Shown here: piece by piece, positions 1 to 64,000 of the stretch
How the letters are laid out: each line of letters opens with the position of its first letter
How positions within the stretch are numbered: the stretch's first letter is position 1
NCBI RefSeq assembly: GCF_030704535.1
Contig: NC_081811.1
Location: 2,429,501-2,493,500 of the forward strand
DNA from: Vitis vinifera
Lineage: Eukaryota; Streptophyta; Magnoliopsida; Vitales; Vitaceae
Direction of reading: 5' to 3'
Length of the DNA: 64,000 nucleotides
Notes under the pieces: generated by a model
Told to the model about the DNA's origin: nothing
What the model saw: the letters and a program-made list of their open reading frames with translations, nothing else
The model's database searches: none
Position numbers and translations under genes: made by a program

Positions 1-107
1 AAATCATGATCTTCTTCAACCTTTTCTCTCACCCATCCATAGTCAACATGCTCAAAACCGACATTCTTCACTTTGTGGACTCCCAGGTAACCCAAAATCT
101 CTTGGAT
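1..107. other. Possible exon cut by the window edge
   Basis: The first ~107 bases can be read as coding on either strand. On the minus strand one frame is open from about 106 to the edge and has a protein-like composition (it includes GVHKVKNVGFEHVDYGW). On the plus strand a frame ends at a good donor (CAG then GTAACC) near 87. I do not recognise either product. The minus reading has no convincing acceptor upstream, as the bases before it are purine-rich. Most likely it is a transposon-derived or gene-edge exon; function unknown. Confidence 0.2.
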
Positions 108-514
108 CTATCATTTTTTTTTTCTTTTATTAATGCCATTATATTAATTGTTTCAACATCTTTGTATTATGGTTTTTGTGAATTGTGTTTTCTTGAGTTG
201 TAGGGAAGAAAAATTTAGGTTTAATCTTCTAGCATGGAAGAAAAAACTGTAGATTAATTGATTTTTTTAATCTAAACCAAACACATGATCAAGTCCTTAA
301 AAAAAAAGTGAAAAACAAGAAAAAATGAATGATTTTTAATATGTATTTGTGTGAGAATGACAGGTACAAAATTTTTTTAAGATATACTATCACATAATCT
401 TCATCCTTTCTAAAAAACAAGAGAGGAAAAAAAAAAGAATGATTTTTCTGTTTGTATCTAAGTGGGAATGAGATATAGAATTTTGTTGAGAGTATCCAAC
501 CCCAAAAGGACCAA

Positions 515-1720
515 TCCGGGAAGGCATGTGTGGTATTGACGGGAGATGATAAGATGAAAATCATAACCATAGCCATGTTCTCTCTGTGTCTTTCTATCCT
601 CTTCAATTAATTCATGGGCATAGATATTTTATTTAGTTTTTATATTTAGTTTATTTATAGTTTATTTAGTTCCTAAAATCCAATTAGTTAGATATTTTAT
701 TTGATTTTATTTTTATATTTAAGTATTTGAGTTTTGGAAAGTTTTTATATTTTGTTAATAGAAATAGAAATTTTTATATTTTTTATTATTAGGAATTTCT
801 ATTTTGTTAAATTGTAAGTATCTATCTCAATAAGAGATTATTAATATTCAAATGAAAGTGATGAAAGAGAGTAAATATTTTAATGCTCAATTATATTTTA
901 ATGTTTTTTTTTTTTACATAAGGGTTTATTTATGTTTTCAATTTTGAAGTTCCCTTTCCAAGTCCAACAACAAAAGTAGTGTCCAACCTTAAAATGGGCA
1001 TGTGTGGTATTGACGGGAGATGATAAGATGGAAATCATAACCATAGCCATGTTCTCTCTGTGTCTTTCTATCATCTTCAATTAATTCATGGGCATAGATA
1101 TTTTATTTAGTTTTTATATTTAGTTTATTTATAGTTTATTTAGTTTCTAAAATCCAATTAGCTAGATATTTTATTTGATTTTATTTTTATATTTAAGTAG
1201 TTGAGTTTTGGAAAGTTTTTATATTTTGTTAATAGAAATAGAAATTTTATATTTTTTATTATTAGGAATTTCTATTTTGTTAAATTGTAAGTATCTATCT
1301 CAATAAGAGATTATTAATATTCAAATGAAAGTGATGAAAGAGAGTAAATATTTTAATGCTCAATTATATTTTAATGTTTTTTTTTTTTTTACATAAGGGT
1401 TTATTTATGTTTTCAATTTTGAAGTTCCCTTTCCAAGTCCAGCAACAAAAGTAGTGTCCAACCTTAAAATGGGCATGTGTGGTATTGACAGGAAATGATA
1501 AGATGGAAATCATAACCATATCCATGTTCTCTCTGTGTCTTTCTATCCTCTTCAATTAATTCATGGGCATAGATATTTTATTTAGTTTTTATATTTAGTT
1601 TATTTATAGTTTATTTAGTTTCTAAAATCCAATTAGCTAGATATTTTATTTGATTTTGTTTTTATATTTAAGTAGTTAAGTTTTGGAAAGTTTTTATATT
1701 TTGTTAATAGAAATAGATAT
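515..1720. repeat. 474-bp tandem repeat, about 2.5 copies
   Basis: The motif TTCATGGGCATAGATATTTT recurs at 611, 1085 and 1560, giving periods of 474 and 475 bases. Copies are nearly identical: single substitutions, small indels in A/T runs. The first copy begins after unrelated sequence near 515 and the third stops abruptly near 1720, where CACTA-transposon coding sequence begins. The open frames inside are coincidental, being copies of the same stretch. High identity suggests a recent tandem amplification. Confidence 0.85.
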
Positions 1721-1744
1721 GAGGACTTAAAGGGTTTATATTTA

Positions 1745-2420
1745 GGTAGTGCTTGAGCCAAGGAAAATGATAGTCCACTATCTTGACCCTATGCATCACA
1801 AACCATGTGAGGACTTAAAGGATATCGTAAACATGTAAGTTCTTCCTATTATTTTTCATAGTATTATTTTTAAATAAAAAAAAAATACATTCACCTCAAA
1901 CACATTTTTTTATTATTTATATATATTAAAACATATAGCATTTACCTATTTTAAAAATGTACCCATTGAACTTATTTACATAGGGCTCTTTGAATATCTG
2001 CAAAGAAAACATCTAAGAGGGAGCCATGTTAGCAACTAGTGCAGGTGACATCCAAAAATTTTTCTTTACACATTAGCTTATGCATTTGCACCATTTATAT
2101 ATGTGAGTACTAATGTTATTTTATAATTGATTGATTAGTGTCCAAGACAAGAAGGAGGGTTCGAATGTGGCTACTTTGTTATGAGATTCATTAAAGAGAT
2201 AATTTTTTATCCTACAATTATTGCTTTAAAGGTATTACTTAGTTAATGAATTGTACATAGTTTTAGGCTTCCAAATGTTATGCATTTTAATGTTATTTTC
2301 TTATTTGATTTCAGTTTTGTAATAAAAAAAACATATTCTCAAGTAGAATTCGATGAAATTAGAGGAGAATGGGCTACTTTTGTGCTACAACTAATCATGA
2401 ATCATGTTGATGCATCATGA
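1745..2420 (+). pseudogene. CACTA-encoded Ulp1-like cysteine protease domain, decayed
   Basis: Readable pieces in order: about 1745-1834 (LEPRKMIVHYLDPMHHKP, ending at donor GTAAGT), about 1983-2044 (KKTSKREPC then QLVQ), 2139-2231 (CPRQEGGFECGYFVMRF, with the catalytic Cys of ECG) and about 2313-2400 (YSQVEFDEIRGEWATFV). The Tyr-Leu-Asp-Pro, Cys-Gly-Tyr and Glu-Trp-Ala motifs and their order match the C-terminal half of Ulp1-type proteases of plant CACTA and MULE elements. At least two in-frame stops lie in the second piece (a Trp-to-stop change between PC and QLV, and a stop after AL), so no functional protein is made. Splice sites remain recognisable. Confidence 0.65.
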
Positions 2421-3114
2421 TCACCATGCATGGTGAGTCCCTTAGCTACTACATGAATTTTTCCATAGGTATTGTATAGTAATGCTTATTCTTTGAATAA
2501 TGTTTCTATTTGAAAAAAAAAATTTAATTCTTAGATTTGTTCATTTATGATAACATAGATCCTTGTTTATTTTCTTCAATAAAAATCTCTAAAACTCATT
2601 AAATTTTGAAATGCAGGTATACACTCTTGGGAGGGTGAAATGGAGAATAAAAAGAAAGAAGAAGGCAACAAGATTTTGGGTTTTTAAATGCAACTCTTAT
2701 GTCATACGTTGTAGCACATAAACGTTACTTTAATTGCAACTGAGAAATTTAGATTTTTAGATGGGACTTCTATGTCATTTTATGGTTAGCCAGTTTTATG
2801 CTTATGAAATGGAGGTATACATGAATCTTGGGATCTTTAACATTTCTAAATCATGTTTTGGTATGTATTCACTCTTCTTTTTTAGTTTTGATGGGTTTGA
2901 TATGTTGGACGTACTATCCTTTTGTGAACATTTGATATACAAATATTATTAGATGATCAATGTATTATGAGTTATTCCAGAAACATTACAGAAAAATGAG
3001 TTAAATATAATGATTGTTATATTTATGGACAAAATATAAACAGGTTAATCTTATTAATTCATAAGCATTACAAAAATCAACAACTAAAACCAATCATATA
3101 TTCCACAATAATTT

Positions 3115-3389
3115 ACAATAATGTGATACCATAACTCAAAGGTGATGCATTTAATGTGACATCATAACTCAAAGATGATGTATTTAATGTGACACCCTAT
3201 CATCACTAGAAATATATGGTGTCACTTCTGAATGGGTCACCATTTATCTACTTTGGTGTCACTTCCAAATACGTCACCAATTGGTACCCTCTATGGTGTC
3301 AGTAGAGAAGGTGACGCTATGTTGTAGTGACACCTTATGTTTATGGTGACTCGTTATAAATGTCACCATATACATTTTTCCTTGTAGTG
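3115..3389 (+). repeat. CACTA subterminal repeats and right terminus
   Basis: A unit of about 33 bases (AATGTGACATCATAACTCAA and what follows) occurs twice and a third time in part from 3120 to 3200. From 3204 to 3389 the core GGTGTCAC/GTGACACC/GTCACC recurs in both orientations. The outermost 186 bases are also weakly self-complementary: CACTAGAAATATATGGTG at 3204 against the inverse of the last 30 bases. Subterminal arrays of this kind are transposase binding regions in CACTA elements; here the terminus is TTTTCCTTGTAGTG. Confidence 0.65.
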
Positions 3390-3674
3390 TGTTTTCTATT
3401 ATCATAAAATAATTTTTTGTTCTCGAACTTGTTTTCTATGTTTTTTATTCTGAAAAACAAAAATTTATTTTGAAAAAACAGTTCCAAACAAGGCCTAAAT
3501 AAAAGATATGTCGGATGACTTTTAAAAATTACATCTATCGCAAGAGAGCTTTAAATCATTTTTAAGTATATTTACTCGTTATTATATTCAATTTTAAGCT
3601 AGTTCTTGCATTTTTTGATAAATATTTATTATATATATATATTGAGAGAGAAAGTTGTTTGATTGCTAAAGAGA

Positions 3675-3975
3675 ACACTTAGAGCAAGTTTAGTTCTAAA
3701 AGAATATTAAGGGAACCAAAAAAATTGTTAAAGAAAATAGTTTTCATTATAAAAAATATAAAAGAAAATTGCATATAATTCAAATTAAACATAAATTTAT
3801 TATTTATTAAGTTATTTAATTTTTATATAGAAGATCTAAAATGAGTTAAATAAATTTGAATTGATATATAAAAATAATTTGTTAACTTTAAATTTATTTT
3901 TTATTTCCTTCCTCTTTTTCTCACTTTTCTCTTTTTGTGTTTTTTTTTCAAATTTTTCTTGAACCAAACATGGTT
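3675..3975 (-). mobile_element. AT-rich dispersed element (copy 1)
   Basis: An A/T-rich block running from a TTTAGTTC-type end to GAACCAAACATGG. In reverse complement it resembles blocks at about 20140-20390 and 21740-21990 (shared cores such as AATAAATTATTTTT, TTTAAATTCATTTTAT and ATATGATTTTCTTTTAT). It looks like a MITE-like family with AACCAAACA ends, but I cannot fix terminal repeats or target duplications. Confidence 0.35.
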
Positions 3976-4742
3976 TTAGGGGATTTTAAAGATCTATCCA
4001 ACCTCCATAAATCTTTCTTACATCATTCTCTCATTTTCTATCCCTTTTACTTGTCATTTATTGCAATTGTATTCAAACTTTTAATTTTCATTATCTTATA
4101 GCATTGATTAGAAATTTGATTAATAAATAGTTCAGCCAGACTTTGGTTTATAAGTAGGTTGAATTAGCTAGATTTCATACTTCGAGTGTAAATTATGTCA
4201 AAGAGATCATACATGATGCTTATAGTCGTTTTACAACCCTCCTACATCCACCCGATCTAGCTTTAATCCAAGTTTGAAGGTTATCTACTAATCTTCAAAA
4301 GCTTCAAGTCAAGTTTTTTCTTGTATACTTAAATTTCAATGTCTCAATATACCTTTACAATTCTTGAGTATACCATAAGCGTTTTTTTCTATCGTTATCT
4401 CACAAATACAAGATAGATCAAATATAAAACAAATCACAAGCAAAAAATACATCGACAATTTTGGTTAGGATGAAGGTGCACTTAAAATAGAATTTGCACG
4501 TTTAGAACTAATGCACTTTTTTAATTGATTGACTTCTTATCATGAATATATGATAGTATTGGGTTGGTGAAGAATCTTAAACGTAAGTTAAAGTCCATTT
4601 ATGTATAAATTGAAAGCCAATTAGTCATTGGGGCATTAAATATACTGCAAGTGATTATTGGAACACTTTAAAGGGCTATTAGCTAACTGTTCTATTGAGT
4701 CATTCAACTCTTCACAACTCATTATTAGTGGAGATGCAAGAA

Positions 4743-5238
4743 TAGGGATGACAATGAGACAACTTTTTACAAGTACCTATCCCGCCCTTATTAGGACAAG
4801 TTTGGAAAATATGTCAATGAGTTTGGGATGAATTTGGTTAAAGTCCAAGATGGATTTAAGGGAGGTTTGGGTTTGATTTTTTCCTACCTCATCTTACTCC
4901 GATTATATATAATATTAAATAAAAATTTATTTTAATGGAAGTTTTTAAATTTTTCAAAATTTTAACACATAAAATATTACTTTTTTATAAAAATAAATTA
5001 CAAATATTTATAATATTTATTAGTTTATAAATTATATTTATTTTTAATACCATTTAATATTTTATAAGTTAAAACATAAAGGAAAAAAAAAGGTTATATA
5101 GGGCGGTATGGGTATGAAAATTTCTTAGACCTACCATACCCTGTTTAAATTTGTTTTTTGGGGTGAGATGATAATAACATAAATAAACAAGACAAGGTTG
5201 GAGGTGACCCCTCTCAAACCTACCCCGTTGTCAGCCCA
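4743..5238. mobile_element. hAT-type MITE with 8-bp target duplication
   Basis: The element begins TAGGGATGACAA and ends TTGTCAGCCCA, an imperfect terminal inverted repeat, and both subterminal regions are rich in CCCGCCC/GGGCGG and ACCCC/GGGGT motifs. It is flanked by the direct repeat TGCAAGAA at 4735-4742 and 5239-5246, an 8-base duplication typical of hAT elements (the match extends one base more on the left side). Length is about 496 bp and no coding sequence is present, so it is non-autonomous. Confidence 0.8.
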
Positions 5239-5246
5239 TGCAAGAA

Positions 5247-6179
5247 CAAACTTTTGGAATACCCATGGGCCATTTGATCAATCATTCCAAACCTCTTGCT
5301 CGACAATTTGGTTTTTGCTTCCATTTTGAAATAATCGTTTTGTGGCATTGGTCCTTAATGCTTTGAAAACATTTTTGAGTCAAAAGAATTTGAAGTTTTG
5401 TTATATTCAAAACATTTTGAGATGGATCTTTTGAAATGATATTTTCTTTAAAGAGCATGGTTTAAGTTCATATTTGATGCATATGAAAAGTTCAAAATTT
5501 TTTGTTAATCTTTAGTGCACCATGTTCCTAGTCTTACATATGAAAAAACAAAACTTGAGAGAATAATTGATTCACAATTTTCGATCCCGATATGTTGGTT
5601 TGACTTGCATCTTCTTTTTAATCATAAATCATTTAAGTCATTAGTTCCCTATCATTTATTTTGCTATCATCAAAATAATTAATTATTCACTATTTAAAAA
5701 CCGCGGACTAATAATTTATTTGCATATTTAAGAAATAGATAGACATATGTTTTACTTTTTAAACATGACATCGTAATTTTTTTTTTTAATGTCATAATTA
5801 ACATTATTCATAAGTATAAAACCTTAAAAAAGAAAAATTTTAGAAAACCATCGGAAATTTTCCTATGTTATCCTCTTCGAATCAATCTCAAAACTAATGA
5901 TTCCAAATCATTTTCCAAGCACTTTTAAAGAAAATGTTGCAAAACCCATGTTGCCCTTCCAAAACCTATAAAGAGGCCCATTATTGGACCCAGTCCAATG
6001 CAATTCCGGCCTATTTAAGCCCATAATCTATTTGGCCCCGCAAGGCCCGATTGCCGATGCCTGAACAGACCGAGATTCAATCCGTCTTCACTACCACTGT
6101 TACCAAACACCAGAAACATCCCATCATCCATACCATTCTCTGCAAACCCTAGCATGCGGTCTCCAATCGCCACAGCGCA
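5247..6179. other. Gene-free stretch and PPR gene promoter
   Basis: From 5247 to about 5900 the sequence is AT-rich with no recognisable gene. From about 5940 it becomes less AT-rich and leads into the PPR gene; this is presumably its promoter and 5' leader. No TATA box can be assigned with confidence. Confidence 0.4.
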
Positions 6180-8874
6180 ATGAAGCGAGTGTGGAAGTCG
6201 GGTCTCATCTGCACAAAACCCAAAATCTTAACCCCCGATTTCCAGAACCTCGCACGGGTTACCCACACGCGGACCCCATTACAGGGTCCGTACACTCTAA
6301 CCAGCATGATCGGTTTGTTCTCCGACAAGCACTCTGAGTTGGACCTCAGAGCTAGAGAGGAGCTGAGGGGCAAGGTTTCGCAGCTGAGAGACGAGTTGGT
6401 GCCTAGTGGTGATGACTCGGATATGGTCGTTAGGGTTTTGGAGGAGAAGGGCGAATCGTTGTTTCGGAGCTATTCCAATGGGTCCGCCTTTGTTGAGCTG
6501 CTGAAGCAGTTGAGCTCGTGGCCTTACTTAGCGCTCCAGGTGTGTTTTTGGTTTTTCCCTTGCGTTTCGTGTGTTTATGTTTGTGTTGTGTTTTGTTTGG
6601 TTTTTGAGAAAATGTGGGAAAAGTAGGAAAAACTCTGAATTTTATGGTTTTTTTTTGTTTCGGATTAGAGTCAGCTGGGTTAGTGGCCCGACTTAGCGGC
6701 AGTTGAGTAGGTTTACTGGTTAAAGATGTGGGATTTGAATTCACTTTCATTTCCTGCCTTTTCTGAGCAACCAAACGGAGGGATTAGCAGTTGGGGGCTA
6801 TGTTAATGGCGCATTTTTATGCAATTAGTCGTTTGGTATAGAATTTATTTGAATATACATTTAACTATACGTAGATTAATAGCCTTCGTGTATGTATATT
6901 TTTTTGGGGATTTTTTATTAAATTTTCAATAGGAATTAACTAATGCATCCTGTTTTAGGTTGGATTTAAAGTGCTCTGTTTGGTTGCTGAGAAAAAGCAG
7001 GAGAAAAGAAATTTTAAAAATAAAAATGAATCTTGGAATATTTCATCACTGAGACCTGAGAAAGAAATTTTCTGTGCATTTAAAGCCCAACACAATTATT
7101 TGGCGAAATCTGTAACAGAGTTTAGTTATTCATCTCCTGGAGACGAGAATAACTGGGAGCAAGTTCAAAAAAATATTTTGACACATTTCTCTTATTTCAT
7201 CCACAACCAAATAGAGGTTGAGTTTATTGTGTCAAGCATGGATTTGTAGGAGTATACTTGGTTTTCTTGTTATTATTATTATTATTATTTTCAAAGTGGG
7301 CATTTCAGGATTTAAATGAATGAACTCACTTCCATAATTTGGTGATACCATGGTGATATTTCAATGTTACGAGGTGTAACGTGTTCTTGGGAGTTTGAAT
7401 GACAGATAAAATGCAATGAACTGATTCAGCTTCCAGAGAAGGTCGAAATATCTTTTTGTATATTTCTCTACTCAGGTCAACCTGAGATCAGATTTTTCCA
7501 AACTTCTTGGGGTTGGCCACATGAATGATTTTTTCATAATTCAAATGTATTCAGGTGCCTTTTCTTTCATCAGATCCTTGCTAGTCACCCATTCCCACAA
7601 TATTGTTTTTGAAATTGAAAATTGGGCGATGATGATATAAATAATTGGGGAGGGACAGTCTTTGACTTCAGGTTTAAGGTTATTCTGGATTTAGGTTTTC
7701 TCCCCATATTTATTTCTTGTATTTATTATTTTACTTCTTTTTTTCTAAGGTTTTTAATTGGAGAAGAAACCAGACAGATTATAGCATTCCCATGACATCA
7801 GAGGAGTATGCCAAGGGTATTTCAGTTGCTGGCAGAACTAAGAACGTTGATCTTGCGGTTGAGCTGTTTACGGAGGCTGCTAATAAGCAAATTAAGACAA
7901 CTTCTACTTATAACGCACTGATGGGTGCCTATATGTGCAATGGTCATGCAGAGAAATGTCAGGCATTGTTTCGGGACTTAAAGAGGGAAGCAAGTTGTAG
8001 TCCTACAATTGTAACATATAACATTCTTATTTCGGTCTTTGGTCGCTTGATGCTGGTAGATCACATGGAGGCAACATTCCGGGAGATAAAAGAATTAGAG
8101 CTCTCACCTAACATAAGTACATACAATAATATAATTGCTGGGTATGTCACAGCTTGGATGTGGAACAGAATGGAAGATACTTTTAGGACGATGAAGGAAG
8201 ATAACATCCAGCCTGATATCAACACACACCTGCTAATGCTTCGTGGATATGCACATTCAGGTAATTTGCAAAAAATGGAAGAAACTTATGAATTGATAAA
8301 GGGTCATGTTAATGACAAGGAAATTCCATTGATCAGAGCCATGATATGTGCATACTGTAAGAGTTCCATCACAGATAGGGTTGAAAAGATTGGTGCTCTA
8401 ATGAAGCTCATTCCTGAGAATGAATATAGACCTTGGTTGAATGTGATGTTGATTAGAGTTTATGCACAAGAAGACTGGGTAGAGGAGATGGAAAATTCAA
8501 TAAATGAGGCCTTTGAGCATAAAACATCTGTAAAAACAATGCGCGTAATGCGATCCATCATCGCAACTTATTTCCGATGCAATGCAGTAGACAGGCTTGC
8601 AAACTTTGTAAAGCGTGCAGAGTGTGGTGGATGGCATATATGTCGGTCTCTATATCACTGTAAAATGGTCATGTACGCATCCCAGAAGCGCCTGGAGGAA
8701 ATGGAAAGTGTCCTTAATGAGATGGAGAGTTCTAATTTTTGCTGCACTAAAAAGACATTTTGGATCCTCTATAAAGCCTATTCAATGTGGGATCAAAGAC
8801 ATAAAGTTGAGCAAGTAAAAGGATTGATGTGCAAGCATGGATACGGAATTCCTTCTGATGTTCTCCTTTCATAA
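6180..8874 (+). CDS. Pentatricopeptide repeat (PPR) protein, probably mitochondrial
   Basis: Two exons, 6180-6539 and 7750-8874, joined in phase 0 (CAG then GTGTGTTT at the donor; TTTTTTTCTAAG then GTTTTT at the acceptor), give 494 residues. The 1,210-bp intron matches the usual plant range. The first ~120 residues are basic and lack acidic residues near the start ([19 protein letters not shown]), as in organelle-targeting presequences. From about residue 160 come P-class PPR motifs of about 35 residues, each with a TYN-type helix A ([44 protein letters not shown]). They continue as weaker repeats to the end, with no E, DYW or other C-terminal editing domain. Such proteins bind organelle RNA and affect its processing or stability. 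Overall it resembles the Arabidopsis At2g30780 type; that match is from memory. The RNA target is unknown. Confidence 0.9.
7268..7290. repeat. (TTA)n microsatellite in the PPR intron
   Basis: About seven TTA/TAT triplets in a row inside the intron of the PPR gene. This is a simple repeat with no other content. Confidence 0.8.
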
Positions 8875-9560
8875 TACATTCTTTATGCAGCATAATATTG
8901 CATGCCAAAAAGTGCGAAAAGCATTCAGCTGATTACTGTGGATGTTTAGTCACATCTGTAAGATGGATTGTGGATTTCAAATCATTCACAGGTAGACGTC
9001 TTCTCTCATGCTTCTTTGTTAATTACCTCTTATATGTTGACCCATTTTTCCATTTCATTGCCTGAGTTTGAACCCTTTTATTTGTCAGTTTGTTGCTGTT
9101 GCTTATTCTTGCTTGCAATGGCTGCAGGTAAGAATATTGTTGTCTCTATAGTAAAACTATTTGCTCACATGACACTGATTTCTCAGTGTTCATACCCAGC
9201 TTGGCTTCAACAATTATCAGGGTAGAAGCCACCTTTTTGTTTTGAGCATGTGTTTTTACAGTTTAGCTCCACACTGTTATTTAAATATCTGACCTTACCT
9301 TTGGATTGCTTAATCGCAGTAGTTCTTAAAGGACGACCAATGTCATGGGAGGCATATTTATGCCTCTTCCATGCTTGCAAACCATAGTCTTCAGAAAATT
9401 GACAATATACAAATCTGTCATGAGATTTTTTTTCTGTTCCAGATTAATGCATGCTTGCTCTCCTATTTGTTTATAAGGGGGAATAAAAAATGTACATTTG
9501 GTAGATAATGCTACCAGTTACTTCATTTTCTTATGAACTTTCCAGATATGTATGGCAGAT
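8875..9560 (+). other. PPR 3' flank, no further gene
   Basis: Likely 3' untranslated region and flank of the PPR gene. No coding sequence is recognised. A possible untranslated 3' exon could begin after the acceptor CTTCTCTTGCAG near 10980, but that is only a guess. Confidence 0.35.
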
Positions 9561-10461
9561 TACATTATGAATTATTTTATTGCACGATTTTATAAAAACT
9601 TATCAAGTACATCTAGCACTTCGTTAAATTATTGTCTGGCTGCCTAACCATCAAGATTCTTCGGATGGTATTGCTAAGTTTGTTTGACCTGATATAATGC
9701 TTATGCACCTCTGTGGTAATTTTTATCTCATGTCAATTTTTTTGAACTAAAGGACCTCTCTACCTGCTCTTGAACACTGAACCAAATGCTTTGCCCTCTG
9801 AAACAGGAAAATAATTCTAAGATACAATTTAATCAGCACCCTCCCTACTTGGTCTTTGAACTAGTATGAACATGGTTACCATTCAGCACACTAGGAGGTT
9901 TTAGTAAATAATTCACACACACACACATAGATATATATAAGCCCAAATCACTGGTTTCTCAGGGTAAATGTAAACTCACTTTTAAGGTGGGGCTACATTA
10001 TGAATTGTTTTATTACACGATTTTAGAAAAACTAATCAAGTACATGTAGCACTTAGTTAAATTATCATCTGGCTGCCTAACCATCAAGATTCTTTGGATG
10101 GTATTGCTAAGTTTGTTTGACCTGATATAATGCTTATGCATCTCCATGGTAATTTTTATCTCATGTCAATTTTTTTGAACTAAAGGACGTCTCTACCTGC
10201 CCTTGAACACTGAACCAGATGCTTTGCTTCTGAAACAGGAAAATAATTCTAAGATGCCAAGTTAATTAGTACCCTCCCTACTTGGTCTTTGAACTAGTAT
10301 GAACCGTGGTTTCCATTCAGCACACTAGAGGTTTTAGGAAAAAATTTACCCACACACCATCTCTTGCCCATTCTAAGCCCAAATATAATGCTTATATATA
10401 TATTTAAGCCCAAATCACTGGTTTCTAAGGGTAAAAGTGAACTCACTTTTAAGGTGGGGCT
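9561..10461. repeat. Direct duplication, two ~433-467 bp copies
   Basis: Copy 1 is about 9561-9993 and copy 2 about 9994-10461. They share long, nearly identical stretches (for example GGATGGTATTGCTAAGTTTG in both) and end in the same AGGTGGGGCT motif. Copy 1 has a CA dinucleotide run where copy 2 has an insert of about 50 bases. That insert includes a 26-base patch identical to sequence at 14180-14205. No coding role is seen. Confidence 0.85.
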
Positions 10462-11038
10462 TGGATAGAGGCACCATTATTGGTGTAGAATCTTGCAAGC
10501 AAATGGGGGCAGAACCCAAGAACACAGGAATTTGTCCTTGTTCTCTTTCTGCTAAATAGGAGTTATAAGAACAAGCTAGCAAATGACCATAGAAACAAAG
10601 GCTACAACTTGACAATTTAGAAACTTTTTCTAGCTATGCTATTAATTAAATTTTCAGGTTCAGCATGCACAATCATGGTTTTCTTGGTGTCCTCGCTATT
10701 CTTCATTTCCCTTGGTATCATATCATTTGTCAAATTACTTAGATTTCATAAATTCATGATTGGTGGGGGCCTACCACTAGTCAAAATCTGGTTACCTATT
10801 CTACTGAAAAACTTATAACATATTTACTGTGTCACTTGGGACTTTGCCCATGTGGTTGCTCACCCTCTAAGCCCATGTTCAAGATTTACTTTGGTTTAAG
10901 TTTGTTCTCTTGGTTTTGCATTTAGTTGACCTTTTCTTTATTCTGCTGTACATTTGATCGACTGAATACTTCTCTTGCAGATATTGCTACAAAATGCTTG
11001 ATGGACCATGGCTAACAAAGTGCTGAATGCAGCCTGAT

Positions 11039-11138
11039 ATTGAAATAACATCCACCAAGATATTAAGGGTGGTGATTATTCCTGTGCAAAATCTGCCAGA
11101 AATTGAAATAACGTCCACCTAGAGATTAAGGGTGGTGA
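11039..11138. repeat. 63-bp tandem duplication
   Basis: ATTGAAATAAC followed by a TCCACC...TTAAGGGTGGTGA block occurs at 11039 and again at 11102. The two copies differ at only a few bases. This is a small local duplication in non-coding DNA. Confidence 0.75.
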
Positions 11139-11139
11139 G

Positions 11140-14100
11140 TTTGTGTGTGTAAAACCCCAGTTCACTTCCTGTAACACCTAGAGATTGAGAGAGATCAAAT
11201 TGTTGGACAATATTTTTGGAACAATTAAACCCACGAAAGTAAACCTTCCAAGGGCTGTGCTATTGTTCCCTATTTGCTTGAATCAAGACCCTTCCTCAAG
11301 AGGGGAGGTGATGAATCAAATCAATCAGTAACAAGGGCCAGGATCGTCAATCAATGACATTAGTTTCCTGTATTGCTGCAGCACTTTTCTTGACATTGTC
11401 TTGTAAATTATTTCTGATGGTATGAGCTGAGCTGAGCCGAGCCAATCATTATTACCAATTCAAATTCAAGAATTCTTAATGGCTTCTGCGGCCGTTTTTA
11501 CTCAAGGACTCAACTGTTTGTAGGCGCTTGTACTTTGTTGTTCTTGTTTCTTTTCTGCCTGGTTTCATCACCATCTTGAGTGTCTACCCTCCATCTGGTA
11601 TCAGTGATGGGGGTGGGCCTCTTTACCCTTTCTGGTAATATGTTATGCTTACCCACATAGAGAAGACGATATTGATATGGCAGCTGAATTGGTCACCGAC
11701 ATGCCCTCTATTAGCATTGCTCTATTCCATATATAGCTTCTACTAATGGATTTGCTTTGGCTGCAGCCATCGCTCATCATTTTCATCTTCTTTTATGCTT
11801 CATTTGACTGCTCTGCTCGTATATGATTACAAAGCACAAACGAAAACCAAAACTTCCATTCAACTGGGCCTACTACGACTGTTTTAAGGTTTGTCGAATA
11901 CGGGGGCGTGTTCGCTTATCTGCCAAGAAAAAATAAGGAGGATAAGCCACAAACATTGATTTTCTATTAATTCTCACCATTCCAAATACCCTACTCATTG
12001 GTTGTTTCCAGAATTAAATACTCTTTGTTTTGGAACCCTTTCCCGTTTGCTTTTATTGTTGCTTCCGACATTTACTACCCTCTGATAACAATTATGGATT
12101 ATGGATGAAAACTCACGAGATCACAGGTGAGGGTGGTGGTGGTGGAGGTGGTTGGAAGAAGAATCTGGACTTTAGACATGCAGGACCCACTCGTGAAAGC
12201 CCAGTGCTTTTGAGCCTTGACTTTAAAAACCATGTAAAAACAAGGGGGTTTTTAAGCATAACCTTTGTCTTTCATGGTGGTTGGATTATCCTTACTTGTG
12301 TCTTATTATTTAATGCCAAAGGTGTATCCTTCTGGAGGATTCAATTCACTAACCCATGTGAAGTCAACTGTAAAAATTAAAAAAAAATAAACAAAAAGAT
12401 AATAATTAGACGAGATCATAGTTTGACTGTTTGAGAGGCATATTCATATAAGGCATATAGGACAATCATCTTGAAAGTTTGAGAGCTTTGAACTTGGCTT
12501 ACAAAAATTGTAAGCTCCACCCAACAGTCTTGTGATTGTGACCCTTAAGAAAGCTCTAAAAACTTGGCCTTCCTGGATGGCACCTTTCATTATATACAGA
12601 GATATTTGAACTTCTATCATCTCACTTATTTTGGCATTTTCCCAACTTTCACTGGAGTCATTTTCATGGTACATGCCAGCAACCTAACAAGACATTAAAG
12701 GTAACTAGGTAATGATTTTCACACTAGCAATACTAATAAGCAATAGGCTAACCCCAAATTTCACCTATAAACTCAATCCAATCATGTTGAAACTCGCCAT
12801 CCATAGCTTGTTAAGCTAAATTTTTACCTGGGTCGGTAGGATTACCAAAGTAGAATGAATCTGTGTGCTTGGGTCACTCTTTGATTGGCTGTGTTTCCTG
12901 GGTCAAACTGTGTGCTATCAATCAGGCGTGCAGAACTTAAAGGTGTCGGCATGAATTGGGCAGAGTTTTAGAGAAGTTTGTCAATTGTTGATTATCACGC
13001 AACCAAGTTGTTGGATGAAACGCAATGTGAAACACATTGGTCTGCTTTCACTGTATTTCTATGTAATGTGAAAAATGAAAACAACCCCTTGAATAAGATG
13101 GATGAATGCTCAGTTCTAACAAGTAAGCCAAAAGCAAATGACTTCATTATGCACGCCACTCTGTTGTGACTGACCCCCTTTTGTCCATATTATCAACAAA
13201 GTCAAGTTTCCTTAATGCACTCACAATCATGGTTCACAAGAAGATAACATATTGGTTGGATAAGTAACGAATATCGGAATAGTTTAGCAAAGATAAGCCA
13301 AGCGATTTAATTCAGAAAGACTCACCTAACCATGCCTTGGAATGGTCAACTGGGAATTAGTCCAAAGTTGGAGCCGAGAGCCTGGCTGCGTCAAGCGAAG
13401 AATCACGGTGTGGACGCATAAGCCGCAGCTAAATGACCAGCCAAATAGATTAATGGGTGCCTAAACAAAAGACAAAGGAATAGATTAATGCGTTGCTGAC
13501 CCAAAAAAATTAAGGGTTTTGTCTGTAATGGCAAATAAAGAAAACCCATTAGAAGAAAGTGACTTGATGATGATGTCTTGGGGAATATATTCACACCATA
13601 AACAGCTAATTTACAAGGAACATTGTATAATAAAGTGAAAAACAAGGATTAAAGAAAGTTAAGAAACCAAAGTGATAGAATTGGTGATTGACAAGATGCA
13701 TACTAGGCATATATTCTAAGGGGGAAAAAGGAAAGGCCTAGAAAGTCAAATGTAGAGACAGAGTTCCATGTCCTTGTCCAAAAGCTTAGCTGTTTCTACC
13801 GTATGGTGGTGGCATGAGGCATTTCAAAAGCAATCCCAACAGCTTAAAATTAAAAGGGTCATTTGTGGGGTTCTACCACAAGTGGTCCCTTGATAGTACA
13901 ATCCAAAATTCCCAACCACTAGTAGATGGGTTTCCCTCCATCAAAACAATGCCAATTCCTGAATTTTGCTGTTTTCCTAAACTCCAAACAAACCCATCTA
14001 CAGAAGCAATCAGGAGCTGACAAGGAAATTAATCAAATCAACGTCAGAAAGATGGCGAAACCCATGATTCGGACTCGTGCCCAATCATTTCTTTGTAAAT

Positions 14101-15460
14101 TTTTGATGCCTCCTTTTGGTGGATGGGGTTTGTTTTTGGCTTTGTGAGGGCAATGGGATTTGATGGTCTGCCACCATGAACACCATCTCTTGCCCATTCT
14201 AAGCCTATTACTAAGAAAAATCCACCCTTTTTTTCCGCTAAATTAACTTTCGGTGTCACCTTTTTGTACTGAACTTAGGATTTTTGATCCATAATGGGAT
14301 ACAAAGAGAGAATGGAAGATCAAAATGGGATTCAATTCCTCTAACCTTTTCTGCGTATAGCAAATCAAACAGTTCTCCCCACAGTAGAAACAGGTTCTTA
14401 TGGTGCTAAAAAGGACAACTGAGAAGACTCAGCTTTCAATTATTCAAAAGACAAAATGAAAAGGCACCGAACAAAGCTATGAAAATATGGAAAAACAGTG
14501 ATGATTATGGAAATTATAACACAATCCAGAGACAATGCACCATCACTATAACAGACAACCTTCATTTTTCTTGTGAGTTCAAGCACATTTTGGAAGATGC
14601 CATGGGAGGTTTCAGCAATGAAGTTTCCATGTAATTGAACATGCATAAAGGCAAAGTAACTGGGAAACAAAGAAAGGATTTTCCATATCTAGATAAAGAA
14701 TAATTGCATAGACCCACTAACTGCTATTCAGGTTCAGTCAGTTTTTGGACTCTCAAACTAATTCCCAAGTGAGGAGGTGCATGGACCAAAACCTGAAGAC
14801 AAGGGTGAAATTCGGAAGTTGTTCCAAGTTTTCTTGAGAAAATCTAGATATCCAGAAGCGGGAAAAATGAAGAATAAACTTCAGAAAGAATACAAAGATT
14901 ATTTCTGTTGGAGCTGGGGAAGGGAAAACCTGACTGAAAAGTAAATAAGCAAACAAAATCTTTATATAACTGAAGAACACAAGTATATAACATACACGTT
15001 CACAATACAATGGATATATTTCGGTTCATCTTCTGAAATTAGTGCTTGTAATAGTAACCATTTACTGAAACTGATCGATAAACCTGAGTGTTATCCCCAT
15101 ACTTCTCCTTATTTGCAACTGGAAGGCAAAGGGGTGAGCTTTTCTATTAGTTGGTTCAGCCAAGTCTCATATATGAGCTCCAATCTGATACCAAATTGCT
15201 AAAACTGGCCTTCTAGGATGAAATACCTTCTAAACACTTGACCGAAAGAGGCAGTTATCTCCAGACCAAGAACAACTATTTTCCAAAGGTGCAGAACTCC
15301 CATATCAGCACCATAATGGTAACACAGTAAGAAGTAGCACTACACAATCTCATAACTACACACCATCACTGCAGAATGGGGAAAAATGACCCAGAGTGAA
15401 ATGTCAAGCTCCTGTTAAGTATGGCTGCTTGTAGGCTGTAGGTAAGGTTAAAGAAGTTTA
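11140..15460. other. Gene-poor intergenic stretch
   Basis: About 4.3 kb with only short, unrelated open frames of unusual composition on either strand. A GGT-rich run (poly-Gly if read) near 12130 is a simple repeat. The last few hundred bases, from about 14700, are the 3' flank of the minus-strand GID1 gene. No gene is supported. Confidence 0.5.
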
Positions 15461-17277
15461 TTAACAGTTAGATTTCACGAAATTCTTTATCTCCTCCATG
15501 AGGCAATAGAAGTGATCGTTATTTGGCAAGAAGTAGAAACCTATAGTAGCCTGCTCTAGGAATAAGAGATTCACATCTTGCCCAGCTTTCTTGAGCCCTT
15601 CAACATAAGCCAATTGCCAGTCTTGAACAAGATCAAAACCAGCCACGACAACGAGGCTTTTGGGGAAGTTGAGCCCTTCTAGGCTTTTGCCCCTGGGACC
15701 AAACGGATTACATGCTGGATGATCTCTATCTTCCCCTTCAGGGAGAAAAGCCCTCCAGTACCAATCCCGGTCTTGGATTGTGACAAAGTATTTTCCATCC
15801 AATCTCTTCTCTGATTCAGTTCTCTCTTGCCCACCAAACATTGGGTGAAGGAGGATATTACCCAATACCTCAATACCTGATTCAGCTGCCCTCACTGCAA
15901 CATGATGAGTGATATTGCCACCAGAACTATCTCCGGCCAAGTACACATGAACCTTGGAGTCCTTTCCACTCTGAAGCCATGATCTTGATTTAACCCACTT
16001 AAGAGCTGCCCATCCATCATCATATGCACATGGGTATCGATGTTCGGGTGACCGGCGATAATTCACGGACACCACAACTGCCTTGCAATTCCCCACAAGC
16101 CGGCGGCAAAAATAATCATATATAGCACTATTGGCGGAGGAATGAGTGAAGCTTCCACCATGGAAGAAAAGAATGACAGGTACAATCTCAGTGGTGCTCA
16201 AGGGCTTTTCCAGCTCTATGATCCCCCACTGCGCCTCATTTTCAGGCGCAGGCTGGTAAACCCGGTTGAGAAGACCGGTTGTTTTATCAACGATATCAAA
16301 AGAGAAAACCCCATCAACCGGAAAAGAATTGGCGGGGGCTTTTCGCTCAAGAAACTCCGCCAATTCACGTTCAAAAGTGCCATCTGGCCGGCGAAGGAGA
16401 TTGTATGCTAGCTTGAAATTGGAAATGAGAATCCAAGTATTGAGCGGAACCACCCTCTGCATAGAAACATGGATTGAAGGAATTAGAAGTGCTATTTATC
16501 AATTGCAGTCAACGAAGAGACACAAACCTAAAAACATTAAGCATAAGGTTGATGATCATATGCATCGGTTATATAGAATAACAATTTTGAAAATTCTATA
16601 GAAAATCAACTAACAATCTGAGGGAAAAACAGAAATCCAACGACAAAAAAGGCCAAGAAATGATACAAAGTTGACTGAAAATCACTACAAAACAAGAAAA
16701 ATAAGCAGAGCAATTTCAAAAGAGCTTTAAATCAGAATTCAAACCCTTCAAACTGAAGCTAAAAGAAAGAAGAACGAACAAAAAAATGAACCTTCTGCTC
16801 CAAATTGAACTCATATTCACAAACTTCAACTTTCCAGAACAAGAACAGAAACTCAAAATCAGAAAACATGGAAGAGAGGAAAATCAAATATCGTTGTAAT
16901 TAATAAAAAAATAGAAAAAAAAACATCATAGAAATGTCCAAAAAAATTAAGCTGAGTAGCGACAACAACCCGAAAACACACTAAAATCCCTTCAAATTGA
17001 AGAAAACAATAAGCCTTTCTGCTCCAAATCAGACTTCTGAACCTCCAACTTCCCAGAACCCAAACAACAAACAGCAAAAGAAAAAAAGAAAAGAAAAAAA
17101 AAAGCAAAAAAACTCAAACCCAGTGTCAGAAACATGACAAAAAACTAACGAAACAAACAAAATCAAAGAAACCCATTAACCAAAATCACCATTTGACTTC
17201 AACCCTCGACAGACCAATCAAAAGAGAAGAAGAAATACCTTAGATTCATTGTGGTTGACTTCATCACTCCCGGCCAT
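15461..17277 (-). CDS. GID1B: Gibberellin receptor, GID1B/C type
   Basis: Two exons on the minus strand: 17277-17239 (MAGSDEVNHNESK, 13 codons) and 16456-15461, joined in phase 0 over a 782-bp intron, give 344 residues, the usual GID1 length. The short first exon and the splice just before RVVPLNTW are the family hallmark. The protein is nuclear/cytosolic; it binds bioactive gibberellin, closes its N-terminal lid and recruits DELLA repressors for SCF-driven destruction. Visible: the lid region TWILISNFKLAYNLLRRPDG (about residues 20-40), HGGSF (about 112-116), GDSSGG with the nucleophile Ser at about 191, and FDLVQDW with the Asp. The third catalytic residue, His in active carboxylesterases, is Ile in EQATIGFYFLPNN, so it is a receptor and not an enzyme. 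GID1B versus GID1C cannot be separated here. The ATG is preceded by a purine at -3. Confidence 0.96.
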
Positions 17278-17700
17278 GATTCAACAACCCCCAAAGCCCC
17301 AATTTCGAAACCCAGGAAACAAACAATCGTCAAAACACAAGAATAATCTTCACTCCACAGCCACCGCTCATAGCTCTTGAAAAAGAGTGTCTGGAAATGG
17401 AAGAAGACTAGTCCCCCTCAGTGAGGCCCCCTCACATTTGATTCCTAGTTTAGAGGTCTGAACGAGAAGAGACACTTCTGAAAAATAAGCAGAAAGGACC
17501 AAGTCACTGAGAAGTGAGAACTAAAGGATCGAAGAGATATTAGAGAGCGAGAAAGAGAGAGGGGGAAGGGGGAGGAGGTGCGTAGGATAAGAGAGCGGCG
17601 CAAGAAAGAGGAGGCGTGGAGTCAAACGCTAAGGAACGACGGTGGTGGACGGAGACGACAGAGACGACAAAGCAGGGCGGCCGAAATAAACTGTTTGGTG
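17278..17700 (-). promoter_or_regulatory. GID1 5' leader and proximal promoter
   Basis: On the minus strand this stretch is pyrimidine-rich (TCTCTCCCTCTTTCTCGC-like runs near 17540-17570), as in plant 5' leaders and Y-patch promoters. No clear TATA box is found, which is common in Y-patch genes. The transcription start cannot be fixed. Confidence 0.4.
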
Positions 17701-18689
17701 GCCCCCACCTTTTTTGTTTTTTAACCATGTTCTCATTTATTATTTTTTTATTAATTTTTTTTTGCCTCTTTTTCTAACACATTTGGTCTTCGACTCCTTT
17801 GCAAGACATGTAAAGGGCTATTGTCACTCTCTAATGCCTACTCTCTCCATTTTTAAGATTTCATCCTACTCTCCTTAATTATTCCCTTTCATTATTAATT
17901 AATTTTAATATTTAATTTCAACCTCAATCTTTTCTCTAATTCCAATCATTCTCAATTTTATTGTTCATAATTGCGATATTCTTAATAATAGTCCCTCCTG
18001 TGCTTTTCATTCTTATAGTACTTTTTTGTTTTTATTGTATTTATAAAATAATATAAATATTTTAATTTTAAAAAAAATTCTAAAAATAAATAATAATTAA
18101 AAATTCAAATATGGTTTTTAAGGGTGTTTGAATGTAATTTTTAAATACGGGCAACCTGATTTCTTAAAATGATTTAGAATTTAATTGAAAGAGTAGAAAA
18201 TAACTTTTATATTAATAATATTTTTTATAATGGTTCTAAATTATATCATTGATAATATTTTGAATTTATTTGATACTGGTTATTATGGAACAGTTAGCAC
18301 CCGAAAATTTGGGTCTTTATAAAGAGTTTTAAGGACTTGGTCATGAACATTTTTTCGATTCTTCTCAATCATAAAAAATAATAATAATATTTTTTATTAT
18401 TTAGCAAATTTTAAACTTTTCACTTATTTTTTATATTTTTAAAAATGAATTAAAAAAATTTAATCAAGATCAGATTAAACTTTCATAAGAAAATGTTTTT
18501 TATTTTACGTGTTGCATAAATTTTTGTGTAGTTTGAATGAGAGATTAAGCAAAATTTAATGCGATTGGGATAATAAATGAATGTGGGTGGGGAAGGAAAA
18601 AGAGGTGTGGAAATAGCCAAAATCATTAGATTTCCGAAACAAGAAATAAAAGGAAGGAGACAAAAGAGTTTTCCTGCGTGTGGCCGACG

Positions 18690-19600
18690 CCAAGGCACGT
18701 GGCGACAAAGGGCTCCGTCTCGACGCTTTTGCCAAACACACCCTCTTCGAAATTCACCAAACTGCCCCCACACTCTCCGCCCATTCTCCCGTCTTTGCCA
18801 CTGAGGAAGACACGTGTTTTGTCTTTTAGCGAAAAGCGCGTGACGGCATGTTTTTTGTCATGGCCTCAGCGTGGGGAGGTCCCTTTTTCCTGGGCCCATC
18901 CCCGGTGGTGGCCCAGTGGGCTTTGGATTTTGTCGTTCTCCACGGGTGTATTAAATCAATTAGTACTTCCGCCACGTGTCGAAAAATTATTTCGTGGGCC
19001 CCATCCTGTATTATCCTTATTCTCCAAACGAGCTCATACGATGATGATAATGATCACCTCCCCCGAGGGCCCCACTTCATCCATCGCCACGTGTATTTGT
19101 GGATTTTTTTCTCTCTGACGTGCACTCCCCGCCATTGGATATGTAGCAACTTTGTTCGCTACGTCAATTCAATCTTGACCCTTGATTTTGTTTACCGAAG
19201 AAAAATCGCAACATGGTTAATCATATTTTAAAAGTTTTAAATAATTGAAATGCCGACACGTGTGAGGACGGTGTGGAATATTTTTGGACAGACGTTGCAA
19301 AGATTGAAGTTGATAGACATACGGAAACTTGATTTACAAGTTTTTACGATACGACTTTTGTGTCTGTCCACATAATCCCACGTTTTCGAAGAAAACCGTA
19401 ATTAAAAATATTTTTTATTTTTTTATTTTTTATTTTATGTATATATTTGTATAAAAGGACAAAAAACGCATGGAAGAGGAGATTGATTAATTTTGAAAAA
19501 AATAATATTAAAAAAATGAAACAAAATTAGGGTGATAGTGGTTGGGAATTTGGACACATTCAAGTTGTCGTCACGTGAAGGTGGCTAAGCACGTGGCACA
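18690..19600. promoter_or_regulatory. Cluster of seven CACGTG G-boxes
   Basis: Palindromic CACGTG occurs at 18696, 18811, 18973, 19088, 19257, 19572 and 19590, in contexts such as GGCACGTGGC and GCCACGTGTC that fit bZIP (ABRE) and bHLH (PIF/MYC) binding. A random 900-base stretch would hold about 0.2. The surrounding DNA is GC-richer than its neighbours. The nearest recognised gene is GID1 on the minus strand, whose ATG is 1.4-2.3 kb away, so the cluster lies upstream of it. No gene is seen to the right for 11 kb. An unseen non-coding transcript is also possible. Confidence 0.55.
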
Positions 19601-19799
19601 CACACGGCCATGACCAAATATATTGCCGTGATGCTTCCACACTCTCCTTTTCCTTTCGCTTTCCCTTTCCCCCCTTCTTTTTCGTTTCTTCTTTGCTTGT
19701 TTTCCTTGTACGCGTCTCTTTCTTTCTTTGAATACGCTTTCGGAGAAATCATTATTTTTATATTTTTTTTATTTTTAATACTTTTTTTTGGTGTATAAT

Positions 19800-21067
19800 T
19801 TTGATTAATTTTTTTAAAAAATATTTATATGAAATTGGGAGGAAGGGGGATTAGGTCAACAAATGAGAAGAGGTTTTGGCGTGTAGTGGGAGGATTGGGT
19901 CAATTGCCTTCTCTTATTCTTCCCCCCATGTTTTTTGGATCCCCAAATTTCGAACATTTTTTCTGCTTTCTCTCCTTGGATTGGATTTGGGAATTTTTTT
20001 TTTAGTTCTTTTCCATTTGAAGATAACGGATTCAATGGATAAGCGTTGTTTTCAATCATCTAGTCTTGTCATTAAATATAATGTTTCATAAAACATGTAG
20101 GAAATAATGAAACTTATTTAACTCTTTACGCTATATTTGCTCGTTGAAAAATGAGAAAAACAATGTGAAGAAAATAAAAAAAATAAATAAATTTAAAATT
20201 AATAAATTATTTTATATATTATTTCAAATTCATTTTATTATATAATTAAAATATATATAAATTTTTAATAATTTTAATCTTTGTATATATATATTTTATG
20301 TTAAAACAAAACATTAAAAAATCATTTATTTTAAATAAAAATAAAAACACATTTAAATAAACTAGTTTAGTGATGCAGGTTTTTCACTTTTGAAAACAAG
20401 AAAATTTGAATGACCTCACATTATGAAAATTGTACAAAATAAAATATTCATGTTTTAAAATGATTTTGGTAAAAGGAATTTATAATGTTTGTGTGAACAA
20501 TGTTTTTATTATAAATGTCTTTAATTCTAGTATTAAAAAAATAAAAAATAAATAAAAATTACACTTTGTCAAATCATTTCTGCTGGCTTATGTTCGATTC
20601 AAACAAAAAAAAGTAGAGAAAAAGAAAATAAAAATTAAATTCAATAAAAATTAAATAATTTAAAAGTATATAAAATTTTAATAAATTTTAATTATATTTG
20701 ATTTTTTTTTTTAACCAAACACAATCTTAATGTTTTCCAAAAACGTGTTCATATTATTAAAATTAAGAATTTAAAGAGTATCTCTTTAAAACAAATTATT
20801 TTTGAGAGAGTGACGTGGCTTTTTATTGCTTTTGAAAATTGATTTCTAATTGATTTTTTATGGTTTTCTAATTGATTTCTACATTAAGAAGTTTGAAAAT
20901 TGAAAAGGCATAAGTGCTTCCAAAGTAAACGATACCAAAATATGACAAAAGTGTTTTGTTTTAATTCAATAGATGTTGTTTGTTTTATGTAAAATACTTT
21001 CTCACAACATCTTCATGGTATTTTGCTTTTGTTTTTCTGTTTTCTATTGAAGCAATAATTATACTAA
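19800..21067. other. AT-rich intergenic DNA with dispersed elements
   Basis: There is no gene. Blocks at about 20140-20390 and 20595-20735 are very AT-rich and resemble the element at 3675-3975 (AATAAATTATTTTAT, TTTCAAATTCATTTTAT; the second ends in AACCAAACAC). They are probably remnants of one MITE-like family. Confidence 0.4.
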
Positions 21068-21346
21068 GGTGGTGTTTGTTTTTTTACTTAATTCTAAATA
21101 GAACCTTAATACTTAATAGTATTAAATATTAAGTTGTTTGTTTTTGTAGTATTTTATTTCTATTAAGTATTAAAAAATAAAAAAAAAACCATTGTATTAT
21201 TTTTTCTATTTAGAAAAAGCCATATATTTTGGTTTTTTCTATTTAGTAAAAAGTTTATAATAAGTTATGAAAAAATAAAAAAACAAACAACTTAATTTCT
21301 AAAACTAAATGGTTTTCAGCAAAAAATCAAAAAAACAAACACCACC
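21068..21346. mobile_element. Tourist-like (PIF/Harbinger) MITE
   Basis: A 279-bp element with terminal inverted repeats: GGTGGTGTTTGTTTTTT at the left and its complement AAAAAACAAACACCACC at the right, apart from one extra base. A 3-base TAA sits on both sides (before 21068 and after 21346), the target duplication of PIF/Harbinger elements. The interior also folds (AAGTTGTTTGTTTTT against AAAAACAAACAACTT). There is no coding sequence. Confidence 0.85.
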
Positions 21347-21739
21347 TAAAATCCCATCAGAGCTACCTTTTCTAGATTTTTTTTTATATAAATAAAATTA
21401 AATGAGAATAAAAATTAATATAAAATAAAATTAGAAAAATAGCAGCATTATCCATAAAAAGGTAGATATGCTCCAAAGTCCTTCAGCCCCACCAAGGGCG
21501 CTACCATCAATTTGGCATATGAAGACAAAGCTGAATACAATGAATGTAATTGATTGGGATCTCTCTATAAACACAAAACTCATGACATGAGTAACACCAA
21601 TCATCTTCATTCATGCTCCCATCACTATGCATTAATATCATATTTATCTTTTTTTTTTTTTTTTCTTTCTTCTTGATGGAAATTTTGAAAATAGGGTTTA
21701 AGGGTTGTTTTGTAACTATCCATCATAATACTTTTTTTT

Positions 21740-21990
21740 AGTATTTTTCCTTTTCTTCGTTCTTGAAAAAAAAAGAAAAAAAATAAAAATAATGAAAAAT
21801 AAAAAATTAATTTAAATTTAATAAATTATTTTTTTACATGTTTATTTAAATTCATTTTATTTGTTTTATATGAAAGTAAAATAATTAAAAATTTTATAAA
21901 TTTTTAATTAATTTAAATTATATATGATTTTCTTTTATAGTTTTCATGATAAATCAAAGACGAAATTCTTTTTTTTTTTTTTTTTCCTTA
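21740..21990 (+). mobile_element. AT-rich dispersed element (copy 3)
   Basis: This shares the order of motifs with the block at 20140-20390 and, inverted, with 3675-3975: GAAAAAAAAAGAAAAAAA, AATAAATTATTTTTTTA, TTTAAATTCATTTTAT, ATATGATTTTCTTTTAT. It is probably the same MITE-like family; the ends are not defined. Confidence 0.35.
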
Positions 21991-23500
21991 ATACTTTCGA
22001 GGAATTGTTATTACGAGTTTCAATTTCTTTACCCTCTAAGGCGATAATATAAAATATTAATAAAACCATATTAGTAAATTAAGCTTAAACTAAGATTTTG
22101 ATCATTAGAGCATGTGTTAGTTAACCAAAAGTAGAATATTTTTTCTTTGTGTCCCATTAGTTGGTGCTTAGTTACAAGAAGCCCCAAAAGAATAGAACAC
22201 CCACTTTTCATGGGGCCCCAACCCTGTCCTCTGGACACTAAGAAAAGAAAAATATTGGGGTCCAAATCCAACTGCATTAGGCTCAAAAAGCTTTTGGGAT
22301 TTGCAGAAATGAAGTCTAATGGTTAGACAGTGTTCCGCATAGCCTGCAAACTTCACATTTCCTACATCAACAGCTGCTCTGAAGCTAGAGGGGTTTATGT
22401 TTTTTGACACTGCAATGGAGAAGACAGTACACATGAAGTATTAAAGAAAATGGGTTTGGAGGGCAGCCCAGATTTACGGGCACCCTTTGCTTGATGGTCA
22501 AGAAAAATGGGTGTTTGGAAAAAAATACAGAGGAAGAAACTAGTGGAGAGAATTATAAAATGGTGAATTTTTTGTTTTTTTTTGGGGGAGGGGGGGTCTG
22601 TTCTGTTGGTAGGGAGAAGGGTAGAAAGCAAAGGTAGTGGTGGTTAGGGTCCTAGAAAGACTTAAATGGAGGCAAGGGGTTTGACCCCCACTAGACTTCT
22701 TAGCAGGCATCTGTCTGAGATACATGCATGGTGGTGGTGGTGGGGGGTGGGTTCAATTCACTGAATTTGAAAGGGGAAAAAAAAAACATTTGGTTCAAAT
22801 CATTTCATTGCTAGAATCAGAGTACTACAACTGTTACTTCTGTACCTTCCTTGACTGAAGTTTGAAGCTGATTCCATGTGATGGATGAGCTGAGGTTAGG
22901 ACTTAGGACAACTAACAGCCCCAAACTTGGACAAAACTGGGATTCACTTTTCCAAAATGGTCAAGGCATGCTGCCCCATTCCCTTATCCCATCAGCTTTC
23001 TCTACTGGCATCACCCCATTATGAAACACAAGGAAAAACTGGCTTCTTTTGTCAGTCTTAATCTTCTGTTCTCATTGTCAAAGTTAGTAGGCTCTCCACA
23101 CTTCTGCAAAAAGAAGCATTCAGAGTGGAACTAACATGCTATGCTTATCCAGATATCTTAAGGAAAGCAGATAGGACATGAAAAGATAAAGTCTTCCAAT
23201 AATAGTCTTACCCTGACTTTTCGTCCTTGGCTTGCTTTGCTTTACTTGTTTGGGCTTTCCACAAAATTTTCTTCTTTTTTTTTTTCCTTTTTTTTTTTTT
23301 TCCAACCAGTTTGCTACCTCATTGGTGGCTCATTCATAATCATTGAAGTCATTATATCATTTGATGTGGATGTTATTTGCATTCATGTGTAGAGATGTAA
23401 ATGGTGATTTAGCACTTAGTCTTCCCAATAATTCATGCTAAGAAGAAATTAAATTTTTTTGCCTTACCGTGACTACACAGGTGGGGTCTAAGAGGAGAGA
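21991..23500. other. Gene-free stretch
   Basis: Short overlapping minus-strand open frames at about 22071-22725 have no recognisable product and are interrupted by simple runs (G-rich near 22580 and 22735, T-rich near 23275). I see no gene, RNA or complete mobile element. Confidence 0.4.
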
Positions 23501-23847
23501 AATAAAGTGTGGACTGGAATATGAATCTGGAAGCCACGGAACTATCAATCACAGCTGATATTAGTACGGAAAAAAGAAATCAATCATACCAGTTTCTTGA
23601 AGAATATATCTCTTTGATCGGTTCAAAGTTCTCTTTCTTTAAGGCGCTCACTGAAGCTTGTACTTCTTCTAGAGTTCTTGAATTGATTTCTGCCATTCTG
23701 GTACTGCCTTTACCACAAAGAGGACAGCTGTTGCACAAACTCCCGAATGCAGCAAAAAGGTGATTGAAAAGGGTACATGAAAGGAGAAAAAAACAACAAT
23801 ATAATTTCAATTTCTCACAAATGTCACTTCTCAGTTCTGATGCCCAT

Positions 23848-24090
23848 TGGCAGGAGTTCCTCTGACCCAATGAAAAGAATGGAAGAGTAAGAAACTGCCT
23901 AGGCATCGAGGCAAATTACCCAAAGAGGTCTGACACATTTTGAAGTATGCCTACCCAAATGGCCTGGTCACCAGGAGCTCTGACCCAATCAAAATTATGG
24001 AAGAGTAAGAAACTGCCTAGGCATCAAACCAACTTACCCAAACTCACCAGTGATCCTGCCTTGCCTTTAACACTTATAATGTCTAGAAGA
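23848..24090. repeat. 119-bp tandem duplication
   Basis: A block with CAGGAG...TCTGACCCAAT then GGAAGAGTAAGAAACTGCCT and AGGCATC recurs at 23881 and 24000, period about 119. The copies differ by small substitutions. The DNA is non-coding. Confidence 0.8.
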
Positions 24091-26400
24091 ACAAGGTCTG
24101 GGCATATTATGTTTTCTCTTGGGTGATATTGGTTTTATTTGTTGATGTTTCATATTTCATAGTTCTGTGAAGAGCTTTTAGATAAAAATAGGTTTTTGAC
24201 ATTCTATCTCTGACACTATAACCTGAGAAGATTCTCCCATTCATAATGTGAATGGAGAAGCTGATGGCATTACAAAAATCATTATAAGAATTGTAACATA
24301 TTGTTCACTTCTGAGACAATGATGCATTGCTCAACTGGGCTAATAGCATTCCTTATCAGCACTTTACTGAGGTCAATAACTGGAGCCCATTGCATTAACA
24401 TGACATGGCTGTAGGAACGAAAAAAATGATCCTACCGAATTAAGAACAACAAAAGATACAAAAACCAGTTGAAGGCATGGCTGGTTAGAAGAGAGTTCAG
24501 ATCCATGCTGTACCAAAAAGTAGGGAGTTCAACATTTTTCTGACTCATCTCAACTGCTTGAGGTGCTTGTGCTTGATTCATTCACAAATGATAATATTGA
24601 TATGTGATGATTAACTAGTTGTAGAATAATATTCCAGCTAACAAAGCTTCCTTGGGGTGCCCCTGTTGAACAGACCTGAACTGCTAGTGGTCTTCCCTAC
24701 CTGCCGCTCATACACTTAACTGACTTATGTAATTAGAGTCTCCATGTTATAACTGTTCTTTCTACAAGGCAACTGATGCTCTAGTAACAATCTTGAGCTG
24801 CAAAACAAAGAGAAAGGTTGGGTCCCTTATAGTTTCCAGTCCTATTGGACAATTTGTTTCTATACTTCAAGCCTAGTATTCATCCACCTGATTCAATGTG
24901 GAAAACTGTCTTGAAGATTCTTGTATGTAATTTCATTTATGAATACTGATTCCTGTTCACCCATTCTAATACAATTTGTCAATAGTTGGTGTTAGAAAAG
25001 AGATGGATATAAAAAAGAAAATTCTGTATCAACAAAACAAACCACAGAAGAAAACTCCAGTTTGACACCCAGTAAGAAGCCATCCAGTATAACTGATAAA
25101 ACCCTCCATAGAGAAAGAACTGAGTGTCCATTTAGATTTAAGTTTACAGTTTTCTCTGGACCATATGAACTTTCAGCTGCTTTTCATAAACATATATGCA
25201 TGCCAATCTGGATTATAAAAACATATAAGAAACTCAAAAAAAACATGATGTTGCTTAAGTTACAAAATTGGCACCAAACATCTTTGATTGAATATGAAGT
25301 GAATAGCTCAAATTTCTATCAGAAGGAAATTAATGTACTCTTTTGTAGCATTCAACATTGATAGCTCCTCACTTGCATATTAAGCAATTAGATGGTACCT
25401 TTTTCAATCTGTTTGATACCTACTCCTCCAAGGATTCCAAATGCAGTCTAAGCTCACATTTGACACACCAAGTCAAGAATAAAATCAGCTAACTATATGA
25501 GCTAGACAAGCATAGAAATAACTATGACCTTTTCTTTTTCACAGAAGAGAATAATTTTCATTTTTTTTGCTTATTTTTTGCTGTCATGAGCCTTGCCCAG
25601 AAAATCTTAGATCTTTTCTTCCAGGAACAACAAGACCAGTTTACCTATGTACAAATTTGGTTGACTTTGAAAGATCGCAGAAAATGAGTTAATATCAGTC
25701 TTCAATTTCCTGATAAAAAAAAAAATGCTTCCTAACAAACTCAAATTTTAATTGCTAAATCTAGCATTCTCACTGCAGAATTGATAAACTATAGAGCTGT
25801 TGACCCTCCAACCACCAGTTCTAAAAAGCCAAAAAGAATAGGTCAAAATCAGCGTGCTTACAAAGAAAGAAACTGGTCCTTCCACATACTGTCATGACAG
25901 ATCTACATGAGGATTATTATAGCAATGAACTCCCAGAGAACCCTTAAATTGTAATTGATTAGTAATAGTATCTCAATATATTTAAACCTCTCAATGAGTC
26001 TCTCTTCAGAATATTAGTTTGAGGAGTAGATACCAATTTTTTGTTTTTAAAAAGCACTTTCCTTCTCGAATTTAATATTTCAAATGACCAAGTGTTAGAT
26101 GCGAGTCACCTAACCTTTGTTTGTCTCATTATTTTGCTTTTGTCAATTGTAGTTTGGGTACCATCTTGTCTTCAACAGTAGTGTAGCTGTTTGTGGACCA
26201 TATTTAGGCCCTTTAAGCTCTGTTCTCAGAGCATTTCTTCGACAGAAAGATCTCATACCATGCCACATCTTTGTCCTAGTCACCCCACCCATTCAAGTGG
26301 TGCCAAATCAGACAGCAAATTCATAGGCACTGAAATTTCTTAAATCTTTTGCTGGTAAAGTTACAATAATATATGAAAGAAGATAAAAGAAATTTGAAAC
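24091..26400. other. Gene-free stretch
   Basis: Mixed-composition DNA without supported coding exons on either strand. The longest frame (25062-25361) is not protein-like and has no homology I recognise. Unannotated non-coding transcripts cannot be excluded. Confidence 0.4.
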
Positions 26401-26404
26401 ATAA

Positions 26405-26700
26405 ATATTACCTCCTCGTTGGACAACCGATCTTACTAAAAACTGAAGCTCATAGGATGTGGGCTCACATTGTATATTATGCTCTCCAATACCCTCCCAC
26501 ACATGCGGCCCCATACCTGCATTTGGAGAGACACATGGGGGAAATAAACATACAGTGAGGTTCTATTTGAACCTCCTACATAACCAATTGGACAACCATG
26601 ATACCCTGTTAGACAACCAATTTTCCTAAAATCTTAAGCTTTAGGATTCGTGCATGCGATATATATCATGCTCTCTAATGCTGCTCTTAGGATGTATGAT
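26405..26700. repeat. Diverged ~200-bp direct duplication
   Basis: A block starting GTTGGACAACC with downstream AAGCTCATAGGAT, ATATTATGCTCTCCAAT (from 26418) recurs from about 26608 as GTTAGACAACC, AAGCTTTAGGATT, ATATCATGCTCTCTAAT. Divergence is clearly higher than in the 433-bp duplication at 9.6 kb. It may be part of a degraded repeat element. Confidence 0.6.
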
Positions 26701-27094
26701 GGCATGGTAGACGAGTAACATACAGCCTGGTATATAGCAAGACCAGAACCTATGGCTGTTCCACTCTCTCTGGCCTACACAATAATAAAGACCTGGATTT
26801 CTTATTTATACTTTTACCCAAAGATCAGAGAAAATTTCTCATAGTAGAAAGATGATTTTAATTATATCAACCAAAAAACAGAGGATCTTAGTAAAAAAGT
26901 CAAGACTCCTGCTGGGAAAACCCCTGCATACAGAAAGTAGAAGTCGATATAAAAAATTATGTGAGAAGCATATTGTAATCCAGCATTAATTATTGAAATA
27001 TTTCCTCCATCGCTCCTTGTAGTTATTGATTTTTACAACAAAGAAAAACACAAATAATTCAGCATATTGTAAATTTTTTTGTCATTAATTAACA

Positions 27095-28725
27095 ATATTG
27101 CTTGTGCAGAAATGCAATATTAGGACCAAAGAACAGTTTGAAGAACTGATTGACAATAATAGAATTGGAAACATTAGGTAGCAAAAACAATCCCAGAAAG
27201 CTTACTACACAAAGCACAAAAACCCATCAGCATTGACAAGGATACAGACACGTTCAACATAAATAATATTCATTCTCTAATTTAAAATTAAGTATATGAT
27301 TTAGTATTGCATTCTGTAGCACGTCTGTTGACTGAAAAGAAGAATAATGAAAATAGAAAGACAAAAAAATTGACAGATTCAATTTTTAAATCATTACAAG
27401 TTGTGAACAAATATGACTTGCTTTCTTATGCATTAAAATCCAGGAAAAATCAACAACCTAAAGAATATGATTCAATGTCCACATCTTGAACTAAATAACA
27501 TTACATCGTTGATTGAACAAGATACAGCCTTGAGTAATCAAACAAAAGCAAAAGACTGATAAATAATTAAATATAGTTAGAACAAGAGACATGGTTCATT
27601 ACTTAAATGTCAAGGAATGTCATTTATGACTGAAAATATATCAAGTGTCTCATGACAAATGAAAATATAAGCGCATTACAGTTAAACGCATCCCTTGAAG
27701 CTAAAACCATATAAATATTTATTAGTCAAATGGCAATGATGTTACATATCTATGGTCCCTGCAGGAGATGCCGGTTGTTTGCGACACCAACTGACTTAGC
27801 ATCAAATAGTAATTAACATTTCATGCTTGATTGTTGGAAAGAAACATTCTGGAAAATTATGATGTTCCAAATTAAATAGTTGCAGGATTTCTAGTCCATC
27901 AATCATTTGTATTATCAACAACTCTTAAATGAGAAACATATGAAGTTACAAAGTGGCAAAAGCAATCCTGGAGAATAGACTAGCAAAAATACATAGTACA
28001 AAATCAGTATTTGATAAGGATACAAACCCATTAAACATTGAAATTTTTTCTAATTTGATTACCACTCAATATTGCATTCCATAGAAATCATTATGGACCA
28101 AATTATGTCAAAACAGAAAGTAGAAAATTGAAAAATAAGCTCATAGAAATCCCATTTTTGGATTTAAATTCAACTAGCCAAACATGAATTGTTTTCCCAT
28201 GGATTAAATTCAAGAATTAATGACTATGAAATATGACTCAGTGACCTCTTTTGGATCAATAACATAACAATACAGCCTTTAACTAATCAAAACAAAAGCA
28301 AGATAACAATAAATAGTTAAATGAAGTTAGGACTGGAGACATTGTTCATTAGTTAAATGACAAGAAATGTTGCTCATGGATGTAAAGGAGGCAAGAAAAG
28401 GTCCATGACAATGACAACATAAGCCCATTACAATAAACTAATGCATATTGATGCTAAAACCACAGACACAACTTATTAGTCAAATGATAATAACATCATA
28501 CATGTCTATAGATTCTGCTCAATCCACAGACACAACTTATTAACAGTGACATACATGTCTATGGACTCTGCACAAGATTTTGACTATGCTTGCAAGGACA
28601 CCTGGTTTGGAATCACCTAAGCAATATGGATCAAATCTCATGCTTTATTATTGGGATGGAACACCCTGGAAATCATGATTTCCAAATTAAACAATTTTAA
28701 GATCTCTAGTCCCAGTCATTGGTCA
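27095..28725. repeat. Diverged ~765-bp tandem duplication
   Basis: Copy 1 runs from about 27095 to 27910 and copy 2 from about 27880 to 28725. Anchors: GCAAAAACAATCC at 27183 against GCAAAAGCAATCC at 27957 (offset about 775), ATTGCATTC at 27306/28071 (765), CTAAAACCA at 27701/28454 (753). Numerous small indels and substitutions show this is old. Copy 2 holds a further 64-bp internal duplication, CACAGACACAACTTATTA at 28461 and 28525. No coding function is seen. Confidence 0.75.
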
Positions 28726-30930
28726 TACCACTGCAATCTATATTCTTTTCAGGCGTCATGCTTATGATGGTGTGGTTGAAAAACTTAAAAACTACTAAAT
28801 CATATCTCTGCTTCACATTAATAAATAATATCAGCCTACTTTTCATTATAATCGTAGAAACTGTCTAGGTGATCTTTTCAAATGTCTAGCATATATGCAT
28901 CAAATAAGATTATATCATCTATTCAAATGGCCTTGGATGCCATCTCAAGTGACTAGAACATATATTGTGTAATATTATTTGATCAAAGATTCAAAACTAT
29001 GCTGATATGCAGATGCACTCAATAATTGAAGCTGTGGTCTGTATGGCCTTCAAAATTTTTAGGTGCCTAACCTTTTTCTGGGTGGGGTGTTATGTCTCTA
29101 TAATAAATGGTGTCATAATCTTATAAAAGTCAAATAGTTTTCTTGTTTACCTTATAATCGCCCATATATTTAAAAATGTTCCTTTAGACAAGAAATATAA
29201 ATGTTCCAACTCTTTAGACTTCATATATGCACGCACATCTCAAATAAATAACTGTAAAGTACACTCTCGTGTTTGGAAAGCTAATCCCAGATTTTTTTCC
29301 AATGCCCTGTATGTGCTGTAATAACATCATATACATTAGATTTCCCACTTTTAAGCGACTGAAACATGTTATGGTCTCATTTTGTTTTCCTAAAAGGGGA
29401 ATAAAACCCTTCAAAATTATTGAAATGTAGCTAGAAACATTATATAAATAATGTTTGCCAATGTAGGAAAGTTTTTTCCCCTTTCCAAGAGGTGCTCAGT
29501 AGTAGACTACCCAACTTACCTAGAATCTGCTAATTGATTTTGGTCCTAACTTCATGAAGATGATGATTTTTTACTTCAGCAGTTGGTCCTAATGTTAATG
29601 AACCATCAAGAGTTGGGACTCGATAGAATTTGTGGCTCCATAACACAAAAATGTAAGAGGGGATTAATAAATAATTAATTTAAATGGAAGTGGATGGGGA
29701 TCATGTAACCAAATTCCAAATGTGAAAAGTTCAAAATTTTGTTGGAGAAGGATCCTTCTTGAGCACAAGATAAGTTGATGCTAAGTGCATGGCTGCTTCT
29801 TTTGTTTGATTGTTTAAAAATATTCTTTGGTCTCTTAAAAAAATAATAGCAACAATATTTATATCCTATTATAGGATGAATCAATAGTGTGATAAATTCA
29901 TTTATTTAATTTTTCCTTCGGTGAAACTAATGCTGTATAGTGCAAACCATAAAAAAAATATGTTTTTTCCGAACTCTTCATAGTAATTCCAAACTTAAAG
30001 TATTGGATGGTCCCCACTGAACTATGTTTTCTTTAGTAGTTTTTCATTTTGACACTACTATATATTTGAATCAGTGGTAGCTGCATCAATTTACAATAAC
30101 AGGGATTTGTTTCAATCATTATGGTTGTTTGAAGTCCTTAAAGAAGCGGCAAATAGACTTGTGGCTGTGCCCTTTGTTTTCTTCTTGTTTTTTCCATATA
30201 ATTTTTTATCCTACAAGCTGCTTGCCCCTCCTTGATGCCTTCTACAGACATCAAACATATTTTGCAATTGCCCAAGTTGGTATTCTGACCTCATGGTTTA
30301 GGGATGACACAAATGCAAGGAATTCATTTCTAGTTCACTCAAAATTTTCCTAACAAGGTTCTTGTATAGCATATTCCACTATAGAAAGAGTTCAGAAGCC
30401 ATCACATGCTGATTTAAATACCTTCAAACCATAAAGACCGTGTACCTCCTTTCTCATGTAGTCTCAAAAGTTTTCCCCTATGTTTTGATACAAATGGTTC
30501 ATCCACAACCATCTTTTATATTTGGTGCTAAGACTGATTCTAAGGTCAATAGGGCATCCCACATTGAATTCACAAGAATTAATCCAGAGATGACAAGTTG
30601 AAGTTTTCTTGTTCTATTATGGTTTCTGCTAAGACTAGTCTTGCTTTGTATCTGTGCCTAACTATTTGACCCTGTAAATGCAAAACTCATATGAGGGATT
30701 CAACCACACTACATATGTAGAAGGAAAGATTAGATCAAATCAAACACAAAATCAAAATCAAATCAAACAACAGTTGGTCAAGAAATTGAGGTTGTTAACT
30801 TGCCTCTAACTGTGGAGCACTTCATATTCAAAGTTTCATACACGGGAAAGATGACCCTCTCTTGCTTGGTCTCATTCCAAAAGTCTCCATCTCTCTTCTA
30901 CAACTGAAATGATTAAATTAATAAAAAAAA
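28726..30930. other. Gene-free stretch and VPY-like promoter
   Basis: No coding sequence is recognised. The last ~120 bases before 31049 are the 5' leader of the VAPYRIN-like gene (pyrimidine-rich TCATCATCTTCTTCACAG just upstream). Confidence 0.4.
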
Positions 30931-31048
30931 AAACAAAATGATAATTAAATACACAGGAATTATTAAAAATGGAGAGGAAACAAAAATACCCCACAGCTTT
31001 ATTCATCATCTTCTTCACAGAAACCCTAGTACTTTCAAGATCACCACC

Positions 31049-32467
31049 ATGGACAGACTGGTGAAACCTGATGTAAAAGAAGTAGAAATAATCTTCAAGA
31101 GAGGCCAAAAGTGCAACACCACCTTCAGATTAACCAATCTTATGCACACCATGTCTGTAGCTGTGTCTCTAACCACCACAAACCCATCTCTCTTCTCTTT
31201 CCCTCAACCCTTCTCCATACTTCCACCGCTGTCATCTTCACCCATCACTCTCCTCCTCTCTCAGCCCTCTGATCACCCACCGCTGTCCTCCCCGAACGAC
31301 ACCCTTTTGGTCCGGACAGCCATGCTCCCGACCGGCAAGGCCCATCTGGATGATCTCCGCCGTCTGTTCTCCAAGCCTGGACCCCACGTCTTCAAGGACG
31401 CGGCCATACCCATCTTCCTTGTGGGCCCGCATGTAGTTGATTTCCTCCTCCTCCCTCATCCCAAAACCCTAGAAATCGCTTTTCTTCTTTCCAAGGCTAT
31501 TTCTGGGTGTAACGGGTCTCAGCTGACATCGTTGCTGAGATCTGCTGTGGTCGCTGGAAATGCAGATCTTGTTGAGGCACTGATCGATGCCGGTGGAGAT
31601 GTGAATTCTAAAGATTCAGATGGACGGTCCATGATGGGCTTAGCAATTCGGGGTGGGAACATCGATGTTATTAGGCTTTTGATAATTTCGGATTGCAGAA
31701 TTGATAATCCGGTTGATTTGGTATTGCACGAAGCGGCGGCAATAAACAGGGTTGATCTGATGGAGGTTTTGTGTAAAGGGTACGCAGAAATTGGCGTGAA
31801 TTCTGCTGATTCCGATGGCCGGAGTCCACTCCATGTCGCAGCTGCTCATGGGCATGTGGAGGTTCTCCGGTTCTGCTTGTCTGCCGGAGGGACTTCCGAT
31901 GCTGTGGACTGTAATGGGTGGACTCCGCTTCACTGTGCTGCGGCGGAGGGCCATGGCGAGGCTGCTGAGTTCTTGCTGGAAAGCTCATGGTATATGAAGT
32001 ATGTAGTAAACAAAGAAGGCAAGACAGCTTTTGATCTAGCCATAGAAAAAGGGCATGTAAATGGGCATTTGCTTGATTTGCTACGGTTGGGTGATGTGTT
32101 GCAGAGAGCAGCAAGGGTGGATGATGTTCATGGGATGAAGAGTTGCCTTGCAGAAGGGGCTACTGTAAATGGGCGTGATCAGAATGGATGGACTCCATTA
32201 CATAGAGCTGCTTTCAAGGGTAGGCTTGAGAGTGTGAAGCTCTTGCTCAGTCATGGAGCCCAGGTTGATCTTGTTGATGATGCTGGCTACACCCCACTAC
32301 ATTGTGCAGTTGAAACAGGGCATGTCCAGGTTGCTCTGTGTCTGATAGCTCATGGGGCTAGAGCAACTGTGAAGAGTCTCAAAGGTGTGGCTTCTTTCAA
32401 CTTTGATTGTTTCAAGAACCATCCTTCACTTGTTCTTCCTGTGCATAGAGAGAAGGAACAAGCTTGA
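31049..32467 (+). CDS. VAPYRIN-like protein: MSP domain plus ankyrin repeats
   Basis: A single-exon gene of 472 residues. I chose the ATG at 31049, which sits in a good context (CACCACCATGG) and begins MDRLVKPDVKEVEI as VAPYRIN proteins do; an in-frame ATG at 30938 would add 37 unlikely residues. Residues 1 to about 126 form a major sperm protein/VAP-type beta domain (GQKCNTTFRLTNLMHTMSVA). From about 157 to 450 come some eight or nine ankyrin repeats, with clear ones at DSDGRSPLHVAAAHGHVEVL, NGWTPLHCAAAEGHGEAAE, NGWTPLHRAAFKGRLESVK and AGYTPLHCAVETGHVQVA. VAPYRIN itself supports intracellular accommodation of arbuscular mycorrhizal fungi and has 11 ankyrin repeats. This one is a shorter relative and may be a paralogue with another role in membrane traffic. 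No transmembrane segment is present. A broken copy of its 3' end follows at 33177. Confidence 0.88.
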   Translation: MDRLVKPDVKEVEIIFKRGQKCNTTFRLTNLMHTMSVAVSLTTTNPSLFSFPQPFSILPPLSSSPITLLLSQPSDHPPLSSPNDTLLVRTAMLPTGKAHLDDLRRLFSKPGPHVFKDAAIPIFLVGPHVVDFLLLPHPKTLEIAFLLSKAISGCNGSQLTSLLRSAVVAGNADLVEALIDAGGDVNSKDSDGRSMMGLAIRGGNIDVIRLLIISDCRIDNPVDLVLHEAAAINRVDLMEVLCKGYAEIGVNSADSDGRSPLHVAAAHGHVEVLRFCLSAGGTSDAVDCNGWTPLHCAAAEGHGEAAEFLLESSWYMKYVVNKEGKTAFDLAIEKGHVNGHLLDLLRLGDVLQRAARVDDVHGMKSCLAEGATVNGRDQNGWTPLHRAAFKGRLESVKLLLSHGAQVDLVDDAGYTPLHCAVETGHVQVALCLIAHGARATVKSLKGVASFNFDCFKNHPSLVLPVHREKEQA

Positions 32468-33176
32468 ATGGAAAAAAGAGGATTCTGTTTGTTGGATTTC
32501 TGTGTTGTATTCTGCAATCTGTATATATTTTTGTGATTCTGCAAGGTTGGGACTTGGGAGAGGGAGAGATTGGCTTGTGATCCGCTCTCAGTCATATTGT
32601 ATAACTGATTCTGAGAAGATGGACTGATCCTTCGAGTTAGACTCTCATGTAACACGGGGATTAAGATTTATCAATCCATAAAATCCATTGAGATTTTGTT
32701 TTGATGTTAGTTGTTTGAAGTTTCTTACTTTGTTTGAATTCTGTTCACTGTTCCATCTCCATGTTTTCATTATTGATCCTCTAGAAAACAACAGACTACT
32801 CATTGCCCCGTAGAATTGAGGAATGGTCCTCGAAGATGTTGGCTGTTCATTCCATCCAAATCAAGGTGACAGGTGAAATCAATAATTCAGTTTGTTACTT
32901 CCAGTAGGTTAAATCAAGTGGATTTAACACACTGTTTTTGGAGAAATTGATGGGAGTTCAATTGATTTAGATGTTGGAACTCACAGACATGTTGCCTAGA
33001 CTAAACTTGGCCTGCCCCAGAAAGGCATACAGAGGCTGTTGTAAAATTCTTCCCTATTGTTTTTCCTTTGATAGCCACTCTTACAGATTCGGTTTGTTTC
33101 ACTTGCATGTTTTGTTGCATTGAGCTGGGAAAATATCCAGACCCCTATGCGTCAAGGAGTATACAACAAGTCGGAT
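32468..33176 (+). other. VPY-like 3' flank
   Basis: 3' untranslated region and spacer between the gene and its partial duplicate. No other gene is seen. Confidence 0.4.
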
Positions 33177-33388
33177 CAAAGAGTGAAGCTGCTGCTCAAT
33201 TTACTCATGGAGCTCATGTTTATATTATTGGTAATGCCCAAGTGCAGATTACTTTTTTAGTTTTTTATTTCATTGCCCACAGAGCTCAGGCAAGTGTGAA
33301 GAGGCTTAAAGGTGTGTTTCATTTAAACCCTGATTGTTTTAGTAGTCCTCCTTTTTGTTCTTTAACAAACAAATTCAGACAAGCCTGA
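33177..33388 (+). pseudogene. Partial duplicate of the VAPYRIN-like gene 3' end
   Basis: The frame reads SKSEAAAQFTHGAHVYII, then IAHRAQASVKRLKGVFHLN, NPDCFSSPP and a C-terminus in RQA. These line up with the last ~90 residues of the upstream gene (LESVKLLLSHGAQVDLV, LIAHGARATVKSLKGVASFN, FDCFKNHPS, EKEQA). The stretch carrying AGYTPLHCAVETGH is lost or replaced, and everything upstream of the last ankyrin repeat is absent. It is a truncated tandem duplicate 0.7 kb downstream, unlikely to be expressed as protein. Confidence 0.75.
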
Positions 33389-34056
33389 ATTCAAATGAAT
33401 TTTTCTTTGTATATTGGAGACTTCTCCCCATAATATTGATGCAAATTATGCTTTGCCTGCCCTTGAAAATAGTTACTTGATTTTCAGCTATGTTCTTTTC
33501 GTTCCCTTCTTTTTCTCCTTTTCAAGATCAAGAAAATTTAGTCCTCTAGGAAACCAGCAACTGACCCCTTGCTACATACTCATTAGTCATAAGAAAAATG
33601 ATAGAACCACTGCAGCCTGCAGCACCCAAGTCTCTGCTAGATATGTCCTCATAAACATGGTGAAAAGATGGTTGGATATAGCTCTTTGTTCATTGAAATG
33701 CTACTTGGGTAGATCAAAATCTTTATATCACTTTATTTTATCAGCATTGCAATGAAAACTAGGGTTTCCTTTGAAGATAGTCCTGCCCCTCTAAAACTAA
33801 AAGTTTCTCTTGTTGGTAATTTGCCGAGGCCACTTACTCACAAATTTCTACACTGCTGAGGAGTGCACGAGGAATGGCTCATGACCAAGTTATGTAAAAT
33901 GCATGCATTTCTCCATCAAATGCTCTGTAAAATCTAATGACATGAATTTCTAAGCTTAGGTCATTAAGCCTGCCCAGCTGCAAAGGTAATTCTTGGGTGA
34001 ACTTGTCCAATTGTGATATGGGAACATGTTTTATGTTTTTCATTTATTTTATGGAT

Positions 34057-34400
34057 AAAAAATGTCCCACTTGGAGCTCTCGATTCCGTGGCACGGCTCA
34101 ATGGAGTAGTTGCGCCGTCCTACCTATTTAAAGTTTGAGAATAGGTCGAGGGCATTGCGCCCCCGATGCCTCTAATATTGACTTTACCCGATAGAACTCG
34201 CCCGCGGGCTCCAGCTATCCCGAGGGAAACTTCAGAGGGAACCAGCTACTAGATGGTTCGATTAGTCTTTCGCCGCTATATGCAAGTCAGACGAGTGATT
34301 TGCACGTTAGTATCACTGTGGGCCTCCACTAGAGTTTCATTTGGCTTTACCCCACTCAGGCATAGATCACCATCTTTCGGGTCCCAACAGGCTTTTTCAC
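34057..34400 (-). pseudogene. 26S rDNA fragment, inserted
   Basis: The minus strand reads as a ~340-nt piece of nuclear 26S rRNA from its 5' third. Recognisable blocks (as plus-strand text) include CACCATCTTTCGGGTCCCAA, GGGCCTCCACTAGAGTTTC, CGATTAGTCTTTCGCC, AACCAGCTACTAGATGG, GAGGGCATTGCGCCCCCGAT and GGAGCTCTCGATTCCGTGGC. Differences from the rRNA as I remember it are mostly C-to-T or G-to-A, as expected for methylated DNA. It ends abruptly in unrelated sequence at both sides. It is an isolated rDNA fragment, not a working gene. Confidence 0.88.
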
Positions 34401-35861
34401 ATAATCAAAGACATGTGGTACAAGTTTGTAATCAAAAGAAGCAGATCAATGACACTGGTTGATTCATGTAATATTACTTTTAAGCTGTGATTTCTTTAGT
34501 TTGGCTTGTGGTTCTAGATTTGGTGCAGTGAACCCCAGAAATAATTTAACCCGGTACAACTTCTATCAAAAGTTCTTATTTTAGAGTGTAATTTGATGGG
34601 TTGAAGTTTTCAATACTTCAGACTATTCAAATGAATCTGTCTGAACTTTGGGTTGCTATGACACCTCGTGAGAATGATACCAATGTGGAAACAATACATG
34701 AAGTGATGATGGCATGGCTTGACCAAACTTTTGGCTCTGATACCATTTGTCAATCTCATGCTTTGATTTTCTCAAAAAGTGTTAGCATGCATTAGAGACT
34801 CTCATGGGAAGTCTGTCATGATTTATTTTGATGGCAACTTTGAACTTGAACTTTAGAAGTAACAGTCCTAACCATTTGCACAAGCCATTCTATTAAAGTA
34901 GTTAGGTAAAACTTTATTAGTCATTATTAGGTTCATGTTCCAATCAGTCAAAGGTAATCACGTAAGGGATGTGAATTGAGCGTAAGTCTCTTTTTACAAA
35001 TTTTTAAAAATATGGATGCAAGAGATAACTTAAGCAATGATTTAATAAAAAAATAAAAAATAACAGTTGTTTAAAAGTAACAAAGAAGGGAAGAGAAAAT
35101 ACAAATTCTCAAATTTATAATGGTTCGGTTCGACCCTGACTTATGTTCACAACATTAAAATGAACATTGAGTTCTTGAATAGGAGTTAGAGAACCAAATT
35201 AGCCATTAGGCATAGTTTGAGGTTTATCTTTCAACCTCTCAATCGAACTAGCTTGTAGCTATTAGGTGGAAGAAAGTAAAAAAAAAGTGACCATTATGTC
35301 ATAGGAGCTCAATTAGTTGATTAATCGAGCTTGATCAATTATTGTCTAATTGAGTAGACAATCCTAACCGGTTGAGTAAATAATAATTTATTATATGAAT
35401 AATAATTGATTAAGTGAATGGTATTCTGCAAACTTATGAAATTTTTGCAAGTTTTAATCCAAATTGAGTAAATGAACAATGCTGATTAACTCCTTAATCT
35501 TAAAAACCCTTCAAAATTATTTTAACCAAATTAGACCTTAAGTTTTTCCTTAAACCAAATTTTCATCTAATTTATAAAAGGAATTAAAGTCATTTAGCAG
35601 TTGGATGAGCTTTAGAGAATTAGGTATATAAATAAAAAATGCAATGCATTGTAATTATAGTGCACCACCAACTTTACAAAAAGTTAAAAAAAAAAAAATG
35701 ATATTGAGATATTATCTTTTTAAATTAATCTCCATTTTCTTGATTAGTTGAAAGGATAGGCAAGGACTTGCATTTTATTTTTAGTATTTTTGTTTTTTTT
35801 AATACATATATTAATTATATTAAAAAAAATATATATGATCACCCGATTCACCTTTTAGAGT
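34401..35861. other. Gene-free stretch
   Basis: No gene. A segment near 35090-35150 (TTATAATGGTTCGGTTCGAC) resembles the edge of degraded plant retroelements, but nothing else supports this. The remainder is AT-rich. Confidence 0.35.
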
Positions 35862-35972
35862 AAGTTTGACAATAATTTTGAGAAATTTTTTTGGGCTTTA
35901 TAATATTTGAAGTATGAAAATTTTCAAATGTTATAAAATCGAGAAACATTTCATAAAATTATTATGAAACGC
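35862..35972. mobile_element. Short foldback MITE
   Basis: The left arm (GTTTGACAATAATTTTGAGA, then GGGCTTTATAATATTTGAA) is the imperfect complement of the right arm (TTCAAATGTTATAAAATC, then AAAATTATTATGAAAC). About 50 bases on each side face a ~10-base centre, giving a ~107-bp hairpin. The size and structure fit a small MITE; no clear target duplication. Confidence 0.6.
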
Positions 35973-36211
35973 AGTTTTAGTCTTCTAGGTGCCTCACTTT
36001 CCTTAACAAGATTTCTCATGCACCTTTTGGCACAAAAGCCAATTTTTCTGAGTTTGTTTACTTTGTGACTACTACACTTTTTTCTATTTACTCCTTTGAA
36101 GCATTACATTTGGAACGTAAAACAGCCAAACAACTTTATGACTATTGACATAAAACGACGTCGCTTCCCTTTTAGAGAAATCGTTTCGAAGCAAAATCAA
36201 ATGAAGTCCTA

Positions 36212-36322
36212 TTTCCCGCGCCTTATCCCAAATTCCTGATCTTCCGCCACGTTGGCAATCCGCGTGAAGCCCATCCAACCAATCATAAAAGCCTTTAACA
36301 ACTACCCGCGTCTCTATATAAA
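36212..36322 (+). promoter_or_regulatory. H2A.X-1 promoter: E2F site, CCAAT, TATA
   Basis: TTTCCCGCGC at 36212-36221 fits the E2F consensus TTTSSCGS. A CCAAT box lies at 36279-36283 and TATATAAA at 36315-36322, about 80 bases before the ATG. This arrangement fits S-phase expression, and E2F control of H2A.X genes is known in Arabidopsis. The CCAAT region recurs upstream of the other units of the array. Confidence 0.65.
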
Positions 36323-36402
36323 CCAAACCCACCTCTGCCAAATTCAAATCGACTACATATCGCGCCAAAGTCTAGGGTGGTTTTCAAATCTTCGAAACGA
36401 CG

Positions 36403-36905
36403 ATGAGCTCTGCAGCACCGGCAAAGGGCGGTCGCGGCCACTCCAAGGCCAAATCCGTTTCAAGATCTCAAAAGGCCGGCCTCCAATTCCCCGTCGGTCG
36501 AATAGCTCGGTTCCTCAAAAAGGGCCGATATGCACAGCGCGTTGGGTCTGGCTCTCCGGTCTACCTCTCCGCCGTCCTCGAATACCTCGCAGCCGAGGTA
36601 CTTGAATCTTTCCTTTTCTTCTCTCCGTTTCCGTCATTTTCTCTGGACAAACTTTATTTTGACACTGTTTGCGTTTCTTGTAGGTTTTGGAGCTTGCTGG
36701 AAATGCGGCCAGGGACAACAAGAAGAATCGGATTATCCCGAGGCACATACAACTTGCAGTGAGGAACGATGAGGAGTTGGGGAAACTTCTGGGAGGCGTG
36801 ACTATTGCGAGCGGAGGAGTCTTGCCAAACATTCATCAGAATCTGTTGCCGAAGAAGACCGGGAAAGGGAAGGGAGAGATTGGGTCCGCATCTCAAGAAT
36901 TCTAG
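36403..36905 (+). CDS. Histone H2A.X (unit 1)
   Basis: Exons 36403-36597 and 36684-36905, joined in phase 0 across an 86-bp intron (GAG then GTACTT; TTGTAG then GTTTTG), give 138 residues. The histone fold is complete: [40 protein letters not shown] and the acidic-patch segment [12 protein letters not shown]. The protein ends [10 protein letters not shown], the SQE-phi motif phosphorylated by ATM/ATR at DNA breaks, which defines H2A.X. The L1 loop reads AQRVGSGSP, where unit 2 has AERVGAGAP. It is the first of five H2A units on this strand; its non-coding flanks differ most from the others. Confidence 0.95.
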
Positions 36906-37429
36906 ACCTGATTAGCCTTCTAGGTTTAGATTTTGTTGCCTTTGAATAATCGTGACATGAGATGTTGATATTTTTGTGATGTAGTAGCTTCCCTCTCCAT
37001 ATGTAAATGGAAAATTAGTCTTTGATTTTCTACTCGTCATTCCTCTCTCGTTTTTTCTTCGCAAGTATGTTGAGAGAAAGTGCCATTTCATTCTGATCAT
37101 TGAAAATGAATTCTAAAAACGTTCCTCGTAGGATAATTTAATCTGAATTGGGTATGTTGAAAAATTAACGACACTGAAATTGAATTTGATCAAGTAGTGA
37201 TGTTTTTCACTTCTTAATCATTTCTAAAGTCTGGCGATTAGGTTTTGAGAAGATGAAGCATCCGCATAATTAAACTTTGGAAATGGTATATAAATTGATT
37301 TGAAATTAAATGCAAAATCGAATTATAAATAGTAAGGATAGAATTCAATACAATTCAATTTAAGCCCAAACACGACTCGGGTGGCGTGGGTGGCGCGGTT
37401 ACGTGTCTTTCAACCATAGCTGACGTGTA

Positions 37430-37497
37430 ATTCCGCGCTGGCAATCGGCTCCTTCGTTTGTAAGCCAATCAAATTCGATCTCCACATAGTATAAATA
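37430..37497 (+). promoter_or_regulatory. H2A.X-2 promoter: CCAAT and TATA
   Basis: TTCCGCGCTGGCAATC (from 37431), a CCAAT box at 37465-37469 and TATAAATA at 37490-37497 lie 90-160 bases before the ATG. The same order occurs upstream of unit 1 (GGCAATCCGCG, CCAAT, TATATAAA) and, decayed, of units 3 to 5. It is a shared histone promoter module. Confidence 0.6.
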
Positions 37498-37589
37498 TAC
37501 GTGGCCCTCCGCCCTCAATTGCTCACCAAAGTGAGAACACCGCCGCTTCGGTACCGCGCAGTGGTTTTAGTAATTTAGGGTTTCGAATC

Positions 37590-38209
37590 ATGAGTTCCTC
37601 AAACAAAGGGGGCAGAGGCAAGCCCAAGGCCACCAAATCGGTTTCCCGATCGGCAAAGGCGGGTCTTCAGTTCCCAGTCGGCCGAATCGCCCGTTTCCTC
37701 AAAGCCGGAAAGTACGCCGAACGTGTCGGGGCTGGCGCTCCCGTTTATCTCTCCGCCGTTCTCGAGTACCTTGCGGCTGAGGTTGGTGTCTTATGTGATC
37801 GTTGGTTGTTTGTTTCTGCTTTGTTTGGTTGCTCGGAAAATGAGTTGAACGTATTGAAATTAAAAACTCGGAGATGAGGTTTTCAGTTAATTCTTTCCAA
37901 TGCCACTGCTTGCCTGAGAAACTGCACTTTGTAGTTTGTTTGTTTTTGATAAATCGTGGATCTGATGTCTGGGTTGTGTATTCACAGGTTCTCGAGCTTG
38001 CTGGCAATGCTGCGAGGGACAACAAGAAGAGTAGAATCGTTCCCCGGCACATTCAGCTTGCTGTGAGGAATGATGAGGAGTTGAGCAAACTACTGGGGAC
38101 GGTTACCATTGCAAATGGTGGTGTATTGCCGAACATTCATCAGAACCTTTTGCCAAAGAAGACGGGGGCAGGGAAGGGAGAAATTGGATCTGCTTCGCAG
38201 GAGTTTTAG
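37590..38209 (+). CDS. Histone H2A.X (unit 2)
   Basis: Exons 37590-37781 and 37988-38209, phase 0, with a 206-bp intron (GAG then GTTGGT; TTCACAG then GTTCTC), give 137 residues. The sequence ([60 protein letters not shown]) is close to Arabidopsis HTA3/HTA5 as I remember them. It ends [10 protein letters not shown], the H2A.X damage-response motif. All acidic-patch residues and LLPKK with the tail lysines are present. This is probably the ancestral-type member: units 3, 4 and 5 resemble it more than unit 1 does. Confidence 0.96.
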
Positions 38210-39420
38210 GTTTTATATTGTGTCGAAGTTTAGTTTTTGAAGTTTTAATATGGTTAAGGATGGGATCTTATGTGTTATTTTTTTTGGTTTTTTGTCTGCT
38301 TGATCCCTGTAAACCCTAGTATTGAAATTTTTTATGATACAAAAAAGAATAACATACATCTTTGGTCATCTTCTTCATTTGATGGTTCTGATTTTTAATA
38401 TAAATGAGATATCTTGCTTCAGAATTTTGTGGGGATTTGTAATACCAAGTCGAGGAGTTGATTAGTGTATTTTATTTTGTGGAACTGTCATAATTGAGAA
38501 TGGTTAATATACTGAATTTTCATGGTTTCAAGATTTTGGATTAGGATCTTCCAAGACATTGCAACGCTTCCATGTGATCCTCTGAAATTTGCGTTTTGGT
38601 TACTTGGGAATAGTGATTTATCATGCTTGTTCTGTTGTATCACAGTCGAGGATAATGTTGATAGGGAGGTAGGAGGTAGGAAATAGGAAGGAATGCTGTG
38701 TACACTACAAAAAAATCTAGGGTTTTTTCCCCTTGTTGGAAGTTTGCAGCCTTGGTTTTGCCATAAAGTTCCTCACTAGCACCTTAGCTCTGTTTCTATT
38801 TGATATGCTTGGCTTATCTGCTTATGTATATTGGAATTATTTTATGTTTCACATTGCCATTGCATTGAATCCAAATCATCTTCAGGTTAGCTACTTAAAA
38901 AGTTATTTCTATTATTTGTGACATCAAATAGTTGGAGCAACTGGGTAATTTAATAGTATCCAGATAATATATTTTACTATCTTTATTGTCTTTCTGTTTG
39001 CTGTTGATGTTTTTTCAAAACTGTGGCTGCCACTTTTTAGCTGATGTTACAGTTAACATTATGATGGATGGTTCTTTATACAAATTGTGAGCTCGTTTAG
39101 TCTATATATATATTTGGCTTTCTTAATTCACTTCTTGTTCATCTGGGACAGATAAGAAGTGGCTTGTGGGTTTTCTGTTGTTCTATAGAGGTCTTCTATG
39201 TTGGTAGCGTGCAATGAATCTTTTGTGTGTGAATTTTACTTGATAGTTCACAATCTTGCTTAGATGATCGTTTTATTATTGCAATTTGATTTTTTCTTTG
39301 CTTCTTTTAATTTGGTTTTTAATCTGTTAAGAGTGTTGTTTCAGATTTATGTCACTTATATTTGCAGTGCTTTTCCCTCCCTTTGAAATATGGTGGCATC
39401 TTAGAAGAAGATTTCAGAAG

Positions 39421-40430
39421 ATGATGTCATTTAATTGTAGGCAATTCTAGTGTTTACAAGGCTGCTGTTCCTCTTGAAGGAATTGGATAAGGCCATTACC
39501 AACCATATATCTTGAAGGTTGCTATTTTGCAAGGAATAAAGTAAGGCCCTCTCCTAAAAATGGAAGAGATTTGCCTTTTATTGGGAGTAGGTTTTGATGA
39601 ATGCTTTGGTACAAATCGCCCAATAATATTAGAACATATTCTAGGAGCTTATTTAAGCCACTATTGCTCCTTATGGCAAATTCAATGTGCCTTGAGACAG
39701 TGTAATTTTTTCTATTGTCCTAGGCTGCATTGCCTGTGAGATTAAGATCTTGTAAACGCACATAACCACATACATCAGATCTAAAATAGACCAAGAACCA
39801 TAATATCGAGTTATTGAAAAACATGAGGAAAGACAAGTTAAAATTGAGATTATTTTGTTTCCTTCCTTATCAAAGAGGGACCCTTAGGGAGCGGGGCTTA
39901 TTTATTGAAAAAGGGGGAGTGAGGAGTAAAGGAAGAAAGAATGGAAGGGGGGGGTAGGAAGGTCTGGAAAGCCCTCGCTTTATTGATGGGACATTTTTAT
40001 CCCCTTCCCTTGTGGCACAAGGATCTTAAAGAATAAGCATGAACTAAATTTAGAGTATAAGAATGCATAATTTGGTTCATATTGAACTTCATGCTCCTAA
40101 AGAGAATGAGAGAATTGTTAACTAATCAATTCGATTATCAGTATATTAAGTGTTATGAACATGTAATTTAAATATTTTTTTTTTATTAGAAACAAACATT
40201 TTAGTACCATGAAATAAGTAAATAGAAAGGATGAAAAATTATTTCCCCAAACACAACCACTACATAACTATGATCAAAAGCAAGAAAAATTAAATGCATA
40301 AGTAAAGGTGGTTATATCTGCAAACTCAAAACTTAAAGGGTTAGAAGATCTAATTTAAATATTTAAAAAGGTTATTAATAAAAAGAGCATGACAATGAAA
40401 AAAGATTTTTTCTTTCGTTTTGGATAGAGA
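39421..40430. other. Spacer between H2A units
   Basis: About 1 kb without a gene, including a purine-rich stretch (GGAGGGGGTGAGG-like, near 39915-39960). Nothing further is recognised. Confidence 0.4.
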
Positions 40431-40751
40431 TGAGGTTAAATGCAAGCAAAATTGAATTATAAGTAGTAAGAATATAATTCATTTTATACTTTTATTCTGA
40501 ATAAATTTGAATTCCTTCGTTATTACACTTAGAGGCCTATCGAGGTGGGGTACAACGCAGGAGCGAGGTGGGGCAAGTACATGTCATTTAGCTTCATTCA
40601 ATGTGTCACTCCACATTGGTAATCCATGCCTCCACTCAAAAACCATTCAAATTCAACTTACATGGTATAAATATATAATGTCCTCTTCCAAAAGCTCACC
40701 GCAGATACTTTAAAATAGTGCAGTAGATTTTGTAATTTGGGGTTTTGAATC

Positions 40752-41366
40752 ATGAGTTCTTCAAACAAAGGAGGTAGAGGCAAGCTCAAGGCCTCAAAAT
40801 TGGTCTCCCAATCACAAAAGGCCAGCCTTCAATTTATTGTTGGCCAAATTGCCCATTTCCTCAAAAGTCTGCAAGTAATCTGGTCATGTAGTTCCAATGC
40901 TCCTGTTTATGTATCTGCCTTTCTTGAGTACCTTGCAGTTGAGGTTGCTGTATTATGAGATCACTATGTTGATTGATTCTGCCTTGTTTGGTTGCTTGGT
41001 AAAAGGAATGTAGAGAAATTACTAATTCATGGAATGGAGTTTCACTCAATTTTGTTCAATGCAACTACTTTCCTCAATGATAAAACGTTGTTGTTGGTTG
41101 TTTTGATAAATTGTGGATTTGATACTTAGGGTTATGTGTTCACAGGTTCTCGAACTTTCTGGGAATGTTGCAAGAGCAATAAGAAGAATAGAATTGTTCT
41201 GAGGCACATCCAGCTTGCTGCTAGGAATGACGAGGAGTTGAGAAAACTATTGGGGATGGTAATAATTGCAGATGGGAGTGTTTTGCCTAACATTCATCAA
41301 AACCTTTTGCTGAATAACACTGGGGAAGGGAAAGGAGAGATTGGATCCGCTTTGTAGGAGTTTCAG
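40752..41366 (+). pseudogene. Decayed H2A.X (unit 3)
   Basis: Exons 40752-40943 and 41146-41366 keep the intron position. Exon 1 starts [20 protein letters not shown]. The loop after FLK is scrambled by two compensating single-base indels ([18 protein letters not shown], where unit 2 has [18 protein letters not shown]). In exon 2 one base is lost within NAARDNKK, shifting the frame, and the Gln codon of the SQEF tail is TAG. Many Arg codons became Gln or His (GRIARF to GQIAHF) by CG-to-CA or CG-to-TG change, typical of methylated cytosine loss. It is not translated as a histone; the promoter is also worn. Confidence 0.92.
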
Positions 41367-42301
41367 GGTTTTCATTGTTTGGAAGTTTAGTTTTTGGAGT
41401 TTTAATACGATTAAGGATGAGATCTATTGTGTTATGGGTTTGTCATCTTCTTGATCCTTGGAACCTTAGTTTTGAAAATAAATATGAGATATAGAAAAAT
41501 ATAATACTTCTTTAGACATCTTCTCCATTTGATGCTTTGGTTCCTGATATACATAAAATGTTTTGCTTAAGAACTTTGTGGCTGCTTAAGAACTTTGTGG
41601 CTTTTGTTGGGATTTGTAATACTAATATTATTAGTTGATTATGGTATTTTATGTCATGGAAAAAAAAAAGGACAATTGAAAATGGCTTATATACTAAATT
41701 TTCATGATTTCAATAACCTGGATCATAATCTTCCAGTACATTGTAAACGTTACACTTGATCCGCAGAAATTTGCATTTTGGTGACCTTGGAATGGTGATT
41801 TACCATGGTTGTTCTGTTTTCCAATATTTGAGGCTTGTCGCTGTCATAGTTAAGGATAATGTCGATAGGGAGGTAGGTAATAGGAAGGGATTTTGTGTGC
41901 ACTATCAGAAATCCTAGGGCGCATATCAACTTTTTTCCCCTTTTAGGAAATTTGCAGCCTTGATTTTGCCATAAGTTCCTTTCTGGCATCTTAGCACTGT
42001 TTCTATTTGATATGTTTGGCTTCTCTCCTTATGTGTATTTGAATTATTTTTACTTTTCACATTGTTATTGCATTGAACCCAAATCATCACCTAGTTAGGC
42101 ATGTCAAAAGTATTTCTATTATTTGTTACATCACATAGGTGGAGTTATTGGGTAATTTAAATAGTAGCCATATTTTATATTTTAGGATCTTTGTTGTTGT
42201 TCTGTTTGCTTTTGATGTTTTTTGCAATATTCTGGCTTCTTGTGGGATGGCCAACATTATGGTGGACAATTATTTATATGAATGTGATCTTGTTTAGCCA
42301 A

Positions 42302-42378
42302 ATATATGTTTTCCTTTTGAAAACATATATGTTTTCCTTTTGTATTTATCAAAAAAAAAAATATATGTTTTCCTTTTG
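42302..42378 (+). mobile_element. Very short LINE-type insertion with 18-bp target duplication
   Basis: The 18 bases TATTTATCAAAAAAAAAA (42343-42360) are flanked by two identical 18-base repeats, ATATATGTTTTCCTTTTG, at 42325-42342 and 42361-42378, with a third copy at 42302-42319. The TTATCAAAA tail is that of the LINE fragments elsewhere in this window. It looks like an extremely 5'-truncated LINE insertion; slippage duplication is the alternative. Confidence 0.5.
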
Positions 42379-42709
42379 AATTCACTTTTACATCTGGAGT
42401 CAGTAAGAAGTGAGTTGTAAATTTGCTGTTGTTCCAGAAGTGTATTCTATGTTGATATGTGCAATGAATCTTTGTCTGTAAATTGAACTGGTAGTTCATG
42501 ATTTTGCTTAGATTTTCCATTCATTGTTGGTATTTGATTTTGTTTTTTATCCCTTCCTTTTTGGGGTTTTGGTTATATCATGTTAGAAGTGCCTGTTTAA
42601 GATTTGTCTTGCATTTGTCCGCAATTCAGTTCCTTCCCCTTGTGCAATACAGTGGAATCCATGTTGTGTATCTTGGGTGGTTTACGTTTTTAGGGTAGGG
42701 GGTAATGTT

Positions 42710-43090
42710 GTTTGAGTGTTTGAGCAATTCTGGTTGCTTATGGGCAGGGACTGGATTATAAAAGAATGGTTTATGCTAAGCATGGGGCTAGCTTAAATAA
42801 ATTATAAAAAGGAAAAAAAAAATTCTCATAGGAATTCATGTTGAATTATTGATTCCCAATTTAAGGTGATTGTTTTGAGGATTTAATATCTAAGAATGAG
42901 AGTGTGATTTAATGTGAAATAGATTAAAATGTTGCTAATGGAGACCTACTAGCCTCCTTTTTTGAATACGTTGGAGACCTATCAGCCTTGAGTTGATGTT
43001 TTAGGGAATGAATCTTCTTTTACCATTTCTTTACATGCATCACCTCTGCATTTAGATGAATCCTATTCCTTTCAAATGAGTTTCATCTAA
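42710..43090 (+). repeat. H2A-array flank module (third copy of the 298-bp unit)
   Basis: This resembles the two copies at about 47105-47725 (GGACTGGATTATAAAAGAATGG, CTAAGCATGGGGCTAG, AATAAATTATA, ATTAAAATGTTGCTAATGGA, GACCTAC). It lies upstream of unit 4, as the other two lie upstream of unit 5. Confidence 0.6.
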
Positions 43091-43711
43091 AACACACAAG
43101 GGATGGAATAGCAAATGCATGAGACAGATACGATGGCGGTACGTAGGTGAAAAGCTAAAAGAAACAAGCTTCTTCTTGAGAAGCTACAAGTGCCAAACCA
43201 ACATAGACTCCTCTTATTGTAAAATATTTGAATTGTCATAGCTGGATTTTGTACTTTCTGCTATGTATCTTTATTCAAGTATTCTTTTAAGTATTTAAAT
43301 TAGCTGGGTTTTGTACTTTCTGCTATATATCTTTATTCAAGTATTCTTTTAAGTATTTAAAAACTTGATGTACTTATAATTGAATTTATTTGGTAACAAA
43401 TCCCCCATCATCATCATTTTTGTTAACATGAAATTAAATACATATCAAATTATGAATTCTTTTACTCTAAATTTAGTTTATATTTATCAGTCTAATAGCT
43501 ACTTTGATAGCTATTGCATTGGAAGGGTTTAGGAGGAAGCATGATGGTCCAAGGCTACTTGAGTGCGAAGTCTAGGCTAGGAAGGTAATGCATTTTTCAA
43601 ATTCTACTTCTGAAACCAATCAAATTCAACCCACTTATCCTCTATATACCCTCTCCTCTAAAATCTGAACATGACCTAAACAATGGCTCTATTTTCACAA
43701 TCTAGCGTTTC

Positions 43712-44311
43712 ATGGGATCTTCTAACTCAAGCATAGCGGGAAAGGCAAGCCAAGGACTTCAATTTCTGGTTGGCTGCATAGCATGATTCCTGAATGCCAG
43801 TTAGTATTCCAAATGCATTACCAGCACTGCTCCTATCTATCTTTTCTTGGTTCTTCATTGGTGGCTGTTCAGGTTGGTACACTGTCAATTATTCTTTTAT
43901 CTAGTTATGTTGTGTACAGTTGTCCACTGAGTGAAAAAAATGAAGAGAAACTGAAGTTTGTGGTTTAAGGTGGCACTCTGTTGGCCCTAAAGTAACCAGT
44001 TTTAGTAGGGCTTTCTTTCTTTTCTTTGCATTTTTTCAGTAACTTAATATTCTAGTTTTTGTTTTATTATATATCATATATTTGATGTGTGTTGGTGCTT
44101 CTAGGTTCTGAACTTATGGGCAACATAGCAAGTGTCAATCAGAAACGTTGCATTGTCTTAGGGCACATTGAGCTTGGTGTTAGGAGCAGTGCTCTTGGCA
44201 GGTGTCACAATATCAAATGATGGTTTTGAGCCAAAACATTCATCAAACCTGTTGCCAAAGGAGGTTGAGAATAGGGAAGGCAAGATTGGATGTTCATCAC
44301 AAGAGCTTTAG
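43712..44311 (+). pseudogene. Heavily decayed H2A (unit 4)
   Basis: Remnants of exon 1 (ATGGGATCTTCTAACTC at 43712, then GGACTTCAATTTCTGGTTGG for GLQFPVG) end at CTGTTCAG before GTTGGT. Exon 2 follows CTTCTAG at about 44105 with GTTCTGAACTT, GGGCACATTGAGCTTGG and, at the end, TCATCACAAGAGCTTTAG. An in-frame stop follows the GCATAGCA stretch, about 40 bases of the core in exon 1 are missing, and part of the acidic-patch segment in exon 2 is gone. The last codons read SSQEL, so it derives from an H2A.X with an SQ tail. Clearly non-functional. Confidence 0.88.
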
Positions 44312-45210
44312 GGTTGTATCTTTAAAGCTTCTGAGACATTTAAATAACACTGGTGGTGTTCTCTCTGTGCTGGCCTTGTTATTATTACAAAAATATCTTT
44401 TTCTTTGGAATTTATTGTCTTGGGTGGGAATAATAAAATTGCTGGCCATCTTCTTCATTATTGTCTTGCTTCTTATTGTAGGTAGAATTTTTTGCTTTGG
44501 AATTATGACTTTGGTGTGATATTATTTAGGTAACAAGTTGATGAATTTCATAGGTTCTTGCTTATCTTGTTTTGTGCAATAATAAGTATATTGGACATGG
44601 TTATGAGAATCTTTGTGGAATCAACTTATAGTTGTTATCAAATTATTTTCCATGGTTCAATTTTTCCCTTTTTAACATGGGAAATTAATGGGTTATTGGA
44701 GGAATAGATACTCTATACAGCATTCACTGACCTGTTAGATGGATCCATATGAATTGCACTGTGCTTTATTGTTTTTGTTCTATGTCCAATACTGATTAGG
44801 TTTTGGCAAACTGGACAAAAGAACGTCAAGTTTGCTGCTTTGGTATTATCAGGCAAGTTCCTGTTTGGCTTCTCATCTCTTTTTTTATCTGATATATACT
44901 CATTGTAGTGTTGAGAAGTATCAAAATTCATGAGTTTGTGCGCAAGTATGATTTCTATTTCATGGAAATCCAGGTCAGTTCAGAGAGTTATCTGATAATC
45001 TAATGGAAGACTTGTATCTATATCTATAATTTATTTTATCATAATAATTGTACTTATGGTGTTATTTCAAAAGCAGCCAATATGTAAAGTGTGGGACCTT
45101 ATTTGCCTTATCTGTCTGCCTGCTGTTTTCATCTGTGCAAAACTTCTATATTGTGCAAGTTGCAAACATGTTCAATGGATATATGTTTTCCTTTTCAAAC
45201 ATACTCTTGT
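44312..45210 (+). other. 3' flank of unit 4
   Basis: This is homologous in part to the 3' flank of unit 5 (about 50170-50400) and of units 2 and 3: AAAAGCAGCCAATATGTAAA, TTATTTGCCTTATCTGTCTG, GGATATATG-TTTTCCTTTTC. The Copia relic begins at its end. Confidence 0.55.
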
Positions 45211-47095
45211 TGAATAATGAATGCATTCTTCATTTAGGATTTGTATATATATAATATGTATAATAAATGGAACTAACCTACTCTTAGAAATCCTCCCAAA
45301 AACCCTCTAAATTACGATCTTCCCTTATTTACATAGTCAACTGCTGTAAGTTTACACAAAATTAACAATCAAGCAAATTGCTTAAAATTAGGGATCAACC
45401 ATTCGATTTCAATATTTCCCCTTAAGCTGGTCCAGAAACAGCTTCCAAGCCAGCTTGCCGATCATGGAGTTGAATGTAGGATTCTTAACTCCCTTGGTAA
45501 AGATATTATCTAGTTGCAGTTTAGATGAGACAAAAGGAGTGCAAGTTAGTTTGCTATCAATCTTTTCTTTAATGAAATGTCAATCAATCTCAACATGCTT
45601 AATCCTGTCACACTGGATTGAGTTGTGACCAATGCTTATAGCGGCCTTGTTGTCACAATATAGTCTCATGGGATCTTCAAGATTCACATGCAGTTCCCCC
45701 AATAGGCCTTTTAACCACATGAGCTAACAAATTCTAAGTGGCTCAGAACTTAGCCTCAACACTAAATCAAACAACTAATTGTTACTTTTTTGCTTCTCCA
45801 TAAAATCAGGTTGTCTCACACAAACATAAAATACCCTGAAGTAGATCTCCTTTTAGTAATAGGACTTGCTTGTATCCATATAAGCTTAAGATGATTATTC
45901 TTTGAGAGCATTGAGCCTTTTCCTAGTGTTGACTTTAGGTACCTCAAAAATCTCAAGACAACATTTGTATGACATCCTAAGGAAGAGTGAATGAATTGAC
46001 TTACCATGCTAACCACACAAGTTATATCTCGTTTTGTATGGGATAAGATAAATTAACTTCCCAATTTAGGAGATGGAGAATTGTTCATTGTTGGATTTTG
46101 TAGAAAACTTAAACTCTGGATGATAAGTTCTAATTCTGTTGTTTTTGTCTAGGTGTTGATGTTGTGTTCCATTTTCTTTTGGTTCCTCTTGTATACTCCT
46201 ATATACATAAGTTGTGCCCCCTTTTTTTGTTGTTGCTGTTTAATGTGGTTTGCTTATCAAAAAAGAAAAAGAAAAAAGGAAGATAAATTAACTTTCGAAT
46301 GAGTCTTTGGTATCTTCCTTTGTCAAGCAGTATTTCTTTAGTAATGACACTAATTGATGATTTTAATTTTTAAGTGTATCCATTGGTTTCATCCAACATC
46401 TTGATTTCATTTAACAAATTGAGGATATACTTCCTTTGAGTCACATAAATTCCCTTTTTGATCTTGCAACCACAATGCCAAGAAAATATAAAAGATTTCT
46501 AAGATCTTAATTTTGACTTCTATGGCCAACTTTCCCTAAGGCTGGAGGGACTAACATCGGCAATTGGAGCCAGTAGATGGAAAGGAAAAAAAAAATGCTA
46601 TTGAGCACAAGGCTCTAATACCATAAAAATAATAATGATTTCTGAATAATGGTTGTGTATTAACTGGATCCATTCACAACCTATTTATGATGTTTACAAT
46701 GGGAAAAAGAACAAGAAACTACTCTTTTCTAGGGCTAAAATTACTCAACTAAATCAGCTATTAATTACAGAAAGTAAATCAACTACTAAATTAGCCCCTA
46801 AAGAAGTAGATCAGAAAATAAAGAAGTCAATTGTATAGAAAAATAAACCAAAAAATGATTGCACTGATCCTTCAACATCTTCCTTGGGATAAGAAATGTC
46901 CCACTATAAAAGGGCATATCGCTCAATCATTGATTCGGATTGGATGTAGCTTTTCTACTGGGCAAGATACCTAATATTCAGTAGTTAAGGGTTGAGATTT
47001 TGTTGGCCATCATAAATGGAAACTACATAGAATAACTAACCTAATCCTAAAAATTCTTTTAGAAATCCTCTAAATTACAATCTCCCTAATTATGT
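45211..47095 (-). mobile_element. Copia (Ty1-type) LTR retroelement relic, internally deleted
   Basis: Minus-oriented fossil. Left LTR about 45211-45411; a polypurine tract beside it; an internal remnant with the end of pol (RNase H-type motifs such as VSMVSQF, RFLRYLK and KRRSTSGY, at 45816-46016); a primer binding site complementary to initiator tRNA-Met at 46611-46623; and a right LTR from about 46643 to about 47095. Most of the internal region is missing, the ORF is broken in several places, and the LTRs differ in length and sequence, so it is old. It is inserted between H2A units 4 and 5, and a LINE fragment is nested in it. Confidence 0.75.
46060..46279 (+). mobile_element. LINE (L1-type) 3' end nested in the Copia relic
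   Basis: A ~220-bp plus-strand LINE 3' end with the family's signature (CTTGTATACTCC, TTGTGCCCCCTTTTTTTG) and a tail TTATCAAAAAAGAAAAAGAA. It is flanked by a perfect 15-base target duplication, AAGATAAATTAACTT, at 46045-46059 and 46280-46294. It is heavily 5' truncated, as expected for target-primed reverse transcription, and younger than the Copia element it interrupts. Confidence 0.9.
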
Positions 47096-47104
47096 TGAGA
47101 GTGG

Positions 47105-47725
47105 AATCTGCATGTATTTGTGTGTGTGTTTTGCGAGAAGGGAGGGGTTTTGGTTGGACGGAGTATAGTTTATGGGCGAAGCCTGGGGTAAGGCTTGAAT
47201 AAATTGTATAACTGAGTTGTTTCTTCCTAACTTGGTATGATTTGTAGTAAGGAATTATCTTCAAAGGATGGAGATATGAGTTGGTGCAATTGTTCCTTGC
47301 TCTCAAAGTAAATGGAAGTTCACATTAAAATGTTGTCAATGGAGACCTATCAACTAGTTGGAACTGATCTTTTATTGAATGGATCTTCTGTTATCCTTTT
47401 ATGTGATTTAAAAGAGTGTGTGTATTGGGAGAGGGGAGTGGTTGGGAATGGACTATAAGAATATGGTTCATGGGCTAAGCTTGGGGTTAGGTTTGAATAA
47501 ATTGTATAATTGAGTTGTTACTTCCCAACTTTGTATGATTTGTAGGAAGGTTTTGTTTTGAAAGGATTAAGGTATGACTTAATGCAATTGTTTCACGCTC
47601 TGAAAAGGAAATAAGAAATTACATTAAAATGTTGCCAATGGAGAACTATGAACTAGTTGGAACTGATTTTTAGTAGATGGATCTTCTGTCATCCTTTTAT
47701 TTGATATGAATTACTCCTACATCTA
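47105..47725 (+). repeat. 298-bp tandem module, two copies
   Basis: Copies start near 47105 and 47410. Anchors GCCTGGGGTAAGG at 47181 and GCTTGGGGTTAGG at 47479 give a period of 298. Both contain GAATAAATTGTATAA, AACTAGTTGGAACTGAT and GGATCTTCTGT. A third copy lies at 42710-43090 upstream of unit 4. The module is therefore part of the H2A duplication unit. Confidence 0.8.
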
Positions 47726-48139
47726 GAGAAGTCTCCTTTCATTTGTTGGATTTCACCTGAAAGGCCTGAGATGTTACATAGGACAGATTTAGAAGAGGAA
47801 AGGATCCTTTCTCAATGTTACAACCTATCATGTGGAACCTCTCTCATGGGTTTTGTGTGCTTCCTCATAGTTTTGGGTTGTGATAAGGAACTGTGATCCC
47901 TTGAGTAAGTGGAAGTCTATGAAATTCTTTGGTTAAATCACCTGCATTGCAAACTGAATTAGAGTGCAGGAATTAGAAATTTTGTCATTTACCTGAGTAT
48001 TTGGATTAGATTGCCCTTTCGCAACGACACTATATGTGTGAATTTGATCAGTAAGTCAGAATGATATAATCTTTGCTGTGTGAATGTAATATCATCAAAA
48101 TGAAGTCATGCTCGGAACACATATATATCTCTAATATTG
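47726..48139. other. Spacer upstream of unit 5
   Basis: No gene or clear repeat is recognised in this interval. Confidence 0.35.
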
Positions 48140-48314
48140 CATTAGTTTTGGGTGGGTTCCCATTGAGAGAGGTCTCTTTTGTACACCTTGGGTGGTCAGT
48201 TTTTTTTGGCTTCAGCTGTAAGGGGGTGAGTTTCTTTCATCTTTACATCTTGGGTTGCTATTTTAGCGTCTCTTATTAATACAATACCTTGGCTTACTTA
48301 TCAAAAAAAAAAAA
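48140..48314 (+). mobile_element. LINE (L1-type) 3' end
   Basis: This carries the same 3' family signature as the LINE at the window end: GGGTGGGTTCCCATTGAG, TTGTACACCTTGGGTGG, GGGGGTGAGTTTCTTTC, then a tail CTTATCAAAAAAAAAAAAA. It is a severely 5'-truncated plus-strand copy. A possible target duplication (TGTGAATGTAAT at 48079 against TGTGAAGGTAAT at 48325) is imperfect, so the left end is uncertain. Confidence 0.75.
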
Positions 48315-48628
48315 ATGGTTTTTTGATGTGAAGGTAATTCAAATATCTTACTTTCTTATTTATTTACAGAAAATACTTCATTCTGGCCAGCTTTCTGGTT
48401 TGTATATCTGTAGGCATGTTCCTTGTTTGAATTTGAACTTGTTCATACGACCAAATTACTTTTTTTGATTATTGTAAATTTAGTTCTTCATTTTGATTAT
48501 TTGGTTTGGTTGTCAAAGTTTTGATTCAAGATTTTCCAAGTACCGATATATTACAATATTTTGTAAATATCATAAGTTTAAACTATGTGGTGAAGAAGAT
48601 ATCTCCTTGGGAATTATTGTTAACTACC

Positions 48629-48720
48629 CACCTTACAGTTCTTATTTGAAAGAGGGTTGCCATACTTTGATTTAACACCTTACAGTTCTTATTTGAAAGA
48701 GGGTTGCCATACTTTGATTT
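48629..48720. repeat. 47-bp tandem duplication
   Basis: Two near-identical copies, 48629-48675 and 48676-48720, beginning CACCTTACAGTTCTTATTTG and ending ATACTTTGATTT. Recent, non-coding, upstream of unit 5. Confidence 0.9.
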
Positions 48721-49048
48721 TTGTACTTTCTGCTATATATCCCTATTCATTTTCATATTTCTTTTTGTCTTTCTGTCGCTATTTATAAATTACCTTCCAA
48801 TTACTTAGTTATAATTGGATTGATTTGGTTATGAATCTGATCTTATCTTTATTGATGTAAAATCTAATATAAAATTAAATAATAAAATTTTGTACTCAAC
48901 ATTTAATTATATTCATTATTCATGAAGTTATTTCCTTTCCTTTAAGTTATTTAATTTGAATTGCTTCAGTGTGGAGCATAATGTTGCAAGTCTGTTTATG
49001 TGTGGATCCTAGAATGGGAGGTCCACATATTTTCCAATATTTTATGCG

Positions 49049-49118
49049 TCAATTCCACGCTGGAGATTCGTGTCACCCTTCCTCAAATTTATTAAAATCA
49101 ACCTCATTGCGTTATATA
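49049..49118 (+). promoter_or_regulatory. Promoter of the diverged H2A
   Basis: TTCCACGCTGGAGATTCG (compare TTCCGCGCTGGCAATCGG of unit 2) and TATATA at 49113-49118 lie 60-130 bases before the ATG. The module is recognisably the unit-2 promoter, but the CCAAT box of units 1 and 2 is not obvious, and TTCCGCG became TTCCACG. Regulation may differ from the S-phase copies. Confidence 0.5.
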
Positions 49119-49180
49119 CCATCCTCACTAAAAGCCAGCTCTGCCAAACACTGCTCTGATATTCATGGTCTAGGGTTTCG

Positions 49181-49825
49181 ATGAGTTCTTCAAGTTCAAC
49201 CAAGGCAGGTAAAGGAAGATCCAGAGCCTCAGCATCCGTCACCTGTTCTCGGAGAGCTGGACTCCAGTTCCCTGTCGGCCGCATCAGCCGCTTGATAAAG
49301 GATGGAAATTATGCTGAACGTGTCAGCAGGACTGCTCCTGTCTACCTGTCTGCAGTACTCGAATATCTTTCTGCTGAGGTTTGTGTACTGTTAATTTTTT
49401 CTTTTTTAAAAAAGAGAATTTTTTTTTTGTTTGGTTTCTGAAGATATGAGAGGAAATAAAGCACTTATAGATCTCAGGTTTGAGGTTTCACTTAATTGTG
49501 CCTGCAACTATTTTTCCCATGATTTTGATTCCTTTTCCTCTAGTCTCAAACAAACATTGCTGTTTTCCTTTGTTTTATGGATCTGATGCATATGGTTGTT
49601 TGTTTACAGGTTCTTGAACTTGCAGGAAATGTAGCAAAAGATAATCAAAAGGCTCGCATTCTCCCCCGGCATATTGTGCATGCCATGAGGAATGACATAG
49701 AATTATGCAGGCTCTTGGAGAATGTCACAATCGCAGATGGTGGTGTTTTGCCAAATATTGATGAAGACTTTCTGCCTGAGGAGGAGAAAGGGAAAGGCAA
49801 TAGATCTGCTACCGAAGAGCTGTAG
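49181..49825 (+). CDS. Diverged histone H2A variant (unit 5)
   Basis: Exons 49181-49378 and 49610-49825, phase 0, 231-bp intron at the same place as units 1 and 2 (GAG then GTTTGT; TTTACAG then GTTCTT), give 137 residues. The reading frame is fully open despite strong divergence, unlike units 3 and 4. The fold is kept ([38 protein letters not shown]). Changes fall in functional parts: the L1 loop RVGAGAPVY became RVSRTAPVY; the acidic-patch segment AVRNDEEL became AMRNDIEL (one Glu lost); [13 protein letters not shown] became [14 protein letters not shown] (tail lysines lost, acidic); and the SQEF tail became SATEEL. A nucleosome with it should be less able to bind acidic-patch readers, to be ubiquitinated at the tail lysine, or to be marked at DNA breaks; this is inference. 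It could be a new variant or an early pseudogene. Confidence 0.85.
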
Positions 49826-50400
49826 GGTTTTTTCTGTATGTAGTTCATTGACCATCTTCTCTGTGTGATGGTCTTGATTTTTATCATAAAATTTTCAATT
49901 CTATACTTTGTGACTTTTGTTGTTATCTATGGTATAAAATTGGTAGCAGATTGTTGAAGTTGATAAATTTTTTATTTGTTCTCTCTCTCTCTCTCCTTTT
50001 TTTTGGAAACAGAAATGTAGATTAGAAATTGTTAGCATAGTAGGCATAAATTCATGAACTTGCTTACAAATGTGATTTTAGATTTCATCTTATTACTTCT
50101 TGGAAAGCCTAGTCAGCCTCAAAGATTGGTTGATATCCTGATGAAGAGCATCAGAATGTTATTTCTATGATTTATTTTATTGTATAGTTGGAATCTGGGG
50201 TAATCACAAAAGTAGCCAAAGAGTATCGTTTGGGTTCTTTATTTGCCTAGTCTATCTGTTTGCCTTAATCGTTGTGGAAAGACTCGTGCCTATGTTTTGC
50301 CCTGTGGTCCACAATTTCCTATGTAAATTGTGAACAAGTGCAGTGGATATATGCTTCCTTTTCCAGTTCATGTCTTGTGCATCTTGAATGAACAAGTTAG
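49826..50400 (+). other. 3' flank of unit 5, with a CT run
   Basis: Homologous in part to flanks of units 2 to 4. A (CT)n run of about 8 repeats is at 49981-49996. Confidence 0.5.
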
Positions 50401-53375
50401 CCAGGGATTAGCTGTTGTTTTTGTAAGATGTTCTGTGTGAATTATGATCACAGTGCTCAACAGTGATGTCAAAAGAAGGGAAACAACGGAAAATGAGGTA
50501 CATTTTTGGCTGCTTTTCCATGTCTGATCTTCTCATGAAAGCTTTAACTTTCTTGTTGCACCTTCATTTATCATGGTGACCATTATTTATATTCTTAAAT
50601 TGTCTTTGGTTGATGAAATTATGAAAGCGTATTTCTGTTTGTAAATTGTGCTAACCCTTGAAAATTATGAGAAATTGCTTACATTTTTTGTAGATTGTCT
50701 TTAGCCATTCAAAGTATGAGTTAATCTTGATAAACTTATTTGTCACTTTTTTTTTTTTCTCTACCAAGAATATGTTGGATAAAAATGACTGTCCATGATT
50801 TGAATGTAATTCTGAATCTGTCGTTTGTGCAGTTGCTGGCTGTGGTGAGTTATTAACTTAGTTGCTAAACATACATGCCTCTACCTGTTCCTGCAATCAT
50901 TCTCTTCTAGTGATTAGCCAGGTCTCATTCAATTATAACTTTCACTCTAGTGATTCAAAAAGCTTTTAGATGAAAATGATGTTAAAATATCTCATGATCT
51001 ACAGGACCAAATGTTAGCCTGTTTAAAACACTCGGGCTGCTGTATAGGATGGGTTTGCTTTAAGTTCAATATCCCCTCAGTCGAGATATAGTAAGTCTGT
51101 AATTTGAAAGCTATTCTCTTATGCCATATAGTAGAGGATCTTTGTATAGAAGGCTAGTCTCATTCTTAAATGACACAACCCTAAATGGGAATAGCCTCAA
51201 CAGGCCACAAATTTGGAAGCCTCTGTTGACCAGATTTGGAACTATTAGTTAAGAAACAGATGGAAGGCCTCAGAACAACTTAATTCAATACTCAATAAGC
51301 CTCAGTCAACTACTTGTGGCCGGTTACATCAATCTTCTTCACCATTCAGCCTGTTTCATCCATTCCTCCATTAGATCCTTGCTAATCATGTTTTTTCATT
51401 ATACCATATCACTGCTTGTCTTTTTTTCCTCAATTCTGTTGTATCTAAATGATTATCCTCATCCTTGGGGATCATATTCTTTCTCTATACAACTCATTTG
51501 TTCAGGGGAAAGGAAGGGGTTTTCAAAAGCCCAGCACACTGGGAAGAGACAGACCAAAAACATGTAATAAATCACATTGTATTATTAGGCCAATCATGTC
51601 TTTCCCGAGACCCAATTTTATCTGGCTTGATGGTTTGCCTTCTGATACAAGGAAAAACAATTGTAGCTGCTAATTGTGAGGGAAAAAGAAGTACCCCCAA
51701 ATCAACCTTCCAAGCACAATTATCAGTTGTCACTGTAGGTGTTTTGTTGAATAGTTTTGTAATACAAGAAGGATGGAAGATCTCAATGTTTTCCAATTGC
51801 TTTGATTGGCTAGACTTCTGCAGTCTATTTGTATTTTTGATTCTCCAACAGGACATCTACTTGGATTCACCTGCTATATGCTGCAACCCTCCTTTGAAAT
51901 GATTCTGATTATTAGCAGTCAAAGGAGTTCTTTATTGACATTGTATTTCTGATTCTCTAATGAAAATTGTTCTCTAATTCACCTTCTATATGGTTAGCAG
52001 GCTGCAGCTACCTCTGTCAAATACTAATCTGTCCCAATATGTGCTATTATTAGTCTATATGCAGGGATAATCACATTGGCTTTGTCCCTATACCCAGAAG
52101 CCTCTCTCCCTAGTAAAGGTAATGCTAATATGAGAATCTTTCTTTCAATATGATGCAGCAGTAACTGCAGCTGTTTCCCTGAACTGGAAGATGAAATTGG
52201 AGAAAGCAGCTGTGAAGAGGTAGAGTTGGGCTTCTTCATCACTATGTTTTTTGGGTTTCAAAATTGACAGCCATTCCTTTCAACAGGAAACCTCTCTCTT
52301 ATAGCCATCTCCATGATCCATGTTGTCCTGGGACCTACCCTTCAGTTTTCAGATGAAAGTTTCTATTTTTGATATTTCTCATCCTAATTTTTGTAATTTT
52401 AGGGGTATTGATATTTTACCTATTATATTCTCTTTCAAATATTGTAGAAAAAAAAAAATCAAAATGGTGATATAAATTCATTTTGTGATATTGATATTAA
52501 TGTGCATTATTTTATTTTGTAATATTATGATATCATGTTTATTTTAATTTCTTAAAAAAATTAATTTAATATATTTATTTATTTATGTTTTATCCTTTAC
52601 TGAAGTTTCATACATATATTTTTTTAATTAATTTTTGTTTATTTTTACTTAAATTTCTATTGATATTGATATTTTCCTTAATGTTTTCATAGAATTGAAT
52701 CATCCATATTTTTTTGAAAATTAAGGGTTTGTTTGAAAATTGTTTTTGAGAATAGTTTTATGTTCTTTAGAATAAAAAATACAGATAACATGTTTGATAA
52801 TAAATTTTTTTTTTTTGTTTTCTATTTTTAAGAATAGAAAACATAGTATTTTCAGCTACCATCTTTTAGTTTTATATTGTTTTCACTTTAAAGATTGTTT
52901 TAGAAAATAATTATATAAATATATAAAATGATTAAAAATAATACACTGGATATAAAATTTATTTTTAAAATATATTTAAAAATATTAATAAAAATTAAAA
53001 ACATTTTAAGTTTCTAAACAGATTTTTGTTCTACAAAAATTAAAGAACGATTTTCAAAAACTAATTTTTCATAATTGTTTTCGAAAATGATTATGACCTT
53101 AATATTTTTTTGTCATGGTCCAAAATTGTGGTTTAATTTGTCTTTGCGGAACAATAAACCTTGTCTCGGGGCAACGACTATATTATTAGATAAAAATAAA
53201 TAGGAGGGCAGGGTCAAGCAGCACAAACCATACAAAAAATAAAAAGGGCGTTTTCTTTCCTCTTTTTATTTTTTTATTTTAAATTTTAATTTATATAAAG
53301 AGTAAAGTATTTTAGAAATATATTTTTAAAATTATTTTTATTTTATTTTGATAATAAATGACTGAATTTCAGCAC
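50401..53375. other. Gene-free stretch
   Basis: Short frames at 51316-51902 (both strands) have no recognisable product. From about 52380 to 53340 the DNA is very AT-rich and contains MITE-like sequence (GGGTTTGTTTGAAAATTG at about 52728; TTTTCGAAAATGATTATGACC near 53080) whose ends I cannot define. The last bases lead to the tRNA gene. Confidence 0.4.
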
Positions 53376-53448
53376 GGGGATGTAGCTCAAATGGTAGAGC
53401 GCTCGCTTTGCATGCGAGAGGTACAGGGTTCGATCCCCTGCATCTCCA
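53376..53448 (+). tRNA. tRNA-Ala (anticodon TGC)
   Basis: A 73-base cloverleaf. The acceptor stem GGGGATG pairs with CATCTCC (one G-U), with discriminator A at 53448. The D arm contains GCTC...GAGC, the anticodon stem CTCGC/GCGAG encloses the loop TTTGCAT with anticodon TGC, and the T arm is CAGGGTTCGATCCCCTG. Box A (TAGCTCAAATGG) and box B (GGTTCGATCCC) promoters are intact, and a T-run (TCTTTTTTC) follows as the Pol III stop. No CCA is encoded, as normal in nuclei. Confidence 0.97.
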
Positions 53449-53603
53449 ATCTTTTTTCTCTACGTTTCATTTTTAGTTCCCAAACAACTCTCTCTCCCTT
53501 GCAAACTCGCCATGAAAGCTTAGCAGCACAACTGCACAAGTAGTAATAGTGTTACTTGTTTGCCGCCAATATTTTTCTAGGGTTTCCAATTTGGGGTTGA
53601 AGA

Positions 53604-56600
53604 ATGGGTGTTCCTGTCTTCAATCTTGCTCCTGATTTAACGGTCTCAAGGCTCTGCCTAGGTTTTCTCAATCATCCCTCTTGTTTCAGTCTTTATGGTA
53701 CTGAAAATGGCTTGAATTTGAGCTTCAAAAACCCTTTTTCTTTGTTTTTGTTTTTTTGTTTCTCAGGAACCATGACATTCGGTGAGCAGAACTCACTGTC
53801 CCAGTCCTTCGGCCTTCTCAGCCTGGCCTTCCATTCTGGAATCAATTTTTTCGACTCCGCTGAAATGTATGTGTCATTCCCTTTATTGCTGTTCCTGTTA
53901 GGGTTTTTGAATTTAATTTGATGCCATTTTTGGTTAATTTTTGAACCTAGTTATCCGGTGCCTCAGCGTGCTGAGACTCAAGGGAAGAGTGAGGAGTACA
54001 TTGGCCGGTGGATTAGGGAGACTAAGATCCCCGTGATCGCATTATCTTGGCGACAAAGGTTTATTTTCACTTTCTCACTTTATTATTTATTCCCAGATCC
54101 TTTGAGATATGAGCTTTCAGCTTTTCAAGGTTTTACTATTTGATTGATAGTTGGAATATAATTGACCGGAGAATTGTGGGTAATTGAGTTAGAAATTGAG
54201 CTTGTGGATGAATATGGCTTGAGGCTGGAATTGGAACTTTCTACATGGGAGCTCATATGTGAAACCCCAGATGCCCATTTAGCTTGGATCAAAATGTGCA
54301 TTACAGATAATACTTTTGAGGAGAGCCTGTGTGAAGGGGCTGTTTTCCTATTTCTATTGGTCAGCTTTGGCTCTGATTAGCTTCAGCTTAAGTGTAAGAT
54401 GTTATAGAATTTGCTGGCACTTGTGGGTTTAAGTTGAAGGAGTCTGGTTCTGAAGTTTTGTTTTGTGGAACCAACACACGGTCTTTTAGGAGAATGATTT
54501 TGAGGCATGTGTGTGGAAAACTGTGTCAAAATTTTCAATGCAGAGATCATAATAGATTTATGAAAACTTAAGTTTTACTGCCTTTTCACCATTTGCATAC
54601 CTTCGTTGTGGTTCTGAGGGTTTGCAATACATGACATGGAATACTCCTCTTTTATCTCTCCGGCCATCCTTGCCAGCCTGATTTATCACGATATTCAGTT
54701 TATTTTTCAGTAAAGTTTGTTGGTACTAATGGCAGGGATGGGATTCTGATGTCTAAACTGAGGCCTTATGTTCATCAGTCCATTAGTTTCTTTTACACTT
54801 CTGAAATTCACTTATTTCCAAAAAAAGATTAGTGAGATTGTTTTGGATGGTCTTGACACAGATTTCTGGACCATCTGGGCAGATGATGTGGATTAGGGGT
54901 GGGCCAGAGGGCCTGGATGCCTGGAATATTACTATGGCCATTGATAATAAGTTGGTTTACTGGCATGTATATTGTGAAGTTGCTCTCTCGTTACTTTTTA
55001 TTATGGTCAAGTATCTTTAGATATCCTTGTTATTATCTAGTTTCAATGGTCTTATTTGTTCATTATCTATAATGTACATTGTCATGTTAGATGTTATCAT
55101 CACCGTGCTAGTAAATAAAAATGCAAAATTTCTTATTGTGGGAAAAATCATTAAATTTTATGTATATTTTGCATATAAAATGCTCTCTCTGTATTTCACT
55201 TAAGGAAATTCTGTAAGATGAGATGTGTGGGCCCTCATTTTGCATTTGAATGATTTCTATTATGCTCTAATGGATTGTTTATTGAATTGATGCAGTTTAA
55301 AGCGACTGCGAACTAATTACATTGATCTTTATCAAATTCATTGGCCTGATCGGTTTGTATGTTATTACTATCTTTTGCTTTGGGAAATTTTATTGAAATT
55401 AAGACGAATATTTAGATGAACAAAATTTTTATGAAATCATGGATAAAAAATCTTTTGTTGCACAATGAACTTTCATATTTATATTTGTCCTCAATTATTT
55501 TTCTCTTGAAGTATTTTCTCTGTTTGTTCTTGTAGGTATGTTCCCATGTTCGGAGAAACAGAGTATGATCCAACTCGGCAGTTCTCTTCAGTATTTATAG
55601 AGGAACAACTTGATGCTCTAGGCAGAGCTGTTGATGCTGGTAAGGTAAGTAAACAATATCATTGATTCTGCATCACCACTATTTCATTAGCATGGCATCT
55701 TTCTTTCTAAAACATAAAATCTTGTTTGTAGATCAGGTGCATTGGACTCAGTAATGAAACACCATATGGTGTCATGAAATTCCTGCAGATTGCTGAACAC
55801 ATTCCTGGCCATCCTAAGATAATATCTGTGCAGGTGTTAATTATGCTTTAGAACAGTGAGGCTGCTGCTGCGTTTTCTTCTTCTTCTTCTCTCTGCTTTG
55901 TTCGTTCTGAGGCTAACGTAGAACTCATCATCTTTATGCTAGAACTCATATAACTTGCTTTGCCGGAATTTTGATTCAGGAATGGCTGAGTGCTGTGATC
56001 ATGAGAGGTATTCCATGTGCTTGTATTAATATATTGATTGTTAAGGTAAAGTTTAACTTGTTGTGGACTGCTAAGAAAAAATTGTTCAATTTACACATGC
56101 CACTTTCTGGAATAAATAAATAAACAAAAAGAAGAGTTAAGTAACATAAAGAATTTATAGCATCTAGAGATTTTTATTTTTATTTTTTTATAAGTAAATA
56201 AAATTAGTATTGAAAAGCACCAAAAAAGGGCTCACCAAAGTACACACACTATGTATACAACCCTTCCATGATAATGAAATTATTTCCAAGAGGAGGCCTT
56301 GCCTGGCGGGGTATTTTATGAACTATGCCATTGCTGTAGAGAAGGAAGTCAGGAATGTCAGGATTTTGCTGACCTATAATAGAACTATGACATTAATGAA
56401 ATACATAGATTTGATCGGGCTTATCTTGTAGCTGCTGGGACAAAAGAATTGATACAATTTCTTTTATGCCTCTATCTAAGAAAAGATACTTTGAGTGAAG
56501 TGTACGGCCACCAATAAGCACCAAAATAGGAAGCATCTATAGATTCTCATACTATTAACTTTCTTTTCCATTACAAAATTGATTAATCTTAAACTGGTTT

Positions 56601-58629
56601 TTATAGACTATTTTATATACAATCAATTATTTTTCTTAGCTATTTTTTTTTTATTTTTTTCTAATTATTTACTGTCATCAAGGAATGCTGGAAAACTTGC
56701 AAATGAGTAATTGTCAAACATTGTTACTTTTTTTTTTTAAAGCATAAAGAATGATATTGCTGGGAATGTATAGTGTCTTCAGAATGTTCTACTGATATTT
56801 ATCTGATCAATTGGAATTCTTCATCATTAGATTTGGCCTTTTTTTTCACTTCAGTCATGGTGATTTTCTCACCTGCATCACTGAACTTACTTTTTACTAT
56901 TTTTCTATTTATTATTTCTTTTCTAGGATCAGCCTATTAGGCCTACAGCCCTCTAGCAATGGGAATACTTTCTGGGAAGTGCTTCTCACCTGATGGTGGT
57001 CCAGAAGATGCTAGGATGAATCTTTTTAAAGGTTAATCTTCGTTTTGTTTTATTTGTATGACAATTCTTTTTTTTCTTTTTAATTTTATGTGTAAATGCA
57101 GAATTAAGAGCATTTTATCAAAATTGGAACAAGAATTCTTATTAATAAAGGCTCTTGGTTTTGAAAAAAAATATATAATAATAATAATAATTCTTAAACA
57201 GGACCTTGTATGGCTCAACTTATATCATGTTAAAATAAAATTCTATTTAAATAGTTTTTTTATTATGTTATTACAAGTTTATGATTCAGTAACAAGTCAT
57301 ATTATAACTCTTAAGGCAAATTTGTGGAATAAATCATTTTCAAACTTTATTTTTTATTTTACCAAGCATTTTAATTAAATTTAGTATTTAAATTTCAGAA
57401 GATACTTCCAGTATTTATTAACTTAAGCATTTTCATTACTTAATCTTTCAGTTCTATCTAGTACCACCCAAGTCTATATTCTGCCCTTTGTATACTGATA
57501 TATGCTAAACCTACCCTTTTTTTTGGGTTTATATTTATATTGCAGGAATATCTTCATATTGCAGAAGAGTATAGTCTTCATCCAGTGTCTCTTGCAATTG
57601 GTATGCTACCTCTGTGTGTGTGTGTTTGTGTAGCATTTGCAATAAGCCGTCTGGAAATTCCCTTTGAACTATATTTTAGTACAAATTTGTTGAGCTGATT
57701 TTAGTCGGTTTCTATATGTGAAAGTAAATACAAGTTACTGTGCTTGTCAGAGTATCTATTTTCTTACTGTAAATTGTGTTTCTTCATGGGCTTTCTAGAA
57801 CCTAATAAGGGAGTGGAAACTATTGTCTTCATTAATAAGGGTGTTGTTGTCACAAGTCATATGGGTGCTTACCAGTATTAAATAATTGCTGTTCAAGAAA
57901 CACGTGTTGGAAATATAACATGGCCTCATTAATAGCCACTTTGATGAGGAAAATAGAAATTTTGTGTTAGGATGGTTTTTTGACTTGAACACATTAATCT
58001 CTGAAAACTTGGCTTTATCGCTATCATGTCAAAAAGGAGGACCAGGAGGCCTACTTGTTTGATCATTCCTCAAATGTTGAGTATCTGTCGCGATCAACAA
58101 ATGAACCCATGCTGCAGTCACCAAAATCCTGACATCGTGGCAGAAGCATTCCTTCAAAAGAATATATTCCAAGTGAATTTATGAAGTTATGAATTTCTGT
58201 ATCCTAAGGCTGAGACCATTCATCCATTATCCATTTGCAGCATTAATGTGGGTTCCATGCGAGTACTTGCCTAATAGAACATACACATACAAATAAGTAA
58301 ATAACTAAACATATCATATCTTGTAGTGTGAAAGATTCCTGTGTTGATGACGTAGTTGTCCATGAGCTGTTTATCAGTTGGTATGGTTATCATTTAAGTT
58401 GCTTTGCCCACCTGTATTTTATCATCTGTCAATTGTTTCTTTCTTACTCTTATTATTCTTTTTGGCAGCCTCTGTTCTAAGACACCCTCTAGTTGCCAGT
58501 GCTGTTTTTGGAGCCACCAGATCATGGCAGCTCCAAGAGGTTCTCAATACATGCAATGTCAAGCTCACATCCAAAGTAATGGCAGAAATTGACAAGGTCC
58601 ACGCAAGGTTTCCAAATCCTTGTCCTTGA
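53604..58629 (+). pseudogene. Aldo/keto reductase gene, decayed, ten exons recognised
   Basis: Recognised exons: 53604-53661 (MGVPVFNLAPDLTVSRLCLG), 53767-53866 (TMTFGEQ), 53951-54059 (YPVPQRAETQGKSEEYIG), 54862-54948 (SGPSGQMMWIRGG), 55296-55352 (KRLRTNYIDLYQIHWPD), 55536-55644 (YVPMFGETEYDPT), 55732-55833 (IGLSNETPYGVMKF), 55943-56007 (NSYNLLCRNFDSGMAECC), 56927-57031 (SPLAMGILSGK), 57546-57600 (EYLHIAEEYSLHPVSL), 58469-58629 (SVLRHPLVASAVFG to ARFPNPCP). These match plant Tas-type NAD(P)H oxidoreductases. Junction phases mostly agree. But exon 3 lacks one base within KIPRDR, the 56927 exon has an extra G before the AYSP codons, and the exon that should encode about 23 residues between LFKG and EYL is absent. 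The relic is therefore broken, unless the indels are sequence errors and the exon was overlooked. Confidence 0.82.
56174..56531 (-). mobile_element. LINE (L1-type) 3' end in a reductase intron
   Basis: On the minus strand this ends in the family's tail. Plus text: TTTTTTTATAAGTAAATAAA, then AAAAAAGGGCTCACCAAAG and ACTATGTATACAACCC, the inverse of the CTTGTATA...GCCCCTTTTT signature. A target duplication AGCATCTA(G/T)AGATT flanks it (from about 56159 and about 56532). 5' truncated. It lies within the intron between the 56007 and 56927 exons. Confidence 0.7.
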
Positions 58630-59879
58630 TCAATACATTTAATTCCCAAATCCTTGTCACTGCCTTGTTCATTACCTTCTATATTACTAATAAATGCGGA
58701 TCAGATGGGAGAAGATGTCAATTTCTGAGAGGGGTAATATTCAAAACATCAGATTATAGTTTTCTTGAATGGGTCTTCTGTTTGAAACCGTGACCAAGTG
58801 AGAAAAGCATACTCGATCCTAGGGCATGGAACCTTCAATTGAAAAAGGTAAAAGTCAGGAGGGCCCTCACCCATGTATCTCAGTTTTGTGATTATTATTG
58901 TTATTATTAATGCAAATGGACCCCTCAAAGTGGACAAATTTGAAGGCAGAAGCTGGATGGACTCATGCCTGAGCAGTTCAGACATGGGGCTGAGTCTGGG
59001 TCCAAACAAGACGGCGCCGGCCGGTGTTGGATGTAAAATTGGCCTCTATTTTTCAATGCTTCTAAAGTTACAAAGAGGTGGAAAAAAAGGGCTTAGTTTA
59101 TAAATGTAATTAACTAGAAGTGGAAAAGGTTTTTGGAATTGAAGAGGACAATAAATGATATACCCTTTTCTCATAAAGAGGGTGCCTAACTTCATTTCTT
59201 TGTCAGGCAAGAAAAATGGTCAAAAAAATAAAGCCTGTCCTTTTAACTTTTAAAAGAACAAGGTTTATATGGAATAAAAAGAAGGCACTACTTTCTGAGC
59301 CAATGGTTGTTCCTTTTTTGAACAAATCTAGAATGCAAAGAAAAAAGCCATCTAAAAACCAAAAGCAAGACAGAAAGCCAGAAAGAATGAAACGCCCGCT
59401 GGAGTGCAGTTGAGGAATTACCACCACACACACCCTTCTTTCCTATTTTCACGATCCCATTTCTTAAACCTTGTTAGAAGCAATCGAGTTAAAACCGATT
59501 CGACTCATAATGCATAACATCACCTGAATGATGGCGTTATTTGGACACGTATTGAAAAAAGTATATATGATATAGTTAATATTTTATGATTTAATACAAA
59601 TATAGTAAGAAAAATCTAAGTATTGGTGTTGAAAAATCCTTTATTCAGTGTGATGATATAATATAAAATTTTTGCAATCGGGAAATAAACGAGATGTAGA
59701 GGGTGAGGACGGAGTGCGGTTGTGTCAAAGGCAACGAAGGTGTCAATGCGGATTTGACTTGGCTACTAGTCTTGGTCTCTTAGAAGCTCCCCACCCAGAA
59801 AAGTCTAACTCGGGACCCACTCCGCAGTATAATACAGAAACAAAGCCAGTTGAGGTCCGGTTCGGTCCGATCTGCTGGC
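58630..59879. other. Spacer between reductase and BSL1
   Basis: No gene. The frames at 58873-59103 and 59216-59413 have no recognisable product. From about 59680 the sequence is probably the BSL1 promoter. Confidence 0.4.
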
Positions 59880-60015
59880 TTCCATCACTGGGCCTAGGGT
59901 TCCTTTCCCATTTTCTACTACAAGACCATCACAATTCTCTTCTTCACTTCTTCTTCTTCCCGCGTGGATCTGTCATCTCTGTGCGATAGACTGATTCCTC
60001 TCAATTGTGGTTGCC
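59880..60015 (+). promoter_or_regulatory. BSL1 5' leader
   Basis: A pyrimidine-rich leader (CTCTTCTTCACTTCTTCTTC at about 59936) runs up to the ATG at 60016. The start context is TTGCCATGG. No TATA box is evident close by, so it is probably a CT-rich (Y-patch) promoter. Confidence 0.45.
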
Positions 60016-61389
60016 ATGGCTGGGTCGAAGCCATGGCTGTATCCTGCTCCCACTTATCGGACCTTGGAGAGCTACTGGGACACCGACGACGACGCGCCCG
60101 GCCCCCGCTGCGGTCACACTCTCACCGCCATCGCCCCCACCAAAACGCACGGCCCCCGCCTCATCCTCTTCGGCGGTGCCACCGCAATCGAGGGCGGCGC
60201 CTCCTCCTCTGCCCCCGGCATCCGTACTCCCCATCCTATCCGCTTCTTTTTCTTTGTATGGATTAGAGTTTGTGTTGTTGCTTCACTGTGTGTTGTGTGT
60301 TTTCTAGGTCTGGCTGGAGTGACGAATTCGGTTCACTCGTATGACGTTCTCACCCGGAAGTGGACCAGGTGCGTGTGAAATGACTGGAGGTTGTGTTTTG
60401 TTGCTGAGGAAACTCGAGGAAAAGGGAAAGGAGAATTTTTTTTGGGTTTCTGCTGGTGGAATTGACCTCAATTGAGCTAACTGATTTTTGTATTAGTTTA
60501 AGTTGAGCGGAGGTTTTTGTTTTATGAAACCTGTAATGATTGTTCTCTTCTCTTGGTCTCATCATTTGAGTAGCCAAATCCAGTATAATCGAGTTGAGTT
60601 TATGATTTTATTTTTACTTTTGATGATTGTGAGCTTGGATCATGCAGACTTCGACCTGCTGGAGAGCCACCGTCTGTTAGGGCTGCACATGCTGCTGCTG
60701 CAGTTGGCACGATGGTCGTTTTTCAGGTAAGTTAAAGGTGGAATTTCGACGATAGGATAACGGGTTTTTTTTGTTGGATTAAAAGAAAAAAAAAGCGTCA
60801 TTGATAGGTTGACGCGTTAATCTCTGTTTGGTTGTCCAGAATAATGAAGAAAGAAAAGAGAACGAAAATTTTGAGCCTTATGTTTTACAATTTCTTGAAA
60901 TGATTAAGAAAATGGATCTCAACAAAGCGCACTGGTTGAGCTGTGCAAAGTTGAGCGGAGGTTCTCAATTTTCAGTGTTCTAAGTGATGAAGAATATATC
61001 TGAAATTTAAGATTCTCCTCTTTTTTTGGGATCTTTTTGGCAACCAAATGGAGAATTAGAATTTTTGTTCAGGGCTTGGATGGAATGTTTATTTTATGAA
61101 TTCATGTTGTCTTGCTAGGGTGGCATAGGTCCTGCTGGGCATTCCACTGATGATCTCTACGTGCTTGACTTGACCAATGACAAGTACAAGTGGCACAGGT
61201 GCGGTTCTACTAACAAAAGTAAATGTATTCTTGGTTGAGTTTTTTAAGTTGTAGTTTGGTTTTAACTGTACTTGTTGATCAATTTAATGTATAGAGTGGT
61301 TGTCCAAGGACAAGGTCCTGGGCCTCGTTATGGACACGTAATTGACTTGGTCGCTCAAAGATATCTTGTCACTGTCAGTGGAAATGATG
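60016..61389 (+). CDS. BSL1: BSL1-type Kelch/PP1-like phosphatase, 5' exons only
   Basis: Five exons are visible: 60016-60223, 60308-60368, 60648-60726, 61119-61198 and 61295-61389, all with GT-AG borders and consistent phases (1, 2, 0, 2, 1). They give 174 residues from MAGSKPWLYPAPTYRTL through PGPRCGHTLTAI, RLILFGGATAIEGG, LAGVTNSVHSYDVLTRKW, GGIGPAGHSTDDLYVLDL to RYGHVIDLVAQRYLVTVSG. This is the N-terminal Kelch propeller of BSU1/BSL proteins, which carry a C-terminal serine/threonine phosphatase domain and dephosphorylate BIN2-type kinases in brassinosteroid signalling. The short N-terminus fits BSL1 rather than BSL2/3. The ATG at 60016 was chosen by match to the family. The next exon (expected after GND-G) does not occur before 64000; the intron exceeds 2.6 kb and is filled with LINEs. 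The remaining ~80% of the protein lies outside the window. Confidence 0.92.
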
Positions 61390-61678
61390 GTAGGGCATTT
61401 CTTTTTTAGTCTTATTTTTTAAGTTCAATTTAATTTTGTTTCAATGGAACTGCTACCATGAGCAATGTAGGAAAAATAAGTGAATTATCAGTAGAACTCT
61501 GTTTGAAATGTGTTCTATTGATATATGTGTGTCTGACTATAAATAATGCATATATGTTACATTTTTCACGTATAACAATGCATATAACTTGTATGTGTGG
61601 TTTCATAAGCGTCTTTTTCTTTTTTCTATTGGTAGTTTCGTAAGTGTATCTTATAATACACAATACCATATAAACCAT

Positions 61679-61828
61679 TTTTTTGATAGGTAAAAGCAAT
61701 TGTATTAATAGCTCCTATAGAAGGGCACACGAAAGTTTACTCGATGTATATAAGGCACCTAAGGCCAAAAAAGAAGATGGATACACAAAAAAACAACACT
61801 CTCGCTTCACTTGTAACCCAACCAATCC
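61679..61828 (-). mobile_element. LINE 3'-end fragment with 16-bp target duplication
   Basis: A 150-bp minus-strand insertion starting with the T-run and GATAGG tail (TTTTTTTGATAGG) is flanked by a perfect repeat ATACCATATAAACCAT at 61663-61678 and 61829-61844. The length, poly-T start and duplication show a strongly 5'-truncated LINE insertion inside the BSL1 intron. A similar sequence, ATACCATATAAACAAT, recurs near 61903, so part of the target site was already duplicated. Confidence 0.85.
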
Positions 61829-61959
61829 ATACCATATAAACCATATAAGATCCTTGTCTTTGATCTTTCCAACTTTATTAGAGAACATATCTTCTCATAT
61901 ACAATACCATATAAACAATATAAAATCCCATGGCTAATCCCTCTCCAACTTTATTAGGA

Positions 61960-63482
61960 AAAAGGTATTAACCATTTATAAGCACAAAGCATGTTTATAA
62001 TGTATAGATAAAAGAGAAGCTACAAAAAAAGCTACAACAATGGCACACTGGGGTATACAAAGGGTGTACAAAGGGTGTACAAAGGGCACCAAGCAAAAAG
62101 AACAAGAAAAGAAAAGCACCTCTACGAACCTAGCCAATCGACAAAATCCAGTATAGACATATGTGTCTCTCCTATACAATACCTAACACAATCCAAAAAA
62201 TTGCACATAAAAAGATTTGACCAATTGTTTTGAATTTTCCTTACTTTGAAATGCCCTCCAATTCCTCTCTCGCCAAATTGTCCAAAAAAAGGCACAAATC
62301 AGTCCCAAATGGAGAAAAAATCAGCAGCTATAGAATTCCAACTAATGCACAATGCAAGAGAATGTGACTAACAGACTCTTCTTCTGTTTTGCACATTTAG
62401 CAAATGTTCCCTCAAGATACTCTTCTCCTTTTTAGTTGATCCAAAGTCAAAATTCTTCCCCACATTGTTTCCCAAGTAAAAAATCATATCCTCTTTGAAA
62501 TCCATGAGTAGAATGCTTTAACTAAGAGCTTTCCATTCTATGAATCTGACCAAACCGTCCTATTCTTTGTGTCCTAAATCACTACTTGCTTTTGAAGTTT
62601 TTGCAAAAAGGCCTCCACCATCTTTAACTCCCAATCATGGAACTATCTAAAACAGCGTGGGCTCCAATGATCCCTCTCCTTCTCTTGCTCCCACGCATTT
62701 GCTACTCATGCATCTGTATAGCTTGATATGACGAACAAGGCAAGGGAAGAATCTCTAAACGATGACTCACCATCCATAGTAAAGTGACATCTGCTTTTAA
62801 AAACCTCCTGATTGCTCCTAATGGCATTCTGTAGAACCACACCAAAATCTTCCTTTAACAACCTGGAACACCATCCTCCTCCTTCCCCAAATTTCCAAAT
62901 TATTACTCAATACCATAGAGACTTCTTTTGTGAGGAAAATCTCCAACTCCACTTGCCTAAAAGAGCAACATTAATAATAAAAAGATTCCTGATGCCAAGA
63001 CCACCTTCTTTCTTGGCCATGCATGCTATTAACCACTTGACCAAATGAGGCTTTTTCTTTAGAGCTCCACCCTCCCAAAGGAAATCTCTTTGAATTTTTC
63101 TTAAGCATTGAACTTACCCTTCTTGGAATCACCAACGAGGACATGCAATAGATTGGTAAATTGGAAAGAATACTTTTAATTAGAGTGAGTCTCCCGTTTT
63201 TCTACAAATATTGCCCCCCTTCCATGAGACCTATTTTTTCTAAAATCTCTCCTCCTTTGCATTCCACATTGCCATCAATTTAAACGGGGTGTTCAATGAG
63301 AGTCCTAAACATGTAGAAGGAAGCCTCCTTGTACAACAACCCAATTTAGACTCCACAACTTCCAAATTCTCTACCCACCCAATCGAAACAAGATTTCTCT
63401 TTTCCAAATTGATTTTTAATTCCTTACTCAACACTTTCAATTTCCAAGCTAATACATGATTGAATGATCCTTTGACATTATA
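61960..63482 (-). mobile_element. LINE (L1-type) with reverse transcriptase and 3' region
   Basis: Minus-strand reading in order: an RT segment at 63440-63240 (LKINLEKRNLVSIGWVENLE, LPSTCLGLSLN), then pieces matching the post-RT region (about 63180-62990: GGRLTL, NLPIYCMSSLVIPR, KIQRDFLWEGGALK, KEGGLG), the C-terminal zinc-finger part (about 62520-62280) and a 3' region near 62040-62100 (a 12-base tandem repeat, GGGTGTACAAAG). The frame is broken by multiple stops and indels. About 1.5 kb of the 3' half is kept and the rest truncated. Located in the BSL1 intron. Confidence 0.85.
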
Positions 63483-63489
63483 GTTAGTC

Positions 63490-63537
63490 TACATTTTTTT
63501 TTTCCTGACAAGTAAAGAGATGTAAAAATATATTAAA
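63490..63537 (-). mobile_element. LINE tail remnant
   Basis: TTTTTTTTTTCCTGACAAG followed by TAAAGAGATGTAAAAA resembles the inverse of a LINE 3' tail (TTTTACATCTCTTTACTTGTC then A-run). It is wedged between the minus-strand LINE on the left and the plus-strand one on the right. Confidence 0.45.
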
Positions 63538-64000
63538 AAGAGTGGAAGTTGAGGACTCCATTGACCATCTTTTTCTCCATCGCGAAAAGACAAGGGAAGT
63601 ATGGAAGTTGTTCTTTACCCTATTTGGAGTGTATTGGGTGTTCCCTTCCTCGATTAGGGAAACCTTCTTAGGGTGGAAAGGGGCTTTTGTGGGTAACAAG
63701 CGTAGGACGGTTTGGAATGCGGGCCCTTTATGCTAGTTTTGATCAGTTTGGAAGGTAAGGAACAAGATTGCCTTTGAAGATGGTGTGCTGTCCTTGCAAA
63801 AGTTGAAAGCTTTTTTTGTATATTTACTTTGTTGGGAGTTTAAATTATTTATAAAAGATGGTCCTTCAACGCTAATTGATTTCATTGATTGGGTGGGTTC
63901 CCATTGAGGGAGGGGTTGTTTTTTGCACATCTTGTTTGGACAGTTTTTTGTTTCAGCTATAAGGGGGTGAGTGTCTCTTTCTTCTTGTACATCTCAAGTC
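63538..64000 (+). mobile_element. LINE (L1-type) C-terminus and 3' end, running off the window
   Basis: The plus-strand frame 63542-63736 reads VEDSIDHLFLHREKTREVWK, LFFTLFGVYWVFPSSIRET, FLGWKGAFVGNKRRTVWNAG, the zf-RVT end of plant L1 ORF2 proteins. A stop then follows. The 3' region from about 63885 (GGGTGGGTTCCCATTGAGGG, GGGGGTGAGTGTCTC) is the same family as the fragment at 48140-48314. The element continues beyond 64000; its left end is truncated at about 63538. Confidence 0.85.

Follow-up and report, generated by a model that had tools for sequence, protein, structure and literature searches.

The window analysed here, a stretch of 64,000 nucleotides of Vitis vinifera DNA (positions 2429501-2493500 of contig C7; the genome searched comprises 495.6 Mb on 21 contigs), carries a tandem set of histone H2A genes on its + strand between 36.4 and 49.8 kb. 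The members of the set, numbered by window position, are as follows.

36403-36905, + strand: unit 1, an intact H2A.X gene (SQEF); exons 36403-36597 and 36684-36905
37590-38209, + strand: unit 2, an intact H2A.X gene (SQEF); exons 37590-37781 and 37988-38209
39570-39779, - strand: a decayed H2A exon-2-like fragment between units 2 and 3, inverted in the array
40752-41370, + strand: unit 3, a pseudogene with frameshifts and stops that groups with unit 2
43713-44312, + strand: unit 4, a pseudogene, placed closest to unit 5 by the 10-sequence tree
49019-49180, + strand: upstream region of unit 5, with motif matches to a TATA-like site at -68 and a CCAAT-like site at -147
49181-49378, + strand: unit 5, a divergent H2A, exon 1 (66 codons); open frame, ending in GAG before GTTTGT
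49379-49609, + strand: intron of unit 5 (231 bp), GTTTGT...TTACAG
49610-49825, + strand: exon 2 of unit 5 including the stop, matching Histone_H2A_C

The spliced frame of unit 5 has 137 codons and a stop, with no internal stop and with intact splice sites. Its exon 1 junction is identical to that of the intact H2A.X genes. All seven other H2A genes found to contain an intron have it at this position, and the intron of unit 5 is identical to that of unit 2 at 111 of 202 aligned bases. The predicted protein scored above the cut-off with the Pfam models Histone (PF00125, 41.5 bits) and Histone_H2A_C (PF16211, 38.6 bits), the latter giving 69.2 bits for unit 2. Among solved structures, 211 chains match unit 5, and the best 60 of them are all named H2A (E 1.6e-48 to 2.6e-42). 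The open frame, conserved splice sites and histone fold that the preliminary description of this DNA had claimed are thus confirmed by the sequence and by the Pfam and PDB matches. The tail has no C-terminal SPKK/KSPK motif of the H2A.W type, and with 137 aa and a docking-domain match the protein does not fall among the short H2As (H2A.B/L/P/Q).

The two sister copies said to have decayed, units 3 and 4, are indeed both broken. The intron of unit 3 is identical to that of unit 2 at 146 of 200 positions. The duplication that gave unit 3 exceeds the gene: window 41371-42223 still matches, in patches and at 75-85%, ~0.8 kb of the 3' flank of unit 2 (38210-39015). The inverted fragment at 39570-39779 shows 38% identity and one TAG (E 1.3e-4).

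All of the residue changes named earlier were found in unit 5. For their positions we use human numbering, which equals the unit 5 residue minus 5, with the register set by the match to solved H2A chains and with human residue numbers that we take to be the standard ones. At the C-terminus SASQEF has become SATEEL, so that the SQ(E/D)-hydrophobic motif that defines H2A.X is gone, and the whole protein contains neither SQ nor TQ. LLPKK has become FLPEE(E), which places Glu at both Lys118 and Lys119, NDEE has become NDIE, which replaces the acidic-patch residue E91 by Ile, and GAGAP has become SRTAP. The last change is real but its placement needs a correction: it falls at residues 44-48, where L1 ends and helix 2 begins, and the L1 self-contact segment NYAE, which we take to be residues 38-41, is intact. 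Likewise, both lysines of LLPKK are lost, as stated, but the first of them is not an invariant H2A.X signature, since Arabidopsis H2A.X.3 has LLPSK in the available part of one source (PMC3380720).

The remainder of the acidic patch (E56, E61, E64, D90 and E92; five of six residues) is kept in unit 5, and Arg is present at 20, 29, 32, 42, 77, 81 and 88. Compared with the human protein, unit 5 has Cys for Arg17 and Gln for Lys74, both presumably DNA-contact positions, as well as Lys for Arg35 and Arg71 and Asp for Lys36. Part of this is not peculiar to unit 5, because Lys at 35 and the absence of Lys at 36 are seen in unit 2 as well. The net charge of the unit 5 protein is +2 vs +12 to +14 in three H2A.X proteins, with 7 Lys residues vs 13-14 and with a net charge of -6 vs +1 or +2 in the last 32 residues.

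A protein of this charge, with Glu at Lys118 and Lys119 and an acidic C-tail, is what directional selection towards an acidic H2A that binds DNA weakly and loosens nucleosomes might produce. However, drift simulated under the codon model brought the net charge down to +2 or below in 24-36% of the runs across nine settings. Acidification therefore needs no directional selection; we rejected the charge shift as a sign of it, do not read it as adaptation, and consider a selected loosener most improbable.

To quantify the constraint on the unit 5 frame, we fitted a branch-specific omega codon model with our own script to 134 codons kept from an alignment of 149, in which silent sites are near saturation. 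When only the eight intact genes were used, the unit 5 branch took an omega of 0.23, 0.21 or 0.29 depending on tree shape, against a background of 0.031; fixing it at 1 gave a 2dlnL of 8.3 and 10.5, but of 2.0 in the third shape. When units 3 and 4 were added at omega 1 with the stem free, which breaks up the long branch, omega was 0.27 for unit 5 and 0.030 for the background. In this 10-gene fit omega=1 was rejected in the main tree (2dlnL 9.9) and in the other placement (9.8), and equality with the background was rejected in the main tree (22.1). In a parametric bootstrap under omega=1, the observed statistic was reached in 0 of 133 completed null sets. The preliminary description had counted a dN/dS near 1 on this branch against its own view; the estimate of ~0.27 and the rejection of omega=1 in the main analysis speak against such a value.

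Not every tree or setting rejects omega=1 as strongly, and dividing the gene also weakens the rejection. Holding the stem at background raised omega for unit 5 to 0.38 and 0.36 and lowered the 2dlnL against omega=1 to 5.2 and 5.3. When the pseudogene branches were freed and all else was kept at background, they took omega values of 0.52 and 0.50 rather than 1, a shortfall without significance in the main tree (2dlnL 1.1). The core alone (91 codons; omega 0.29, 2dlnL 3.3) and the tails alone (43 codons; omega 0.24, 2dlnL 2.6) each lost power, and neither was significant by itself. The likelihood profile within 1.92 lnL extends from ~0.13 to 0.58 (interpolated), and a clock, with unit 5 at the neutral pace of unit 4, would raise omega to ~0.6. 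Constraint is therefore present, but weak. Given the background omega of 0.03, it has been much weakened on unit 5, to about one ninth of that on its relatives.

A second test used no silent sites. Of the 134 codons, 125 are present in all seven other intact H2As, and at these positions 83 residues are invariant and 42 variable across the seven. Unit 5 has changed 17 of the 83 invariant but 27 of the 42 variable positions (p=2.8e-6), whereas the same comparison in the two pseudogenes, which serve as built-in controls, gave 20/81 vs 11/40 for unit 3 (p=0.83) and 30/70 vs 20/34 for unit 4 (p=0.15). Expressed as a difference of log odds, the skew in unit 5 exceeds that in unit 4 (p=0.03) and in unit 3 (p=0.003). 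By codon position, unit 5 differs at 50 of 232 sites at positions 1+2 vs 19 of 33 at position 3, but the same skew was detected in unit 4, more weakly (60/205 vs 14/27, p=0.027), and with CpG sites excluded in unit 3 (12/182 vs 7/32, p=0.012); since both pseudogenes show it too, we give it little weight.

These results bear on the possibility that unit 5 is a neutral pseudogene whose frame was kept by luck. In neutral simulations with substitutions but no indels, the frame stayed free of stops in 3-12% of runs at 0.24 substitutions per site and in 1-5% at 0.36. The earlier argument that an open frame suggests selection is thus weak when it stands alone, although the selection on the protein that it proposed is supported, with the caveats given above, by the branch omega and site-conservation tests. 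Frameshifts, which broke both sisters, would cut the odds of a lucky frame further. The weak rejection of omega=1 under some settings leaves such a pseudogene some room, but the main analysis and its bootstrap reject it, and the site-conservation skew of unit 5 is not significant in either sister. Unit 5 carries no disabling mutation, and neutral evolution is rejected in the main analysis, the strength of that rejection depending on settings. We therefore regard a neutral pseudogene as very unlikely; branch omega and site conservation, which are largely independent of each other, both support selection on the unit 5 protein.

The position of unit 5 among H2A genes was examined with trees. In the 10-sequence tree the partner of unit 5 was the broken unit 4 (ultrafast bootstrap 87), and this pair was joined by units 2 and 3 (79), which displaces unit 2 from the place of nearest partner that it had been given. 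In the 8-sequence set unit 5 fell beside unit 2 under the DNA model (support 47) and beside H2As of contigs C10 and C19 under the codon model (43); both DNA-model trees, like its place in the tandem array, group it with units 2-4. Of two placements outside H2A.X, the AU test under the DNA model rejected one (0.015) and not the other (0.11), and under the codon model it rejected neither (0.17 and 0.16). Descent of unit 5 from inside H2A.X is favoured but not proven.

Another intact H2A.X gene is present on contig C14, from 4340511 onwards. An alpha/beta-hydrolase gene in the window (15464-16462, - strand) has its best match, 80% identical, at C14:4325872-4326870 (- strand), ~14 kb before the C14 H2A.X and in the same strand arrangement as on C7. 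Because of this paired gene near H2A.X on each, C7 and C14 look like duplicated blocks. For a neighbouring ankyrin protein, scoring of 90 out of 253 candidates gave no further match at E 1e-60, and a comparison of the window DNA with 30 kb of C14 gave, besides the H2A genes, four short matches only. In grape, chromosomes 5, 7 and 14 belong to a single triplet of the ancient gamma hexaploidy; contig numbers may differ from chromosome numbers. At third positions unit 5 differs from unit 2 at 78, from unit 1 at 94 and from the C14 H2A.X at 85 of 134 sites, compared with 72 of 134 both between units 1 and 2 and between unit 2 and the C14 H2A.X; CpG loss may inflate the difference of unit 5.

An incomplete relic of the unit 5 lineage was detected at C5:19899460-19899657, which in a DNA search matched unit 5 only, among four genes tested. 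It contains the upstream region and ~30 codons, where the match ends: 123 bp at 72% (49154-49276) and 83 upstream bp at 73% (49019-49098). The residues SVTCSRR are common to the relic and unit 5, and these N-terminal changes probably predate the C5 copy. The unit 5 lineage is probably old, because its third-position difference matches the level seen across blocks and because of the C5 relic.

Unit 5 has a ratio of observed to expected CpG of 0.47. Units 1 and 2 reach 0.91 and 0.89, two other intact H2A genes 0.59 and 0.66, and the pseudogenes 0.17 and 0.09. The depletion in unit 5, midway between live genes and pseudogenes, may record germ-line methylation. It is also what would be expected of a dying gene, one that was long constrained and lost its function recently with the frame still open, in which case an omega of 0.27 averages live and dead time. 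The 17 substitutions where the seven other intact H2As do not vary, which may impair function, point the same way, as do the two broken copies upstream in the same array, the incomplete relic on C5 and the omega near 0.6 under the clock with unit 4. On the other hand, there is no disabling change in the 137 codons or the splice sites, and the changes strongly avoid conserved positions. We consider a recently dead gene possible, though rather unlikely.

Our preferred interpretation, to which we assign a probability of about 0.6, is that unit 5 is a genuine and old H2A paralogue that still codes for protein, likeliest born in the H2A.X array and now outside the H2A.X class. Judged from its sequence, it is probably functional as a divergent H2A, and its function would be altered. 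It shares with plant H2A.X (Arabidopsis HTA3/HTA5; units 1 and 2) the tandem array, the intron position, the MSS start, the overall length and most of the histone core. Unlike them, it lacks the SQ(E/D)-hydrophobic motif and LLPKK and has the E91I change, the net charge of +2 and the weaker constraint.

A protein-level search of the same genome revealed no second gene of the unit 5 type among the 35 matches listed (42 candidates scored). Eight intronless H2A-like matches were seen on C10, C9 and C8, six of them with stops and four of them within ~93 kb on C10. Their appearance is that of processed copies from a different type of H2A gene, one with an intron; as they are similar to the intron-bearing H2As of C6, C8 and C14, we rejected them as retrocopies of unit 5, and they therefore give no evidence for its germline expression. 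The C10 copies read NINPVLLPKK or NINHILLPKK, and the C9 and C8 matches end before that stretch, with RHVL common to them. Matches at C7:17466697, C14:8683219 and C11:8803484 are likewise incomplete fragments of that type and not of unit 5.

If unit 5 is the coding paralogue that we favour, its protein would be expected to pair with H2B and enter nucleosomes, because the core is kept (Arg29, Arg32, Arg42, Arg77 and five of the six acidic-patch residues). The Lys119 equivalent is the site of the PRC1 mark, and its loss should exclude that mark there, so that unit 5 nucleosomes would not be ubiquitinated at this position. Nor would gamma-phosphorylation be possible in them: H2A.X is defined by its SQ motif, according to the accessible parts of two sources (PMC3380720, PMC8208582), and the loss of SQ rules out ATM/ATR-type phosphorylation there. 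The proposed escape from damage marking and from ubiquitination at the Lys119 site thus follows, at the level of sequence, from the loss of SQ, Lys118 and Lys119 together with established knowledge. The proposed escape from acidic-patch readers, in contrast, was overstated given the residues kept. The acidic C-tail and fewer DNA contacts would be expected to loosen the hold on DNA and the linker histone. Arrays with H2A.B, an H2A without the patch, cannot condense, as the available text of PMC7226823 has it; since most of the patch is kept in unit 5, a partial effect is a fair prediction.

Fast-evolving histones offer several points of comparison. The likeness to divergent animal reproductive H2As that had been suggested has a closer counterpart in plants, the male-gamete variant gH2A of lily, for which the part of the source at hand gives E91V, E64D and one change printed as Y56N (PMC10606924) and which is named exclusive to the generative nucleus in an extract of another (PMC8215658). 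Lily gH2A and unit 5 are both divergent plant H2As with a hydrophobic residue at E91 (V in lily, I in unit 5). Unlike lily gH2A, unit 5 keeps E64, and expression is known for the lily protein only. The available portion of PMC3380720 expects fast evolution and polyphyletic origins of plant generative-cell variants, as in the testis variants of animals. Unit 5 also resembles the mammalian short H2As (H2A.B, H2A.L), which are fast-evolving with an altered acidic patch in the part consulted of PMC7226823. However, unit 5 has full length, five of six acidic-patch residues and a docking region kept in altered form, and it is spliced whereas human H2A.B genes are intronless. A third case is H2B.S, a divergent plant histone under relaxed purifying selection, as unit 5 is, whose Arabidopsis member H2B.8 has lost the ubiquitination lysine (excerpt of PMC7410336). 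Unlike unit 5, it belongs to the H2B family, forms its own angiosperm clade and has demonstrated expression in seed and (in Arabidopsis) sperm. Literature searches aimed at the H2A genes of grape gave no paper on them.

Restricted variants such as the seed/sperm H2B.S are known to show weakened constraint; unit 5 may therefore be expressed in few cells, and by this analogy it is probably tissue-restricted. It may form a specialised chromatin in some tissue; a reproductive role is a guess. A bolder version, which we think unlikely, is that the H2A.X duplicate has become a damage-silent and Polycomb-silent H2A of gametes or embryos, with E91 changed independently of lily, as a eudicot counterpart of the animal testis H2As. 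If true, this would be a dedicated gamete or embryo H2A whose nucleosomes carry neither gamma-H2A.X nor the ubiquitin mark on the H2A C-tail. Plant H2A is usually placed in four classes, H2A, H2A.X, H2A.Z and H2A.W. If an H2A.X derivative that lacks the X motif is under constraint, this would show that tandem arrays in plants, as in mammals, give rise to fast-evolving H2As specific to a lineage, and a nucleosome of the unit 5 type would naturally separate damage signalling and ubiquitin marking from packaging.

In the 700 bp upstream of unit 5, a search with motif strings that we take to be representative gave no S-phase hexamer, octamer, E2F or DUO1-like match, and the TATA-like site and CCAAT-like sites were the matches observed. 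A tRNA-Ala (TGC) gene lies ~3.5 kb after unit 5, at window 53376-53448.
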